From assembly GCA_025056565.1 (NCBI GenBank), contig JANWWA010000001.1, positions 1 to 64,000 on the forward strand: 64,000 nucleotides of DNA. The letters run 5' to 3'. Every line of letters begins with the position of its first letter. Position 1 is the stretch's first letter. The position numbers and the translations under genes were made by a program. A model generated the notes under the pieces. It searched no databases. It worked only from the letters and a program-made list of their open reading frames with translations, and was not told the origin of the DNA. This DNA is from Chloroherpetonaceae bacterium. Lineage in GTDB: Bacteria > Bacteroidota > Chlorobiia > Chlorobiales > Thermochlorobacteraceae. Below, piece by piece: positions 1 to 64,000 of this stretch.

Positions 1-297
1 ATTCTAATTGCACCAATGTGGGATTGAAATGACGGCACTGAAGACAAGCGCTCGACGCGACCGAAGGAATTCTAATTGCACCAATGTGGGATTGAAATGC
101 TACATGGCTATCAGTGGTCGCTGTAAGAAACACAGATTCTAATTGCACCAATGTGGGATTGAAATGTTTTCGTCATCGTGTGATGTGTTGTTAGGATGTA
201 GATTCTAATTGCACCAATGTGGGATTGAAATTCTTCACCGTCTTCACTGACGTCGCCAGCGTCGCCAATTCTAATTGCACCAATGTGGGATTGAAAT
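1..297 (+). CRISPR. CRISPR array, 5 repeats and 4 spacers, left side cut by window edge
   Basis: Five identical 30-bp repeats lie at 1-30, 69-98, 136-165, 202-231 and 268-297. Each starts ATTCTAATTG and ends GGGATTGAAAT. The four spacers are 38, 37, 36 and 36 bp. The 3' end ATTGAAAT resembles the 8-nt handle of type III and I-B repeats, so crRNA probably reads on the plus strand, with the leader to the left outside the window and the trailer end here. Sequence after 297 shows no sixth repeat. The first repeat begins at base 1, so the array is longer than what is seen. The likely user is the type III-A operon at 20-27 kb, but that link is inferred. Confidence 0.97.
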
Positions 298-1160
298 GCG
301 GCACCGTCAAAACCGTATCCCCCATCTCCTGATGCTTTTGACGACTTATTATTTTAACTTGGGCTTAATCGCTACTTTTAACAGTTCAACAAAAAAGGAT
401 ACAGATCACAATGAAGAAGATACACCTAGACAACCATTTCGGCTATCTTATGCACATGCTTTGCAATTTGCCACGTGTTTTTTCCTGATTCGGAACACCT
501 TTGGCGACCTTGCCTTGCCACTACAGCAGTTTCAGGAGCGAGCAAATGCTCGGGTCGCAACCCAAGTCGCTCTACTTGCTGCTTCGCAGATGAAATCCAG
601 AGCGAGAGTGCAGGGTCTTCTGCTTTGCACTCTCGGGCTTTGCACTTGCACCTGCCTGCAAAGTAGCGCACCTGACATTTTCTCTCATTCTGCACGCTTT
701 GTTACCCTGTTGCGAGTAACCTGTTTCAGCTCCTGCTGCTCTGCTTCCCCCTTTTGGTGAAAATGAGCAAGACTCAGCCAGACTAACCACAGGCAGGTCA
801 AGCAAAGAAGGCAGCGGGTAAGAGTAAGCGTAGTCTTGCCCACCCTGAGTGTCTTCATAACGGCTACCCCGCCGCAATGCAACGACTGGATGCGTTTGCT
901 TCCCAAGCTGCACTTGCCTACTTCAATGTCCGATGCACGCAACGCAGGTAGCGAACTCAGCAAACTTTGCTCTTCTGCAATAAAGTGACTGCCGACTGTG
1001 ATGTAGAGACATGCAACTTTCCTACTTTGCAGCGTGCTATTTCTGCAAACCACATTTTTTAAAAATGTCCTTTCCTCTCACGCTTCAGCATTCTATTCTT
1101 GTAGTGATGAATCGTACCATACACACATGTTTTTCTTCAACAAGCTAAAATTGCAATGCT
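298..1160. other. About 860 bp with no supported gene
   Basis: This stretch between the CRISPR array and the first gene has only short overlapping open frames with cysteine-rich, low-information translations and no recognisable domain. One clear structure is an inverted repeat with 10-bp arms at 603-612 and 626-635 and a 13-nt loop; no T-run follows it. The region could hold decayed coding sequence or an unrecognised RNA. Confidence 0.5.
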
Positions 1161-4100
1161 ATGAGACGCTTCATCTTGTTGTGCTGTCTCTTCCACTTCC
1201 TGCTGCAAGCTGTGCTGTCTGCGCAGCCCGTTGTGTTTAAGCACACGGTTACATCGCAAAACCTCACGGCTAACTACACTACGCTCTCTCACCCCGCTAC
1301 TGACCAACGCCCTAATGCGCTGCTTTTTGTCACCACAGACTATGGCAGAGGACAGTATCCCGCTGCTCCCATTGGTGTGTGGTATAACAGTGGCAAGTGG
1401 ACTATCTTCAATCAAGACAGAAGTCCAATGACTCGTGGTGCGCAGTTCAACGTGCTTGTCCTCGAGCCGAGTGAGCGTGCCTTTGTGCATCAAGCCACTG
1501 CGAAGAACACCTCTGGGCATATTACTTACTTGGATCACCCACTCCTCAATGGGAATCCCAAAGCCCGCCTCCTCGTAACCCAAAACTGGCAAGGGGTCTA
1601 TAACAATAGCCCAATCGGTGTCTACTACACGGGTCAGCAATGGGCAATCTTTAATCAAGACCTTCGCTCTATGCCCACAGGGGCACTGTTCAATGTGTTT
1701 GTTTCAGACGAACTTCTCGAAATCGAAGCCAGAGCACCTCTTGACAACTGGTGTGCCGCTCGTCATCCTTCACTCGATAACCAATCGAATTTGCTGCTGT
1801 TTGTTACCCAATACTGGACATCAGTCTACAACCCAAGCGAAGTTGGGGTGTGGTATGACGATGATGAGTGGCGCATTTTTAACCAAAGCCAAGCACCGAT
1901 GCCGAAGGGCGCACGGTTTTTCGTCTATGCGACCTCGCCTTCGCCCGTTACGGCTGTGCCGCCCTCTTTACCGCTCGGTCCACAAGACCCCAGAGAGCGA
2001 CTGAAAGACCCTATGCGCGACCCTGACCCGCGTCAGCGTCCACAACCCCAGCCGCAGCCTACTCTTCCGCGCTCCCCATTCCCTCGTTTAACTCCGAGCG
2101 ACATTAAGCGCAATGAACCTACGACGGCGCAGCTACGAGAGTCGCTAGAGCGTCAGCTTCGTGGATGGGTTGATTTGCATACGCATCCAATGAGTCACTT
2201 GGGCTTTGGTCGAAAAGCGATGCATGGTGCGCCAGATGTTGGAATTTATGTTCCACCAGGTATGGCAAGTTGCGACTGGCACGGCAATGCGACATCGCCT
2301 GCTCAAGCGCTCGCTAACTGCAACCCTACACACGGCGGATGGGGTCGTTTCGATAATCTTTGCGGCAATTACTTCCGCGCAGGTGTTATCAGCGGGGCTC
2401 TCGATAAAGACTTCATTCACAATACACGTAATGAGCTCCATCCTGACCATCACCATGACGGTTATCCTAACTTTCCTTACTGGCCACACCATAGCTCCAA
2501 GCTACACCAGCAAATGTGGTGGGAGTGGATAAAGCGCGCCTATGATGGTGGCTTGCGGGTCATGGTCGCACTGACTGTCAACAGTGAGCTTTTAGCTGCT
2601 TTACTCGATGGTGACCGACCCTATGACGATGAATCTGTTGCGGTGCGGCAAATTGCAGAGACAAAGAAGTTTGTCGAGCAGCACAGTGACTTTATGGAAA
2701 TCGCTTACTCCGCTGAGCAGCTGCGAGACATAGTAAGAAGGGGCAAATTAGCGGTGGTCTTAGGTATGGAGATGGATAGATGGTCTCTTAGCTACGCCAT
2801 AGATAGACCGCCAGCTGCGAACGTGGTTGTCAGCGTAGGCGGTAGCAGTCAACCACCTACCAAGTACATTCCTGCTCCTGTTCAGAAGCAGTGGAGGCAT
2901 GAGTATAGGCCTGACCTTAGAGCATATGTACGAAATCTTGTTCAACGCTGGTACAATATGGGCATACGTTATGTCTTCCCTGTCCATTTAGTCGATAATG
3001 AGTTTAGCGGTGCAGCGGTCTATGATGTTCTGTTTAGCTTCGCTAATTGCTATACCAATGGTTATCACTTTCTTCTCGAGTCAAGTTCCGATCGAAATCT
3101 TGGCTATGATATGCGACGTCAAATTAGTGGTTTCCGCGACGCAATAGGAAGGCTAAGAGACGCTCCAGGCAGGCCTAGATTTGTAGACGGCCTCTTAAAC
3201 ACCTCTGCTGAGCTGGAACGCAAAGCCGAACACTTCAGCACTGGTAGGCATGTCAATACACTTGGGCTCACTTACTTAGGAGAAATTGCGCTCCAAGAGA
3301 TGATGAGCTTAGGCATGCTGATTGATATTGACCATATGTCTGAGAAAGCTCAGCGGCGTGCAGTGGAAATTGCGGAAAGCATCCCGGGTGGCGGATATCC
3401 CCTCTTTATGGGACACAATGGTATCCGCTCCATCGGTGGCAATGAGCGCAATGCACCACGTGAACTTGTTGAGCGGATTAGTCGGCTTGGCGGTATGCTT
3501 GGTGTGGGGACCGCCCATGCTACACCAGAGCAATTTGTGCGTAACTTCCAGTCTGCTTGGGAAGCAATGGGCGGACGTGCTGTAGCGGTTGGCACTGATG
3601 TCAATGGGTTCGAGCTGTTACCCCATCATAGACGCCCCAATACGAGTAGTGAAAGTGATCGCTTTTACAGAGACTTTTTCAGCTTTCCATACTTTGAGGG
3701 TCGCATCACGGACAAGAGTGGCATTCAAGGTAGCTCACGCAAGTGGGATTACATCACAGAAGGAGGGGTCTCCCATTACGGGCTGATGCCAGAATTTTTC
3801 TACGACGTTAGTCTTCAATCAGGAGGCAGGGAAGTGGTCGATAATCTCTGGCAAGCGGCTGAATATTTTGCCCAAGCGTGGGAAAAGTGTGAGCGTGTCA
3901 AAAGTAGCGTAGCCAGTGCCTCTATTCCGCCAAGCCGTGATGTAGCCGTTGCAACTTACGCTCCAGTCATCACTCACCCCTTATGCCCACGGCATACTGG
4001 TGGAGACCGTGAATTTGCCGGTCGTGGTCCTCGTGCGAGCGGCTCTATTGAGCTTCGAATCAGTCCTGATAAGACGCAGCTGCAGGCTGTTGTGACGCTC

Positions 4101-4490
4101 CAAGTTCAAGAGTGGGATGAGCCCAGTGGGCGCCCTGGAGATACGCGTGGCGAGGGGAGCTGGATTATAGAATTGGCTTCTGCACCTCCAGGTATGTACT
4201 TTGACTACATTACCGTGCCATACACCACCACTATGCGGTTCGATAGAGTCCTTCGTGGGGGCGGTCGCACCGAATTTTTGGGCGCAGGCGAGCCCGACGG
4301 TGAGGAGCATAGTCTTGACTTTCGCGATGGCTTCGTTGAAAGGATTAAAATCATTGGTGACACAGGCGGGGAGGATGTATCGCATGATGACGATTGCAGC
4401 AACGATACCCGCATCACTGAGATTCGGTTTAGACCGATTTCAGTTCGCTTGATTCCTATTGGAGTATCCTACAGCAGCGGACGCCGCTAA
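1161..4490 (+). CDS. Exported membrane-dipeptidase (M19)-like metallohydrolase with three N-terminal repeats
   Basis: The protein has 1109 residues. Residues 1-21 form a signal peptide ending LSAQ. Three repeats of about 75 residues follow (about 25-255), each with the pattern LLFVT..W..VY...PIGVWY...W.IFNQD..PMP.GA.F.V, resembling a small repeat domain of unknown function. A proline-rich linker spans about 258-315. The body (about 330-880) has the metal-site plan of peptidase M19: DLHTHP (H340, H342), GME (E537), DIDHMS (H725), MGHNG (H752) and GTDVNG (D813). A further C-terminal domain of about 150 residues is unassigned. The family cleaves dipeptides or related amides using zinc. This protein is about three times the usual M19 length, so the substrate is unknown. 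A terminator follows directly. Confidence 0.8.
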   Translation: MRRFILLCCLFHFLLQAVLSAQPVVFKHTVTSQNLTANYTTLSHPATDQRPNALLFVTTDYGRGQYPAAPIGVWYNSGKWTIFNQDRSPMTRGAQFNVLVLEPSERAFVHQATAKNTSGHITYLDHPLLNGNPKARLLVTQNWQGVYNNSPIGVYYTGQQWAIFNQDLRSMPTGALFNVFVSDELLEIEARAPLDNWCAARHPSLDNQSNLLLFVTQYWTSVYNPSEVGVWYDDDEWRIFNQSQAPMPKGARFFVYATSPSPVTAVPPSLPLGPQDPRERLKDPMRDPDPRQRPQPQPQPTLPRSPFPRLTPSDIKRNEPTTAQLRESLERQLRGWVDLHTHPMSHLGFGRKAMHGAPDVGIYVPPGMASCDWHGNATSPAQALANCNPTHGGWGRFDNLCGNYFRAGVISGALDKDFIHNTRNELHPDHHHDGYPNFPYWPHHSSKLHQQMWWEWIKRAYDGGLRVMVALTVNSELLAALLDGDRPYDDESVAVRQIAETKKFVEQHSDFMEIAYSAEQLRDIVRRGKLAVVLGMEMDRWSLSYAIDRPPAANVVVSVGGSSQPPTKYIPAPVQKQWRHEYRPDLRAYVRNLVQRWYNMGIRYVFPVHLVDNEFSGAAVYDVLFSFANCYTNGYHFLLESSSDRNLGYDMRRQISGFRDAIGRLRDAPGRPRFVDGLLNTSAELERKAEHFSTGRHVNTLGLTYLGEIALQEMMSLGMLIDIDHMSEKAQRRAVEIAESIPGGGYPLFMGHNGIRSIGGNERNAPRELVERISRLGGMLGVGTAHATPEQFVRNFQSAWEAMGGRAVAVGTDVNGFELLPHHRRPNTSSESDRFYRDFFSFPYFEGRITDKSGIQGSSRKWDYITEGGVSHYGLMPEFFYDVSLQSGGREVVDNLWQAAEYFAQAWEKCERVKSSVASASIPPSRDVAVATYAPVITHPLCPRHTGGDREFAGRGPRASGSIELRISPDKTQLQAVVTLQVQEWDEPSGRPGDTRGEGSWIIELASAPPGMYFDYITVPYTTTMRFDRVLRGGGRTEFLGAGEPDGEEHSLDFRDGFVERIKIIGDTGGEDVSHDDDCSNDTRITEIRFRPISVRLIPIGVSYSSGRR

Positions 4491-4513
4491 GCTTTCTTGG
4501 GCTTGTCACTTTG

Positions 4514-4551
4514 CTGCCCAGTAACCTCTTCTGTGTTGCTGGGCAGTTTTT
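4514..4551 (+). terminator. Rho-independent terminator
   Basis: Arms CTGCCCAG (4514-4521) and CTGGGCAG (4539-4546) form an 8-bp stem followed directly by TTTTTC. It sits 24 bp after the dipeptidase-like gene and ends that transcript. Confidence 0.85.
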
Positions 4552-4721
4552 CTTCGAGCAGACCGTCTCAAAAGAACAAGACTCTGCTAGGGCTATCGTA
4601 TCTCGTCATGCTGATTGACATCGTAGAATTGCGGGGTATCACTGAAACCAATGTGGACGTCAACGCCTGTGGGAGCCTTCAGGGAGCCGCATTGAAGACA
4701 CTGTGTAACTCCATTTCATTG

Positions 4722-4794
<73 letters not shown>

Positions 4795-4831
4795 AACTTG
4801 CTACACTAGCCTGCACCAGTGTTGCTTAGCC

Positions 4832-5212
4832 CTACTTAGCCGTGTCACTCTTTCCTGCCGCCGATTCGCTTCCCTTTTCCTTCGGGAGCGAGCTGGTCGA
4901 GGGCAGTGTCGGTAAGGTAGGCATCGTCTTTGGAGCCGCTTTCTGAATAACACTCTCCTCTGGCTCTTTCTCCTTGCTTGCACGCGTGGTAAACTCTGCA
5001 ATTACGCAGAGAATCATAAAAGTCGCTGCAAGATAGGTTGTGGTGCGGCTTAAAATATCTGCGGTGCGCCGCACCCCCAAAACCTGCTGCGCTCCCATTC
5101 CAATCCCAAATGCCCCAGCTAACCCTGACCCTCTGCTACTTTGCATCAATACGACCAAAATAAGCAGGATAGATACCAAAATCGTTAGAATCACAACAAT
5201 TGTGTGCAGCAT
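4832..5212 (-). CDS. secG: Preprotein translocase subunit SecG
   Basis: This 126-residue protein has the SecG layout: a first membrane helix at about 3-23, the conserved cytoplasmic stretch MQSSRGSGLAGAFG, then a second helix at about 55-72. The C-terminal tail (about 76-126) is charged and rich in Pro, Ser and Lys, and is longer than in the shortest SecG proteins. SecG assists SecYE and SecA in export across the inner membrane. It lies just downstream of where tRNA-Lys is transcribed in the opposite order on the same strand. Confidence 0.93.
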   Translation of the reverse strand: MLHTIVVILTILVSILLILVVLMQSSRGSGLAGAFGIGMGAQQVLGVRRTADILSRTTTYLAATFMILCVIAEFTTRASKEKEPEESVIQKAAPKTMPTLPTLPSTSSLPKEKGSESAAGKSDTAK

Positions 5213-5282
5213 ATCTTGATTTTTAGACTTAGGATTTGCAATTTAGCAATCTCAGCGAATTTTGTCAAACCAACTTTTAGCT

Positions 5283-5513
5283 ATGTCAGAGCTTGGCAAA
5301 GTTTTGATCCTTCTTGGTGCATTTTTGCTGCTTTTGGGCGTGCTTTTTTACTTTGTCCCGAAAGTTCCTCTTTTCGAGTGGCTCGGTCGCCTGCCCTTAG
5401 ACTTCAAGATTGAGCGCGAAAACTTCACCTTTTACTTTCCACTGGGTACCTCCATTCTGCTTTCCATTTTGCTTTCCGCCTTGCTTTACCTTGCTCGAAA
5501 GATTTTCTCATAG
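5283..5513 (+). CDS. Small DUF2905-type membrane protein
   Basis: The 76-residue protein has two hydrophobic segments (about 4-24 and 53-70) separated by the conserved core [18 protein letters not shown] and a short strand FTFYFPLG, which is the DUF2905 pattern. The ATG at 5283 is preferred. An upstream in-frame TTG at 5262 would add seven residues but has no better ribosome site. The family has no known function. Confidence 0.85.
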
Positions 5514-5593
5514 AGGTAGCTTACACGTCTCCCTTGCCACACAGTTTTCCAGCCTGACTTTTTTGCCTTCACGAAAATGTGCAACTTTGCGCT

Positions 5594-6673
5594 ATGCCGT
5601 CCATAAGGCTTCATATTGCAGGCATTGTATGGCTCTTTCTTGCTGTAGCCGCTGGTCATAGCTTTGCACAAGTTAGTGGCGCTGCAGCGCCTTTTTCCCG
5701 AATGGGCTTTTCCGCACGTGGCACAGGGTTAGGCAACGCCGGCACGGCTATCGCCACTAGCGGTGAACTCCACCCTTACTACAACCCTGCATTGGTTGGC
5801 TTCACCGAATACTACGACGCATCAGTAACCTACACTTTTCTTTCACTTGACCGCACGCTGAACTTTGTGTCCTTTCTTGGCAAAATTGGTCCCACAGCTG
5901 GCATCGGCGCCGCATGGATTAACGCTGGCATTGGCAACATTGACGCCCGTAACCGTGATGGCAAACAAACTGGCACTCTCTCCACGTCGGAGAATCTCTT
6001 TATGCTTTCGTTTGCCAATCGTTTCACCGATGCGCTTTCCTTAGGACTGACACTGCGCGGATACTTGGCTTCGCTCGTGGCTCAAATTCGTCCTTCTTTT
6101 ACGATTGGACTTGACGCTGGGGCACTTTATCGTTTTTCATTGGATTCACTGACTTACCTTTCGCTAGCAGTGAGCGTAGCCGATGTGCTCTCACAGTATC
6201 GCTGGGATACGACACCGATCTATGACCAGCAAGGCCTGACCACGATTGACCCTCTGCCACTTGCGTTGCGTGCTGGTATCGCTTTGCAGTGGGAACAACT
6301 GTTCGGCTGGCATACTATTGTGCTTGCTGCCGATGTGCAACTTCTTACGGCATCGCTGGAAGGGCGACGCACTACCTTCATTGTTGAAAATGGCATTGCA
6401 CGTCCGACCTTAGAGACCGAATCCTTGAGACGGTCTGAAACTCACCTACGATTAGGCGCAATGCTGCAACCTCTGCGGATTTTGAAATTTCGCATCGGCG
6501 TTGACCGACTGGGCTTGCAAGGTATTGGCTTTTTTGAGCTGGCAAAGCCTGCCTTTGGTTTTTCAGTGGAGTATCCGATAGACCGCGTTGTGGCCGCGCT
6601 GGATTACACATTTATGCTTGAACCAAATGCCCCTTTTGGACTAAACTTCCTGTCGCTTGGCGTGAAATTTTAG
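5594..6673 (+). CDS. PorV/PorQ-like outer-membrane beta-barrel protein
   Basis: The protein has 359 residues from the ATG at 5594; an upstream GTG at 5579 is also in frame. The signal peptide ends about HSFAQ. The early motif ARGTGLGNAGTA followed by YYNPA is typical of the PorV/PorQ-type proteins of Chlorobiota and Bacteroidota. The rest alternates short beta strands and ends in LSLGVKF with a terminal Phe, as in outer-membrane barrels. PorV helps release cargo in the type IX secretion system, which fits the T9SS proteins in this window. A paralogue with another role cannot be excluded. Only 2 bp separate it from the next gene. Confidence 0.75.
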   Translation: MPSIRLHIAGIVWLFLAVAAGHSFAQVSGAAAPFSRMGFSARGTGLGNAGTAIATSGELHPYYNPALVGFTEYYDASVTYTFLSLDRTLNFVSFLGKIGPTAGIGAAWINAGIGNIDARNRDGKQTGTLSTSENLFMLSFANRFTDALSLGLTLRGYLASLVAQIRPSFTIGLDAGALYRFSLDSLTYLSLAVSVADVLSQYRWDTTPIYDQQGLTTIDPLPLALRAGIALQWEQLFGWHTIVLAADVQLLTASLEGRRTTFIVENGIARPTLETESLRRSETHLRLGAMLQPLRILKFRIGVDRLGLQGIGFFELAKPAFGFSVEYPIDRVVAALDYTFMLEPNAPFGLNFLSLGVKF

Positions 6674-6675
6674 CA

Positions 6676-7263
6676 ATGCAGAAAGTCGTTTTACTTTTGC
6701 ACGGCATTTTTGACACGGGAAAAGTCTTTGCACCACTCGAAGCGGTGCTTCAGCGCTATGGGTTTGAGACACTTGCACCCGACCTTGTGCCTAACGATGG
6801 GAGCGCACCTATTTCACAGCTTGCTGAGTCTGTTGCACATATTGTAGATACACGCATTGGTTCGGTCAAACCACTCGCAATCGTTGGCTTCAGTATGGGG
6901 GGCATTGTGGCGCGCTACTACTTGCAAGAACTGAGCGGTTACCAACGCGTAGCGCAGTTTGTCAGCATTTCCAGTCCACACAGAGGCTCTCTACTGGCAC
7001 ACTTTGCCAAAGGTGCTGGCGCACGGGAACTATGCCCAGATAGCCTGTTACTTAGGCGTTTGGCAGAGAGTGAAACACGGCTGCAATCTCTTTCGCTGCT
7101 GTCACTTTGGACACCGCTTGATTTGATGATTGTGCCTGCCAGCAGTTCAGTGTGGCCGATTGCAAGAAATGAAGCATTTTGGGTGCCAGCTCATCCTTTG
7201 ATGCTGAAAGTCCGTACTGTCCATCAAACCGTTCTGAACTGGCTACTAAGAAATGAACGCTAA
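6676..7263 (+). CDS. Alpha/beta-hydrolase, lipase/esterase-like
   Basis: This short hydrolase (195 residues) starts with VVLLLHGIFDTG (oxyanion loop HG). It has the nucleophile elbow GFSMGG (S73) and SISSPHRGS, typical of triacylglycerol-lipase or PGAP1-like folds. D149 and H173 or H183 are candidates for the rest of the triad. No signal peptide is seen, so it is probably cytoplasmic. The start lies 2 bp after the PorV-like stop, and its 3' end overlaps the next gene by 11 bp, indicating one operon. Confidence 0.75.
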   Translation: MQKVVLLLHGIFDTGKVFAPLEAVLQRYGFETLAPDLVPNDGSAPISQLAESVAHIVDTRIGSVKPLAIVGFSMGGIVARYYLQELSGYQRVAQFVSISSPHRGSLLAHFAKGAGARELCPDSLLLRRLAESETRLQSLSLLSLWTPLDLMIVPASSSVWPIARNEAFWVPAHPLMLKVRTVHQTVLNWLLRNER

Positions 7264-8062
7264 ATGGCTTCTTTGCACCCTGTATGTGGTGTGGCTTAGC
7301 ATCGTTACCACATCTTGTGTCAATCAATCTCTTACCGAAGACTTATATGAACCGCCCACTGTTTCGTTCCTCAGCGTCTCACCCACGCAAGTGGACTTGG
7401 ATACGGTTCGCTTCGAGGGCAATCAAGCTGAAGTGCGATTTCGTGTGGAGACCACCATTCAATTTCGCAGCAATGCTATCAATAGTGTGCTCGCTGCATT
7501 TGTCTCGCCATCAGGCACAGAGCCACTGGCTACTGCAACACTTCGTCCAATTGTGGGCACAGCGACCAGTGTGCAGTATTCAGGCACACTTACCGTTCGA
7601 CTTTCCCGCACTACAGTTGGAGATTTTCAAATCATTGTCACGCCATTTGATGTGTTTGGTCAAAGTGGTGGCCATGCTCGGCAAACCGTGCGCATTCGGG
7701 ATTCCCGAGCCAGTGCCCCTACGCTTCTGAGCGTCGAGTCGCCAGACACAGTGCGTATTCCGGAGACAGGCACACGGCTCATTCAAATTACTGCTCGTGC
7801 TACGCACCCTAATGGCGTCTCATTCATTCGCGAAGTGCTCGCGACCCGCACCGACAACCGCAACATCACCTTTCAGCTTTTAGATGATGGCGACCGAAAT
7901 GGACTGAGTGGCGACCAAACCGCAGGGGACGGCATTTTTACTGCCACGCTGCAAGTGCCTTCAACCAATTCGCCTGCTACGCGCACCTTTGAGTATCAAG
8001 CCATTGACCGCGCAGAGCGACGCAGCAACATAATTACCCGAAGTATTGTATTTTTGCGCTAA
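7253..8062 (+). CDS. Lipoprotein with Ig-like domains
   Basis: The protein has 269 residues. The signal peptide ends in the lipobox VTTSC, so it should be a lipid-anchored envelope protein. Two beta-rich regions follow. The second contains DDGDRNGLSGDQTAGDGIFTA, a calcium-loop-like pattern seen in bacterial Ig-like/choice-of-anchor domains, before a strand-rich end. No catalytic motif is visible. It overlaps the lipase-like gene by 11 bp, so translation is probably coupled. Confidence 0.65.
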   Translation: MNAKWLLCTLYVVWLSIVTTSCVNQSLTEDLYEPPTVSFLSVSPTQVDLDTVRFEGNQAEVRFRVETTIQFRSNAINSVLAAFVSPSGTEPLATATLRPIVGTATSVQYSGTLTVRLSRTTVGDFQIIVTPFDVFGQSGGHARQTVRIRDSRASAPTLLSVESPDTVRIPETGTRLIQITARATHPNGVSFIREVLATRTDNRNITFQLLDDGDRNGLSGDQTAGDGIFTATLQVPSTNSPATRTFEYQAIDRAERRSNIITRSIVFLR

Positions 8063-8127
8063 TTCCTCGCGCCCTGAACATGTGCAGCGAAGACTAATTA
8101 AAAACTCTTGATGAACACCAAACCGTA

Positions 8128-8715
8128 ATGACTATGAAACATCGGCTGATTTTGGCTCTTTTTCTTTCTTTTGCTCTTTTCGGTTGTGAGTCGGTGCAGC
8201 AAGCCTACCTGCTCTCAACAGGTGATGCTTCAAACCTCTCACGGCGAGTGTACTATCGTGATGATGCAAGCAACGTTGGTGTTGCACTCACGGCTACTTA
8301 TCGCTTTATTGGGAAACCGCTACGTGGGGAGCGCATTCGCTTGATTGCTGTGCAGTCGCTGGTGGAAATTGACATTGAAAACAAAGGCACAAAGCCGATT
8401 ATCTTTGACCCCAGAAAATTGAAGTTTCTTTCTTCCAACTATCTCTTTGTAGAACTCAGCGAATTCATTGAGAAGAACAAAATCAATGCAACGTTGAAGC
8501 AGGGACGGGTGGAAATCCAGCCCGGTAAAGGCGAGCGCTGCTATGCGTCGTTTGTAGCTGACTTTGGCGATTCTTCGTCTGTCGTGCCAATTGATTATGT
8601 GCCTGTTGCCCGTTTGCCTAAGACGGAAACTGCCGTCCTCCTAATGGAAGACGGCTTGAAATACGGCGACCAGCGCCTTTCTGTCCCACCGATTCGTTTC
8701 AAACCGCAGGAGTGA
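8128..8715 (+). CDS. Putative lipoprotein of unknown function
   Basis: The protein has 195 residues. A hydrophobic leader ends in ALFGC, giving a lipobox Cys at about residue 20. The mature part looks beta-rich, with a stretch about KGTKPIIFDPRKLKFLSS that resembles small LEA/Ig-like lipoproteins, but I do not recognise the family. An alternative ATG lies two codons in (8134). The TGA stop overlaps the next ATG (TGATG), pointing to translational coupling. Confidence 0.6.
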   Translation: MTMKHRLILALFLSFALFGCESVQQAYLLSTGDASNLSRRVYYRDDASNVGVALTATYRFIGKPLRGERIRLIAVQSLVEIDIENKGTKPIIFDPRKLKFLSSNYLFVELSEFIEKNKINATLKQGRVEIQPGKGERCYASFVADFGDSSSVVPIDYVPVARLPKTETAVLLMEDGLKYGDQRLSVPPIRFKPQE

Positions 8716-10346
8716 TGACCACTTCTTACCCGGCGCACAGAGTGGGGCGCTCTGCTCCACTCTACACCTCTGCTGCAATAGCACTATGTGGCTTTGCACT
8801 CACCTACATTAGCCACGCCACCCTCTATGCACAAACGAGCATTAGTGTCCCATATAGCTTTGCCAAGTATTCATTGCATTTTTTTAGCCAGCGCTCCAAC
8901 TTAGGCACAAATATCGTGAACCATATTCGCTATAGCCCCGTTCATCGTCGCGTGTGGCTAGCGGGGCGCAATGGCTTGGTCTGGACAGACGATGGCGGCA
9001 TTACATTCAACACTATCACCGCCGTGCCACGCTTCAATCAGAATGGTATTCAGGGCTTAGATGTGCGAGGGCAGCGCATCTGGGCATCCAGCTCTCGCAT
9101 TACTGAAGCAGAAGGTCGGCGCTTCCCAACAGGTGATGGGTTGATGTATTCGGACGATGGCGGCACTACATGGCGCGAAGTGGCTCAACCCTTAGATTCA
9201 CCTGCGGATTCCATAGAGCGATACGGGTTCAACACACTGCGCGCTTTGCCAATTACCGTGCCACAACAGAATGTCATCTATGACATTGCTATTGGCAACA
9301 AAGATAGCACGGTTTGGGTCGCTACATGGTCAGGGGGCATACGGCGCACGCAGAATAATGGTCGCTCTTGGCAACGAATGGTCTTGCCCCCCACTGGACG
9401 CCAACGCATTGCGCCAACAGACACACTATCGTTTCAACTTGAACCGCGTCGTGGTGCACGGGGCGACTTAGTCTTCTTAGGATTTTCTGTGCTTCAAGCC
9501 TCTGATGGCGCGGTTTGGGTCGGCACGGTCGATGGCATTTGCCGCACCGATGACCCTGATGCGCTCTACCCGTCGTGGGTCAAATTTAATCGCACTTTTG
9601 GTGGCCTGTCGGGCAATTGGGTTACGGCGATTCGCGAACAGCCAGCTACCCCGCGCTTAGGACGTGCGATTTGGGCAGCGACATGGCAAGCCGAATCACG
9701 GCAAGAGGCTTTTGGCGTCTCGTGGACACGAGACAATGGCAACTCGTGGCAAACTGCTCTCTTAGGTGAGCGCATCTATGACTTTGCCTTTCGTGGTGAC
9801 ACAGTTTATGCCGTTGGGACAAACGGTCTATTCATCTCACCTGATGGTGGCGAAACTTGGCTCAATCGGCGTGGCGTGCAAGACAGAGACAACCCTCGCC
9901 TACTCATTCAGCCACAAGCAGAAATGTTTGCCTTAGGCATTGAACCGCTGGGTCGCAGTGAGCGCCTTTGGCTTGGCAGCGAAGACGGCACGGCTACTTC
10001 AACGGACGGTGGCAACACTTGGAAAATTCTGCGTGCCGATCTTCCTGTGCCAGAAGGCACAAAAACATATGCTTATCCCAATCCTTTTGCGCCACGACTG
10101 GATGGCTCAGTGCGCATTCGTTATGCGCTTTCTCAACCTGCGCGAGTGACCATTCGCATCTACGACTTTGCTATGAATCTGGTAAAAACCGTTGTGCAAA
10201 ACGCACCACGCAGTCGCAGTGAAGAAGAAGACTTCTGGAACGGACGTAGCGATGCTGGCACGAAGGTGGCCAACGGTGTGTATTTTTATATTATTCAGGC
10301 AGACGGTCAAAAGCCACTTTACGGCAAAATTATGGTCTTGGAATAG
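8715..10346 (+). CDS. Secreted BNR/Asp-box repeat protein with T9SS C-terminal domain
   Basis: The protein has 543 residues. After an N-terminal hydrophobic segment (signal ends near LYAQ), at least six Asp-box repeats appear: WTDDGGITF, YSDDGGTTW, RTQNNGRSW, WTRDNGNSW, ISPDGGETW and TSTDGGNTW. These build beta-propellers as in sialidases, photosystem assembly factors and two-component sensors. The last about 85 residues (YPNPFAP..., then VYFYIIQADGQ...KIMVLE) form a T9SS/FlgD-like sorting domain, so the protein is likely exported and surface-attached. No sialidase FRIP motif was seen, so a binding role is more likely than catalysis. Confidence 0.75.
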   Translation: MTTSYPAHRVGRSAPLYTSAAIALCGFALTYISHATLYAQTSISVPYSFAKYSLHFFSQRSNLGTNIVNHIRYSPVHRRVWLAGRNGLVWTDDGGITFNTITAVPRFNQNGIQGLDVRGQRIWASSSRITEAEGRRFPTGDGLMYSDDGGTTWREVAQPLDSPADSIERYGFNTLRALPITVPQQNVIYDIAIGNKDSTVWVATWSGGIRRTQNNGRSWQRMVLPPTGRQRIAPTDTLSFQLEPRRGARGDLVFLGFSVLQASDGAVWVGTVDGICRTDDPDALYPSWVKFNRTFGGLSGNWVTAIREQPATPRLGRAIWAATWQAESRQEAFGVSWTRDNGNSWQTALLGERIYDFAFRGDTVYAVGTNGLFISPDGGETWLNRRGVQDRDNPRLLIQPQAEMFALGIEPLGRSERLWLGSEDGTATSTDGGNTWKILRADLPVPEGTKTYAYPNPFAPRLDGSVRIRYALSQPARVTIRIYDFAMNLVKTVVQNAPRSRSEEEDFWNGRSDAGTKVANGVYFYIIQADGQKPLYGKIMVLE

Positions 10347-10504
10347 TGATGCACCGAAAGCGCACGCTCGTTGCATAGCATCGCTTTCCGAAGAGAAGCA
10401 GTCAGCAACTGACCTTAGAAGGCGCCGCACTGCGACGGCTTCCTACTATGCTCTTTTGCACAAGTTTGAACAAGGATGAAGTGTCAAGAAAAATTTGAAC
10501 ATTT

Positions 10505-10939
10505 ATGTCGCTGGATATCTGCACCGTTACGATTGACCGTGTAGAGGAAATTGACCCGCGCTATGTTGAGCCACCTTACAAGTATGGCTTCGCTTACACG
10601 ATTTCTATTCACAATCACTCAGTCTATACCGTGCAAATTCAGTCGCGTAAATGGATTGTACGCGATGGTGATATGAAAGACCGCATTGTAGAAGGCGAAG
10701 GTGTTGTTGGACAATTTCCAATTCTTTCACCCGGCGAAACCTTCACTTACCAAAGCTATCACATCTTGCGCTCTCGCTTCGGCAGCGCGTTTGGTTTTTA
10801 CTATGGCGTCTACACGCTGGATTCCGACCCAGATGGCTACTATCGCCCTGACAATGTCTTCATCATAGAGGGAGAATCTTTCGAGGTAGAAATTCCAGAG
10901 TTCCTGCTTATCCACCGCGAAAAAAGTGAATCTTCTTGA
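10505..10939 (+). CDS. apaG: ApaG-domain protein
   Basis: This 144-residue protein matches ApaG through most of its length: Y.FAYTISI.N.S...VQ..SR.W.I.DGD....VEGEGVVG..P.L.PGE.F.YQS. The fold is a fibronectin-like beta sandwich. The bacterial protein is linked to divalent-cation and dinucleotide tolerance, but its biochemical role is unsettled. It appears to be a single-gene unit, with about 150 bp before it and 100 bp after it. Confidence 0.88.
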   Translation: MSLDICTVTIDRVEEIDPRYVEPPYKYGFAYTISIHNHSVYTVQIQSRKWIVRDGDMKDRIVEGEGVVGQFPILSPGETFTYQSYHILRSRFGSAFGFYYGVYTLDSDPDGYYRPDNVFIIEGESFEVEIPEFLLIHREKSESS

Positions 10940-11041
10940 GCACTTGTTTTCTGCTCACCACTGGCTTCACAAAAATTTAATTTTAGTGCCTTGCACATTC
11001 TCTCTATTTTGCGCGCTGCTTCAATAAGCCAGTCACCAACT

Positions 11042-12862
11042 ATGATACATCGCTTCTTACAACTGCTTTGCATTGCTTGTTTGGTTTCCATACCCGTTCT
11101 TGCGCAAACGCCTCGCTCCATGCGCGAGGTGCGCGCCGATTACAATGCTGGACGTATCCAATTAGGTGCCATTGTTACGCTCGCTGGGCGCGTAACTGTC
11201 GCCAATGAATTTGCTGGACCTACCTATTTTCAAGACGGGACAGGCGGTTTTGCCGTCTTCGATAATGCAGTGCATACAGGCGTGCAAATCGGTGATTCAA
11301 TTGTGGTTACAGGTCCCTTGTCCGAATTTCAGCCGACCACTGGGCAGCGTGGCACAGGACTGCTCCAAATTTCAGGAAGCGGTACCACCTTTCGCGTAGT
11401 TCAAAGCCCACGCATTACCCCCGAGCCGCGTGTGGTGACACCTGCTCAGGTTACCGAAGACTTAGAGGGCGTCTTGATTCAATTGAACAATGTGGAGTTT
11501 CGCACCACAGCTGGCACCACTTTCACGCAATTTCAAGGCAATACCAACTATCGCATTTTGGTTGGTGGCAACAACACAGGTCTGGAACTACGCATTGATG
11601 GCGACACTGAGCTTGCAGGGGCGCAAGCGCCTACTGGTCCTGTGAACTTGATTGGTGTAGTCAGTGAATTTCGGGGCACGCGCCAAATTCTGCCTCGCTT
11701 TCGGCGTGATGTAGGTGCACAGGAAGTCATTATCCCCGGCGAAAATATCCCGCTGGAAAATACGCTGGAAGTCTGCACTTGGAATATCGAGTGGTTTGGC
11801 GATACACAGAACGGTCCAACGAATGAAACACTGCAACTTCAAAATGCTGCAACGGTTATTCAGCGCATTAACGCGGACTTATATGCCTTTCAAGAAATTA
11901 GTGATGATGCTGCGTTTCGCGCATTGATTGATACGCTCAACCGACGTGGATTTGCGTGTCGCGGGTTTCGCGCTCCACGTGGTCAAACCCAACGCTTAGG
12001 GTTTCTTTGGAAACCATCAGTGATTGACTCAATTGGGCTGCAATTTGTTGAGGTGGGAAGCTGGGCACCTTTCCAAGGGGTCAGTCGTTTCCCTGTTGAA
12101 CTGACGGTTGATGCACGCATTCGTGGTGTTTCACGACGCCTGCGCATTGTCAACATTCACGCCGATGCCGGCAGCGCCACAGCTGATTACAACCGTCGCC
12201 TCTCCGATTCGCAAGCTTTGAAGACTTGGCTTGACCAAAACCGACCTAGTGACAACCTTATCTTGCTTGGCGATTACAACGATGATGTCGACGTCTCCAT
12301 TACGCCAAATCAGCCTTCTCCTTACGCCAACTTCGTCAGTGATGCAGCCAATTATCGTGTCGTTACAGCCAGTCTCAGCGCCCGTGGTGTGCGTTCTACT
12401 ACGGGCTTTACAGAGATGATTGACCATATTGCCATCACTAACGAGCTTTTTCCTGTCTATTTTACTGGCACAGAGCGCGTTGAAAACACTGTGTATATTC
12501 CGAACTACGCTTCAACGACCTCAGACCATTTTCCTGTTTGGGCGCGCTTTGCCTTAGACCCTACGGCTTCTACGGAGGTCTTGCCTACAGAGCGTCCTAC
12601 TGAGTTTCGCCTTTGGCAGAACTATCCCAACCCATTTAATCCAACTACGATTATCACTTATCAGCTTCCGACTGCTGCAGAAGTGAGCCTGAAGGTCTAT
12701 GATGTGTTGGGTCGAGAAGTTGCCACCTTAGTGAGCGAGCGCCGCAATGCGGGCACTTATCAAGTTCGTTTCAACGGAGCGGGTCTTCCAAGTGGAATGT
12801 ATTTCTACCGTTTGCAGGCGGGTCGCAATGTTCAGACTCGGAAAATGTTGCTTTTGAAGTAG
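11042..12862 (+). CDS. Secreted endonuclease/exonuclease/phosphatase-family protein with T9SS sorting domain
   Basis: The protein has 606 residues from the ATG at 11042, which gives a clean signal peptide (ending VLAQ); an earlier in-frame start would bury it. Residues about 25-225 look like an OB-fold/YhcR-type nucleic-acid binding domain. The region about 240-510 has the EEP fold motifs CTWNIEWFGD, FQEIS, LGDYNDD and SDHFPV. The last about 85 residues (FRLWQNYPNPFNPTT to RKMLLLK) are a T9SS type A sorting domain. The likely role is an extracellular metal-dependent nuclease that scavenges DNA or RNA; a phosphodiesterase with another substrate is possible. Confidence 0.82.
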   Translation: MIHRFLQLLCIACLVSIPVLAQTPRSMREVRADYNAGRIQLGAIVTLAGRVTVANEFAGPTYFQDGTGGFAVFDNAVHTGVQIGDSIVVTGPLSEFQPTTGQRGTGLLQISGSGTTFRVVQSPRITPEPRVVTPAQVTEDLEGVLIQLNNVEFRTTAGTTFTQFQGNTNYRILVGGNNTGLELRIDGDTELAGAQAPTGPVNLIGVVSEFRGTRQILPRFRRDVGAQEVIIPGENIPLENTLEVCTWNIEWFGDTQNGPTNETLQLQNAATVIQRINADLYAFQEISDDAAFRALIDTLNRRGFACRGFRAPRGQTQRLGFLWKPSVIDSIGLQFVEVGSWAPFQGVSRFPVELTVDARIRGVSRRLRIVNIHADAGSATADYNRRLSDSQALKTWLDQNRPSDNLILLGDYNDDVDVSITPNQPSPYANFVSDAANYRVVTASLSARGVRSTTGFTEMIDHIAITNELFPVYFTGTERVENTVYIPNYASTTSDHFPVWARFALDPTASTEVLPTERPTEFRLWQNYPNPFNPTTIITYQLPTAAEVSLKVYDVLGREVATLVSERRNAGTYQVRFNGAGLPSGMYFYRLQAGRNVQTRKMLLLK

Positions 12863-12950
12863 CCCTGTCTTCCTGAACGAACCTTTGTGCTTTTTATCTG
12901 CAAAGTGAGAGCCGTTTGCTTATTCGGCATTAGGGTGCGCTGACCCTTCA

Positions 12951-13160
12951 TTAACCGCCTTGCGTGGCACGAATGACCTCGACCACATCATCTGGCTTAA
13001 TGCGCACGCGCCCCCACGCTTGTTTGTTAATCACCGCTTCGTTAATCGCTACAGCAATTCCTTTCTCATCAGGTGATATGCGAAGACTTTGCAAGAATTC
13101 TGCCACCGTCATCTCCTTGTCAATTTGATGTGGCTTTCCGTTTAGCGTAATGGTGTGCAT
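12951..13160 (-). CDS. thiS: Sulfur carrier protein ThiS
   Basis: The 69-residue protein has a ubiquitin-like fold pattern: ITLNGKP...TVAEFL..L, then AVAINEAVI, ending in the required ATQGG. The C-terminal Gly-Gly is thiocarboxylated by ThiF and then feeds sulfur into the thiamine thiazole ring. The ATG at 13160 is chosen over a TTG two codons upstream. It begins 2 bp after the thiO stop, so the two genes form an operon. Confidence 0.92.
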   Translation of the reverse strand: MHTITLNGKPHQIDKEMTVAEFLQSLRISPDEKGIAVAINEAVINKQAWGRVRIKPDDVVEVIRATQGG

Positions 13161-13162
13161 GT

Positions 13163-14314
13163 TCAAGATGTGTGAGTTGAGAGAAATCGAGTTGGCCTAA
13201 ACGGCACAAGACTTTCAGGCACAGGTTCGCCACACATCATTGCTGCCAGTGCATAACTGGTAATAGGTGCAAGCAAAATACCGTGCCGATAGTGCCCTGT
13301 AGCGATAAAAAGATTTTTCACAGGGCTTTCGCCCACCAGCGGTTCATTATCACGGCTGGCTGGACGCAAACCTACGCTGACTTCTTCAATGGGCAGTTCA
13401 TAAATAGCTGGCACAGCCTCATAGGCTTCGTCTAACAGTGTCATGACTCCTCCTGCGGTGGGCGTTACATCGAAGCCCATTTCTTCGCTGGTTGCACCAA
13501 TGGTCAAGCGCCCATCAAACTTTGGTGCAAGGTATACGCGCGGGGAACGCACGACTTTTTCCAGTCGAATTTGCGTCGTCATTTTGAGCGTCAGCACTTG
13601 CCCTTTCACAGGGCGCACTGCTGGCACTGCTTCATCTGGTATGCCGCCAATTTCACGCGACCAGCAGCCTGCGGCTACAACCACTTGTCGCGCTCGCACG
13701 GCTCCACTTTTCACTTTGATACCGACTACTGTGCTTTGCTCCACCAGCACGCGCTCTACAGGTTGATACTCAAAGAGCAGCCCGCCACGCTGCACAAAGG
13801 CATCTCTTAGCGCACGCATCACTTCACGGTTATCAATTTGGTAATCCTGCGCTAACCAAATTGCAGCCGCTATTTTGGGTGAAAGCAGCGGCTCGCGCTC
13901 GCGTGCCTCAGACCCAGAGAGCCACTCAACCGGCAAGCCAATCTTTTTTCGGAACGCAAACTCTCGCCGCAAGGCTTCAGTATCGTCGCGATCAAGGCTA
14001 ATCATCAATGTGCCTCGCTTGTCCAGTGCGACCTCTCTCCCAGAATCTTCTTTCAGTTCAGCTAAGAATTGCGGATAGAGCGCCAGACTTTCTTGCCCCA
14101 AGCGCAGTAGATGCAAGTTTTCAAAGCCCACTTCAGCTTGCGGAGCAAGCATTCCAGCGGCGGCCCAGCTTGCGCTTTTGCCTGCTTCACTACGCTCAAA
14201 GACGACAACCTGCACTCCTCGACGCTGCAGTTGCCACGCTACACCTAATCCAATAATTCCACCGCCAATCACTGCCACTTCAACGGCTTCTGGCAATGGA
14301 GCAGTGTTTGACAT
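13163..14314 (-). CDS. thiO: Glycine oxidase ThiO
   Basis: This 383-residue FAD-dependent oxidase belongs to the DAO family. The dinucleotide site is IGGGIIGLG (about 16-24). FERSEAGKSASWAAAGMLAPQ is the signature of ThiO-type glycine oxidases. Near the C-terminus, VGLRPASRDNEPLVGES and TGHYRHGILLAP match the family. The enzyme oxidises glycine to the iminoacetate needed for thiazole synthesis and uses O2, which supports an aerobic setting. A strong ribosome site (GGAGGGA) precedes the ATG. thiS follows; other thi genes are not in the window. Confidence 0.92.
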   Translation of the reverse strand: MSNTAPLPEAVEVAVIGGGIIGLGVAWQLQRRGVQVVVFERSEAGKSASWAAAGMLAPQAEVGFENLHLLRLGQESLALYPQFLAELKEDSGREVALDKRGTLMISLDRDDTEALRREFAFRKKIGLPVEWLSGSEAREREPLLSPKIAAAIWLAQDYQIDNREVMRALRDAFVQRGGLLFEYQPVERVLVEQSTVVGIKVKSGAVRARQVVVAAGCWSREIGGIPDEAVPAVRPVKGQVLTLKMTTQIRLEKVVRSPRVYLAPKFDGRLTIGATSEEMGFDVTPTAGGVMTLLDEAYEAVPAIYELPIEEVSVGLRPASRDNEPLVGESPVKNLFIATGHYRHGILLAPITSYALAAMMCGEPVPESLVPFRPTRFLSTHTS

Positions 14315-14424
14315 TTGTCCCTCCTGTAATGTTCTTTTTTGCAGCGCATTCTTGACCCATGCGTTTGTGAAAGATATCAGTTTTTCGAGAATCTTTGGGC
14401 AGGCTCTTCGGTGAAGAGTATTGG

Positions 14425-14460
14425 AAACAAAAAAGGCAACTGCGTATGGTCAGTTGCCTT
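14425..14460 (-). terminator. Rho-independent terminator of the HNH gene
   Basis: Arms AAGGCAACTG (14433-14442) and CAGTTGCCTT (14451-14460) make a 10-bp stem with an 8-nt loop. Read on the minus strand it is followed by a T-rich run (14425-14434). It begins four bases after the HNH gene stop and separates that gene from thiO. Confidence 0.85.
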
Positions 14461-14463
14461 AGC

Positions 14464-14976
14464 TCAGGTCATAAAGAGATACGGTTTCCACGAGTCGGAG
14501 ATGGTGCCCATAAAGCGCTGCATAAACATAATGTGGCTTGGGCGAATCGGGCGGCGCAACAGTTGCATTCCTGCTTGTTCGGGTGTGCGGTTTGCCTTTT
14601 TGTTGTTGCACTTGGTGCAAGCCGTTACCAGATTTTCCCAAGTGTCTCCTCCGCCTTGCGATTTGGGCACGACATGGTCAATCGTCAATGGCAGGTCAGC
14701 ACGTCCGCAGTATTGGCATCGGTTGCCATCTCGGCGCAAGATATTACGCCGCGTGAGCATAATTTTCTTGTAAGGCACAGCGATGAAAACCATCAGCCTC
14801 ACCACGCTCGGCATCGGAAACTGCATTGAGACCGAGTGCACGAACTGGTCAGGGTATGTTGCCACCAACTCTGCTTTGCCGCCAAAGATAAGGACAATCG
14901 CCTTCCTAACGTCGCAGATGCTCATTGGCTCGTAACTTTGGTTCAGCACTAAGACCTTTTGATTCAGCCGGTTCAT
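14464..14976 (-). CDS. HNH endonuclease family protein
   Basis: The protein has 170 residues. A compact HNH/zinc module sits at about 80-130: RCQYCG (C87, C90), [11 protein letters not shown] (D100, H101), then [14 protein letters not shown] (C120, C123). The N-terminal part, [11 protein letters not shown].....RKAIVLI..GKAE, is the conserved front of a widespread bacterial HNH family often found alone on chromosomes. Such proteins are metal-dependent DNA nicking or cutting enzymes of uncertain cellular role. No restriction or toxin partner is adjacent. Confidence 0.85.
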
Positions 14977-15053
14977 ACCAAATTAAGTTAGTTAGCAAAA
15001 CTTCAAGTGTTCTCAAGCCTTGCAAACCGTCTGCTCACGTGTTTTGGTTTCCG

Positions 15054-16208
15054 CTATGCCGATACGCTCCAACTCATCGGATAGCTGGCATCATCGAACT
15101 CTTTAGCTTGCTCAGTGAAGTAAAGCGGTCTAAATGTGTCGACCATTATGGCATATTCATGCGTTTCCTTTGCGCCAATGCTCTTTTCCACTGTGCCCGG
15201 ATGCGGACCGTGCGGGATACCACCTGGATGGATGGTCAGCGATGCTACTTCGATACCCCGTCGGCTCATAAAGTTCCCATCTACATAGTAGAGCACTTCG
15301 TCGGAGTCAATGTTACTATGATTATAAGGTGCAGGAATCGCCTGCGGATGATAGTCAAAAAGGCGTGGCACAAAGTTGCATATCACCAATCCGTTTGCCT
15401 CAAAGACTTGATGCACTGGTGGCGGTTGATGAATGCGCCCTGTAATTGGCTCAAAGTCGTAGATGCTGAACGCAAATGGGTAGTAGTAGCCGTCCCATCC
15501 TACAAGGTCAAACGGATGCTGGTTGTAACAATACCGCGCATAGAGTTCGCCTTTCTTGACGCGAATTTCGAAACTGCCTTTTTCGTCGTGCGTCTCGAGT
15601 TCCGTCGGTGGGCGCAAATCACGCTCGCAATACGGTGAATGCTCCAGGAGCTGCCCAAACTCGTTACGATATTTTTTGGGCGTCTGCACGGCTGAATTGA
15701 CTTCAATAATAAACCATCGCTGCGCCCCTTGAAACCGAAACTGATGCGTTACCCCACGCGGAATGATTAAGTAATCACCCTGCTTGTAAGGGATATTGCC
15801 GAGCTGCGTTGCTAGCACGCCCTCACCTTCGTGAATGAAGACCACTTCATCGGCTGCGCCGTTGCGATAGAAATATGAGGCTTGCTCTTTGGGACGCGCC
15901 ACCCATATCGTTACATCGCTATTGAAGAGAATGGGAATGCGTGACGAGAGCATATCACCTGCTGGCTCCAGCGATTTGGTTTTCAGGTGATGATGGCGTA
16001 GCTCTCTGTCGCCCCACTTGATTAGTGGGCGCACTTCAGTTTCACCAATCTGATGCACCCTTGTCGGTGGCGCAAGATGATAGACATTAGAGTAGATGCC
16101 CGAAAAGCCTTTCGTGCTCATCAGCTCTTCGGCATAAAGTGAGCCATCAGGCTTGCGGAATTGAATATGTCGCTTCGCAGGAATTTGCCCCAATCGGTGG
16201 TAGAACAT
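15054..16208 (-). CDS. hmgA: Homogentisate 1,2-dioxygenase
   Basis: The protein has 384 residues, shorter than the roughly 430-440 of proteobacterial and animal enzymes but similar to many Bacteroidota forms. It is a cupin. Conserved features include GFSGIYSNVYH, EGEGVL.T..G.IPY..GDYLIIPRG, YNHSNIDSDEVLYYV, and IPHGPHPG, which carry the expected His/Glu iron ligands. The enzyme opens the homogentisate ring with O2 to give maleylacetoacetate in tyrosine and phenylalanine breakdown. No other gene of the pathway is next to it. Spacing between the first His and the Glu differs by about one residue from the human enzyme, so substrate identity is slightly uncertain. Confidence 0.82.
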   Translation of the reverse strand: MFYHRLGQIPAKRHIQFRKPDGSLYAEELMSTKGFSGIYSNVYHLAPPTRVHQIGETEVRPLIKWGDRELRHHHLKTKSLEPAGDMLSSRIPILFNSDVTIWVARPKEQASYFYRNGAADEVVFIHEGEGVLATQLGNIPYKQGDYLIIPRGVTHQFRFQGAQRWFIIEVNSAVQTPKKYRNEFGQLLEHSPYCERDLRPPTELETHDEKGSFEIRVKKGELYARYCYNQHPFDLVGWDGYYYPFAFSIYDFEPITGRIHQPPPVHQVFEANGLVICNFVPRLFDYHPQAIPAPYNHSNIDSDEVLYYVDGNFMSRRGIEVASLTIHPGGIPHGPHPGTVEKSIGAKETHEYAIMVDTFRPLYFTEQAKEFDDASYPMSWSVSA

Positions 16209-16546
16209 AGCTTAGCAAAAGTTTTGGGAATTTACAGTTTCGCTTGCTTTGAAGCAAGATGCCCGCCCCTCCATTCCTATTCAAGAGGGCGCAACTAGCT
16301 TAGCTCACTTAGAAGCGCTCTTGATTGCTGCATCGTTTTTTGACTAAACATGCAACAAGGAATGCTCTTCGCACCATCGTGCTGACACAATTTGCTAAGC
16401 TTTGCCATACGCCGCCCTGTCCAGACTGCTTAACGAAATCTTTACACTCCTCTTCGCAACTCTTTCTGGATTCTCTGCGTAAAGCCGTGCGTCTTTGCGT
16501 GCAGTTTTGTTTCCTTAATCATCAACCAATCAAACCCAAACGTGCT
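16209..16546. other. Divergent intergenic region without a supported gene
   Basis: This 338-bp stretch separates the minus-strand hmgA from the plus-strand exported protein. An open frame runs through part of it but has no family features, and the downstream gene has a proper signal peptide only from 16547. Promoters for both genes should lie here; none is clear enough to mark. Confidence 0.5.
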
Positions 16547-16939
16547 ATGCAAATGCTTCGTTCTCTTTTGGCTGCTTTGATACTTGTGCTTTCTTCTGCT
16601 CCTGCTTTTGCAGGCGATGACCTTGAAGCTCGCTCAGAAGTGTTTCTTGCCGCCGTTTTCTCAGGCAAGTATGAAGAGGCAGCGACAATGATTGCCAACT
16701 CTTCCAGCCTGAAGGCGGTTGAGAACCTTGCAGATTTCGGCGCAGGGTTGCGCGCAGCACTGGGCGACTACAAAGGCATTCGCAAGGCAGAGATAATGAA
16801 CACGCGCAACACCACCACAGTCGTGCTTATCTGCGACTTCTCTGAAGGGCAAGTGAAGGTCAATCTCACCTACAATGAAGTAGGCAAAATCACAGCTCTC
16901 ACTTTCAAGCCTGTTACAAGCCAGACTGCTACAAAGTAA
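16547..16939 (+). CDS. Small exported protein, DUF3887-like
   Basis: The 130-residue protein starts at the ATG at 16547, which gives a signal peptide ending PAFAG. The mature part is an NTF2-like pattern: a helix pair with FLAAVFSGKYEEAATMI, then three strands with TTTVVLICDFSEGQVKVNLTYNEVGKITALTF. This resembles DUF3887 domains that pair with hydrolases. It has no catalytic residues that I can see. A hairpin follows 27 bp after the stop. Confidence 0.65.
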   Translation: MQMLRSLLAALILVLSSAPAFAGDDLEARSEVFLAAVFSGKYEEAATMIANSSSLKAVENLADFGAGLRAALGDYKGIRKAEIMNTRNTTTVVLICDFSEGQVKVNLTYNEVGKITALTFKPVTSQTATK

Positions 16940-16966
16940 CTCGTGCCCTGCATTGTTGCTCAATCT

Positions 16967-16995
16967 GGAAGCGACCTAAAAGGTCGCTTCCTTCG
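16967..16995. terminator. Hairpin between convergent genes
   Basis: Arms GGAAGCGACCT (16967-16977) and AGGTCGCTTCC (16981-16991) form an 11-bp stem with a 3-nt loop. The T-run after it is weak (TTCGTTAT). It lies between the exported-protein gene and the SET gene, so it may serve both. Confidence 0.65.
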
Positions 16996-17451
16996 TTATA
17001 GCACTTGCTTTGCCCGCCACACTTTGCACTGCTCTTTTTTGCAGTTTGGGTTGTGCTTTTGGCATAGCTCGTAGATTTCTTCAAAGTCGTAGTCAATCGT
17101 GAGTTCCTCGCCCGCTGCAATCTCTCGTGCAGCGACCAGATACAGTGACTCGGCATTGCGCGTGCAAACGATGCAGTTCGGCTCGCAAGAGTGGTTGATG
17201 TAGCGGATTTTATCGCTCTGTGCCGTATCTAAGTATCGCTCCTCGTCAAGGTAGAAGATATAGACATTGTTTTCTTCATTCTCACGGCGCAAGCATTCGC
17301 TTCCGTCGATTACTTCACCCGCAATAACCATTATGACCTCCTTCTCACGACAGGCCTTTTCTGTGAAGAGACCATATCCCTGAATCGGCGAGGCACAAAC
17401 TTTTATGTAGGGTGGGTTTAGCAATTCTTCATCACATAGCAGTTTGAGCAT
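16996..17451 (-). CDS. SET-domain protein, putative lysine methyltransferase
   Basis: The 151-residue protein is almost entirely a SET domain. GYGLFT (about 25-30) starts the fold, RYINHSCEPNC (83-93) is the cofactor-binding knot with N86-H87, and ELTIDYDF (117-123) supplies the catalytic Tyr121. Three further cysteines (C130, C137, C142) resemble a post-SET zinc site together with C89. SET enzymes move methyl from S-adenosylmethionine to protein lysines. The bacterial substrate is unknown. The gene stands alone, opposite surE, with only a short shared promoter region. Confidence 0.85.
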   Translation of the reverse strand: MLKLLCDEELLNPPYIKVCASPIQGYGLFTEKACREKEVIMVIAGEVIDGSECLRRENEENNVYIFYLDEERYLDTAQSDKIRYINHSCEPNCIVCTRNAESLYLVAAREIAAGEELTIDYDFEEIYELCQKHNPNCKKEQCKVWRAKQVL

Positions 17452-17506
17452 CGTGCGTCAAAGAGTATCCAAGTTTTTGTATTTTTGCGCAAAATAGCAC
17501 ATAGCG

Positions 17507-18343
17507 GTGGCAAACAAACAACCAAGCAAAACTCCGACATCGTCAGCACAGCATTCTACATCTGAGTCGTCGCCACAGAAGCGACCCTTTATCTTGGTTA
17601 CCAACGATGATGGCATTGATGCCGAAGGTCTTGAGTTTCTTGCAAAATCAATGAGCCGCATTGCCGATATTATGGTCGTTGCACCCACGCTTTCGCAAAG
17701 CGGTATGAGCCATGCGATGACGCTCGGTAAGCCACTTCGCATCAAAAAAGCTTATAAGCACAAAAAATTTTTCGGCTATGCGGTTTCTGGCACTCCAGTT
17801 GATTGTGTCAAAGCGGCATTGGCACATATCTTGCCCCAAAAGCCTGACTTGGTGGTCAGCGGCATCAATCACGGCAGCAACACGGCGATTAACATTCTTT
17901 ACTCGGGCACTGTAGCGGCTGCACGTGAGGCAGCAATTGCGAAAATCCCTGCGATTGCCTTTTCGCTGACCACATATAGCAACCCTGACTTTCGCTACGC
18001 CGCTAAGTTTGCGCGGCAGCTCGCTCTGAAGGTTCTCAAACACGGCTTACCCGCTGAGACGCTGCTGACGGTCAATATCCCGAACTTGCCAGAGGAAAAA
18101 ATCAAGGGCGTGGTGGTTACGCAGCAAGGCAAGTCTAAGTGGCATGAGACGATGATTGAGCGCGCCGATGCCTATGGGGAACCATATTACTGGCTGCGCG
18201 GTGAATTGATGCTGCAAGACGATAGTCTCGAGGACGATGAATTTGCCGTCCGTAATGACTATGTCTCCGTTACCCCTATCTCTTTTGACCAGACAAATTA
18301 TGCCTTTCTTGAGACTATTCGGTCTTGGAATCTGAAAAAATAA
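17507..18343 (+). CDS. surE: 5'/3'-nucleotidase SurE
   Basis: The protein has 278 residues. The start is a GTG at 17507, because no ATG lies before the conserved core. After a Ser/Gln-rich leader of about 26 residues comes [15 protein letters not shown] with the metal-binding D34-D35. [18 protein letters not shown] and [11 protein letters not shown] follow as in all SurE enzymes. It removes phosphate from nucleoside monophosphates and short polyphosphates. bshC starts 5 bp after its stop, so the two are co-transcribed. Confidence 0.93.
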
Positions 18344-18348
18344 CGGTG

Positions 18349-20034
18349 ATGACCTTTGAGATTCCTTACACTGCATTTAAGGCGCGCCCACACGCCTTTA
18401 CGAGAATTTTTTTGGAATACGCCATGCATAGCCCACCAGCTGAATGGCTCTGGCAAACTTGTTTTGAAGGCGACTATCGCAACTATACCCTTCAAGCGAA
18501 AAAGTTAGAGCGTCTCTCCTGTGCGGCTTATCCACGTAAAGAACTTGTTAAAATCTTATTACGTCAAAATCGTGCCTTCGGCTGCAGTGAGAAAACTCTT
18601 TTGCAAATTCAAAAATTTGAGCGCCCTAATGCAGTTGCGGTTGTAACAGGTCAGCAAGTTGGCATGCTGACTGGCAACCTCTACACAATTTACAAAACTC
18701 TCTCAGCAATTGCTTTCGCACGGCAGATGCAGCAAACTTTTCCTGATTATGAATTCATACCTGTCTTCTGGCTTGAAGGTGAAGACCACGATTATGCTGA
18801 GGTATGCAAGTTATCGATTTTCTCTGACAATCGCTTGCACACATTTTCTTATCAGGAAGCACATCTTCCAGAGCGGTACATGACTGGTCGTATTGTGCTT
18901 TCCTCAGAAATTGCACATTTTATTACGGAAGTTCTAACGATGCTTCCATCTAGTGAGTTCAAAGCTGAAATTGCAGACCTTGTGCGCACTACTTATCGTG
19001 AAGGAGAAACTCTGCTTTCTGCATTTGCTAAGCTGATGCATCTGCTCTTCAAAGATGATGGGCTTGTTTTCATTTCGAGTGATGATAATGATTACAAGCG
19101 ACTCTGTAAGTCGCTCTTCGTCAAAGAACTTCTCACGGCACCGCAAAGCTCTGCAAATGTAATTGCACAAAGCGCACTTCTTGAGGAACACAGTTATGAA
19201 GTGCAAGCGAAAGCCAAGCCTGTAAATCTTTATTTTGTTGACAATAGTCAGCGCTGGCGCATTGAGCCTCAGCAGAAAGAGCAGTATCTTTTGCAGCCCC
19301 TCCGCTATGCGATTTCGCGCAGTGAGCTTTTGGAACTTGCTGAGGAATCTCCTGAGCGGTTTAGCCCAAATGTTATTCTGCGCCCGCTGGTGCAAGATAC
19401 TGTTTTACCTACTTTTGCATACATTGCTGGGCCAGCTGAAGTTGCCTACTTTGCTCAACTGAAGCCAAATTATGCATTTTTCGGGTTAGAAATGCCGCTC
19501 ATTGTGCCACGACACAGTCTTTCACTGGTAGAACCAAAGATTAAGAAAGTCTTCAATAAAATTCGCGATCTTACTGAAATTAGCCAGCTGGATGTTTCAG
19601 AAATATACAAACGTTTTTTCGAAGACCCTACTCATCTATTCCAACAAGCAATTGATTCCCTCGAGGCAGTTCGCGTCGAGGAACTTTTTGCTCGTGCCGA
19701 TAAAGATGTTGGACAAGCCCTCCAGAATTTAATGGTTGGACTTTCTGCTATTGACCCAACTCTAAAAGATGCGTTAGAAACAGCTAGGGGGAAAATTCTT
19801 TATCAGCTTGGGCACTTGAAAGAAAAGGCTTATCGTGCTGAAAGGCAAAAGCATCAGGATCTTCTTGCTCAGTTTAGCAAATGTGAAACTCATCTCTTGC
19901 CTAACCGCATTTTGCAAGAACGTGTTGTCAATGTGTTCTACTACTTATGCAAGTTTGGCACAGCCGCATTATCTTTAATTCGGAAAGCTGTTGAGTCTCA
20001 CTTTCCGCAAGCACACTTGGTTATTGAACTGTAG
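18349..20034 (+). CDS. bshC: Bacillithiol biosynthesis cysteine-adding enzyme BshC
   Basis: The protein has 561 residues, the usual family size. Landmarks are VAVVTGQQVGMLTGNLYTIYKTLSAI, FIPVFWLEGEDHDYAEV, LRPLVQDTVLPTFAYIAGPAEVAYFAQL and a helical coiled-coil end. BshC adds cysteine to glucosaminyl-malate to complete bacillithiol, the low-molecular-weight thiol of Firmicutes, Bacteroidota and relatives. The ATG at 18349 is preferred to an upstream TTG. bshA and bshB are not in the window. The gene is noticeably richer in A+T than most neighbours and meets the csm operon tail to tail, 5 bp apart. Confidence 0.93.
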   Translation: MTFEIPYTAFKARPHAFTRIFLEYAMHSPPAEWLWQTCFEGDYRNYTLQAKKLERLSCAAYPRKELVKILLRQNRAFGCSEKTLLQIQKFERPNAVAVVTGQQVGMLTGNLYTIYKTLSAIAFARQMQQTFPDYEFIPVFWLEGEDHDYAEVCKLSIFSDNRLHTFSYQEAHLPERYMTGRIVLSSEIAHFITEVLTMLPSSEFKAEIADLVRTTYREGETLLSAFAKLMHLLFKDDGLVFISSDDNDYKRLCKSLFVKELLTAPQSSANVIAQSALLEEHSYEVQAKAKPVNLYFVDNSQRWRIEPQQKEQYLLQPLRYAISRSELLELAEESPERFSPNVILRPLVQDTVLPTFAYIAGPAEVAYFAQLKPNYAFFGLEMPLIVPRHSLSLVEPKIKKVFNKIRDLTEISQLDVSEIYKRFFEDPTHLFQQAIDSLEAVRVEELFARADKDVGQALQNLMVGLSAIDPTLKDALETARGKILYQLGHLKEKAYRAERQKHQDLLAQFSKCETHLLPNRILQERVVNVFYYLCKFGTAALSLIRKAVESHFPQAHLVIEL

Positions 20035-20039
20035 TTACC

Positions 20040-20621
20040 CTACGGCAGCTCAATTGCTACCTTGTACTCTTCATGCATATAGTAGACAGGGATACTTAGC
20101 TTCTTCCCAAGCCCGTATAATACTGCTACTTGCGCTTTATAGCCACCTGTAACATTGAAGTAGATTCTTAAGGCTGGCATATTGTTTCTCAACTTTTCAA
20201 CATGCTCTGTCACTTTCTCTTGAAGCTCCTTCAAACCTTCATTTGCAAGCCGTTGCGCTTCTTTCATTTCTTCTCTCGTCTCAGGAGTTTTCGGCAGAGC
20301 AATATTCTTCAGTTTTACTTCAATCGGTGCGAACCCTTTACGCTCAAGGAAGGTGCGTAACATATTAGTTGCAAATTTTCCCTCAATTGTGTCGGTGTAA
20401 ATCAGCGACACTCCGAAGTGCTCCTTTATATCCTTGAGCTCTAAGAACTGCGTCTTAGAGTTTAAGCTGTTTAGTTCCGCCGATGCCCTTACTGGATCAC
20501 GCTCCATGAAATCAATCAATTGATGATGTCTTTTTATCGTCTCGTCCCGTGTTGTTTTATGTTCGCGCTCATAATTCGTAAGCAGACTAATTCCAACGGT
20601 TACGATGTGATGTTCAGTCAT
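20040..20621 (-). CDS. Lone CARF-domain protein, APE2256-like, candidate ring nuclease
   Basis: The protein has 193 residues. VTVGISLLTNYER at the N-terminus and IYFNVTGGYKAQVAVLYGLG near the C-terminus are the two nucleotide-loop motifs of the CARF family known as Cas_APE2256. CARF domains bind cyclic oligoadenylates made by Cas10. No HEPN motif (RxxxxH) or other effector domain follows; a charged helical stretch (about 110-140) lies between the motifs. Related stand-alone archaeal proteins cut cyclic tetra-adenylate and switch the response off, so this is a candidate ring nuclease or sensor. Its start overlaps the csm5 stop by 4 bp, so it is made with the Csm complex. Confidence 0.78.
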   Translation of the reverse strand: MTEHHIVTVGISLLTNYEREHKTTRDETIKRHHQLIDFMERDPVRASAELNSLNSKTQFLELKDIKEHFGVSLIYTDTIEGKFATNMLRTFLERKGFAPIEVKLKNIALPKTPETREEMKEAQRLANEGLKELQEKVTEHVEKLRNNMPALRIYFNVTGGYKAQVAVLYGLGKKLSIPVYYMHEEYKVAIELP

Positions 20622-22189
20622 TTTGCTTTGGCTTTGTAGGTTGCTTTCTCAAGTCGCTTTTTATCACGAGAAAGTTCTAATTTAACGAAGACTTCACTTC
20701 CGTTTTTCAGTTCCAGTCCTGCAAGATTTACTCCCGGCATCTGCACTTCCTTCTCTGCATATTCCCCCTCTAAGATTTTGACCTTCGGTGGTTTTGACTG
20801 GTCATCTACGATTACGGCGCGAACTGTGTTCGGTGGCTGAGTGGGCTGTGCTGATATACCAGAAGGTATCGCAGAGAGCTTTTCGCTAAAAATATAACTT
20901 GCTATTTTGGTCGCTAAGTCTGCGTCAGTGGAAATGCTAATCCAGCCCATTGCCAAATTATTCGCAAAGCTCCGCGTTATTGGGAATTGCCCTTCCGTAA
21001 TTTTCTTAGTTCTTGGATTTCTTCCGATTCCTTTTATCATCCTTAGTATCTCAAACGCTTCTCTACTTTGCTTGAAAAGCACTAAACCTAATGAATTGTC
21101 GAAGTATGTTTTATGTCTCCCTATACGCAAAATTGCTAGCGGCATTCTCTTTTCAAACGCATTCTGGATTTGACTCCTAAGGCTCTGGTAAAACGCAATT
21201 ACACCTAAAAGTTCACTCTTGTTTGGAGAACTTTCTAATTCACTTAGCTCAACCTCAATGCAATCTTGTGAGAACCCGTTTATACATTTCGCCAATGCTT
21301 CAAAATCAGGCTGATTTAAAAAACTCAAGCTCTGATGCTGCAACCTTGGCTCTACTGAAATGGTAAAACTTGTTATACTCCCTCTTTCGATTACCTCACA
21401 GAACTGCGGAATTTCTCTTTTCTTGAAATTACGAATGTTTTTTCGCTCAACTTCTCTTATTGCCAAAAATCTATCTTCAATAGCTTCTGTATCACTAAAT
21501 CTCAGAAATCTTGCATCATTGCTTGTGTCTCGACTCAGCCTTCCAAACAGGTTCTGTTCGTCTAAAGCTTGATCAATCTTCTCTTCTAATTCGCTTCTTT
21601 CTTTATCCAACTTTCTTCTCTGTTCCCTTTTCTCTTTTTCAGATAGCTCTTTGCTCCTTTCCAGCTCACGACGTTTTAGTTGATTTTGAGCATACTGATT
21701 CAAATGTCCTATTAGCTCCTCGACTTGTTTCTTTCCCTCTTCTGTATGGGTAAAGTATTGATACAGCAACGCAGTCCGCACCGCTCCTTTTATTGAACTC
21801 CCAGGAATATACGCCTTCCCTGCACTTGTAATATGTGGATGTAGCTGGATTTTTGCATCTAACTTGCCGTAGATAGGCAAACAGCGTGTTTGAAATGTTT
21901 CAACTTTTTTCTTTAATGTTCTCTGAATAAATGCTCGCAGGTCAAATTGCGTCTTCCCATTTAAGACCTTTCCCACTTCCTTTACATATTCTTCTGCATA
22001 TATTTTATCTGAGGAGATAGTCTCTTGAAGTTTCTCCACGTCAATGAATATGCAAACTGGCTGACGGCTTACCTTCTCTATGATATAATCTGAAACAGGT
22101 GATAAGACATTTTCTCTTCCAGTCCCAATATGAACGGGTGATAATGTGGTAAGAGTTAAGTGATATGTTATTAGTCCAGGGCCACTCAT
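20618..22189 (-). CDS. csm5: Type III-A effector subunit Csm5
   Basis: The protein has 523 residues, against about 350-400 in many Csm5 proteins. The RAMP start LTTLSPVHIGTG (about 13-24) with LSPVSDYII, and the glycine loop IPGSSIKGAVRTALL (128-142), identify it. Csm5 caps the crRNA 3' end of the Csm complex. Two additions stand out: a highly charged coiled-coil insert at about 155-212, and a C-terminal module of about 70 residues (455-523) after a Pro/Gln linker that looks beta-rich and may bind nucleic acid. It starts 5 bp after csm4. Confidence 0.9.
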   Translation of the reverse strand: MSGPGLITYHLTLTTLSPVHIGTGRENVLSPVSDYIIEKVSRQPVCIFIDVEKLQETISSDKIYAEEYVKEVGKVLNGKTQFDLRAFIQRTLKKKVETFQTRCLPIYGKLDAKIQLHPHITSAGKAYIPGSSIKGAVRTALLYQYFTHTEEGKKQVEELIGHLNQYAQNQLKRRELERSKELSEKEKREQRRKLDKERSELEEKIDQALDEQNLFGRLSRDTSNDARFLRFSDTEAIEDRFLAIREVERKNIRNFKKREIPQFCEVIERGSITSFTISVEPRLQHQSLSFLNQPDFEALAKCINGFSQDCIEVELSELESSPNKSELLGVIAFYQSLRSQIQNAFEKRMPLAILRIGRHKTYFDNSLGLVLFKQSREAFEILRMIKGIGRNPRTKKITEGQFPITRSFANNLAMGWISISTDADLATKIASYIFSEKLSAIPSGISAQPTQPPNTVRAVIVDDQSKPPKVKILEGEYAEKEVQMPGVNLAGLELKNGSEVFVKLELSRDKKRLEKATYKAKAK

Positions 22190-22194
22190 TCCTT

Positions 22195-23256
22195 TTATAG
22201 GATTGGAACCGTAAATGCTTTTCCGTTCCGATATATTTTAGGGTTTCCAGAATCAGGTGACACATCTACTAACCTTCCTTTCACATCTCCCTTAAACACA
22301 GCCCCCTCTGCAATAAGTCGGACTCTCTTTCGATGTTGCTCTGAATCTCCAAATTTCCCAATTGTTCCGCCACCACGCAGCAATATTTCATATTGCATTG
22401 CGCTCGCGAACTCTTCCTTTCCATTTGGCGAAATCAGTGAAAGTCCCAAATAGTATTCTGGTGAAGACGATTTTGCTTTCGGAAAATCTTCTAGTAATGT
22501 TTCTTCTACATACTCGAACTGCCCACATCCGCTTGAACGCTCTCCACCTATCCCTTCGTCAGCCAAGATTCGAAATGCTGTCAGAAGTTCCTTTTCATCA
22601 TTTTCGCCCATTTCCTCCGAAATTCTCAGCAGCACATAAAATCCGCCTTTTGCTGTTACACCATTTCTGCCAATTATGGGCAAAAACTGCACATTCGTTT
22701 CCATATATAATTTTGCCTCTTGCTCAGTGGTATGCACCTTTACCTTTTGCATTTCCACTTTTTGGCAAAAACATGCTTCTTCTTCACACTCCAAGCCTGC
22801 TAACTCTTCCTTCAGGCACGCAAACTTGCCTCCAATTATTGCAATGCGCCCTTTATCCAGAAGTGAAAGTGATGAAGCCAAGAAAGTCATATCCCGTACT
22901 CTCTGCACTTCTATGGATTTCAACACCTCCGAGTATACGCCAAACGATAGATACTGAATCTTTTTTTCTTTCTTATGCTGGGTAAAATCTCTCACGGCGA
23001 GTTGACACATTGGCTTTGGCAAGAAAAAAATCTTATGCGTCCCTAAAATCAACACATAAAAGCCAGATGAAAATAACACTTTACCTTCATTTACCAGATT
23101 TATGAACTTCTCTGCTCCGCTCAGTGCTATTTCATAGATGTTTGCCAGTGCTGAAAAGAGTGTGTCACTATGTAAAATTTCTGAGGTTTCATCTAGCCCT
23201 GTTTCGCCAAAGTGAAACTGCGAATACGGCTTTGGTAACAACAGCAATGCCTTCAT
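22195..23256 (-). CDS. csm4: Type III-A effector subunit Csm4
   Basis: The 353-residue protein has the Csm4 hallmarks FHFGETG, EILHSDTLFSALANIYE near the N-terminus, and DEGIGGERSSGCGQFEY (the glycine-rich loop) in the second half. Csm4 binds the 5' handle of crRNA and docks Cas10 onto the complex. Residues about 135-170 hold a Cys/Glu-rich stretch (ECEEEACFCQK) that is unusual. The ATG overlaps the csm3 stop by 4 bp, showing translational coupling. Confidence 0.9.
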   Translation of the reverse strand: MKALLLLPKPYSQFHFGETGLDETSEILHSDTLFSALANIYEIALSGAEKFINLVNEGKVLFSSGFYVLILGTHKIFFLPKPMCQLAVRDFTQHKKEKKIQYLSFGVYSEVLKSIEVQRVRDMTFLASSLSLLDKGRIAIIGGKFACLKEELAGLECEEEACFCQKVEMQKVKVHTTEQEAKLYMETNVQFLPIIGRNGVTAKGGFYVLLRISEEMGENDEKELLTAFRILADEGIGGERSSGCGQFEYVEETLLEDFPKAKSSSPEYYLGLSLISPNGKEEFASAMQYEILLRGGGTIGKFGDSEQHRKRVRLIAEGAVFKGDVKGRLVDVSPDSGNPKIYRNGKAFTVPIL

Positions 23257-23960
23257 ACCTCTACCATTCTATTAAACTTTTCGACATACTCCTGTTCATT
23301 AGTTATACTCTTCGCCTCATTGTTGTTCTTGTAGTCATCAATTGTTTTTTCTCTTATCTTTACCTCTGAAAACTTTACTTTACCATAGCCTCTTGAACCT
23401 TGACCACCCAGATAATCATCTTGCAAAATCAACATTGCTTTGCATACTTGATCGAGGTGAGACTGTCCCTTGTCATCGTCGAATATATTCAATATCATCT
23501 CAAACTTGAAACGTGCACCTGCTGGCACACGTTCCAATTGACGCGGATGGTCTGCTGTTCCTGTCTTTCGATTAATCGTATTTTCCCACTTACTTTCTGT
23601 GAAGTCAAACTCCAGTGTTGCATCTCTAAATTTTTCTCGAAAGTGTTCTTCATCCAAAAATGCATCTCTTACAATTAGGCGAGCTGGCTTTCCCTCTTGT
23701 GTTTTATCATTTGCCGAACCGAAAATCTCTTGCAGCACTGCTGAATCCTGCTTTATGTCAAGACTTCCCTCCTCTCGTGCCAAAATAGCGCGTAGCTTGC
23801 CTTTTATAGAGCTTCCAGGAATAAATGGTACTCCTCTCGCTGTTTTTATCACATTTAAATCAATACCGCCGATATCGAGCGCTGTTTTTGAACCACCAAT
23901 ATGTAAACCTGTAACTGTCTCGATGATACCTGTAATAAAAATTTTCTTTATTAGTTTCAT
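23253..23960 (-). CDS. csm3: Type III-A effector subunit Csm3 (target RNA nuclease)
   Basis: The 235-residue protein has GLHIGGSKTALDIGGIDLNVI, where D34 lines up with the catalytic Asp of Csm3 (D33 in streptococcal proteins). PFIPGSSIKGKLRAIL is the RAMP glycine loop, and GGQGSRGYGKV is the second one. Csm3 forms the backbone of the complex and cuts the bound target RNA every six bases. All key parts are present, so RNA cleavage should be active. A strong ribosome site (AGGAGG) lies just ahead of the ATG, fitting the several copies needed per complex. Confidence 0.95.
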   Translation of the reverse strand: MKLIKKIFITGIIETVTGLHIGGSKTALDIGGIDLNVIKTARGVPFIPGSSIKGKLRAILAREEGSLDIKQDSAVLQEIFGSANDKTQEGKPARLIVRDAFLDEEHFREKFRDATLEFDFTESKWENTINRKTGTADHPRQLERVPAGARFKFEMILNIFDDDKGQSHLDQVCKAMLILQDDYLGGQGSRGYGKVKFSEVKIREKTIDDYKNNNEAKSITNEQEYVEKFNRMVEV

Positions 23961-23972
23961 TGAATCCTCCTA

Positions 23973-24422
23973 CTATGGAAGTTTTTCGTTGTATTTATGG
24001 TATGCCACGATTGCCGTCAGGAACTCCTGAAATTTGCTCAGGCGTTCCAGTGAGTTCGCATTACGAATCAAATTTGTTAAGACATCAACGAAAATTCTAA
24101 AATCTTTATTTGCCTCATTACGTCCTGCAAGATAGGCAAGCTGTACTTCCATTTTCCATAGCTCCTCTGGTTGTTTTACTTTCTTTACCTTATTAAAGAT
24201 GTTTCTCAACTGATGTGAGGTAATACGTTTTGCTATGTAGCCCGTGTATCTCTTTATTCTATCTATCAACTCGTGATAATTTGACTCTCCATACACATAT
24301 TCAGGTTTGAACATCTCCTTTGGGTTCGGAAAATCATGTTTGCCATGCTTATCCTGCTTTTTTCCCTCTTGGCTTTTTTCTTTTTTGCTATTCTCACTGT
24401 GATTTTGTTGCGGTTCTGCCAT
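23973..24422 (-). CDS. csm2: Type III-A small subunit Csm2
   Basis: The 149-residue protein has a charged, Lys/Gln-rich leader (about 1-40) and then an all-helical core with KRITSHQLRNIFNKVKK, typical of Csm2 small subunits. It forms the inner filament that contacts target RNA. The leader is longer than in many relatives and looks disordered. A purine-rich ribosome site (GGGAGGAGAG) lies just before the start. It sits between csm1 (23 bp upstream) and csm3 (12 bp downstream). Confidence 0.88.
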   Translation of the reverse strand: MAEPQQNHSENSKKEKSQEGKKQDKHGKHDFPNPKEMFKPEYVYGESNYHELIDRIKRYTGYIAKRITSHQLRNIFNKVKKVKQPEELWKMEVQLAYLAGRNEANKDFRIFVDVLTNLIRNANSLERLSKFQEFLTAIVAYHKYNEKLP

Positions 24423-24445
24423 TTGTTTCTCTCCTCCCTTTTATT

Positions 24446-26968
24446 TCACTGCTCTTGGAATGCAGGTTTGAATCCTCTTGTTTCAAATTCTGCCCATCGC
24501 GCTGCTACAGCTACAAGCATAGGACTTTTCACTCTACTTTTATCTTTTGCCGTTAGTGCATCAGACAAAAGCCGTTCGTACTGATTTACAATTTTTTTCA
24601 CTATCTCTCTCACTACCTGCTCATTTTCCTTTTTTCCTCTAATTTCACGCAGCGAATATGCCACTATCCAATACTTCTTTAAATCTACGCGCCTTGTTTT
24701 CCCATTGCTTCTCAGCACCTCGTTTAAGCCCGATGCACTCTGTAAAACTTTCTGCAAAACAGACTTTGGCTGTTCGTATTTCCTAACCAGTTCGACAAAT
24801 GTTTCCTTTAACTTTCTTGCTTCTGCAAATTCTTGCCATGATAACACTGTGTTGAACACACTGATGCTGTTTTTCTCTGGTCTTCTTGTCTTTGCATCGT
24901 GCAGTCGCTCCTCGGCAAGCGCTGCAAAGCGCGCAACTGAACAACTGCTATCTACAACAACAATTCCCGCAGATAGTGTGATTTTTGGATGATAACACAC
25001 AAACCGTCTAAACTCATCATTTACTCTCAGTGCAAAATCAAATACTCGATGCCAGCTCCCTACCACAAAAAAATCATCGCCGCCAGAGAAGATTGGGTAA
25101 ATGTAGTTCCTGAATGATTCATTCCGCAGCAATGTATTAACATATCCCTCAAAAAACCATTTCATTGACCGAGATAGTGCAGCAACCCGAGATACTGTGC
25201 GCAGCTCTTTTGGAAGCCCCTCTTTGAACAGCCTGCCCAAATTATCCACATCTACCTTTAATACTGCCAGTTTCCCAGTGCCTGTCTCCAACGCCGCTTT
25301 CCAAGCTAAATGGTTGAACGATAGCAGATAATTGAGTTCAATTGGATCTGCTGTTGCATCAAAGTTAAGCCCTTTTTCCTCGCAAGCCTTCAAAAAGCGC
25401 TCTTTCTCCTCCTTTGTCCAAGTAGGAAGATTTTTGACTGCAAAACGAAACCCTTTAAATCGCCCCTCAAAACCTGTTATATTAAATGCCACCCCCTCTT
25501 TGCTATCGTTCTCAAAAAACCTCACTTCATATCCCAACTTTTTTATAGGCTCTTCCCAGTAAAGTATCTCTTCTTTCTTCTCTGGCTCTTTTCGTTTGAG
25601 AATAGTATATGCTCTTGCTCTTCGCAGTCTTTCAGCTAGTTCCCTGAAATCTTCCTGTTCTTTTTCTCTGCTTTTCGGAACTTGTGGAATCGGCTCAAAT
25701 ACCTTCTCATAATCAACAGACTTAAACTTCGCCTGCTTTTGGATTCGGAGCATTTCCTTCACTTTTTGCCACTTCTCTGTGAAGAACTTTGCTGTCTGCT
25801 CCCCGAAATCTGCCTCACGCTGCGGTCTAAAATCTTGGATTGAAACTTTTTCCCACACCAAAGAAATGTATAGCTCTGTTTCTAAGAATGCTTCCTCTAA
25901 CTTTTTCTTGCACTGCCTCAAATTTTCTTCTTTGCATTGCGGTGCAAGGATATAAAAGTTTCCGCCTCCGTTAAAGAGAAGATTTGCTGGTTTAAGATTT
26001 AGTTCATCTAAAATAAGTTGTGCAGCGACCTCTGCTAAAAGCTGTACGAAAAATGATCGACCTTTTAGCGCTTTTGCTGCGCCTTTTGTCGTAACACTAA
26101 ATATAAAATCCTGAATACCTGATACATCGCCAGCAACCAATAGACATGGCTCAGGAAAACTGTCTCTTTTGTAACCCTCTTTTCCATCATTCAGAATATC
26201 TGCATCTTTACCTTTCCAACTTCCTTCCACATACTCGTCATACAGACATAGCGCAATTGCCGCAGTGGAACGCAGATGGTCATATAGATTAATGTCAGGC
26301 TTTGAGAGCCTTTCTTTTCCTTGAAATGCCACAGGCGTTTGCGCAGGCGTGCTATGGCAAAATTTTTCCAAGAGATAAAGCAATTCATCTTCCGTCTCGA
26401 TCTTTTCAAGTGCCTGTAAGAACTCTTTGACAATTCGCTGATAAGGGCTTTTTTCTTTTTCTTCAAACGCAGGTTGATTACTACTTTGAAACATTGACTC
26501 CGCATTCTGACTTAGCGGATGTAAATCAAGGTACAGCGGCTTTGCCAAGCGTTTTCCGTCTATTTCTATGTCTGCGAATGGTGATTGCAGGCGCGCCAGA
26601 TAATACTTCTGTGGTTCGAGATGTGCATCGTCTTTTCTTTCTGCAGAAGCGCAATCGTCCGCAATGCGAATCAGCTTTAACAGCACACCTTTTGAGTTGA
26701 TAGACTCGTAGTCTTTTTTGTTTGGGTCACTTCCACGATGATGCCACAGTGCAAATGCAGAAATTGCATCGCTCAAGAAGGGCTTACGGGACTTAAATTC
26801 GTCAATTAGCGCTGCAGAGTATCGCTTATGCGCAAATGTTACATCCGCATCACCGCTTTTCACATACCGCTCTGCACGCTCTTGCCACTCTGGCAATTTG
26901 GCACGCTCGATAAACTTACCAATGTCGTGTAACAGCGCTCCTAAGTAGACTTTATCTCGCTCTGTCAT
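24446..26968 (-). CDS. cas10: Type III-A signature protein Csm1/Cas10
   Basis: The protein has 840 residues. The N-terminal HD nuclease motif LLHDIGKF places H14-D15 as metal ligands for single-strand DNA cleavage. LLVAGDVSGIQDFIF starts the first palm domain. The second palm has FSGGDDFFVVG with G629-G630-D631-D632, the cyclase site that makes cyclic oligoadenylates from ATP when target RNA binds. Both sites are intact. A charged helical stretch (about 375-460) links the palm domains. It is the first gene of the operon and is preceded by a promoter-like sequence at 27006-27034. Confidence 0.96.
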   Translation of the reverse strand: MTERDKVYLGALLHDIGKFIERAKLPEWQERAERYVKSGDADVTFAHKRYSAALIDEFKSRKPFLSDAISAFALWHHRGSDPNKKDYESINSKGVLLKLIRIADDCASAERKDDAHLEPQKYYLARLQSPFADIEIDGKRLAKPLYLDLHPLSQNAESMFQSSNQPAFEEKEKSPYQRIVKEFLQALEKIETEDELLYLLEKFCHSTPAQTPVAFQGKERLSKPDINLYDHLRSTAAIALCLYDEYVEGSWKGKDADILNDGKEGYKRDSFPEPCLLVAGDVSGIQDFIFSVTTKGAAKALKGRSFFVQLLAEVAAQLILDELNLKPANLLFNGGGNFYILAPQCKEENLRQCKKKLEEAFLETELYISLVWEKVSIQDFRPQREADFGEQTAKFFTEKWQKVKEMLRIQKQAKFKSVDYEKVFEPIPQVPKSREKEQEDFRELAERLRRARAYTILKRKEPEKKEEILYWEEPIKKLGYEVRFFENDSKEGVAFNITGFEGRFKGFRFAVKNLPTWTKEEKERFLKACEEKGLNFDATADPIELNYLLSFNHLAWKAALETGTGKLAVLKVDVDNLGRLFKEGLPKELRTVSRVAALSRSMKWFFEGYVNTLLRNESFRNYIYPIFSGGDDFFVVGSWHRVFDFALRVNDEFRRFVCYHPKITLSAGIVVVDSSCSVARFAALAEERLHDAKTRRPEKNSISVFNTVLSWQEFAEARKLKETFVELVRKYEQPKSVLQKVLQSASGLNEVLRSNGKTRRVDLKKYWIVAYSLREIRGKKENEQVVREIVKKIVNQYERLLSDALTAKDKSRVKSPMLVAVAARWAEFETRGFKPAFQEQ

Positions 26969-27005
26969 TCAGAGTTGCCGGGAGTTAATTTTGTCTTGCT
27001 GTTTG

Positions 27006-27034
27006 CTAATAGTTTTTTTTCTGTAAAAATACAA
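27006..27034 (-). promoter_or_regulatory. Candidate promoter of the csm operon
   Basis: On the minus strand TTGTAT (27029-27034) and TATTAG (27006-27011) are separated by 17 bp that include an eight-A tract. This gives a leader of about 35 nt before the csm1 ATG at 26968. No strong ribosome site precedes csm1. The call rests only on resemblance to sigma-70 boxes. Confidence 0.4.
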
Positions 27035-27048
27035 GATTCCGAGCACTT

Positions 27049-27954
27049 CTACAATACCCACTTATTTGTCCAATACCAGATATTTTCTGGTGCTTGCTTG
27101 ATTTGCTGAGTATGACAAAGCCAGTTTTGCAGGTTCTCCCAGTATTCCTTAGCCAGCATAAAATCAAATGTAAAGCAAGGGACTGTTGCATTGTAAATTG
27201 CGTTACTTAGAGAATCGTCAGGCACTGTATTGGTTCTCTTGAAATAAATTAGCTTACTTTCGTCTGGATGCTGATGAATGAAGTCAATACTTTTGCGCAA
27301 TACCTTGAGCAATCCTTTTATTTCTTTGCTACGCTCCTCAAGATTGCGTTGTGACGTTATCAAAATTAGCTGGCAGAAATCAGGTACACCCCAGTCTTTG
27401 AGCGCAAAAAAATCAGCATCTAAACCACGATTGCGCGCTTCAATAATCTCAAAATTGTAGAAAATGAGTGTTGCAACATCGGCTTTGTCTTGAGCTAAAG
27501 CATCGGTATGGTAGAAGCTGTTGTTAACGGGCGTTAAAGGTGCATCTTTTTCTCCGCCGTCTGCTTCAATCATCGTACGAATAATCGCTAACCCTCCTGG
27601 GTCAGGCGCACCTGGATACTGCACGCGCTTACCTGCCATATCGCGTGGTCGCTCAATGCCTCTACCTTTTAGATACATTACGCCACCGTTAGTATGTAAA
27701 AATCGTGCAAAACCTATTACAGATTTTCCTTTCGCTGCATCAATTACTAAATGAATTGGCTCTGTAATAGCTACATCTAATTCACCTTTTTCAATTGCTT
27801 CCATTGCGTCTAAGTGAGACGCAGGTTCAATCAAATCCAGCAAGAGCCCTGCTTCTCTGAACCAGCCTTTTTCTTCAGCAATAAGAAATGGTGCGTGGTC
27901 AGGATTAAGAAACCACTCCAATCCTAATCGAATTGTGTTCATCGCTGTTTGCAT
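27049..27954 (-). CDS. NMT1/THI5-like protein without a signal peptide
   Basis: The 301-residue protein matches the NMT1/THI5 fold: HAPFLIAEEKGWFREAGLLLDLIEP, VMYLKGRGIERPRDMAGKRV and FHQHPDES-like stretches follow the order seen in periplasmic pyrimidine-binding proteins and in yeast THI5. It has no signal peptide or lipobox, so it should be cytoplasmic. Yeast THI5 makes the thiamine pyrimidine from its own His and PLP, but its Cys cluster (CCCFC) is absent here. It could be a cytosolic ligand-binding protein or a divergent enzyme. An alternative ATG lies four codons in. The csm operon promoter lies in the 80 bp after it. Confidence 0.65.
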   Translation of the reverse strand: MQTAMNTIRLGLEWFLNPDHAPFLIAEEKGWFREAGLLLDLIEPASHLDAMEAIEKGELDVAITEPIHLVIDAAKGKSVIGFARFLHTNGGVMYLKGRGIERPRDMAGKRVQYPGAPDPGGLAIIRTMIEADGGEKDAPLTPVNNSFYHTDALAQDKADVATLIFYNFEIIEARNRGLDADFFALKDWGVPDFCQLILITSQRNLEERSKEIKGLLKVLRKSIDFIHQHPDESKLIYFKRTNTVPDDSLSNAIYNATVPCFTFDFMLAKEYWENLQNWLCHTQQIKQAPENIWYWTNKWVL

Positions 27955-28135
27955 TCGGTTTGCATGTAATTACACGAAGAAAAATTCGGTTACGCTCATT
28001 TTTTTTTGAGATAGCTCTATCGACATGTTTGATTGAGATACATGCAATAGCCCATTAATATGTTTTACACTTCAAAACATTATGCAGTCCCCTTGCACAA
28101 GACAAGGTAATTCAGGACTCAAGTCTCACGGTAAC

Positions 28136-29071
28136 TCACGGTAATGTATGCCCGAACAACACACTCAGTACTGCCATTCGCACCGCTACACCATTCGTCA
28201 CCTGCTTCAAAATCAGGCTCTCTGACTTGCCAGCTGTATCGTCTCGGTCTGTTACCACACTAGACAGCTCTATTTCGCGATTGACAGGTCCAGGGTGCAA
28301 GACAAAGACTTTGTGAGTTACTTTTGCCAGCGCCTCATCGGTCAAAGCAAAGAAAGTGTTATACTCACGCAGCGTTGGCACAAAGCCCGCAGCTTCCCGT
28401 TCCAATTGCAAGCGCAGCACAATTACTGCATCACAGGCTTGCAGTGCTTCTTGAAGGCGTGTAAAGACCTGAACGCCAAAGTGCTCAATGCCGACTGGAA
28501 GTAGTGTAGGCGGCGCGCACACACTTACGCGCGCTCCCATTTTTTGCAGCCCGAAAATATTTGAGCGTGCTACGCGGCTATGCAAAATGTCCCCCAAAAT
28601 CAATACTCTTAGTCCTGACAATTGTCCAAATGTTTCTTGCAAGGTGAACATATCCAACAAAGCCTGTGTAGGATGCTCGTGCATCCCATCGCCTGCGTTG
28701 ATGACAATTTTGCGCGTATGCTTTGCGACAATTTCAGCTGCACCCGACTCCCCGTGCCGAATTACAAATGCATCGACTTGCATTGCCTCAATGTTAGCAA
28801 TCGTGTCCAGCAAGGTTTCGCCTTTTTGCAGGCTACTGGTCGCAGCTGAGAAGTTTAAGGCACTCCCACTTAGACGCCGAACTGCTAACTCAAATGACGT
28901 GCGCGTGCGCGTAGAATTTTCAAAAAATGCAAGCACTACTGTCTTGCCTTGCAACACAGGCGGCAACGTGGTTGGCGATGCTATCCATTGCTGCTTAAAG
29001 TCTGCTGCACATTGCAAGATGCGTGCAATTTCTTCTGCTGATGTCCTATATAGCCCAAGCAAGTGCCGCAT
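28136..29071 (-). CDS. pyrB: Aspartate carbamoyltransferase catalytic subunit
   Basis: The 311-residue protein has FENSTRTRTSF (about 50-60), the carbamoyl-phosphate loop; HEHPTQALLDMFT; and VFVLHPGPVNREIE near the end. It joins carbamoyl phosphate and aspartate in pyrimidine synthesis. The length equals that of the E. coli catalytic chain, and no regulatory pyrI is nearby. It lies 29 bp after the peptide-binding lipoprotein gene on the same strand and may be co-transcribed, though the functions are unrelated. Confidence 0.95.
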   Translation of the reverse strand: MRHLLGLYRTSAEEIARILQCAADFKQQWIASPTTLPPVLQGKTVVLAFFENSTRTRTSFELAVRRLSGSALNFSAATSSLQKGETLLDTIANIEAMQVDAFVIRHGESGAAEIVAKHTRKIVINAGDGMHEHPTQALLDMFTLQETFGQLSGLRVLILGDILHSRVARSNIFGLQKMGARVSVCAPPTLLPVGIEHFGVQVFTRLQEALQACDAVIVLRLQLEREAAGFVPTLREYNTFFALTDEALAKVTHKVFVLHPGPVNREIELSSVVTDRDDTAGKSESLILKQVTNGVAVRMAVLSVLFGHTLP

Positions 29072-29100
29072 CGCTACGCAAGAATTTTGCTGCCCCGCAG

Positions 29101-30834
29101 TTACTTTTTCTCAGCAAGGCTCTGTTCCATTTCCCATTCCCAGATTCTGTCGAAGGCTGCCACTGGTGTAATCACCGCTTTTTTTATGCGCTTGCTTACA
29201 CCAATCAGTGGTGAAGACCAAGACACAATTGTTTCGGGCTGCTCGTCGTAGATAATTTTCTGGTATTCTTTCCAAATCGGTGCAGTGTTCAAGATATTCA
29301 GCTCGGCTTTTGCTTGGTCAATGAGTTCATCGACACGTTTATTCTGGAAGCAAACAAAGTTGTAGGGGGTTCTTTCAAGGTCGGAGAGACGTGTCTCCGA
29401 TGGATCCACATCTGGTGGTGCTACAATAAAACCTGCAATCATCACGTCCAGCTCGCGCTTGCGCATTTTTTCGGTCATCACATTCGACTCAATCGTCTCA
29501 ATCTGGCAATCAATGCCAATTTCTTTTAGATTCTTCTGAATTAAGACAGATAAGAACTCACGCCCCTTATTGCCTTTGTTGATAAAAAGCTTGAAGCTGA
29601 ATTTTCGTCCTTCTTTTTCAAGAATACCATCGCTGCCTTTCTTCCAGCCTTCTTCTGCTAGCAAGGCTTTGGCCTTTTCAGGGTCGTAAGGATAAGGCTT
29701 TAGCTCAGGGTTTTGCGCCCATTTACACACTGGCACGACATCTGAAAAGCCTAACATACCATAGCCTCTTAGGAAACCATCAACATACTCTTGCCGATTA
29801 ATTGCATATGTGAGTGCCTGACGCACTTTCTTTGAACCAAAAAGAGGATGCGGCGCGATTTTTTTGCTCTGGTTATAAAGATTTTGGTCAATATTCATCC
29901 AGCCGACATAAAGGTAAGTTATCATTCCGCGCTGGTGAATCTCCACATTCGGATTTTCCTTTTGCATTTTTTCAGCTTCTTCAGGTGGCACACCCTGCAC
30001 CATATCAGCTTCACCTGTGCGCAGCATTGCAAGGCGGGTCGTATTTTCCTGCACCACACGGTTGATGATGCGCTCAATCTTCGGTGGCGCTGGCAAGTTG
30101 CAAGTTGGATTTGCCACCAGCACACACTCTGAGTTTGGCACCCATTTCTCTACCTTGTATGGCCCGCAGCCAATCAATTTTTGTGGGTCTCTGTTGAACT
30201 CACTTTTGCGAAAGTCCTCACGCTTTACATCCTTCCAAATGTGCTCTGCAATGAAGGGCAAGTTGGTGTATTTGCACATTAGGTCGACCGCCATTGGCTT
30301 GCGGAAGCGCACAATAAGCGTTGAGTCATTTGGAATCTCAACCGCTTTGTTTAAGTCAACGCGGCCATCTTTTTCCTGCAAGAAATTTTCCGTGATAAAA
30401 TTCTGGCGCACTGATGCAATAACAGGGTCAGCGTAAAGCTCATAGCTAAACTTCCAGTCTTGTGCGGTTACGGGCTTTCCGTCCGTCCACTTCACATCGC
30501 GGCGCAGCGTAAAGACAATTTCACGATTGCCATTGCGCACTTCCCAGCGAGTTGCAAAAAGTGGTCTATAGACAATCAAGCCCATAGTCGTATCAAATTC
30601 TTCCTGCATCAATCGTGGGTAAATCATTTTGCAGAACTCATCAGAGTTGCTCTCACTCTGCAAGATGGGGTTTAGCGTGAGGTCCGCAATGTAAGCATGC
30701 ACCAGTGTGTTCGGTGGCGCAGCAAATTTGGTTGTCTCGGTTCCCTTTTTTGCTTCAGTGGGCCGAACATCTTTCTTGCCACAGGCTACGAGCCCAACCA
30801 TCAGCGGTAGTAAAAGCCAGTGGTAAAGTTTCAT
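29101..30834 (-). CDS. Peptide/oligopeptide-binding lipoprotein (SBP family 5)
   Basis: The 577-residue protein begins with a lipoprotein signal (LMVGLVACGKK). The body has family-5 solute-binding features: WTDGKPVTAQDWKFSYELY, LIGCGPYKVEKW, FGSKKVRQALTYAINRQEYV and YPYDPEKAKALLAEEGW. Such proteins deliver peptides or similar solutes to Dpp/Opp-type ABC transporters. No permease or ATPase gene is adjacent, so the transporter partner is elsewhere or shared. Confidence 0.88.
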   Translation of the reverse strand: MKLYHWLLLPLMVGLVACGKKDVRPTEAKKGTETTKFAAPPNTLVHAYIADLTLNPILQSESNSDEFCKMIYPRLMQEEFDTTMGLIVYRPLFATRWEVRNGNREIVFTLRRDVKWTDGKPVTAQDWKFSYELYADPVIASVRQNFITENFLQEKDGRVDLNKAVEIPNDSTLIVRFRKPMAVDLMCKYTNLPFIAEHIWKDVKREDFRKSEFNRDPQKLIGCGPYKVEKWVPNSECVLVANPTCNLPAPPKIERIINRVVQENTTRLAMLRTGEADMVQGVPPEEAEKMQKENPNVEIHQRGMITYLYVGWMNIDQNLYNQSKKIAPHPLFGSKKVRQALTYAINRQEYVDGFLRGYGMLGFSDVVPVCKWAQNPELKPYPYDPEKAKALLAEEGWKKGSDGILEKEGRKFSFKLFINKGNKGREFLSVLIQKNLKEIGIDCQIETIESNVMTEKMRKRELDVMIAGFIVAPPDVDPSETRLSDLERTPYNFVCFQNKRVDELIDQAKAELNILNTAPIWKEYQKIIYDEQPETIVSWSSPLIGVSKRIKKAVITPVAAFDRIWEWEMEQSLAEKK

Positions 30835-31082
30835 TGTTTTTGTGAGTTAGTGATTAGTGAGTACTTGCAAGTTCGGCATCAGGCGTGCTTTTCCCGATTT
30901 AGCAGAAGAAAGGCTTAGCGGCATAAAATCTGGGTGAGCCTGAAATTGCAAGTTAATGAACTGTTTGTTCAATATGCGTGCTTTTGAAATCTGCAACTTC
31001 AAAACTTGGTGTTTTGCTGTTGATAGAGTGAAATGTAGCTTTTGCCCTTGAAATTTACGCTTTTTTGCGCAAAGTTTTGGCT

Positions 31083-31538
31083 ATGCTTATTTGGGTGTTA
31101 AAGCCTTTTTCGGCGCTTAGTCTTTCAGAGCTTTACGCTGCCCTCAAAGCGCGCCAGCAGGTGTTTGTCGTCGAGCAGCATTGCGCGTATTTGGACCTTG
31201 ACGACTGCGACCAGATGTCGCATCACCTTTTTGGCTTTGATGAAGCGCACCAGCTTGCAGCTTACTGTCGCCTTGTGCCACCCTGCATTAAGTTCACGGA
31301 GCCGTCGATTGGACGCGTGCTGACACTGCCATCGGTGCGTGGCAAAGGTTACGGCAAAGCCTTGATGCACACAGCGATTTCCCACATTCAACAACTTTAC
31401 CCTCGTCAACCTATTCGCATTGGTGCCCAGCTTTACTTAGAGCGATTCTATAACACCTTTGGCTTCGTGCGCGCTTCACTACCATATGACGAAGACGGCA
31501 TTGCACACATTGAAATGCTACGCGCTGCTGATGCGTAA
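31083..31538 (+). CDS. GNAT acetyltransferase, ElaA-like
   Basis: The 151-residue protein starts at the ATG at 31083. An upstream TTG frame lacks support. It follows the ElaA layout: ELYAALKARQQVFVVEQHCAYLDLDDCDQMSHHL, then the acetyl-CoA loop IGRVLTLPSVRGKGYGKALM, and AQLYLERFYNTFGFV near the end. These enzymes transfer acetyl groups from acetyl-CoA to small molecules or proteins; the target is unknown. It lies alone between minus-strand genes and the amylase-like gene. Confidence 0.88.
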   Translation: MLIWVLKPFSALSLSELYAALKARQQVFVVEQHCAYLDLDDCDQMSHHLFGFDEAHQLAAYCRLVPPCIKFTEPSIGRVLTLPSVRGKGYGKALMHTAISHIQQLYPRQPIRIGAQLYLERFYNTFGFVRASLPYDEDGIAHIEMLRAADA

Positions 31539-31635
31539 TGCGTCGCCATTAGCAACTTAGGTGCGCTAGACTGTTTGAGCCTTGCCGTGCAAGTCGTAGA
31601 TTACGGCAGTGTCTATCAATCAAACTTATGCTCTT

Positions 31636-34600
31636 ATGGTAATGCAGTACACTGGGCTTTTTGCTCTGCTGTTCTTCTCTTTCTTTGCTCAAGCCTTTGG
31701 GCAAGATTCAGTCAGCATTCTGTTTCGCTATCAATCGCTGAGCAATCCTTCACCAAGCCGTGTGCACTTCCCCGGGCAGTTCAACAACTGGGGTCCTAAC
31801 ACCAACGGCAACATTGCAGCGGGCACCCCTTCGCAGGCTAATTTCAATTCAGCAACTGGCCTCTGGGAAAGGGTTATTCGCTTGCCACTTGGCACCTACG
31901 AATACAAAATCAATGAAAACGGCCTCGTTACGGGCTGGCGCACCGACCCATTAAACCGCCGATATAATCCGCAGGATAACGATAACTCTATTTTGACTGT
32001 TGAACCGCTGACACTTTTTCAAGTTGCGGTGTTTCCATATACCAGCGGCTCTAAGCCCTTCAATCAGCCTTTTGTGGTGCGCACAGCACGGCCTGTGCTC
32101 ACCGCAGGCATTTTCCTTGCACCGAATGTTTCACTCTCATCGCTTTCAGCCAGTCTTGATGGCGTTAGCATTCCTAATGCACTCTCATTTTACAATCCCG
32201 CAACTGGCATTTTCTCCTATCAGCCCCCGAGCAATCTGACTGATGGCGTGCGCACATTTCGCATCTCTGCCACCAGCTCTACAGGGCTGACCCGCACCGA
32301 CTCCATACAATTTGAAGTGCGTGCTCGAACCATTCAGATTGAAACCCCGAGCTTTACCACGCGCAAAGATTCTTTTAACATCGGTGGCTTTGTGAACGAT
32401 AGCCGAATTACGGCGGTGCAGATTCGAGTCGGCAATGCACTGCCTGTCGTTCAATCCGTTGTAAATGGCAGTTTTGACCGCTTTGTGCCACTGCAAAACG
32501 GTCGCAATGTGATTGTGGTCAGTGCCACAATTGATAACCAAACCGTCTCAGATAGCGTCATCATTACGAAGTTTGTGCCACAAGCCCCAGTTGCACGTGT
32601 GAGCATTACCGCATCTGGCAACGCCATTACGCTTTCGGCAGCGGAAAGCACTGACCCGCAAGGTCAGCCCCTTACCTTCATCTGGCGTGACCTTGAAGGT
32701 GTGCCGCTTGGCTTAACTGGTCGGACTGGCACAACGGTCAGTATTCCGAAGCCGTCTCGCGCTGGCGATTATCCCTTCCAACTTATTGCGCGCGACCCTG
32801 ATGGCAATGCCGATACCGTGCGCCAGTATTTTACCGTTCGCCCGAATGGCGAAGTGCTCAACACCCGCTATGAAACCTCACCAGATTGGGTGCGGCAAAT
32901 GCGGCTTTATCTTCTTTTCCCCAAAGCTGCCTCAAACCAGAACACCAACATTCTGCGCGACCTTATTCAGCGCGGTAGAGACCCCGGCGGCTTGCAATAC
33001 ATTCGCGATATGGGCTTCAATGTGATTTGGATGATGCCCGTAATGAAAACCGACAACGACCGCATCGACAATAACATTGGTATCGGCTACAACATTGTGG
33101 ATTTTTACTCCGTCGTCTCTACCTACGGTACGCTGCAAGACTTCAAGGATTTTGTTACCGAAGCGCATCGCTTGGGCTTAAAGGTCATTTTGGACGTGAC
33201 GCCCAACCATACAGGGCGCAATCACCCTTGGGCGCAGAGTGCTCGCACCTTAGGTCGCCGCTCGCCTTACTTTACTTGGTATCAACGCCAGATTCCCACT
33301 TCTGGGCCTGGCACGAACACCAATGGATTGGGCTGGGGCATTGATGCCGCTGGCTTTGTCTACTACGGTGGCTTTAGCCAAGCACTGCTCAACTTCGAGT
33401 GGAGCGACCTTGACGCCCGACACGCAATGCTTGACGTCTACAAATACTGGCTCAAAGAATTCGACCTCGATGGCTTTCGTTTTGATGTCTACTGGGGGCC
33501 CCATCGCCGCTATGGCAAAGCCAACTTCGATGAATTCTTGCGCAGTGAACTTAAGCGTATCAAAGGGGATATTTACTTGCTTGCAGAGTCAGATGGCACA
33601 GGGCCTGGCTCTGAGACTATCTTTGCTGACCACATCTCTGGCGGTCTGCGCGGTGGCGCTGATGCGGGCTATGACTGGAAACTCTACGGCGGAGCTATCC
33701 GCAACTTCGATTTCTCCGCTCCTTCTATCAATGCGCTTCACAACGAACTTTTCAACAATGGTTTTTATCCCGGCACAAATTCTTACTACCTTCGATTCCT
33801 CGAAAACAAAGATGAAGACCGCATTGCGTTTCTTTACCGCACGGCTGATACCCTTACGGCATACCGCCGCACCATGCCGATGGCCAGCGTGATTTTCACG
33901 GCGCCCGGTCACCCGCTGCTTTACACTGGACAAGAAGTTGGCGCAGGCTTTCCTACCACAGCCACTAATCTTGGCGAACCCGACCTTAATGTGCGTCGTC
34001 GTGGCATAGTGAACTGGAATCACTTTGGTCGGGCGCTCCTGATGCCACATTACCAGCGCCTTGCACATATCCGCGCGCAGTTTCCTGCTTTCTGGACGCA
34101 AACGCTGGTTCGCCTGAACACCGCAAACAATTTCGTCTATGCCTTCACGCGCCCCTTTGAAAACCAAAATGGCATCACGGTTGTCAATTTTTCCAATCAA
34201 CTGCAAACTGTTACGCTGGACTTGCGCACGCCTAACGCTGTGCTTTTCACAGGCGGCATACAAGACGGTGCAACTTATTTCCTCAATAACCTTTATAGTG
34301 ACACTCGCCGACAAGTTCGCGGCTCTGAGCTCAGTGCAGTTTCTGTCAGTCTGCCACCATTTGGCACAGCTATTTTCACACTCTCCACTACGCCTGATGC
34401 GGTCGTGATTCAAAATCCACTATCACTGCCAAAGAGTGAAGCGACCGTTCCTAAAACCTTCGCACTGGAACAAAATTATCCGAATCCGTTTAATCCAACG
34501 ACCACCATTCGCTATCAATTGCCCGTTGCCAGTGATGTGAGCCTCAAAGTCTATGATGTGCTGGGCAGGGAAATTGCTACCTTAGTGCGTGCCCGTCAGG

Positions 34601-34719
34601 CTGCCGGCGCTTATCAAGTGCAGTGGTCTGCCGATGCAGGTCTTAGCAGCGGTGTGTATTTTTATCGCTTGCAAGCTGGAAACTTTGTTCAAACAAGGAA
34701 AATGATGCTGATTAAGTAA
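31636..34719 (+). CDS. Secreted GH13 alpha-amylase-family protein with T9SS sorting domain
   Basis: The protein has 1027 residues from the ATG at 31636 (a GTG at 31609 and an ATG at 31642 are also in frame). The signal ends near AFGQ. An N-terminal CBM48-like domain (FPGQFNNWGP... YEYKINENG) is followed by Ig/PKD-like regions. The catalytic barrel has DVTPNHTG, GFRFDVYW (nucleophile D617), LLAESDG (acid E651) and ENKDEDR (about D726). The last about 85 residues are a T9SS sorting domain beginning QNYPNPFNPTT. It should break down starch or glycogen-like glucans outside the cell. Its stop overlaps the next ATG by 1 bp. Confidence 0.85.
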   Translation: MVMQYTGLFALLFFSFFAQAFGQDSVSILFRYQSLSNPSPSRVHFPGQFNNWGPNTNGNIAAGTPSQANFNSATGLWERVIRLPLGTYEYKINENGLVTGWRTDPLNRRYNPQDNDNSILTVEPLTLFQVAVFPYTSGSKPFNQPFVVRTARPVLTAGIFLAPNVSLSSLSASLDGVSIPNALSFYNPATGIFSYQPPSNLTDGVRTFRISATSSTGLTRTDSIQFEVRARTIQIETPSFTTRKDSFNIGGFVNDSRITAVQIRVGNALPVVQSVVNGSFDRFVPLQNGRNVIVVSATIDNQTVSDSVIITKFVPQAPVARVSITASGNAITLSAAESTDPQGQPLTFIWRDLEGVPLGLTGRTGTTVSIPKPSRAGDYPFQLIARDPDGNADTVRQYFTVRPNGEVLNTRYETSPDWVRQMRLYLLFPKAASNQNTNILRDLIQRGRDPGGLQYIRDMGFNVIWMMPVMKTDNDRIDNNIGIGYNIVDFYSVVSTYGTLQDFKDFVTEAHRLGLKVILDVTPNHTGRNHPWAQSARTLGRRSPYFTWYQRQIPTSGPGTNTNGLGWGIDAAGFVYYGGFSQALLNFEWSDLDARHAMLDVYKYWLKEFDLDGFRFDVYWGPHRRYGKANFDEFLRSELKRIKGDIYLLAESDGTGPGSETIFADHISGGLRGGADAGYDWKLYGGAIRNFDFSAPSINALHNELFNNGFYPGTNSYYLRFLENKDEDRIAFLYRTADTLTAYRRTMPMASVIFTAPGHPLLYTGQEVGAGFPTTATNLGEPDLNVRRRGIVNWNHFGRALLMPHYQRLAHIRAQFPAFWTQTLVRLNTANNFVYAFTRPFENQNGITVVNFSNQLQTVTLDLRTPNAVLFTGGIQDGATYFLNNLYSDTRRQVRGSELSAVSVSLPPFGTAIFTLSTTPDAVVIQNPLSLPKSEATVPKTFALEQNYPNPFNPTTTIRYQLPVASDVSLKVYDVLGREIATLVRARQAAGAYQVQWSADAGLSSGVYFYRLQAGNFVQTRKMMLIK

Positions 34720-35900
34720 TGTCGGCAGAACTTTGTCCTATTCACCGTGTGCCACTGGTGCTTTCGTATCGGGGTGTGAAAACTGTGCCTGACCTTCATG
34801 CTCGCCTTGAAGGGTTGCCGATGCTTTACTGCCCAATGTGTGCTGCAGAGGGCAAAGATACCGCACGTGAGTTTGAGAGCGCTCGCACCAATGCTTTTGT
34901 AGCCGGCTTGCGCCGATTGCTCGAGAAGACCGACTTTTCACCCCACTTTCACAAGCCTGAAATGACCTTCAATTTCAATCCCCACAAAGCGCGTCTGGAG
35001 CAAAGCGGCTTAGGTGAACGGAAAAGCTCACCGAGCTCTTTTCAAACGCTTGATGAAGACATTGCCAAGCGCTTAGACCTGTTTGTGCCACACAAGCCAC
35101 TTTATTCGCTCGACCGCTTGATTTTAGACGACGCCACGCGCAAGGCTTTGCACGAGGTGCTTGCACTTATTGAGCAGCAGTATCTTATCTACGAGACATG
35201 GAACTTGCAATCGATTGACCGTTCTGGGCGCAAGGTTGCACTTAATTTCTACGGACTGCCCGGCACAGGCAAAACGCTTGCCGCCGAAGCCCTTGCTAAT
35301 TTTCTTGGCCGAGACATCTTGATGGTCAGCTATGCAGAGCTTGAATCAAAGTATGTAGGCGAGACACCTAAGAACATCAAAGCAGCGTTTGCCAAAGCCA
35401 GTCGCACGGGTGCGGTGCTCTTTTTTGATGAAGCCGATTCCATTTTAGGTAAGCGTCTGACTAATGTGCAGCAGTCAGCCGACCATAGCGTTAATCTCAC
35501 ACGTAGCACCACGCTCATTGAACTTGACCGCTTCAACGGCTTGGTGATTTTTGCCTCAAATCTTGTGAGCAACTACGACACGGCTTTCCTTCGCCGAATG
35601 ATTGCACACATTGAATTTCGCCTGCCTGAAAAACCGCAGCTTCGGGACATCTGGCGCGTGCATCTACCACCGCAGTTGCCTGTTGAACCAAATTTGGACT
35701 TCGATAAGCTCGCAGAAATTTCACTTGGCGCTTCAGGGGGCGAGGTTAAAAACGCTGTGCTCTTAGCTGCCGCAAAAGTTGCCACCCGTCCCAAGTCAGA
35801 GCAGGTTGTACGCTTTGCAGATTTTGCCGAAGCGATTACCTCAATTCTGGAACAAAAGCAACGGGTCTTGAATTCACATCAATCCCTTTTGCCACAATGA
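34719..35900 (+). CDS. AAA-family ATPase with N-terminal zinc-ribbon-like motif
   Basis: The 393-residue protein begins with CPIH (C6, H9) and YCPMC (C38, C41), a likely zinc site. The single AAA domain has Walker A GLPGTGKT (179-186), pore-loop-like KYVGET (211-216), Walker B VLFFDEAD (233-240) and FLRRM as a possible arginine finger. The best general match is the VPS4/katanin/proteasome-ATPase branch. Such proteins remodel or unfold other proteins. No protease or known partner is adjacent. It is coupled to the GH13 gene (TAATG) and overlaps hisB by 4 bp. Confidence 0.75.
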
Positions 35901-36589
35901 AACGCACTCATGCCGCTCGCTCTGCTTCGTCCGTAAACGGACACCATAGCCGCCCTTCTGCACTTGCCTCGCCGCCATCGCATCGCTCAGACCTTTCCAC
36001 TGAGCCGAAACGCTCTGCCACCTATGCCCGCAAGACCAAAGAGACGGATATTACCATTTCGCTCACGCTTGATGGCGAGGGACGCTATGATATTGACACG
36101 GGCATCAATTTCCTAAACCACATGCTGGAGCTTTTCGCCAAGCACTCACGCATTGACCTTGTGCTTCGCTGCAAAGGCGATGTGCACATTGATGACCACC
36201 ACACGGTAGAAGACGTAGCAATTGCACTTGGTCGTGCGCTTTCTCAAGCCTTAGGTGAAAAGGTCGGCATTGAGCGCTATGGTTACGCATACATTCCGAT
36301 GGACGAGACACTGGCGCGTGCAGTCATTGACCTAAGCGGGCGTGCTTACCTTGTCTTCAATGCCAAATTTGCACGTGCAAAAATCAGCGATATGGCGACT
36401 GAAATGGTTGAGCACTTTTTCCTCTCGCTCTCCGAGCATCTGAAAGCCAATGTGCATCTGGAAGTGCTTTACGGCAAAAACACTCACCACAAAATTGAAG
36501 CACTCTTCAAAGCCTTTGCCGTTGCGCTGCGGCAAGCCGTGCGCATTTCATCTCAGCAAATTGCCTCTACAAAAGGCACGCTCAGCTAA
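35897..36589 (+). CDS. hisB: Imidazoleglycerol-phosphate dehydratase
   Basis: The protein has 230 residues. Residues about 1-35 are a Ser/His-rich extension not usual for the family. The enzyme core begins [14 protein letters not shown], then [39 protein letters not shown] and [12 protein letters not shown], which carry the paired metal-binding histidines. It dehydrates imidazoleglycerol phosphate in histidine synthesis. It is the single-function form without the phosphatase half. The start overlaps the AAA ATPase stop by 4 bp (ATGA). Other his genes are absent nearby. Confidence 0.92.
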
Positions 36590-36621
36590 GCCCCAAACAA
36601 CTACAGCTTAGCCTCGCACTG

Positions 36622-36673
36622 TTGCAAGTGTCCAATGCTATGTTATATCTTTACTTGACTGACCAGTCGGTCA
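36622..36673 (+). promoter_or_regulatory. Promoter with TetR-type operator before the menA-like gene
   Basis: TTGCAA (36622-36627) and TATATC (36644-36649) are spaced by 16 bp. Right after lies TGACTGACCAGTCGGTCA (36656-36673), an imperfect 18-bp palindrome (14 of 18 positions match) of the kind bound by TetR/AcrR repressors. It would cover the transcription start. The regulator gene is not in the window. Confidence 0.5.
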
Positions 36674-36699
36674 TTACTCAACCTTAACCTTAACGCACT

Positions 36700-37737
36700 A
36701 TGGATACTGCGGTAAAATCGCTCTCAAAGTCTCCCCGGCTGAATGTGCAAATGTGGCTTAAAGCCCTACGCGGCATTCCTCGCATCTCGAAAGAAGAGTG
36801 GGACAGTCTGGATATTATCTCTCGCTGGCTGATTGCCACCCGCTCGGCTGTGCTGGTAATGACTTTTACTTCTGCAGCAATTGGTGGACTGTTAGCATAT
36901 CGCGCAGGTCAATTCGACTGGTTGCTCTGGGGCTGCGTCGTGATTGGCTTGCTTTTGGCGCATGCCGCCAACAATCTTTTCAACGACCTGATTGATTATC
37001 TCAAGGGCGTTGACCGTGGCAATTACTTTCGCGCGCAATACGGTCCTCAGCCTGTTGAGCACGGTTTGCTGACTGTGCGAGAGCAGTGGCTTTACGCTAT
37101 TGTTACATTAGTGCTGGCGCTTATCCCAGGCATCTACCTTGTTAGCGTGCGCGGTGAGCTGGTGCTGCAGATGCTGCTCTTAGGCTTAATCTTTGTCATC
37201 TTCTACACTTGGCCGCTCAAATACATTGGCTTAGGTGAACTCACCGTCATCGTGGTCTGGGGGCCACTGATGATTGGCGGTGGATACTATGTTGTAACAG
37301 GCAATTGGGATTGGAATGTCGTCATTGCTGGAATGCCGTATGCTTTAGGACCGACATGCGTGCTTTTTGGCAAGCATATTGACAAGCTCGAGAGCGACAA
37401 AGCCAAAAAAATCTATACGCTGCCTGTCATCTTAGGTGAGCGCAATGCCCGCTACGCTGTACTTGGAATGGCTGTGCTGCAGTATGTTTCTGTTGTCTAT
37501 CTTGTCGCAATTGGATTTTTCTCGCCTGCGATGCTCATTGTGCTCTTTTCGCTTTCGACGATGCCTGCAGTCTGGAAATTCTATCGCGCTCCGAAACCTC
37601 TCACCAAACCTGATGACTATGATGCGAACATTTGGCCGCTCTGGTTTTCTGCCGTGATTTTTATGCACAACCGTCGGTTAGGGGGTCTTTTCCTCTTAGG
37701 CTTGCTGATTGACATCGCGCTGAGAAAAGTTCTGTGA
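36700..37737 (+). CDS. menA: MenA-like UbiA-family prenyltransferase
   Basis: The 345-residue membrane protein has about eight or nine hydrophobic segments. The first prenyl-diphosphate motif is NNLFNDLIDYLKGVD (about 91-105) and the second is KHIDKLESDKAKKIYTLPV. This matches 1,4-dihydroxy-2-naphthoate prenyltransferase (MenA), which makes menaquinone, the expected quinone in this group. A UbiA-family enzyme with another aromatic substrate, such as for chlorophyll or side-chain quinones, cannot be ruled out. A TetR-type operator lies upstream, which is unusual for a housekeeping quinone gene. Confidence 0.75.
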   Translation: MDTAVKSLSKSPRLNVQMWLKALRGIPRISKEEWDSLDIISRWLIATRSAVLVMTFTSAAIGGLLAYRAGQFDWLLWGCVVIGLLLAHAANNLFNDLIDYLKGVDRGNYFRAQYGPQPVEHGLLTVREQWLYAIVTLVLALIPGIYLVSVRGELVLQMLLLGLIFVIFYTWPLKYIGLGELTVIVVWGPLMIGGGYYVVTGNWDWNVVIAGMPYALGPTCVLFGKHIDKLESDKAKKIYTLPVILGERNARYAVLGMAVLQYVSVVYLVAIGFFSPAMLIVLFSLSTMPAVWKFYRAPKPLTKPDDYDANIWPLWFSAVIFMHNRRLGGLFLLGLLIDIALRKVL

Positions 37738-37781
37738 TTCACTTCGCCGCTCTGTAGCAACTGCGTTATGCTCCCCAGCGG

Positions 37782-37815
37782 TGAAAAAAGTTAGGGCAGG
37801 TCTTCAACCTGCCCT
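37782..37815 (-). terminator. Terminator of the ffh-rplS operon
   Basis: Arms AGGGCAGGT (37793-37801) and ACCTGCCCT (37807-37815) form a 9-bp stem with a 5-nt loop. On the minus strand it is followed by AACTTTTTTC. It lies 31 bp after the rplS stop. Confidence 0.88.
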
Positions 37816-37846
37816 TCGCATTGCATTCCTTTGACTTGCTCTCAAG

Positions 37847-38218
37847 TCAGGCTTCGGTGGGTTGGCTCTTGGCTTCTTGTTCCTTGACTTTGAGGGCAGC
37901 CTTACCCGTGCGCTCACGCAGATAGAAGAGCTTTGCGCGTCGTGCCTTGCCACGCTTGACGACCTCAATCTTTGCAACGGTCGGCGTATGCAGTGGAAAG
38001 ATGCGCTCGACACCTACGCCGTGCGAAATTTTACGCACTGTAATTGTCTCCGACAGACCCTCACCGCGGCGATTGATTACTACGCCTTCATAGAGCTGAA
38101 TACGCTCCTTGTCGCCTTCCACGACGCGCACATGCACGCGCACGGTATCGCCGTAGCGGAAGTCTGGAATGTCGTTTCGCAAAAAACCCGCTTCTACCAG
38201 TTTGATTTTGTTTTGCAT
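37847..38218 (-). CDS. rplS: 50S ribosomal protein L19
   Basis: The 123-residue protein matches L19: [33 protein letters not shown]...T.TVRKIS.GVGVER.FPLH.P...[19 protein letters not shown]. It sits in the large subunit close to the small-subunit interface. It is the last gene of the ffh-rpsP-rimM-trmD-rplS operon, followed by a clear terminator. The C-terminus has a short Lys/Gln-rich tail. Confidence 0.97.
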
Positions 38219-38251
38219 CGCTCAAATTCCTTTCTGTTTTGTTTTGAAAAT

Positions 38252-38935
38252 TTAGTTGCCCTCCAGCAAGTCAGGGCGGCGCTGACGGGTACGCTCTAAG
38301 GCATTTTGCTCACGCCACTTGGCAATTTCCTTGTGATTGCCCGACAGCAGCACTGCCGGCACTTTCATTCCCATAAACTCGGCTGGACGCGTGTAGTGCG
38401 CACAATCCAGCTTTCCATCTTGAAACGAGTCCAACAGTGCGGACTCGGCATCGCCCAGCACATTCGGCAAAAGCCGCGCTACTGCATCCATCACCATTAA
38501 AGCTGGGATTTCACCACCTGATAGCACCACATCACCGACAGAAATCTCTCGTGTCACCAGTGCTTCGCGCACGCGCTCATCGACGCCTTTGTAGTGCCCG
38601 CAGAGCAAAATCAAATTGCTTTTGAGCGACAGTTCATTTGCCACTTTTTGCGTTAGCCGCTCGCCGTCGGGCGTTAGGAAAATCACCTCGTCGTAGTGCC
38701 GCTCGGATTTTAGTTTTTGCACCACGCGGAAAATCGGCTCAGGCATTAAAATCATTCCTGCACCGCCCCCAAATGGGTGATCATCAACCTGCTGGTATTT
38801 GCCCTTGCCATAGTCGTGCAAGTTGTGCAATACAATTTGCACCGCTTGCTTTTCTTGCGCAATCCTCAGCACTCCATTTTCTAAGGCGCTTGTAAAGTAG
38901 CGAGGCATCACCGTGATCACATCAAAGCGAAGCAT
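38252..38935 (-). CDS. trmD: tRNA (guanine-37-N1)-methyltransferase TrmD
   Basis: The 227-residue protein begins with [12 protein letters not shown]. It carries [28 protein letters not shown] and [27 protein letters not shown], the knotted SAM site of TrmD. It methylates G37 next to the anticodon, preventing frameshifts. The usual gene order rimM-trmD-rplS is kept, with 33 bp to rplS and 21 bp from rimM. Confidence 0.97.
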
Positions 38936-38956
38936 TGTCCACCTCCTCTCAGTAGG

Positions 38957-39460
38957 CTACAAAAACTCTTCGAAGCGTTTCAGACGAACCAGCTTTGCGC
39001 TTAGGTCGACTTCTTCGACAAACTCTGCCAGAGCGGGAATGAGCACCTCTCGCTCTCCATAGCGAATTTGATAGGCATCACACGAGGGCAGCGTCAGCAC
39101 ATCAGTTAAAACCCCAATCAGCTTGCCTTGTGTGTCGACAGCCTGCAATCCAATCAGCTCATGGATATAGGCTTGATTTTTGCCTAGTCTTACAAGCTGC
39201 GTTTCGTCAATGAACAGTGAGTAACCTCGAAATTTCTCCGCCTCTTCTGGCGACTCAATACCTTTGAGCTTCAAAATTACAGCTTGACTAGCTAACCTTG
39301 CAGACTGCACCTCTACTTTTTGCGCCTCACCTGAACTTTTGCCAAGATAGAGCCACCGACGCGACTTAAACTTTTCTGGAAAACTTGTCTCTGATTGCAC
39401 TTTGACCGCCCCTTTTATGCCGTGCGGTTTCAAAATGCGTCCGACCAGATACAGCTCCAT
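38957..39460 (-). CDS. rimM: Ribosome maturation factor RimM
   Basis: The 167-residue protein starts YLVGRILKPHGIKGAVKVQSETSFPEKF and has the RimM linker region EAEKFRGYSLFIDE before the C-terminal PRC-barrel domain (YIHELIGLQAVDTQGKLIGVLTDVL...REVLIPAL.EFV). RimM binds S19 and helps assemble the 30S head. It keeps its normal place between rpsP and trmD. Confidence 0.95.
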   Translation of the reverse strand: MELYLVGRILKPHGIKGAVKVQSETSFPEKFKSRRWLYLGKSSGEAQKVEVQSARLASQAVILKLKGIESPEEAEKFRGYSLFIDETQLVRLGKNQAYIHELIGLQAVDTQGKLIGVLTDVLTLPSCDAYQIRYGEREVLIPALAEFVEEVDLSAKLVRLKRFEEFL

Positions 39461-39533
39461 CGTGCCTCAGCTCATTAGCTGCACTGAAAAGTTGCTGTTG
39501 TCGAATCCGTCACTTTTTTGGTTCTACGCTGCT

Positions 39534-39944
39534 CTACGCTGAAGCACCTTCTTTTGCTTTTGCTTCAGCTTCTTTCTTTTTCTTGCGTCGCAGAGCCTTT
39601 TTTTCAAGGTTGCGCCTAAGGCGTGCATCACGTTGCTGGCGCCACTTTTCCAGCTCTGCTGCAATTTCTTCGGCGCTTTTGCCTTTCCGCTCCAAGTGCA
39701 GTCGGAGCAACAGTCCTGTGCTACGGATAATGCTACGTGCCGTTGCAGTTGGCTGCGCCCCCACACTCAGCCAATACGCCACGCGGTCTTCCTTGAGCGT
39801 CACGGCATGTGGCTTTTTCTTTGGCTCGTAGCGACCAAGGTCTTCCAAAAATGCCCCGTCGCGCCGTGCCCGCGCATCGGTCGCTACCAGTTGATAAATC
39901 GGCAATTTTTTTCTGCCAATTCGACGCAGACGAATTTTAACCAT
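39534..39944 (-). CDS. rpsP: 30S ribosomal protein S16
   Basis: The 136-residue protein begins [41 protein letters not shown], the S16 signature. The C-terminal 45 residues are a very Lys/Glu/Ala-rich helical tail that makes it longer than the roughly 80 residues of E. coli S16; such tails are common in Bacteroidota and Chlorobiota. It lies 41 bp downstream of ffh. Confidence 0.97.
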
Positions 39945-39985
39945 TCTTCAAGTTGAGTTGGTGTGTGTAAGTGGTTTTGAATTCC

Positions 39986-41338
39986 CTACCGTTGAAACAT
40001 TTTGCCGATTGGGAGATTTTCGAGCGAAATTTTGCGCCCTGCTGCCGCCATCTTGTTGATGGATTTCATCATTTTCTTCATCTCGTTGAATTGCTTAAGG
40101 AGCGCATTGACTTCCTGCACCGTTGTACCGCTGCCTCGTGCAATGCGTGCGCGCCGGCTACCATTGATAATGTCGGGATTGCGGCGCTCCTCTTTCGTCA
40201 TAGAACAAATGATTGCCTCCACTTTTTTCAAATCCTTCTCATTGATTTCCTGAGCAGGAATGAGCTTGTTCATTCCGGGAATCATTGACGCAATTGCTTG
40301 CAGCGACCCCAACTTTTTAATTTCCTGAATCTGCGCGTAGAAATCTTCTAAGTTAAAGTCATTCTCGAGCAGTTTCTTTTGCAGCTCTTGAGCTTTTTGG
40401 AGGTCTAATTTTTCTTGCGCTTTCTCGACAAAGGTAACAATATCGCCCATACCGAGAATGCGCTGTGCCATTCGGTCAGGATAGAAAATATCAAGGTCTT
40501 CTAACTTTTCGCCTTGACTGATGAACTTGATGGGCTTGTGCACCACACTTTTGATGGAAAGTGCAGCACCTCCGCGCGTGTCGCCGTCCATTTTGGTGAG
40601 CACTACGCCATCGAAATCCAGTCGCTCGTTAAAGGCTTTTGCGGTGTTGACCGCTTCCTGACCTATCATTGCATCGACGACGAAGAGAATTTCCTCAGGG
40701 TTTAGTGCCTTTTTGATATCCTCGGCTTCCTGCATCATCTCTTCGTCAATTTGCAAGCGACCAGCGGTGTCAATGATGGCTACATCTCGCGCATTTTTGC
40801 GGGCAAACTCGACGCCTTCTTTGGCTACCTTGACCGCATTTTTCTCTTCCTCCAGCGCAAAGACAGGCACATCAATTTGCGCCCCCAGTGTTTTCAGTTG
40901 GTCTATAGCTGCTGGGCGATAAATGTCTGCCGCCACCAAGAGCGGATTGCGTCCCTTCTTTTTGAGATGCAGCGCTAATTTTGCAGCGAAGGTTGTTTTA
41001 CCAGAGCCTTGCAAGCCTGCTACCATCACCACCGCCGGAATGCGGTTGGTTTTGAGATTCAGCTCCGCTTGCTCACCACCCATTAGCGCCGTCAGCTCAT
41101 CGTAGACGATTTTGACAATCATCTGCGAGGGCTTGACGCTTTTGATGACCTCTTGCCCTAGCGCTTTCTTGCGAACCTCTTCGACGAACTGCTTGGCGAC
41201 GGCATAATTGACATCGGCATCTAACAGCGCGCGCTTAATGTCGCGCAGTGCATTGCCGATATTCACCTCATTGATACGCGCTTGCCCAGATAGCTTGCGG
41301 AGCGCACTGTCTATTCTGTCGCTCAGTGCCTCAAACAT
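39986..41338 (-). CDS. ffh: Signal recognition particle protein Ffh
   Basis: The 450-residue protein has an N-terminal helical bundle and the GTPase domain with [42 protein letters not shown] and the methionine-rich M domain (about 300-450, with [24 protein letters not shown]). It binds 4.5S RNA and signal sequences to target proteins to the membrane. It heads the operon with rpsP, rimM, trmD and rplS. Confidence 0.97.
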
Positions 41339-41367
41339 TTCCTCGTTTGCAAACCTTCATTAGACGT

Positions 41368-41396
41368 GAAAACAAAAATGCCGCAAAAATTTGCGG
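41368..41396 (-). terminator. Terminator of the moaC-Uma2-mobA unit
   Basis: Arms CCGCAAA (41381-41387) and TTTGCGG (41390-41396) make a 7-bp stem with a very short loop. On the minus strand CATTTTTGTTTTC follows. It separates mobA from ffh. Confidence 0.65.
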
Positions 41397-41478
41397 ACTG
41401 CGAAGATAACGCAATCTCCTAGATTTTGCAATGACTGCGCTCTTTACCGCATTGCCCCTCTGGTCCAGATTTGCTTGG

Positions 41479-42066
41479 CTACGCCTGACGCACTATGGCT
41501 GCAATTGCTTGTTCATACTCTTCAGGCGTGTTGATATTGGCAACAATCTCGCGCTTTTCTGGCAAGATGAACTTGCAGTCAGCGCTTAGCAAAAATTTGC
41601 GCGGACAGGTTTTGCCTTGCTGCACAGCCGCCAGCAAGCCCTCGCGGCTCTTGGGTTCGTAGATGGCAATCAAGGGTTCAGGTAGGCGGTCATCTGGATT
41701 TTGGTAAGCGGTAGCAACTTTGTTTGGGTCTCTGGCATCAACCAGCATCTGCAGCGCTTTGCTGGAAAGAAATGGCAAGTCGCACGCCACAACCAGCCAT
41801 GCCGATTCTGGTCTGAAATGCAGTGCTGTCAAGATGCCACCTGCAGGTCCTACATCGCAGAAGGTATCAACCAGTGGCTTTAACTCAGGCTCGAGCAAAG
41901 GCACTTGCTCGGCACGGCAAGAAATAAACACATCTCGGCAAAATTCAGAGAGCAAATGCGCCGCAAAGACGCGCTGCGACACGCCATGATAACTTAGCGA
42001 GCCTTTGTCGCGCCCCATTCGCGTGCTTTTGCCACCTGCCAGCACCAACCCGTAAAGTGCAGTCAT
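41479..42066 (-). CDS. mobA: Molybdenum cofactor guanylyltransferase
   Basis: The 195-residue protein begins GLVLAGGKSTRMGRDKGSL, the nucleotide-binding loop of MobA. DVGPAGGILTAL, VVACDLPFLS and NINTPEEYEQA are also family features. It attaches GMP to molybdopterin. With moaC nearby it indicates that the organism makes a molybdenum cofactor. A Uma2-type gene separates the two. Confidence 0.88.
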   Translation of the reverse strand: MTALYGLVLAGGKSTRMGRDKGSLSYHGVSQRVFAAHLLSEFCRDVFISCRAEQVPLLEPELKPLVDTFCDVGPAGGILTALHFRPESAWLVVACDLPFLSSKALQMLVDARDPNKVATAYQNPDDRLPEPLIAIYEPKSREGLLAAVQQGKTCPRKFLLSADCKFILPEKREIVANINTPEEYEQAIAAIVRQA

Positions 42067-42123
42067 TGTGCAAGATTAGTTTTCTCGTAAATGTTTCTGA
42101 GCACCAGTGAAATGCCAAGCGAA

Positions 42124-42678
42124 CTAAGCAAGAAACTCTCGTCTACTGTATTCACATAGAAGCCATTTACCTTCCTTGAGTTTAGTAAAGTGCTCTACGA
42201 ACACGCTATCTTGCTCAATGGCGATAAAATCCTGCAGCGTCGGAATTGTGCGGTATGCCTGAAACTTCTCGCCTCGGTCTCGGTCGCGTGTGGATTCTGA
42301 GAGCACTTCTATGAGGACGATGGGATTTGTGAGCGTGTCGCGTCCTGTGTTGGTCTTAGGCTCTCGATACCGAGACTCGCCACACACTACCACAATATCT
42401 GGATATGTGTCCAACTTTCCCGCTTGCACTCTGATCCCGCTCGGCATCACGCGGCAGTTTGTTTCACGAAACAATCTGTCCAGTTCTATGATAAGATTGC
42501 TGCAAATAATTTGGTGCTGTTCCGACGCGCCCGTTTCAATTTCAATAGTCTCTTCGTAGAATTTCGCATCCATGACTTGGCAGTCCCGAAAATCGTAGCG
42601 GCGACCTTCTTTTTCTTCGAAAGCCAGATATTCTTCGCAAGTGTAGCATTTCTCTTCCAGTGTTTTCATTGCTTTCAC
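42124..42678 (-). CDS. Uma2/DUF820-family putative endonuclease
   Basis: The 184-residue protein follows the Uma2 plan: YTCEEYLAFEEKEGRRYDFRDCQVM, ASEQHQIICSNLIIEL, YPDIVVVCGE (metal Asp), PIVLIEVLSESTRDRDRGEKFQAYRTIPTLQDFIAIEQD. The family is a PD-(D/E)XK nuclease fold, abundant in cyanobacteria and some Bacteroidota, with unknown function. It starts 2 bp after the moaC stop, so it is embedded in a cofactor operon with no clear link to it. Confidence 0.85.
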   Translation of the reverse strand: MKAMKTLEEKCYTCEEYLAFEEKEGRRYDFRDCQVMDAKFYEETIEIETGASEQHQIICSNLIIELDRLFRETNCRVMPSGIRVQAGKLDTYPDIVVVCGESRYREPKTNTGRDTLTNPIVLIEVLSESTRDRDRGEKFQAYRTIPTLQDFIAIEQDSVFVEHFTKLKEGKWLLCEYSRREFLA

Positions 42679-42680
42679 TC

Positions 42681-43166
42681 TCAGTCCTGTTTGAAGTCAG
42701 ATTTTCCGCCTCGCTTTTCAAGCAATTTAATTTCTCTGATGAGGATTTTGTGCGAAAGTGCTTTGCACATATCGTAAATCGTGAGCGCCGCAAGTGTCGC
42801 ACCTATTAAGGCTTCCATTTCCACGCCTGTTTTGCCGTAGAGTTCTGCGGTGCACTCAATTTTTACTTCACTGTTGGAAATCGGTGCAATCGCAATCTGG
42901 CAGTTTTCTAAGCCAAGCGGGTGGCAGAGTGGAATCAGCTCGCCTGTTTTCTTGGCTGCCATGACGCCGGCGATAATGGCAGTTTGGAAGACAGCACCTT
43001 TTGCAGTTTGAATCTCACCATTTTGCAATTGAGAGAGAATTTCTTCTCCAAGTTCTACAATTGCCTGTGCTTTGGCTAATCGATGCGTAACTGGCTTTTC
43101 GCTCACATTTACCATTGTGGGGTTGCCGCCGCTATCCAGATGAGAAAAGCTCTTGTCGTTTGACAT
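42681..43166 (-). CDS. moaC: Cyclic pyranopterin monophosphate synthase MoaC
   Basis: The 161-residue protein starts at the ATG at 43166; 13 upstream in-frame residues look non-coding. Motifs are FSHLD..G.P.MV.VS.K..T.R.A.A, GAVFQTAIIAGVMAAKKTGELIPLCHPL, and GKTGVEMEALIGATLAALTIYDMCKAL. MoaC works with MoaA to turn GTP into cyclic pyranopterin monophosphate. moaA is not in the window. Confidence 0.95.
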   Translation of the reverse strand: MSNDKSFSHLDSGGNPTMVNVSEKPVTHRLAKAQAIVELGEEILSQLQNGEIQTAKGAVFQTAIIAGVMAAKKTGELIPLCHPLGLENCQIAIAPISNSEVKIECTAELYGKTGVEMEALIGATLAALTIYDMCKALSHKILIREIKLLEKRGGKSDFKQD

Positions 43167-43319
43167 ACATTTTTTCAGTGCATTAGTCAAACATTTCGCC
43201 CGCACAAAGGCGGTGCAGTGTATCCCTAAGACGCAAACTACTTAGACTGAGGAATAATATAGCTCTCTCACGCAGCGGTTCAAATCTCTGCTGCAACTTT
43301 AGAGGCAGCGCAGAATTCT

Positions 43320-44324
43320 CTATGCAGCACTGGAAGGCGAGAGCGACACTGCGTAAGGCTGTGATGCTAAGTTTATCTGGCTTAGAATCAGCTCAGCCGT
43401 GCGTTTTGGCAGCTCGAGCGTAATCAAGTGCCCACATTTCTTGATAAGCTCAAAGCGACCATTCTTGGCGTATTCATACAGCGCTTTGGTATGTTTCCAG
43501 CTTACCACTTGGTCGCCTTTTCCTGCTACCAGTAAAACAGGAATGGAGAGATTTGCCATTTGCCTAGGCAGATTTTCGGTTACTTCTCGTTTAGCGAGCG
43601 CTTTTGCTGTTTCACGAATGGCTTTCCCAGAGATAAAGCGCAAGCTATTGACGCCTACTAAGATGTTTTCCTTGCTGGTGTGGTTACGCGCCAGTGTCAG
43701 ACGCGCATATGCGTAAATCAGCCACCAGACTTTGATTTTGCGCAGGAACTTGTCGAAAATAAACGGAATGACAGTGGGAATCACCTTCTCGAGCCGTTCA
43801 CTGTTCGGGAAAATGCCGAAGTTGAAAAAGGTGAGTGAGCCGATTTCAGACTCAAAACGTTGAGCATAGTTTAGGGCAACAAACGAGCCGAGTGAGAAGG
43901 CAGCAATGTGATAGCGTTTCAGACCAAGGTGCTGCACCAGTGCATGCAAATCCGCAGAGAGCGCATCCAGCGAGTAGTCTGTACCCTCATCAGACCAACC
44001 GTGCCCTTTGAGGTCGTAGGCGACGGTGCGCACACCTGCTGCGTTAAGGTGCTGAATGACTTCGTGCCACCACATCCACCAGCAATCCCACCCGTGAATG
44101 AGAATAATAGTTGGCATTTCGGGTGGCGCTTCAGGGTGCGAGTCGTGGTAGTGATGCACTGCGCCATTGAGACGCACAAAGTAGCTTTTTTCAATTAGCG
44201 CTTGCTCGTAGCGGGCATAGCGTTGCTCACGTGGCTTACGGCTGTGGAGGCGCGCTTCAATCTCGCGCTTGTAGAGCAAGAACTTTTCAGTGGGCGACGC
44301 TGGCAGTGTTGGAGTAGTGCTCAT
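43320..44324 (-). CDS. Alpha/beta-hydrolase
   Basis: The 334-residue protein has IILIHGWDCWWMWW (oxyanion HGW), YDLKGHGWSD, AFSLGSFVALNYAQ with the nucleophile Ser, and LLVAGKGDQVVSW and KCGHLITLELP for the acid and His of the triad. A cap region with several aromatic residues lies between. It has no signal peptide. The substrate is unknown. It follows the small membrane-protein gene by 16 bp, suggesting co-transcription. Confidence 0.82.
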   Translation of the reverse strand: MSTTPTLPASPTEKFLLYKREIEARLHSRKPREQRYARYEQALIEKSYFVRLNGAVHHYHDSHPEAPPEMPTIILIHGWDCWWMWWHEVIQHLNAAGVRTVAYDLKGHGWSDEGTDYSLDALSADLHALVQHLGLKRYHIAAFSLGSFVALNYAQRFESEIGSLTFFNFGIFPNSERLEKVIPTVIPFIFDKFLRKIKVWWLIYAYARLTLARNHTSKENILVGVNSLRFISGKAIRETAKALAKREVTENLPRQMANLSIPVLLVAGKGDQVVSWKHTKALYEYAKNGRFELIKKCGHLITLELPKRTAELILSQINLASQPYAVSLSPSSAA

Positions 44325-44340
44325 CGTTCAGGCTACAAGG

Positions 44341-44775
44341 TTAATTATTTGGCGTGCTTAGTGGCGGCGGTAGCGTAGGCGGCATAGCTGGCTGTCTGCC
44401 CATACGCTTTACTCCCGTAATGAAATACTTGGTATCGCCGCGCCAGAAAAAGCGCACATACTTCTCCTCATACTCTAAGCCAACTCGCTCACCTGTGAGC
44501 GCAGCTTCTTTTAGCGCCTGAATCACATCTGGTCGGTCTCGGTCTACGGAAAAGTAGAACGTCGTTTGCTGCGCATTACCCACCGCACCTGGAATCAGTG
44601 TGTTTAATTGCCCCTCAAACGTCTTGAAAATGTAGCCCTTCTCGCTGATTTTAACCACCACACCAGCCCGCTCGCCCTTGCTGTAAGTGCCGTAGTAAAG
44701 AAAAAGAAACACCAGCAGTAACACTCCCAGAACTGACACTCCAGCAAGAATACCGAGCTTTTTAACTGCTGTCAT
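44341..44775 (-). CDS. Small membrane-anchored protein of unknown function
   Basis: The 144-residue protein has one membrane helix (about 8-29), then YSKGERAGVVVKISEKGYIFKTFEGQLNTL, a beta-rich stretch with FYFSVDRDRPDVIQAL and VGLEYEEKYVRFFWRGDTKYFITGVKR, and a Pro-rich tail. Similar Bacteroidota proteins are conserved but sometimes mislabelled as 6-phosphogluconate dehydrogenase; no such motifs are present. It is the likely first gene of a two-gene unit with the alpha/beta-hydrolase. Confidence 0.7.
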   Translation of the reverse strand: MTAVKKLGILAGVSVLGVLLLVFLFLYYGTYSKGERAGVVVKISEKGYIFKTFEGQLNTLIPGAVGNAQQTTFYFSVDRDRPDVIQALKEAALTGERVGLEYEEKYVRFFWRGDTKYFITGVKRMGRQPAMPPTLPPPLSTPNN

Positions 44776-44926
44776 AGCGTACTGATTTGCAGTGAAATTG
44801 CGGATTTTGTGCAGAAATTCAAAGCAAGAAAACTGGCAGATTTGCGCAAAGTGAGATGTCTCTTGCAGCGTGCTGCTTTCACAGTCCGCTCCAACTTTGC
44901 CCTGCTTCTGGGCAGCCCGTCCTACA

Positions 44927-46249
44927 TTACTTTGAGCGGCTTTTTGCTAAGCCCACACGGCGAAAAAGGTAATCCACATTTTTTCTCAGCTTTTTCATCC
45001 ATGCATCACTGGAAAAGATGTGTTCAATTTCCTCTTCGGAGAGGTGTGTCCTAATTTCTGCGTCGCTCAAAATCAGGTCTTTTAGTTGAATTTTTTCTTT
45101 CCAACTGCGCATTGCATTGCGTTGCACGAGTGCGTAGGCTGCTTCTCGCGTTAGCCCTTTTGTTGTCAGTGCTAACATCACAGCTTGCGAAGCCACTAGA
45201 CCAAAAGAATGCTCAAAGTTCCTCAGCATCTTATCGGGATAGACCAGCAGTTTCTCTATTGCATTTGCAAACTCGCGCAAGATGTAGCAGAGGGCAATGG
45301 TTGAATCAGGCATAATGATGCGCTCAACCGAGCTATGCGAGATGTCGCGCTCGTGCCAGAGTGCAATGTTTTCCAAGCCAGCAAGAGCATTGGCACGAAT
45401 TACTCTGGCAAGCCCTGTTAGCCGTTCAAAGGTAATCGGATTGCGCTTATGCGGCATTGCGGAGCTGCCTTTCTGACCTTCGCTGAAGAATTCCTCAGTC
45501 TCTAACACTTCTGTGCGTTGAAGGTGTCGGCATTCTACAGAAAACTTTTCAATTGAAGCTGCCACAATAGCCAGCGTGCAAAGGTATTCAGCGTGGCGGT
45601 CGCGCTGAATAACCTGTGTGGCAATCGGTTCTGGCTTTAAGCCCAACTTTTTGCACACGTATTCTTCCACCTTTGGTGACAGATGCTCAAATGTGCCCAC
45701 TGCACCGCTGATTTTGCCTACGCTGATTGTTTCAACTGCGCGCTCCAATCTCTGGCGATTGCGTTTCATCTCTTCATACCAAAGCGCCAGCTTTAAGCCG
45801 AAGGTGATAGGCTCAGCGTGCACGCCGTGCGTCCGTCCTATCTGCAGAGTATATTTGAATTCCTGTGCACGCTTCGCCAGAATGGTAAGGAGTCGGTCAA
45901 TGTCTGCCAGCAAGATCTTGCCTGCATCACGCAGTTGCAGCGCTAACGCCGTATCTAACACATCGCTCGAGGTCATTCCTTGATGGATGTGGCGTGAAGC
46001 GCTGCCCACATGTTCAGCCACGTTGCTTAAAAAGGCAATCACATCGTGCTTGGTGCTTTTTTCAATTTCTTGCACGCGTGCCACTTCAAAGCGCGCCTTG
46101 CGCCGAATTTCTTCGTAATCTGACTCAGGCACTTCGCCCAGTTTCACCCGTGCTTCAACAGCGGCTAATTCAATTTCAAGCCAGCGCTGCATTTTGGCTT
46201 CGTCTGTCCAGATAGCTGCCATATCTGGCGGTGAGTAGCGTGCTATCAC
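44927..46249 (-). CDS. purB: Adenylosuccinate lyase
   Basis: The 440-residue protein starts [29 protein letters not shown] and has [35 protein letters not shown] and the signature [12 protein letters not shown]. It works in two steps of purine synthesis, releasing fumarate from SAICAR and from adenylosuccinate. The length is normal. It is transcribed away from rpmE, with about 180 bp between them. Confidence 0.96.
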
Positions 46250-46428
46250 AGTGGGTCTATCTTTTTGGCTGCAAATATATCACGAAAGGTCTCACCTGCG
46301 GATTGCGCCTTACCGGCGCAGCGCTCTCTTCCCAGAGACTGCAGCTTGGCATACCTATTGCTTGCGCCTTGCAAAAGGCTTCTGAAAGTGTATATTTGTT
46401 GTTCCGAAACTCAAACGACGAAAACCTA

Positions 46429-46647
46429 ATGAAAAAGGGAATTCATCCAAATTATGTGCGTTGCGAGGTGGTGTGCGCCAATTGTGGCAATCATTTCGTT
46501 ACGCGCTCCACACAAAGTTTTATCAAGGTCGATATCTGCAACAACTGCCACCCGTATTACACAGGTCGGCAGGTTTTGGTGGATACAGCAGGCCGTGTTG
46601 AGCGCTTTAACAAGCGCTTTGCAAAGAAAGAATCTGCAAAAGCTTGA
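46429..46647 (+). CDS. rpmE: 50S ribosomal protein L31 (zinc-binding type)
   Basis: The 72-residue protein starts at the ATG at 46429, where MKKGIHPNY begins; the upstream open frame is not part of it. Zinc-site cysteines are C12/C16/C19 and the later CNNC pair, in the order seen in the zinc form of L31. The zinc-bound form is the one used in zinc-replete cells. A hairpin with a T-run follows. Confidence 0.95.
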
Positions 46648-46666
46648 ACGAATGTCGTCTGACTCT

Positions 46667-46721
46667 GATGCTCAGATGCTTACTTCTTTCTTAGGGTTAG
46701 CGTTTGAGCATCTTTTATTTT
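46667..46721 (+). terminator. Possible terminator of rpmE
   Basis: Arms GATGCTCA (46667-46674) and TGAGCATC (46705-46712) are followed by TTTTATTTT. The loop is long (30 nt). Confidence 0.5.
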
Positions 46722-46750
46722 GCATTTCTTGAACTTTTCGCCTGTTCATT

Positions 46751-47314
46751 ATGAGTTCAACCAAAGAAATTCTGAGTTCGGCTGAACAGAAGATGAAAAA
46801 GTCGCTCGAGACGGTTCAGCACGAACTGGCATCTATTCGCACGGGAAAAGCTACTACTGCTCTGCTCGATGGCGTCAAGGTGGAAGCATATGGACAGCTT
46901 TCACCGCTTCGGCAAGTTGCCAACGTGTCGGTAATTGATACCAAGACGCTCTCCGTGCAAGTCTGGGACCGCTCGCTGGCATCGGCGGTAGAGAAAGCGA
47001 TTCGTGAGTCGGGAATGGGCTTAAATCCTGCAACCGAAGGGCAAACTATCCGCGTGCCGATTCCACCGCTTACGGAAGAGCGCCGCAAGGAATATGTCAA
47101 GCTTTGCAAGAAAATTGCGGAAGAGGGCAAAATTGCTATTCGCAACGTTCGCCGCGATGCTATTCACGCTATTGAACGCGCTGAAAAAGACAAAATTATC
47201 AGCGAAGACGAGAAAAATCGCGCCAAGAAGGAAGCAGACGCACTTACCCAGAAGTTCGAAAAGCTGATTGATGAGTCCATCGCTAAGAAAGAGAAAGAAA
47301 TTATGGAAGTCTAA
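46751..47314 (+). CDS. frr: Ribosome recycling factor
   Basis: The 187-residue protein has HELASIRTGKATTALLDGVKVEAYGQLSPLRQVANVSV, IRESGMGLNPATEGQTIRVPIPPLTEERRKEYVKLCKKIAEEGKIAIRNVRRDA, the RRF helical hairpin and core. It separates ribosomal subunits after termination with EF-G. It lies between rpmE and the DAK2-DegV fusion. Confidence 0.97.
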   Translation: MSSTKEILSSAEQKMKKSLETVQHELASIRTGKATTALLDGVKVEAYGQLSPLRQVANVSVIDTKTLSVQVWDRSLASAVEKAIRESGMGLNPATEGQTIRVPIPPLTEERRKEYVKLCKKIAEEGKIAIRNVRRDAIHAIERAEKDKIISEDEKNRAKKEADALTQKFEKLIDESIAKKEKEIMEV

Positions 47315-47403
47315 CCGGCGTTTGCACAGGTCGCAGTTGCAGTCCGAGAGCGTAGTGCGGCGCAGAACATCAACTTTACCTTAACTCAAAACAATCCGAT
47401 TCT

Positions 47404-49215
47404 ATGCCGATTGCATACTTGAATGGACGGCGCCTCAAGCATGCCATCATCGCAGGCGCAGAATCAGTTATTATGCGTAAGGAGTATCTGAATAAGATTA
47501 ATGTCTTTCCAGTCGCCGATGGAGACACAGGCACAAATATGGCGCTGACGCTAAAGTCAGTTGTCGAGGGGCTATATGAATGTGATGATTCGACAGTGGA
47601 GGCTGTAGTCACCTGCGCTGCCGATGCTGCACTGGTTGGCTCGAGAGGAAATTCTGGTTCAATTCTGGCTCAGTTTTATCAAGGAATGGCACAGGGGCTT
47701 GCTGGCAAGGAGCGTATCACGGCTCCAGAATTTGGCGCTTCACTCATTGTTGCGCGCGACTACGCCTACGAAGCAATGCTCGAACCTAAGGAAGGCACTA
47801 TTCTAACCGTTATTCGTGACTGGACTGCCAGCATCAGCCGATTGGTGCAACGCACCAGTGACTTTAAGGAAATCCTTGCCGAATCCATCAAAGATGCCAA
47901 AAGCTCTCTGGCGAGGACTCCTGATGAACTCATTGTCAACGGCGTGCCTATTTTGAAAAAAGCTGGCGTGGTGGACTCAGGAGCACAAGGCTTTGTCGAT
48001 ATGCTGCAAGGCATCTACGACTTTATGCAAAAGGGCAACATTCGTGAATACCTCAAACGTAAGTTCTTCTCATTCAGCAGCCGTGAAGGTGAAGGTGCAA
48101 CGGTTGAGGTCAACAGCGATGCAATTGCATTTCAATACTGCACAGAGTTCGTCCTCGAAAACGGCCCGAATTATGACAAGAAAGCCCTTCGCAAAGCCCT
48201 CATTGAATACGGCGATTCACTCATTATTGGTGGCTCAGCTACTAAGACAAAAGTGCATATTCACACCAATGAACCTGAGAAGATTTTTGAGATTGCGGCT
48301 CGCTTTGGCATCGTGCGACAAAAGAAGTTCGAAGATATGAAAGCTCAGCACGAAGCCGCATTTAGCAAAAAGCCAGTCGGCATCGTTACTGACTCCACTT
48401 GCGACCTGCCTGATGAGTATCTCGAGCAGCATGACGTTCGACTTGTTCCACTGCAAGTGCGTTTTGGCGACGATGAATACTTAGACCGCATCACCATTTC
48501 TGCCGAAGAGTTCTATAAGCGCCTTAGCACCAGTTCGATTTTGCCCAAAACTTCACAGCCTGCAACGGCTGCTTTTAAGCAGGTCTATGAAGATATGCTT
48601 CGTCGATACGACAGCATTTTGGGCGTTTTCATTTCGTCAGGTATTTCAGGCACGCTGCAAAACGCTCGCACTACGAGCAAATTCTTCAAAGATCGCAAAT
48701 TTGCTATCGTCGACAGCAAAATCACCTCGCTTGGTATGGGCTTTCTTATCAAGGAGGCAGTGAAACTGCGCGACGAAGGCAAGACCCTCACTGAAATCGA
48801 AGCCCGCTTAAACGAAATGGTTCCCCGCATTCGTGCCTACTTCAGCCTCGAGACGATTGACAATCTTGTGCGTGGCGGTCGCCTCTCAAAGTCTAAGGGC
48901 TTCCTAGCCAAGCTTTTGCATATTAACCCCGTGCTTACATTCGATGAAAAGGGCAAAGTGGTTCCCTTTGATAAGGGCGTAGGTAGCAAAGGCTCACTGG
49001 ATAAAGCAATTGAGCACGCTACGCGCTACCTTTCTGGGAAGAAAAATATCCGAATTGCTGTAGTGTATTCCGATAAGCTTGATCGCGCCCTCTATGCCAA
49101 GGACCGAATGGCGGAGCGCTTTCCCGACATAGAGATTGAACTGGCTCAAATTTCACCCGTGTTAGGCACTTACGGTGGGCCGGGCACTGCGGCAATTATT
49201 GTCTTCGGTGAATAG
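47404..49215 (+). CDS. DAK2-DegV fusion, one-chain FakA-FakB-like fatty-acid kinase
   Basis: The 603-residue protein joins two families. Residues about 1-200 are a DAK2 nucleotide-binding domain (INVFPVADGDTGTNMALTL, GSRGNSGSILAQFYQGMA, DSGAQGFVDML). A middle stretch to about 310 resembles the FakA linker region (YCTEFVLENG, GDSLIIGGSATKTKVHIHTNEP). From about 313 it is a DegV/FakB lipid-binding domain (VGIVTDSTCDLP, SSGISGTLQNA, LGTYGGPG). In Firmicutes FakA and FakB are separate proteins that phosphorylate fatty acids bound by FakB. This single chain may do both, though the substrate is not proven. Confidence 0.85.
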   Translation: MPIAYLNGRRLKHAIIAGAESVIMRKEYLNKINVFPVADGDTGTNMALTLKSVVEGLYECDDSTVEAVVTCAADAALVGSRGNSGSILAQFYQGMAQGLAGKERITAPEFGASLIVARDYAYEAMLEPKEGTILTVIRDWTASISRLVQRTSDFKEILAESIKDAKSSLARTPDELIVNGVPILKKAGVVDSGAQGFVDMLQGIYDFMQKGNIREYLKRKFFSFSSREGEGATVEVNSDAIAFQYCTEFVLENGPNYDKKALRKALIEYGDSLIIGGSATKTKVHIHTNEPEKIFEIAARFGIVRQKKFEDMKAQHEAAFSKKPVGIVTDSTCDLPDEYLEQHDVRLVPLQVRFGDDEYLDRITISAEEFYKRLSTSSILPKTSQPATAAFKQVYEDMLRRYDSILGVFISSGISGTLQNARTTSKFFKDRKFAIVDSKITSLGMGFLIKEAVKLRDEGKTLTEIEARLNEMVPRIRAYFSLETIDNLVRGGRLSKSKGFLAKLLHINPVLTFDEKGKVVPFDKGVGSKGSLDKAIEHATRYLSGKKNIRIAVVYSDKLDRALYAKDRMAERFPDIEIELAQISPVLGTYGGPGTAAIIVFGE

Positions 49216-49350
49216 CGCACAGTTGCGCCCAATCCCTTTGGTTGCCCTGTGTCTTTGTTTGCGCTTTTCTCCTTCTGAGGAATACTAGTAGGAGATTCTT
49301 TTTCTCGCCCTGCCACAGCACTTGCCACAGCGCATAGGTTCACTTAGCGT

Positions 49351-49617
49351 CTACACGATGCGTTTACGCAGTTCAGTGGCATAGCTGCGGCTGACCTTAA
49401 TGCTATGTTTGCTCGTCATCGTAATGGTTAGACCGCCCTGTCCATTAGATTCTAAAAATTCAATGTGGCGCATATTGACGCCGGTGCCAAGCGCTGTAAA
49501 GCCCGCCGCTACTATGCCATACATCGTCCAAGCGGCGAACCCGATGGCATAGCCGCGCCCCGTGATACCGAAAAGTTTAAATGCTTGTCGCTCCATCTGC
49601 TGGTAGAATTTGTTCAA
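49351..49617 (-). CDS. Small membrane protein with LytTR-like tail
   Basis: The 88-residue frame has one hydrophobic helix (about 22-45, IGFAAWTMYGIVAAGFTALG) and then HIEFLESNGQGGLTITMTSKHSIKVSRSYATELRKRIV. That tail resembles the last third of a LytTR DNA-binding domain (strand, IKVSRSY..ELRKR), but the first strands are missing. It could be a genuine mini-regulator anchored in the membrane, or a remnant of a larger LytTR gene. No neighbour helps to decide. Confidence 0.4.
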   Translation of the reverse strand: MNKFYQQMERQAFKLFGITGRGYAIGFAAWTMYGIVAAGFTALGTGVNMRHIEFLESNGQGGLTITMTSKHSIKVSRSYATELRKRIV

Positions 49618-49674
49618 ACAAAGATAACTATGCTGGCTATCGCTATAGAGCCTCGGAATTGCGAATGGCGGTCA

Positions 49675-49777
49675 TGTCATTTTCTTGTTGTCATTCCGAG
49701 CACAGCGAGAAATTCAGACCTCACCCCCGATTCTGACAGCGTCAGAATCGTTCCCCTCTCCTTGCGCAAGGAGAGGG
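49675..49777. repeat. REP-like palindrome cluster
   Basis: A 9-bp-arm hairpin GATTCTGAC/GTCAGAATC lies at 49728-49748. A perfect 26-bp palindrome lies at 49752-49777 (arms CCCCTCTCC and GGAGAGGGG around TTGCGCAA). The flank GTCATTCCGAGCACAGCGAG (from about 49689) resembles dispersed extragenic elements of other bacteria. Copies elsewhere in the genome would confirm it. Confidence 0.55.
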
Positions 49778-49839
49778 GCTGAGTGGATTCTTCACCGCGC
49801 TTTGCGGCGAGGCTTGCGCCGCTCCAAATTGCGTTAGTG

Positions 49840-50592
49840 TTATTTTGCCGCTGCAAGTTTTGGCAGCCAATAGTACTTCACCCAGCCATAACTCGGATTG
49901 ATAGCAAGAGCTTTCTCGAATGCTGCTTTGGCTACATCAAATTCTTTTGCATCAAATGCCGCAATGCCAAGCCAAGTAAATGCTTCTTCATAGCCCCAAG
50001 TCGGTTCAACGCTTGGTTCAGGCGGATTTTTCTCGAAAATCTCCGTTGCCTGCTTGAATAATTCGCGTGCTTTTTTCTTGTCACCGCCAAACATCGCAGG
50101 CGTATAGAACTTGTTAATGCCTTGCAGTATTAACACACGCGGGTTATTCGGCGCCAGCGCCATCGCCTTCTCGAGCATTGCGCTTGATTTCCCGCCGTAT
50201 TGCATTCCCGCGAACATGCCCGTTGAGGCTTTCATGCCATAGACCAAGCCAAGCAGCGCCATTGCTTCAGCAGACGTTTGATTAAGTTGCAACGATGCTT
50301 CCAAGTGCTTTATCGCATCGTCAATCAGCAATTCTGTTTTTTTCTGGTCACCTTTTTCACGGTAGGTGTTAATCAAACTGTAGCAGCAGTAGCCAATGTA
50401 GTAGTGAATTAAATCTTTTCTCGGATGCGTCTCCAAGAGTTGCTCGAAGCCTGCGCGAGCCTGCGTAATCTCTTTCGCGCTGTTCGCATTGACGCCTTGT
50501 GCCAGTGTCGCTTTGTAACTCATAATAAGACTGTCGGGCGTTTGCGCAAAAACAGAGGCAGGAAGCCAGAGCAGAAAGAAGAGCTTTCTCAT
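49840..50592 (-). CDS. Exported TPR-repeat protein
   Basis: The 250-residue protein starts at the ATG at 50592, giving a signal peptide ending SVFAQ. The rest is helical, with tetratricopeptide-like pairs: HYYIGYCCYSLINTYREKGD, AIKHLEASLQLNQTSAEAMALLG, KAMALAPNNPRVLILQG and AKAAFEKALAINPSYGW. TPRs bind other proteins or peptides. It follows the TonB-receptor gene by 38 bp on the same strand, so the pair may act together at the envelope. Confidence 0.78.
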   Translation of the reverse strand: MRKLFFLLWLPASVFAQTPDSLIMSYKATLAQGVNANSAKEITQARAGFEQLLETHPRKDLIHYYIGYCCYSLINTYREKGDQKKTELLIDDAIKHLEASLQLNQTSAEAMALLGLVYGMKASTGMFAGMQYGGKSSAMLEKAMALAPNNPRVLILQGINKFYTPAMFGGDKKKARELFKQATEIFEKNPPEPSVEPTWGYEEAFTWLGIAAFDAKEFDVAKAAFEKALAINPSYGWVKYYWLPKLAAAK

Positions 50593-50630
50593 AGCGTTGT
50601 GTGCGTTTAGGTTAAAGAATTGTCTGTTAA

Positions 50631-52838
50631 TTAAAGTGATAGCGCAAGCGTTGCGCCGAAATACCAAAAGCGCCTGAATGTCGAGAGCACGGGCGAGCGC
50701 ATGGAGAAATCCTCGCTGTATTGATAGCCCAAGACATTTTCTCTATCGAGCGCATTGGAGACTTCGGCGTAGAACACGACGGAATGATTGCCAAATGGCA
50801 AATAATAATTTGCGTTAAGGTCGAGGCGACTGAAATCCGGCAAGCGTTCCGAACCAACTGCGCCATCAATTGGCGAGTAGGACCCGTCTCGAAAAATTGA
50901 ACCAACGATGGGCGTAATCGGTCGCCCTGTCGCAAGGCGGAGAGTTGCGCCAACATGCAAGCCGCCCCATATCCGAACCATAGAGACGACGACAAAATTA
51001 TGCGTGATGTCAAACGGCGCTGGCGCAACTTCATAGTTCAAGCCCTCGCTGCCACGTCGTGCTTGCGTGCGCTCTGAGCGCAAGTAGCTATATGAAATCC
51101 AGCCGCTCACCGGCGTTTTGAGAAAGCCGCCGTATTTGAGGAAAAAATCAACGCCTTGCGCAAAGCCAACGCCGCGATTGGAAAGATTCAATTCTTTGTC
51201 CGCTACGATGAGATTTCGATATGGTTTGTAATACGCCTCGAGACGAATGAGAAGCGCGTCTTCGTCATACATCGCGCCGAGAATGAAATGCTGTGCGGAT
51301 TGCGCTTGCAGGTTAGGGTTGCCTACGATGGGCGCAAATTGAAATGGCTGCGCAAACTGATGATAAATTCCCCATGCGGCTGAGAGCGTGAGTGATTCCG
51401 TTAGTCGGTAACGGACGCTGGCGCGCGGGTCAAACACGGTTTCCTTTGCGAGCAGATGATGGTCTGTCCGAAGTCCAGTTGTTAGGATAAAATTCTTTGC
51501 AAACGCCCATTCTACTTCTGCGTAGCCGCCGAAGCGCGTGCCAGAGTATCGCTCATTGAGAGCAAGCGTCTCCGCTGACGGACTAAGCCAATTGCCAGTG
51601 ATCGGTACGACGCCAGCGTATCGATTGACGATATGTTCAACTTCCGCGCCAAAGGCGATTTTCACGCTCGCGGCGACGTCGCCTTCGATGTCAGCGCGAA
51701 GTTTGTAGGTGTCATCGCTTTGCGTGACATTGAGAACGCCGAACTGACGATTGACTGAAAATCGGTTTAGCGAAAGGCTGGTCTTCACAAGCCAACCGCT
51801 GAGCAAATCCGACCATTGAAGGTTGTGCAAACTGTTCTGTTCGTCGGACAAGTAAATGCCTGCTTGCGCGTTCCCTGTCGCTCGCACGCCAACTTGATTG
51901 CGCGTAAGGTAATTAAAAATTTTCAACTGACCACTTGGTGAGTAGCGATAAATCAAACTGACGTTGCCATCGCGATGTTCAGGCAATCGCTCAAAGAGCG
52001 CCAGTTGATTGTTGAGCGCAAACATTGGTCGGGGCAAGCCATAATTGCCTGAGAAGCGCACGCCAAGATTATCGGCGAGTTGCACCTGCGCGCCGAGCGA
52101 CAACGCGCCCAGCCCCGCGTTCAGCGTGAGTGAAGTTTGCTTCGGCAGATTGTTGCTTTCCATTGCTATCACGGCGGAGAGCGCGTTGCCGTATCGCGCT
52201 GAAAATCCGCCCGATGAAAAGACGGTGCCGCTTACCAGAAAAGGCGGAATCGTGCCGAAAAGTCCGCCGCCGCTGCCTGTTTGCGGCGTTTGAAAACGGT
52301 AGGGATAAGTAACGGTGGCTTGGTCTAAGAGCGTGAGCGTCTCGCTGACGTCGCCGCCGCGCACAAATAAACCTGCGCTATCATCAACTCTGGCAACGCC
52401 GGGCAAAGCCTGAATTGCGCGAAAAATGTCGGCAGCGGCGCCGGGCGTCGTTACCACGTCAAGCGCGCCAAGCGTCGCATTTGCGTTGTCGCCCGCCGAG
52501 TATGCGCTTGCAGACACCACAATTTCATTTCTTGACGCGCCCTCTTCTTCCAAGCAAAAATCAACAACTATGTTGTTCTCGCCAAGCACAAGCATCTGTT
52601 CTTTCGGGGCATAGCCGATAGCAGATGCACGGAGTTTCACCGTTCCTGAAAACGTTGTCGTAAGCGTGAACCTGCCGTTCTCATCGGTGAGCGTGCCAGT
52701 CGTCGTGCCGACAATCACGACCGAGGCAAATTCAATCGGATTGGCATTTGCGTCAGTGACTTTCCCCGAAATTCTCGTTTGAGCCGCTGCACTCATTGCA
52801 CCCGCGCAGACCAACACTATAAGCCAGATGAATCGCAT
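50631..52838 (-). CDS. TonB-dependent receptor with carboxypeptidase-like N-terminal domain
   Basis: The protein has 735 residues. The start at 52838 gives the signal MRFIWLIVLV...AAAQ; an ATG at 52850 is also possible. ISGKVTDANANPIEFASVVIVGTTTGTLTDENGRFTL is the Bacteroidota-type CarboxypepD_reg domain. The plug follows (GALDVVTTPGAAADIFRAIQALPGVARVDDSAGLFVRGGDVSETLTLLD), then a beta barrel ending in aromatic TLALSL. It takes up an unidentified ligand across the outer membrane using TonB. No SusD partner is adjacent; a TPR gene follows. Confidence 0.88.
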   Translation of the reverse strand: MRFIWLIVLVCAGAMSAAAQTRISGKVTDANANPIEFASVVIVGTTTGTLTDENGRFTLTTTFSGTVKLRASAIGYAPKEQMLVLGENNIVVDFCLEEEGASRNEIVVSASAYSAGDNANATLGALDVVTTPGAAADIFRAIQALPGVARVDDSAGLFVRGGDVSETLTLLDQATVTYPYRFQTPQTGSGGGLFGTIPPFLVSGTVFSSGGFSARYGNALSAVIAMESNNLPKQTSLTLNAGLGALSLGAQVQLADNLGVRFSGNYGLPRPMFALNNQLALFERLPEHRDGNVSLIYRYSPSGQLKIFNYLTRNQVGVRATGNAQAGIYLSDEQNSLHNLQWSDLLSGWLVKTSLSLNRFSVNRQFGVLNVTQSDDTYKLRADIEGDVAASVKIAFGAEVEHIVNRYAGVVPITGNWLSPSAETLALNERYSGTRFGGYAEVEWAFAKNFILTTGLRTDHHLLAKETVFDPRASVRYRLTESLTLSAAWGIYHQFAQPFQFAPIVGNPNLQAQSAQHFILGAMYDEDALLIRLEAYYKPYRNLIVADKELNLSNRGVGFAQGVDFFLKYGGFLKTPVSGWISYSYLRSERTQARRGSEGLNYEVAPAPFDITHNFVVVSMVRIWGGLHVGATLRLATGRPITPIVGSIFRDGSYSPIDGAVGSERLPDFSRLDLNANYYLPFGNHSVVFYAEVSNALDRENVLGYQYSEDFSMRSPVLSTFRRFWYFGATLALSL

Positions 52839-53102
52839 AGCATCTTGCATTGAAGTTGATAGACCTAACGACGGCTCAAATCTACGGGACAGACATCGCG
52901 GCAGGCAGTGCAAATCGGCGAAACGAAGGATTTATCGGTGAGTAGTAGCATGCACCTGCAACAGTAAGTTTTTTCAGCGCTGCTTTTCAAGGCGCAATGT
53001 GCTCTCGAGAGCATTAGCACACCTTAGCCGACTTATGGCAGTCTCATTGCTGCATATTTTCTGAGGTGGTGGGGAGAAGATGACGGAACGCGACTTTGCT
53101 CA

Positions 53103-53594
53103 CTAACGCTTGGCTTCTTCCACTTTCTCAATGATGCAGACTGCGTGCGCCATTGCTCCTTCACCTTTGCCTACAAATCCCATGCCTTCGGTGGTTGTCG
53201 CTTTGATTGAAACCGCATCTATCTCCAGACTGAGACAGCGAGCGATATTTTTGCGCATTTGGGGAATGAATGGTGCAATTTTGGGCTTTTCCAACAAAAG
53301 CATTGCGTCAACATTAACGGGTTTGTAATTTTGTCGCTCCAAAAGTTGGCGCACTTTTCGAAGCAGGTATTGGCTGTCAATATCTTTGAAAGCGGGGTCA
53401 GAATTGGGAAAGTGCTTGCCAATGTCGCCCATTGCTGCTGCACCCAACAGTGCATCAGCAATTGCGTGCAAGAGCACATCGGCGTCGCTGTGTCCGTCTA
53501 AGCCCTTTTCAAAGGGAATTTCAACGCCGCCTATAATCAGCTTTCGTCCTTCCACCAAAGGATGGACATCTATGCCAATACCGATGCGAAACAT
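53103..53594 (-). CDS. ispF: 2-C-methyl-D-erythritol 2,4-cyclodiphosphate synthase
   Basis: The 163-residue protein begins [26 protein letters not shown] and has [34 protein letters not shown], with the zinc ligands D8, H10 and H42 in the family pattern. The end has [15 protein letters not shown]. It is a step of the non-mevalonate isoprenoid pathway. It stands alone, divergent from the small lipoprotein gene. Confidence 0.96.
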
Positions 53595-53647
53595 TTGATG
53601 TGTGAGACAGTTTTACTTCGACACTTTTTACAAATTACTCAAAAGCC

Positions 53648-54034
53648 ATGACTCTTAGACGATTTTCTTTTCGTTTGACGCAGCTACTCGTTTTAAGCGC
53701 ATTTTCATTTTACACGCTTGTGGGTTGTTCGCCTGCTGCACACTTGCGCACCACACAATTTGCTCAGCCTGTTGCTGCATCTTCTGCTGCAGCCAATTCA
53801 TATCCATCCTCTTCGGGTAGTGCTGATAGCACGGCTGCGCCGCTCTCTACCTCATCTGATGAAGTCAAAGCACCTAATCGCACCTCACTTATCATCATAG
53901 CGGTGGGTGCTGTAGCACTGGTCATCGCTACACCCATCATTATCTCACGCATTGGCGGACGTGGCGGAGAAGACTCAGGCAAACAAGATGACAAAACTGG
54001 CATCTCATCAACTTTACCTGTTCCAGGGTATTGA
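53648..54034 (+). CDS. Small Ser/Ala-rich lipoprotein with a membrane helix
   Basis: The 128-residue protein has a lipobox LVGC near residue 27, a Ser/Ala/Pro-rich stretch, then a hydrophobic helix (about 80-100, LIIIAVGAVALVIATPIIIS) and a Gly/Asp-rich end. I do not recognise the family. Its stop overlaps the next ATG (TGATG), so the pair is probably co-translated. Confidence 0.55.
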   Translation: MTLRRFSFRLTQLLVLSAFSFYTLVGCSPAAHLRTTQFAQPVAASSAAANSYPSSSGSADSTAAPLSTSSDEVKAPNRTSLIIIAVGAVALVIATPIIISRIGGRGGEDSGKQDDKTGISSTLPVPGY

Positions 54035-54975
54035 TGGCTGAGCTGATACGGCACAAAATCCCAGTCAATCTTCTTACAGGCTTTCTGGGAAGCGGGAAGA
54101 CCACTCTGCTTAAACGGCTGTTGCGTGAAAATGCTGGACGGCGCAAAATTGCTATCTTGATGAACGAAATTGGGGAAGTCTCAATTGATGCCAAGCTGCT
54201 TGAGGGTTTCTCAATTGAACTCTATGAACTGAACGACGGCTGCATTTGCTGCACCATCAATGAAAATTTTGTTGCTGCAATTGATGAAATCACAGAGAAA
54301 CTTTCTCCTGACTTGCTAGTCATTGAAACCACAGGTGTCGCAAACCCCATCTCAATCATTTACTCGCTTATCAACCCCAATCTTGTGCTTGACGCAGTCC
54401 TTACGACGGTAGATGCAAAAAACTTTTTGCGTATCAGAAACGAAGTCGATGTCTGGCAAGACCAACTGGAATGCGCTGATGTTGTGCTACTTACTAAAAC
54501 AGATATCGCCAGCGAAGTTGAGATTTCAGAGGTCGAGAATGCAGTGCGTGCTACCAACGCACGCTGTCAAATTTTCCGTGCCGCAGATATAGCGCTGGAG
54601 CTTATTTTTGGTGTCGCCTACCCTCGCAACGAGGCTCAGCTACCACCTGCCATCCTACATCACCACTTGCAAGCAGATGGCATTGAGACTTTCCGCTTTC
54701 AAGACTCAGCCTTGACTTTCTCACTCCCTCTGCTGCAAGAAGCTCTGGAACAACTTCCTACCCACCTTTGGCGGCTAAAAGGCACGATTCGTTTAGCAGA
54801 ACAACCGCAGTCTTTTATTCTCAACTATGCCTTTGGTCGATATACCATTGAAGATTATGTCGGACATGCGGAGGGCTGCGATTTGGTCTTCATTGGCAAA
54901 TCTATTCTGCAAAGCAAGGAACAGTTCACTGCGTCTCTGCGACGCGCAGCTGCCTCTCTTACACGTGCTGATTAG
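54034..54975 (+). CDS. CobW/COG0523-family GTPase (putative metal chaperone)
   Basis: The 313-residue protein has Walker A GFLGSGKTTLL, NDGCICCTI (the CxCC metal-binding motif), ETTGVANP and TKTD. The C-terminal CobW_C-like domain has HLWRLKGTIRLAE. COG0523 GTPases deliver zinc or other metals to client proteins. No zinc-regulator or cobalamin gene is adjacent. The ATG at 54034 is preferred to an in-frame TTG at 54031. A hairpin follows 24 bp after the stop. Confidence 0.88.
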   Translation: MAELIRHKIPVNLLTGFLGSGKTTLLKRLLRENAGRRKIAILMNEIGEVSIDAKLLEGFSIELYELNDGCICCTINENFVAAIDEITEKLSPDLLVIETTGVANPISIIYSLINPNLVLDAVLTTVDAKNFLRIRNEVDVWQDQLECADVVLLTKTDIASEVEISEVENAVRATNARCQIFRAADIALELIFGVAYPRNEAQLPPAILHHHLQADGIETFRFQDSALTFSLPLLQEALEQLPTHLWRLKGTIRLAEQPQSFILNYAFGRYTIEDYVGHAEGCDLVFIGKSILQSKEQFTASLRRAAASLTRAD

Positions 54976-54999
54976 CTCTCTACTCACAATTTAAGCAGC

Positions 55000-55025
55000 G
55001 TGGGCAGACCATCAGGTCTGCCCAC
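55000..55025. terminator. Hairpin between convergent genes
   Basis: Arms GTGGGCAGACC (55000-55010) and GGTCTGCCCAC (55015-55025) form an 11-bp stem with a 4-nt loop. It lies between the CobW-type gene and the DUF4397 gene. No strong T-run is seen on either side. Confidence 0.65.
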
Positions 55026-55059
55026 ACATCTCTCAGCTATTTATTGCACTGCAGCCGTC

Positions 55060-55839
55060 TCAGTTGTTCACAGTTGCCACTAATGTCAAACTCTGTGCTG
55101 GTGGCGCACCCGGCCTTGCCAGGCCCATTACACAGAAGGTGTAGAGACGTCCAGCTGCGACTCCACTACTGCCTCCTGGAATTGTAAACTCTCCAATTAG
55201 CGACCCTGTCGTGCCTGCCAGTCGCACCCCTACTCGTGAGCCTGCTGGGATATTCACGAAGGTTGTCTGCGCCGACGTTACAGTTCGGTTAAATGTGCGG
55301 TTTGTGCCGTTTGTAATCGGTTGCACGTTTTGCGGCAGACCCGGCGTGCCCGTGAAAGTTACGAAATCCACTGCGGGCGCATCTGGCGACAAATGTAAAA
55401 ACCGCACGCCTGCTTGCCCTGATGGTGGAGCGGTCAGGTCATCAGTGATGAATAAGGTTTTCAGGTTGCTGACCCCAACCAGCGTGTCAATCACATAGAG
55501 CGAGTAATCTTTTCCCTCAGCCAGAGTCAGATTCTGAATGTCAAGAATATCTACAGGTGGATTGATGCCATCTAACCGCACGCGTATGCGACGTGTGCCA
55601 GGGTCGGTTTCTACCCTTGTGCTTTGCGTAAAGCTCAGGCGAGCGGGCGTGTTGCCTCCGACCACATCATTATCAATCACCAGATTGACCGTCGGCGTAT
55701 TTGGCGAAGCATGGGTTACTAAAATTTTAGCTCGGCTGACGCTCGGTCCTGAAGAACTGCTACAACTTGCATAGATGAAAAGAACACTTAGCAGCAGTGA
55801 AAAGGTAACTGACTTTTTCGCTATGAGCTTCTTTACCAT
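55060..55839 (-). CDS. DUF4397-containing lipoprotein
   Basis: The 259-residue protein starts at the ATG at 55839; a TTG two codons upstream is also in frame. The signal ends FIYASC, giving a lipid anchor. Two copies of the DUF4397 pattern are visible: VTHASPNTPTVNLVIDN...LSFTQST and VRFLHLSPDAPAVDFVTFTG...FVNIPAGS. These beta-sandwich repeats occur in many Bacteroidota surface lipoproteins. No catalytic motif is seen. Confidence 0.8.
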   Translation of the reverse strand: MVKKLIAKKSVTFSLLLSVLFIYASCSSSSGPSVSRAKILVTHASPNTPTVNLVIDNDVVGGNTPARLSFTQSTRVETDPGTRRIRVRLDGINPPVDILDIQNLTLAEGKDYSLYVIDTLVGVSNLKTLFITDDLTAPPSGQAGVRFLHLSPDAPAVDFVTFTGTPGLPQNVQPITNGTNRTFNRTVTSAQTTFVNIPAGSRVGVRLAGTTGSLIGEFTIPGGSSGVAAGRLYTFCVMGLARPGAPPAQSLTLVATVNN

Positions 55840-56105
55840 AGACAAGAAATTTAAGTTAAGAAAAGATTGCTCTTACAACCATCATAGTCCCAAGTTACAA
55901 TATTTCTTACAATTCCTGTGTGTTCGCACACACTGCTTTGTTACCTCAAAATTACGTCACAAAAAGTTCGCTGTATATCGTCCTCACCTCTTTTCCTCAC
56001 AAGGGGGAGGGCAGTGCTTCTCTGCACTTTAAGTAACCAAGTAAAGCCATGCTTCTTTTGGTTTAGCATCCTACGGAGCGCACCGTGCCACATTAAAGAT
56101 ACACT

Positions 56106-57029
56106 TCAACGACTCAGCAGGCTGCTTAAATCAGGCTTGCCTGCGTCCACCCATGCCGAATACCAGATAGAGGCTACCCGCTCGACCGATTGTGCAAAGC
56201 GGCGTTCGACCATATCTCCTAAGGCCTGCTTGAAACGCTCGTAGTAGAGCGGTGTGTAGATTTCTCGCTCACGTCCATTTTTATCTGTGATAATTGTGCA
56301 AATCTCTTCAGGTTTCAATCCCTCTTTGGCTTTGAGGTCGCATTTCAGGACGGAATCTACAAGTAAGTAGCTTTCCAAAATCCACTTGAAACTTTCTTCC
56401 GTTTTGTCAGCAATGTAGTAGACTCTTGGCTTAATATCGCCCAGCGTTTCATAGTGCCGCATAAAGCGCTCAGGAATATCCGACTCCCAGCGCCCGTGCA
56501 AGCCTTTTTGTCCAGTCAGCTGCCCATCGTAGTTCTCTGTTGCGTGCAGCGGCACATGGCTATCGGCTACATAGTGCCCTAGATTGACCGCAAAGAAGAG
56601 AATCTTATCAAGATTTTTAGTGCGAAATGCTTGTGTTAGGCTATCTGCAAATGCCGCAATTCGCCATGGCACCAGTCCATACGTGCGCAGCGTATCAAAC
56701 GAGTATTTCTTTACCGCATCTTCGTAGCGACGTGGCAGTTCAGGGAAAGGATACTTGCCGTATCGATCAATGTCGAGAAAGTGCTGTGGCGCTTCGCTGG
56801 GGTCAATGCGCCGCCGGTCGTCCGCATCGATTGCATGCTCAATGAGGAACGTAGCATACTCTCTGAAGAATGGCGCAGTTGGCTCTGGCATTGCTTGCAC
56901 GGCGAGTCTATGAATTTGCTTATGCGCCCAGAAGCCCCACCCCTCGGAGAGCTCAAGCGGACAGGCTGCACCCAGCAGTGTCAAAGTGATTGAAATAGCC
57001 CAACGTGCTGAAAAAAATCTGTGGTGCAT
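56106..57029 (-). CDS. Exported zinc hydrolase of the S1/P1 nuclease-phospholipase C fold
   Basis: The 307-residue protein has an N-terminal signal whose mature end would begin near WGFWAHKQIHRLAV; the mature Trp is a zinc ligand in this superfamily. APQHFLDIDRYGKYPF and NLGHYVADSHVPLHATENYDGQLTGQKGLHGRWE fit the S1/P1 or zinc phospholipase C metal site. It could cut single-stranded nucleic acids or phospholipids; the sequence does not decide between them. It is transcribed away from a hydrolase lipoprotein gene. Confidence 0.72.
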   Translation of the reverse strand: MHHRFFSARWAISITLTLLGAACPLELSEGWGFWAHKQIHRLAVQAMPEPTAPFFREYATFLIEHAIDADDRRRIDPSEAPQHFLDIDRYGKYPFPELPRRYEDAVKKYSFDTLRTYGLVPWRIAAFADSLTQAFRTKNLDKILFFAVNLGHYVADSHVPLHATENYDGQLTGQKGLHGRWESDIPERFMRHYETLGDIKPRVYYIADKTEESFKWILESYLLVDSVLKCDLKAKEGLKPEEICTIITDKNGREREIYTPLYYERFKQALGDMVERRFAQSVERVASIWYSAWVDAGKPDLSSLLSR

Positions 57030-57174
57030 AGATAGCGTCAGATTGTTATGCTAAAGTTAGACAGCGCTGCGATTTTCTCACCAAGTTTAAGAAAACTTAA
57101 CAAAGTGTTTCTACCTGACATTTTCTCGCCTATATTTTGCTTGCAACGTTTCAAACTTTTAAAATGCAAGAGCT

Positions 57175-58353
57175 ATGCTTTCTCGTAGTCTATTTCTCAT
57201 CCTCTTTGCAGCCATTCTTATGCACCTATCTTGCACACCAGCTATGCACAGCAGCCGCTTGCTTCGCGTCGAAGAAGATGCGCCTGAGTTAAGGCGCGTT
57301 CCGACTTTGCCTAATATTCGCGCCCGAATGGTTCAAACCACACGCCTACGCACGCGCGTGCTTTTCTCAGGCAATCAAACAGGTGTGCCTGTAATCTTTA
57401 TTCACGGTAACCTCTCTTCGGCTACATGGTGGGAGGAGACTATGCTACGCTTGCCTCCTCAATACTATGCAATCGCACCTGACCTACGTGGCTTTGGTGG
57501 TGCAGATACTGCTGCAGTTGTCGATGCACGGCGTGGCGTAGGTGATTGGGTTGATGATATTCTGGCGCTTGCTGATGCACTTGGCATTCAACGGTTTCAT
57601 GTTGTTGGTAATTCGTTAGGCGGGAATGTGGTGTGGGGTCTGCTTTTGCGCTGCCCAGAGCGTCTTCTAAGCGTAACACTGGTGGCGCCTGGCTCACCCT
57701 TTGGCTTTGGCGGCACAAAAGATACGCTCGGCACGCCTTGCTTTCCTGATTATGCTGGTAGTGGTGCAGGGCTTGCTAATCTGCTCCTACTCAATGCGAT
57801 TAAAGCGGGCGATAGAGGTTTGTCGACATTCTCACCACGAAATGCCTTGCGTAACTTTGTCTTCAAGCCCGGCTTCATTGCCCCACGTGAAGAAGATTTG
57901 CTGTCTGCAATGCTGACCGTTCACATTGGCGAGCGCGCTCTACCCGGCGACAAAACACCTAGTCCAAATTTTCCCGGCTTTGCACCCGGTATCTATGGGC
58001 CTGTTAATGCTATCTCACCCAAGTATGCTCCCTCTTTTAAGGATTTTACACGTATCACCCCTAAGCCGCCGATTTTATGGATTCGTGGCGCGCTGGACAA
58101 AGCTGTCTCAAATCGCGCGTCATCAGACGCAGCCGTATTAGGTCAAGCAGGACTTTTGCCTAATTATCCGGGTGCTGACATCTGCCCGCCCCAACCAATG
58201 ATTGACCAGATTCGCGCAGTCTTACGTGCATATGAGCAGCACTCAGGTTTTGTGCGCGAAATCCTGCTGGACGACTGCGCCCACGCCCCTCACATTGAGC
58301 AGCCTTTGCTTTTTGACCGATATTTCCATGAGCATCTGCTGCGCGCAAAGTAG
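57175..58353 (+). CDS. Alpha/beta-hydrolase lipoprotein
   Basis: The 392-residue protein has a lipobox HLSC (Cys about 20) and therefore should be membrane-anchored. The fold has VIFIHGNLSSATWW, PDLRGFGGAD, VVGNSLGGNVVWGLLL with the nucleophile Ser, and PPILWIRGALDKAVS and CAHAPHIEQP for Asp and His. An insertion of about 100 residues between the Ser and Asp motifs forms a large cap. The substrate is unknown. Confidence 0.82.
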   Translation: MLSRSLFLILFAAILMHLSCTPAMHSSRLLRVEEDAPELRRVPTLPNIRARMVQTTRLRTRVLFSGNQTGVPVIFIHGNLSSATWWEETMLRLPPQYYAIAPDLRGFGGADTAAVVDARRGVGDWVDDILALADALGIQRFHVVGNSLGGNVVWGLLLRCPERLLSVTLVAPGSPFGFGGTKDTLGTPCFPDYAGSGAGLANLLLLNAIKAGDRGLSTFSPRNALRNFVFKPGFIAPREEDLLSAMLTVHIGERALPGDKTPSPNFPGFAPGIYGPVNAISPKYAPSFKDFTRITPKPPILWIRGALDKAVSNRASSDAAVLGQAGLLPNYPGADICPPQPMIDQIRAVLRAYEQHSGFVREILLDDCAHAPHIEQPLLFDRYFHEHLLRAK

Positions 58354-58474
58354 CCTTTCTAAAAATGCGCTATCCAACTATTTAGTAATTTCTGGCAAAT
58401 CAAACTTTTGGAAAAATTGAAACGCTTATTTATTCTTGCTCCACCTGAACTTTCTTCCAATTAACGAAACAACT

Positions 58475-58481
58475 GAGGAGG
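58475..58481 (+). promoter_or_regulatory. Strong ribosome binding site
   Basis: GAGGAGG lies four bases before the ATG of the 898-residue TonB receptor. Few genes in the window have such a clear site, which fixes this start and suggests high expression. Confidence 0.75.
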
Positions 58482-58485
58482 AACT

Positions 58486-61182
58486 ATGGGAAACACTTTT
58501 CGCCACGCTGCTCTTGCGCTTGCTGTATTCTTGATTGCTGCCACATCTTTTGCACAAACCAGCTCACTGAGCGGTCGAGTTACGGACAAAGCCAATCAAA
58601 CTCCACTACCCGGCGCTAGCATCGCAATTCGCGGCACAACCAAAGGCACAACTTCACGTGCAAATGGCACATACAGTATCAGTGGTCTTCTGCCTGGGCG
58701 CTACACCATCGTGGTAACCTATATGGGCTACAAAACCTTTGAGCGCACATTGGAGCTGGCAGAGGGAGAAAACAAACTGGATATTGCACTGGAAGAAGCA
58801 GTCATTCAAACGCAAGAATTGGTGGTGTTTGGCGCATCTCGCCGCACTGAGAAAGTCACAGACGCCCCTGCGTCCGTTCAAACTGTCAGTTCAGCGGAAC
58901 TGGATCGAGTCCCGCTTGCTGCATATGGGTATGCTATGTCGACGCTTAAAGGCGTTGACTTTGTGCGCTCCGGGATTGATGGCATTGGCATTAATGCACG
59001 CGGTTTCAACTCCGCCTTCAATACCAGAATGCTGGTTGTAACCGATAGCCGATTTTCAATCTTGCCTGGTAATGGCTTACCAATTGGCAACCTTAATACC
59101 AATATCAAAGAGGATATTGCCAGCATTGAAATGATTTTGGGTCCTTCATCTGCACTCTACGGACCGAATGCTCATAATGGCGTGGTGAATGTCGTCAGCA
59201 AAGACCCACGCACATCGCAAGGCACTATGTTTGCACTCAATGCAGGTTTGCAGTCTTATTTCTCTGGTCGCTTTCGGCATGCTGGCGCAGTCGGCGATTT
59301 TGCTTGGAAAGCCACCTTCGAGTATATGACGGCTCGCGATTGGGAGTTTGTTGATACGGTCTATCAAACGCCTGCAAACGGTGGAAATATCCCGCACTTC
59401 AATCCCGCCAATCCAGTTATCACACGCCCGGGTTTTGACCCACGAGCCACTGGACGCATAGACACAGACGAAGATCTCTTTCTTGTTCGGCACATTCGTG
59501 GCGAAGGCACTTTTATCTGGAATCTTCCGTTTGAGACCGCTTTCTTAGGCGATCGCCCTGATTTGATACTCTCTTACGGGCAGAGCAACAACTGGGGCGC
59601 TGGTCCCACCAACGCTGGACGCAACTACATTAACAACTGGCTTTTTGCTTACTGGCAAGCCAAATTCGTCTCACCACGACTCTTTGCGCAGATTTACAAC
59701 ACTTGGAACAACTCTGGCAACACTTTTCCGATTCAGAATGTAACGAACATTATGAATGGCAACATTGTGCCTGTGCCCACGCTCTTTGGGCCGCTGCGCG
59801 ACACGAACCGCGTCAATCGCGTCCTGCGTGGCACTATTACCGCAAGCGAAGCTATTCAAGCTGCTCGCTTTGCAGAGCTGTCTTCACGGCTTAATGCCGA
59901 GATTCAGTATAACAATCAAATTGGCGACCGTTTGCGCTTTGTTTTGGCCTTCAATTATCAGGTCGACAATCCGCGCAGTGATGGTACTTACTTAGGCGAT
60001 AACGCTGCATTCAGAGGCGACGGTTCTACTGCGCTTGGCACAGGACGACTTTTGCCAGAAAGCTACATCAGCCTATCTGGCATTAAGCAAATTGGCGGCG
60101 CCCTTCAACTTGACTTTAACCTTACTGAACAACTCCGCCTGCTTGGCGCTTTGCGCTACGACAATCACGACATTTTCGGCGCAATGCTTGCTCCTAAAAT
60201 CGGTGCAATCTACAGCATCGGCGATGGGGCATTGCGCGCCACTTACGGTCGTGGCTATGTCGCCCCTACTGTACTGAATATGTTTATTTTCGTGCCTGCT
60301 GCCGTCGTTGCTGGCTCTACGCTCTCAATTGTGGGCAATTCTGAAGGCTTCACGCTGCAGAACGGCACGGTGTTTGACAAACTTCGTCCTGAGCGAGTTG
60401 ACACATATGAAATCGGCTACAAAGGCGTGCTGCCTGGCAATCTCTTTCTTGACATTAGTGCATACTTCCAAAACTCTGCTGACTTTATCAGCCCCGCTGT
60501 GCCACTTTACTCTGGCTTTACGCCTGACCAGCGCGTTGTGCGCATTGGCAATACCGATGTGCAACCGCAGTTTGTGCAAACATATGTCAATTTCGGTCAG
60601 GTTACCGCATTTGGTGTGGATGCTGGCATTACTTACAACATCAACAACAATTGGACAATTGGTCTGAACTACTCTTGGTTCCGTCCCGATTTCGATGCGA
60701 ACCGGCGTGATGGCAATCGGTTGGTATTTGACGTAAATCGCGATGGCGTTGTAACGCCAAATGAAATCAGTATCAATACGCCAGAGCATAAAGCATCGTT
60801 GGTTGTCACTGCACTGAACCTCTTTGATGGGCTGCTGTTTGGCTCGCTGGCAGTGCGGTATGTGTCATCATATGATTTCGTCTCTGGCGTGCATTATGCC
60901 GGTCGGTTTGGTGAAGGCACACGCACTATTATTCCACGCGACCCCAGTCAGCCACTTGGGCCGAACAACCCAGCCGCTGCGACCTTCCTTTTTAATCGTG
61001 GCCCGCTCGGTGGATTTGTTACGGTGGATTTGAACATTGGCGTCAATATCACCAAAGAGCTGCTTTTCTCGATTTCAGCCACAAACCTTTTCAACACCAT
61101 GCAGCGTGAGATGGTCGCATCGCCCGCAGTTCCACGATTCCTTTTGAGTGAGGTGCGCTACACGATACCCGCATTCTACTAA
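58486..61182 (+). CDS. TonB-dependent receptor
   Basis: The 898-residue protein starts with a signal peptide ending TSFAQ. SLSGRVTDKANQTPLPGASIAIRGTTKGTTSRANGTYSI is a CarboxypepD_reg domain. The plug has VTDAPASVQTVSSAELDRVP and LGPSSALYGPNAHNGVVNVVSKDPR, the TonB plug signature. The barrel ends in an aromatic strand (TIPAFY). It probably imports an iron complex, vitamin or sugar. The substrate cannot be read from the sequence. Confidence 0.9.
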   Translation: MGNTFRHAALALAVFLIAATSFAQTSSLSGRVTDKANQTPLPGASIAIRGTTKGTTSRANGTYSISGLLPGRYTIVVTYMGYKTFERTLELAEGENKLDIALEEAVIQTQELVVFGASRRTEKVTDAPASVQTVSSAELDRVPLAAYGYAMSTLKGVDFVRSGIDGIGINARGFNSAFNTRMLVVTDSRFSILPGNGLPIGNLNTNIKEDIASIEMILGPSSALYGPNAHNGVVNVVSKDPRTSQGTMFALNAGLQSYFSGRFRHAGAVGDFAWKATFEYMTARDWEFVDTVYQTPANGGNIPHFNPANPVITRPGFDPRATGRIDTDEDLFLVRHIRGEGTFIWNLPFETAFLGDRPDLILSYGQSNNWGAGPTNAGRNYINNWLFAYWQAKFVSPRLFAQIYNTWNNSGNTFPIQNVTNIMNGNIVPVPTLFGPLRDTNRVNRVLRGTITASEAIQAARFAELSSRLNAEIQYNNQIGDRLRFVLAFNYQVDNPRSDGTYLGDNAAFRGDGSTALGTGRLLPESYISLSGIKQIGGALQLDFNLTEQLRLLGALRYDNHDIFGAMLAPKIGAIYSIGDGALRATYGRGYVAPTVLNMFIFVPAAVVAGSTLSIVGNSEGFTLQNGTVFDKLRPERVDTYEIGYKGVLPGNLFLDISAYFQNSADFISPAVPLYSGFTPDQRVVRIGNTDVQPQFVQTYVNFGQVTAFGVDAGITYNINNNWTIGLNYSWFRPDFDANRRDGNRLVFDVNRDGVVTPNEISINTPEHKASLVVTALNLFDGLLFGSLAVRYVSSYDFVSGVHYAGRFGEGTRTIIPRDPSQPLGPNNPAAATFLFNRGPLGGFVTVDLNIGVNITKELLFSISATNLFNTMQREMVASPAVPRFLLSEVRYTIPAFY

Positions 61183-61251
61183 AGAGCCTGTCGTGCATGC
61201 GCTCAACTGCACGGTTGGGGTGCCACTCTTGAGGGTTGACTCTTTTGCAGC

Positions 61252-61305
61252 GAAGCGAGGGAGAACTTAAAACTGCAACTTGCAGCACACTTTTCTCCTC
61301 GCTTC
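61252..61305. terminator. Bulged hairpin between convergent genes
   Basis: GAAGCGAGG-G-AGAA (61252-61265) pairs with TTCTCCTCGCTTC (61293-61305), with a second small stem CTGCA/TGCAG (61273-61285) inside. It lies between the TonB receptor and recG; no T-run is clear. Confidence 0.45.
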
Positions 61306-61333
61306 CTTTATTTACGGTTTGCTGAACAGCTCT

Positions 61334-63472
61334 TCACCCAACATCGGAAAGCCCATATTTGTGGCGGAAGTGTCGGATGTAGTAATCACGCACGCAGCGG
61401 TGCTCAGGGAAACGCAAATGAGGGTCTTGGGCTACCAAGGCAAACGCCGCTTCGCGTGCGGATTGCAAAATCTCGCTGTCTTCGTTCAGGTTCGCAATTT
61501 TAAGATTGGTAATGTTGCCAGATTGCTGCGTGCCCATGATGTTGCCTGTGCCACGTAGGCGCGCATCAATTTCAGCAATTTTGAAGCCGTCGGTGGTCTC
61601 TTCCATTGCGTAGAGCCTTGCTTTGGCATCGACGGTCAGTTTATCGTAGATGAGGTAACAATAAGACTGCTCTGCTCCTCTGCCCACGCGCCCACGCAAT
61701 TGATGCAGTTGCGCTAGACCGAAGCGCTCTGCGTGTTCAATAACCATAATTGTCGCATTCGGCACATCCACCCCGACTTCAATGACTGTTGTGCCAACCA
61801 GCACACGCGTTTTGCCAGAGCGGAACAACTCCATTTCTTCTTCCTTCTCGTAAGGGAACATTCGCCCGTGAATGAGTCCTACACGACACTCCTCAAAAAC
61901 ATTATTCTTCAAATACTCATAACTCTCGACCGCCGCTGCTAAATCCACTTTCTCCGATTCTTCGACAAGTGGATAGACAATGTAGGCTTGCCGACCTTTG
62001 CGGATTTCCTCCTTTACGGCTTCATACACTTTTTCACGTTCTGATTCATGGCGCAGGTAAGTGATGACAGGTTTCCGATTTTTCGGCATTTCGTCAATGA
62101 TAGAGACATCTAAATCGCCGTAGAGCGTCATTGCCAGCGTGCGGGGAATTGGCGTTGCGGTCATTAGTAGAATGTGTGGATTGAGGGCTTTGTCTTGCAA
62201 GGCCTTTCGTTGCAAGACCCCAAAGCGATGCTGTTCGTCAATAATCGCTAAGCCCAGATTGTGGAACTGCACCTTATCTTGAATTAAGGCGTGTGTGCCT
62301 ACCACAATTTGCGTTTTGCCTGTTGCAATCGCTTCCAAGATTTCCTCTCGCAACTTTTTGCGCTGCTTGCCAACCAGCAGTTCAATCGTTACGCCAAGCG
62401 GCGCCAGCAAGGACTTAAGGGTGATGTAGTGCTGAGTCGCTAAAATTTCAGTTGGCGCCATAAAGGCACATTGCGCACCGTTATCCAGCGCAATCATCAT
62501 TGCAAACATTGCGACCAGCGTCTTGCCACTTCCGACATCTCCTTGCAGCAGGCGATTCATTTGACTACCGCTGCGCATATCCGCACGGATTTCTTTAATT
62601 ACACGTTTTTGCGCATTGGTCATTTCATACGGCAAAGACTGGTAAAGCCGATTGGTGTAGTCGCCGACCTTTAAGAAAGGCGTGGCATGAACTGTACTAG
62701 CCGTCTCTTCTTTGCGCAAAGCAAAGAGCAGTTGCATAAAAAACAGCTCCGTCCACTTTAAGCGAAACTTGGCGCGCTCCAGTGCCTCAATAGAGTCTGG
62801 AAAGTGAATTTGTTCGTAGGCATCTGGTAGGGGCATTAGGTCATATTTGGAGAGCAACAACGGTGGCAAGTTTTCTTCAATGTATGGCTTTGCTTTATGT
62901 AGCATTTCCCGCATCAGTCGGCGGAGCGTGCGGTTGCTCAGCCCAACTTGCTTCATTGCTTCGGTTGTGGAGTAGAGCGCAATGATCTTGCCTGTGTTAA
63001 ACAGCTCATAATCGCTTTGCTCGCCGTCCAGTTCGCCATCGCTGGACTCTGGTAAGGAGAGTTTGTCGAAGTCAGGGTGCAGCATTTGTGGTCGCGAGCC
63101 GAAGAACCCCACCTTGCCTGAGACTGCTAGTGCTTCGCCCGCCTTAAAGACCTTTTGCAGATACTGCGCCCCTTGAAACCATGTTAGGTCAAGCCGCCCT
63201 GTTCGGTCAAAGAGCTGCACCACCAGCCGACGGTTTTTCCACGATGTACCTTCAAGACGGACAGACTTAATTTCACCGACAACTGTGGCGGTTTCTCCTT
63301 CCCGAAGGGCAGCGATGCTTTTGATGAGCGTTCTATCAAGGTAGCGGCGTGGGAAAAAGTTCAGAAAATCCTCGAAGGTGCGAATGCCAGCGCGGTAAAG
63401 CGCATCGGCACGGTTTGGTCCAATGCCCTTGAGAAACTTAATGTCGCTTTGGAAAAAGCTGGCGCTGTGCAT
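61334..63472 (-). CDS. recG: ATP-dependent DNA helicase RecG
   Basis: The 712-residue protein has an N-terminal wedge/OB region, then LLQGDVGSGKTLVA (Walker A), IIDEQHRFGVLQRKAL (DEQH box), LMTATPIPRTLAMTLYGDLDVS and the C-terminal helicase domain with VGTTVIEVGVDVPNAT and QLRGRVGRG. RecG reverses stalled replication forks and branch-migrates Holliday junctions. Length and domains are normal. Confidence 0.96.
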   Translation of the reverse strand: MHSASFFQSDIKFLKGIGPNRADALYRAGIRTFEDFLNFFPRRYLDRTLIKSIAALREGETATVVGEIKSVRLEGTSWKNRRLVVQLFDRTGRLDLTWFQGAQYLQKVFKAGEALAVSGKVGFFGSRPQMLHPDFDKLSLPESSDGELDGEQSDYELFNTGKIIALYSTTEAMKQVGLSNRTLRRLMREMLHKAKPYIEENLPPLLLSKYDLMPLPDAYEQIHFPDSIEALERAKFRLKWTELFFMQLLFALRKEETASTVHATPFLKVGDYTNRLYQSLPYEMTNAQKRVIKEIRADMRSGSQMNRLLQGDVGSGKTLVAMFAMMIALDNGAQCAFMAPTEILATQHYITLKSLLAPLGVTIELLVGKQRKKLREEILEAIATGKTQIVVGTHALIQDKVQFHNLGLAIIDEQHRFGVLQRKALQDKALNPHILLMTATPIPRTLAMTLYGDLDVSIIDEMPKNRKPVITYLRHESEREKVYEAVKEEIRKGRQAYIVYPLVEESEKVDLAAAVESYEYLKNNVFEECRVGLIHGRMFPYEKEEEMELFRSGKTRVLVGTTVIEVGVDVPNATIMVIEHAERFGLAQLHQLRGRVGRGAEQSYCYLIYDKLTVDAKARLYAMEETTDGFKIAEIDARLRGTGNIMGTQQSGNITNLKIANLNEDSEILQSAREAAFALVAQDPHLRFPEHRCVRDYYIRHFRHKYGLSDVG

Positions 63473-63546
63473 ACCTTACTCGACACTTTTTCCTATCACT
63501 AAAAAATACGCTTATCTGTTACTTACCAGCGTCCTGCTCTCTCACA

Positions 63547-64000
63547 CTACTTTGTCTTCATTACATACACGCCGTCCCAATTTTCGGGGAGTGTTTCATG
63601 CGCCAGCATCTGGCAACGGCGAATGTAAGTCTTGGCAGGTCCATCGTTTGGCGAGAGCTGCAATACAGCCTCGAAGCGGCGAATTGCACCTACCCAATCC
63701 TGCTTGCGGTATAAGGCAAGTGCTTCGGCAAAGCACTCAACTTTTTCTTGCTCCTGCGACGAAAGCCCTCCCTTTTCAGAGAGCAGTTCATAGATGCGAA
63801 TTGGAATTGCTTTGCCCTTCACGCGCAGATAATCCAGCTCACGCACTTCAATAAAGTCTTTTGCTTGCTGATAGGTGCTTTCACTAATGATAATGTTTGT
63901 GCCGTATTCCTTATTTGCGCCCTCTAAGCGAGAGGCTAAGTTTACTGCATCACCAATGACGGTGTAGTCCATGTGCATCTCTGAGCCGATGTTGCCGATA
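63547..64000 (-). CDS. Class III adenylate/guanylate cyclase, C-terminal part (cut by window edge)
   Basis: Only the last 150 residues are visible; the start lies beyond 64000. IGNIGSEMHMDYTVIGDAVNLASRLEGANKEYG is the end of a class III nucleotide cyclase domain, including the VNLASR stretch that contributes to catalysis. A short linker with LRVKGKAIPIRIYELL follows, then about 60 residues like a tetratricopeptide pair (ALALYRKQDWVGAIRRFEAVLQLSPNDG). Such proteins often carry N-terminal CHASE2 or other sensor domains. The stop lies 74 bp before the recG start on the same strand. Confidence 0.88.
   Translation of the reverse strand, partial: IGNIGSEMHMDYTVIGDAVNLASRLEGANKEYGTNIIISESTYQQAKDFIEVRELDYLRVKGKAIPIRIYELLSEKGGLSSQEQEKVECFAEALALYRKQDWVGAIRRFEAVLQLSPNDGPAKTYIRRCQMLAHETLPENWDGVYVMKTK

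Follow-up and report, generated by a model that had tools for sequence, protein, structure and literature searches.

Does the long reading frame at positions 1161-4490 of the window (the whole stretch of 64,000 nucleotides analysed, from a Chloroherpetonaceae bacterium) encode an ordinary dipeptidase of family M19 with decorations, or an enzyme directed at some other substrate? The frame (forward strand, as are all features below; 1109 amino acids, stop codon included in the coordinates) is a genuine gene with homologues across its core and C-terminus, and runs from a signal-like start through three repeats and a proline-rich linker to a core of dipeptidase fold, followed by a beta domain at the C-terminus. 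Its GC content (0.518) and GC3 (0.50) are inside the range of ten other frames in the window, so a foreign composition is unsupported. Residues 1-21 (1161-1223) form a hydrophobic, signal-peptide-like segment with LSAQ as its last residues, which suggests that the protein is probably exported; by a simple hydropathy count, the N-terminus is hydrophobic in all 14 aligned rows of the branch described below. No C-terminal sorting domain of type IX secreted proteins (Por_Secre_tail or CHU_C) was matched in the protein (Pfam, E up to 1); elsewhere in the window, frame 10991-12862 has a Por_Secre_tail match above the cut-off and frame 8712-10346 a CHU_C match below it.

The catalytic core (residues 335-925; 2163-3935) matches PF01244 (Peptidase_M19; 68.1 bits, cut-off 26), and Pfam matches to M19 (E up to 0.01) were obtained for 14 of 14 aligned branch members. 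Over model residues 332-930 the predicted fold matches solved M19 dipeptidases with Z scores of 26.6-31.7 (the top 17 among the 50 matches listed, each titled a dipeptidase or a dipeptidase-like amidohydrolase), and the next group among those listed consists of phosphotriesterases, lactonases and similar enzymes (Z 13.5-15.2); these scores rest on a predicted model that is confident in the barrel alone, pLDDT falling below 50 at H449, around H609 and over most of the two inserts. Profile search, structure prediction and the export-type start thus agree with the original prediction of an exported M19-like hydrolase. The protein matched no known multi-domain family with an assigned function, Pfam giving two separate families and NCBIfam none. 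Ordinary members of the M19 fold act on small dipeptides, and renal dipeptidase also acts on some beta-lactams. The shared fold and catalytic positions, together with a genome in which no further M19 protein was found, would suit an ordinary dipeptidase that cleaves free extracellular dipeptides for nutrition and is merely anchored by its extra domains; we consider this unlikely, because the first metal motif and the loop lengths are both altered.

The first metal motif, H340-x-H342 (2178-2186), is HxH in each of the 22 branch members compared, whereas each of 30 ordinary M19 rows has HxD, the latter rows being drawn from among the best-scoring M19 loci and leaning to typical M19. The 22 members comprise 14 rows of alignment A1 and 8 others, all found by homology; rows were cut with HxH-containing patterns, which every row tried fitted, and a broken copy in locus L027 (plasmid match H7) was outside those tried and was excluded from the 22. 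Four plasmid matches (H1-H4) were used; left out were two more from S. atratus (H5, H6), another Manganitrophus record (H8) and one from Mesorhizobium that covers 21% of the query (H9). The branch and the ordinary M19 set separate with support of 100/99 each in a tree computed with the first-motif columns left in; three loci with HxH (L100-L102) do not group with the branch in this tree and were not counted in the 22. Records from seven or more lineages contain branch members, whose distribution within the phylum of the window is patchy. The side branch of the M19 fold to which the window protein belongs is separate and scattered, and no literature on it was found among the matches listed, as judged by titles and the starts of abstracts. 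With M19/PF01244 enzymes (renal dipeptidase DPEP1-3, Sco3058, GliJ) the branch has in common the barrel, the Glu, the substrate-side His, two later His and the final Asp, but it differs in the HxH motif, the changed spacing, the accessory domains of some members and its separate position in the tree. In GliJ, D38 is presumably the Asp of HxD, since its spacing to D304, the site of another GliJ mutant by title, equals that of D22-D288 in renal dipeptidase. The GliJ mutant D38H (PDB 5lx4; a Cys-Gly dipeptidase by title) is among the top fold matches of the core; it carries one engineered change in an ordinary M19 enzyme, whereas the HxH of the branch is natural and fixed throughout.

Phosphotriesterases, lactonases and further enzymes of the amidohydrolase superfamily carry HxH as their motif, and their barrel is of the same superfamily as that of the branch. 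The replacement of HxD by HxH, the position of phosphotriesterases and lactonases as the next fold group, and the HXH that begins the ligand set of M38, the other family of clan MJ (given as HXH + K + H + H + D in PMC7804941), raise the question of whether the branch hydrolyses esters, lactones or phosphoesters instead of amides. We regard this as rather improbable, since the branch has Glu at the bridging position and keeps H609 as in M19, and since both fold and sequence are far nearer to M19, the best phosphotriesterase match reaching only Z 15.2. The bridging Lys of M38-type enzymes is absent: by alignment to M19, Glu occupies that position in 22 of 22.

The remaining active-site positions were identified by alignment to M19: E537 (2769-2771) at the position of the bridging glutamate, H609 (2985-2987) at that of the substrate-side His, which we take to be H152 in renal dipeptidase numbering, H725 (3333-3335, in DIDHMS) and H752 (3414-3416, in GHN) at metal-ligand positions, and D813 (3597-3599, in GTDVNG) at that of the catalytic or metal Asp. 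All of these M19 residues are retained in 22 of 22; in one of the alignments to M19, the piece that holds E537 and H609 is weak alone (i-Evalue about 0.5). H449 (2505-2507), in an HQQ motif and in a part of the model where pLDDT is below 50, is likewise present in 22 of 22. The invariance of these eight residues (H340, H342, H449, E537, H609, H725, H752 and D813) in all 22 members argues for an active enzyme. It also makes it highly improbable that catalysis has been lost, with the barrel acting as a cell-surface scaffold or receptor, since the invariance spans distant lineages; what such a role has in its favour is the strong divergence from ordinary M19 and a structure (9h0b) listed as porcine dipeptidase 1, an M19 relative, bound to the receptor-binding domain of a virus.

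One further site bears on the ordinary dipeptidase. In M19, the Arg of an Arg-Asn pair that follows the last metal-binding His holds the carboxylate of the dipeptide. Of the 30 ordinary M19 rows, 26 have the pair, and in the other 4 it was not located by a pattern that itself requires Arg. The window protein retains it, as a dipeptidase acting on free dipeptides might, but is alone in having RN among the 22: the pair is absent from the other 21, and in four of these, from Streptomyces/Embleya, the segment at the site is different and shorter.

Two large insert regions and one shortened stretch alter the spacing of the active-site motifs. The first insert lies between H342 and H449 (2187-2504) and the second between H609 and H725 (3006-3260). 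The distance from the first motif to E537 is 198 residues in the window protein, and by pattern spacing the corresponding distance is 163-242 in the branch and 97-124 in ordinary M19 (14 versus 10 rows, the latter being those of the 30 in which every motif pattern anchored cleanly). Between H609 and H725 there are 103-171 residues in the branch and 42-43 in ordinary M19 (14 versus 10 rows), whereas the distance from H752 to D813 is shorter, at 59-73 in 13 of 14 branch rows (99 in L023) versus 98-104 in the 10 ordinary rows. Thus, the large insert that had been proposed before E537 is present, and the inserts, altered spacing and HxH motif support the proposed reshaping of the active site; the idea of a build peculiar to this one protein fails, as the core and inserts are common to the whole branch, recurring in 13 loci and further ones. 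The original prediction was silent on the HxH motif, the second insert and the shortened stretch between H752 and D813.

The three repeats match Pfam DUF7452 (PF24249), a known domain of unknown function, in three stretches (E 3.1e-71; 237.6 bits; cut-off 28.2), and are therefore not a product of chance. From the Pfam match and the repeat sequence they occupy 1227-1472, 1473-1712 and 1713-1943; the IFNQD motif by which they had been described holds for the first two, and the third has IFNQS. The proline linker that had been noted behind them is present in the protein sequence at about residues 262-321 (1944-2123), where pLDDT is low. Fold prediction for DUF7452 gave only a low-confidence model, no sequence relatives were found in the PDB at E up to 1, and no literature on the domain was found. 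Other proteins share the domain, which in a sample of the phylum (6 frames in 5 genomes, the sixth of which, L010, is below the cut-off with a partial profile and otherwise our reading) is single and forms the C-terminus of repetitive proteins; in the window protein, by contrast, it is tripled, N-terminal and fused to an enzyme. Accessory domains vary within the branch, being DUF7452 in the window protein, ricin-type in L012 and F5/8C in L025. It is plausible that the repeats bind a polymer, because sugar-binding-type modules (ricin-type, F5/8C) sit on other members of the branch. No literature pairing peptidase M19 with ricin was found.

The C-terminal domain (3969-4463; pLDDT 77.7) is all-beta, with the motifs GDREF.G.GP, GDTGG.D and DT. 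It had been thought unique, but it recurs in four other loci (L013, L016, L014 and the broken copy of L027). No Foldseek match at E <0.001 was found for it in PDB or viral libraries, which is not proof of a new fold, and its best VIA-align Z score was 3.2.

Gene neighbourhoods differ within the branch. A GH31 glycosidase gene adjoins the hydrolase in L022 and L024 (by Pfam), and a homologous frame does so in L021, which speaks for the explanation favoured below; the weight of this is limited, as these are only 3 of 13 loci, from Bacteroidetes that are closely related and have no accessory domains. Other neighbours are caspase-like (L014), C39-like but below the cut-off (L016) and a class II tRNA synthetase (L012). 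Against it, no glycan enzyme was found beside the window gene in nine other frames scanned up to position 12862, in a contig that starts at window position 1 and so barely covers the upstream side of the gene. A neighbour common to L017, L021 and L022 had no Pfam match (L022 whole and part of L017 scanned), and its weak PDB matches to viral proteases, from E 0.003, were taken for chance. Neither the core nor repeat 2 has a match among phage records, and none of 96 stretches in viral contigs that fit a core pattern encodes a relative; a phage origin was rejected on these grounds. A role in a defence system was likewise rejected, as no PADLOC match was obtained. As to a clean recent insertion, no empty site was readable in genomes G001, G002 and G003, which have other genes upstream of the PorV-like gene.

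The explanation that we favour, with somewhat better than even chances of being right, is that the gene encodes an exported amide hydrolase of the HxH branch of the M19 fold that acts on a polymer-attached substrate, with DUF7452 as an anchor and a reshaped pocket. The core would most likely hold one or two metal ions via H340, H342, E537, H725, H752 and D813, and this metal centre would activate water for hydrolysis of an amide bond of peptide or N-acyl type. The three DUF7452 repeats may anchor the enzyme to a polymer, either at a surface or extracellular. Together with the shorter H752-D813 stretch, the two inserts are predicted to form a different lid over the pocket, so that the natural substrate is probably an amide on a larger molecule (such as a glycan or cell-wall fragment) and not a free dipeptide. 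Given the change to HxH, the rebuilt active site and the interchangeable domains, the enzyme probably cuts something larger than a simple dipeptide. Of all this, the fold, the place in the branch, the HxH change, the invariant active-site residues, the inserts and the variation in accessory domains are computational results, and export, metal content, amide chemistry, polymer binding and the class of substrate are inferences from them. A broader proposal, tentative and on balance doubtful, is that the HxH branch constitutes a distinct class of exported amidases that remove amino acids, short peptides or acyl groups joined by amide bonds to a polysaccharide or to a polymer of the cell wall, the interchangeable binding modules determining which polymer is attacked; we know of no M19 enzyme for which such an activity has been reported.

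If true, the branch would show how one barrel is turned to new substrates by a motif change, rebuilt loops and binding modules. H342 offers a single clear residue for probing how the metal centre sets specificity, and the uncharacterised DUF7452 and the unnamed C-terminal beta domain gain the context of an enzyme.

The hydrolase encoded at 1161-4490 (+ strand) is a variant of M19, having an ordinary M19 fold and a metal motif and build that are not ordinary. Its 1109 residues comprise a hydrophobic signal-like segment, three repeats of about 80 residues each, a proline-rich linker, the core (residues 335-925 or so) and, starting near residue 937, a C-terminal beta domain. Profile searches of the kind proposed in the original prediction placed the repeats in Pfam family DUF7452 (PF24249; E 3.1e-71, three stretches) and the core in Peptidase_M19 (E 9.6e-19; 68.1 bits against a cut-off of 26). 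Two more Pfam matches were below their own cut-offs, the C-terminal part alone matched no Pfam family at E up to 0.01, and an NCBIfam scan of the whole protein found no family. The description of a giant M19-like protein with three IFNQD repeats stands as regards the M19 core and the three DUF7452 stretches, but IFNQD is present in repeats 1 and 2, and repeat 3 reads IFNQS; identity to repeat 2 is 40% for repeat 1 and 36% for repeat 3.

Structure prediction, the other check that was run, points to a dipeptidase-type M19 fold for the core. The AlphaFold model from 14 sequences had a mean pLDDT of 54.4, with values of 70-96 in many barrel elements and below 50 in the three repeats, in the greater part of the inserts, at H449 and over residues 608-615. 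Among the best 50 VIA-align rows, the top 17 were all dipeptidase-type (Z 26.6-31.7, 279-313 residues aligned, rmsd 2.7-3.9), followed by a gap down to phosphotriesterases (Z 15.2 and below). The C-terminal domain folded alone was predicted to be an all-beta unit (pLDDT 77.7, 4 sequences), for which no significant match was found in the PDB and viral models.

Eight residues (H340, H342, H449, E537, H609, H725, H752 and D813) are invariant in all 22 aligned members of a branch to which the hydrolase belongs, and H391 and H872 are kept in 21 of them. Ordinary M19 was represented by 30 sequences, loci kept from the best-scoring matches of a search that matched 53 of 118 genomes, that of the window included. 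E537, H609, H725, H752 and D813 fall on M19 positions both in a global-mode hhalign comparison with these sequences (probability 99.9) and in an alignment to GliJ. The first metal motif is H-x-H in 22 of 22 branch members versus H-x-D in 30 of 30 ordinary sequences; because of the insert it was left unaligned in the profile alignment, and it was placed by sequence context and fold. VIA-align sets residue 12 of human renal dipeptidase, where the alignment starts, opposite model residue 332, so that, if the alignment is ungapped, H340 and H342 are opposite H20 and D22.

The large inserts before E537 were confirmed, and the reshaped active site that had been proposed is supported: from the first motif to the glutamate there are 163-242 residues in 14 core sequences (198 in the window protein) versus 97-124 in the ten ordinary sequences in which all patterns were cleanly anchored, the other 20 being missed or mis-anchored and left out. 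Between H609 and H725 the distances are 103-171 (window 116) versus 42-43, and between H752 and D813 they are 59-73 in 13 of the 14 core sequences (window 60) and 99 in L023, versus 98-104. An extra stretch separates E537 from H609 in the window protein (71 residues versus 30-46 in the other 13). An Arg-Asn pair follows H752 in 26 of the 30 ordinary sequences (in four it was not located) and, among the 22 branch members, in the window protein only, which at that spot is closer to ordinary M19. Absence of the pair from the other 21 members is consistent with a different substrate for the branch.

Searching genome contigs with the core plus C-terminus gave 13 relatives, labelled Nitrosomonas, Calescibacterium, Larkinella, a deltaproteobacterium, Ferruginibacter, an Acidobacteriaceae bacterium, Pyxidicoccus and several Bacteroidetes or Flavobacteriales; many are metagenome bins, of which individual labels may be wrong. 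Eight of the nine genomes behind these loci have one place each, and that of Pyxidicoccus has several. Streptomyces and Embleya proteins were added from plasmid records. A broken copy (L027, approximately 3856-5200), scattered over frames with stops, was noted on a Candidatus Manganitrophus plasmid. The window's source genome has one copy of the hydrolase and no second M19, and none of 60 other relatives matched it in a protein search. The core profile matched in 133 of 296 genomes of the phylum sample (E up to 0.001). In the listed matches, however, its first half was covered beyond a short stretch only in G000, G252 and, weakly, G237; the remaining ones begin at profile position 271 at the least, except for stretches near 139-193 in G142 and G213. 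Of these weaker matches, four that were read (L066, L068, L070, L072) have HxD.

In a tree of 55 sequences, the 22 HxH members are together and the 30 HxD sequences are on one side of a branch (support 100/99 in each case). The closest partner of the window protein is L013 of Calescibacterium (100/98), next to which are L012 and L015, then L014 of Larkinella; a separate group is made up of L016, L018, L019, L020, L021, L022 and L024, whose labels are all Bacteroidetes or a genus thereof. Three shorter M19-like HxH proteins of the window's phylum (L100-L102, from G121, G118 and G144), with no visible signal segment, are outside both groups. One of these three sits on a very long branch and the tree is rooted at its midpoint only, so HxH may either have arisen once or be ancestral. 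The distribution of the branch is patchy and, together with the tree, suggests, short of proof, transfer between lineages; GC content gives no sign of a recent arrival of the gene.

By calculation, the 14 sequences of the core alignment, out of the 22 members, have a hydrophobic start (L018 being read from its preceding stop). Beyond it, accessory domains vary: DUF7452 on the window protein, a ricin-type lectin domain on L012 and an F5/8C domain on L025, with little beyond signal and core in six members (L018-L022, L024). Only the window protein and L012, of 14 members scanned, have a Pfam domain besides M19 (E up to 0.01). DUF7452 occurs in six of the 296 phylum-sample genomes, that of the window included; the six other frames that were read, in five genomes, have one domain each (L010 below the cut-off), located at the C-terminus of repetitive proteins resembling surface fibres. 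The C-terminal domain, found in two of the 296 genomes (the window's and G294), had been thought unique, which it is not: it is fused to the hydrolase in L013 and L016, also occurs behind the broken copy in L027, and in L014 is encoded by a separate adjoining gene with N-terminal repeats in common with the hydrolase.

At L014 (3681-10606) the hydrolase, the C-terminal-domain protein and a caspase-like protein are adjacent and share N- or C-terminal repeats, as if they were one surface-protein set. GH31 glycosidase genes, or a homologous frame, lie beside the hydrolase at three of the 13 loci, all close Bacteroidetes relatives: L022 (2561-4882) and L024 (6989-9436) by Pfam, and L021 (268-1017) by homology. 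A second conserved neighbour, under two different labels (L022 6507-8201, - strand; L021 4329-5978, - strand; L017 2-3610, + strand), had no Pfam match where scanned (L022 and part of L017). A stretch starting TTGGDDLR or GTGGDDLRG recurs in or beside branch members (L014 2835-3680, L016 7118-8257, L017 4479-5050), and no Pfam model matched that part. The window also encodes a PorV-like protein (5579-6673; below the Pfam cut-off), conserved in genomes G001, G002 and G003, where the upstream genes differ, and a nuclease-like protein (10991-12862; DUF5689 and Exo_endo_phos) that ends in a type IX sorting tail. Tails of this type on neighbours of the hydrolase suggest that the window's phylum is Bacteroidota or a relative.

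The hydrolase has a signal-like start, an M19 fold, retained catalytic positions, a changed first motif and rebuilt loops, and the putative binding modules differ within the branch. It probably works as an M19 enzyme does: a metal-activated water would attack the carbonyl of an amide positioned between the metals and H609, D813 serving as the proton shuttle. The repeats may dock the enzyme on a polymer, and its substrate is probably larger than a dipeptide.
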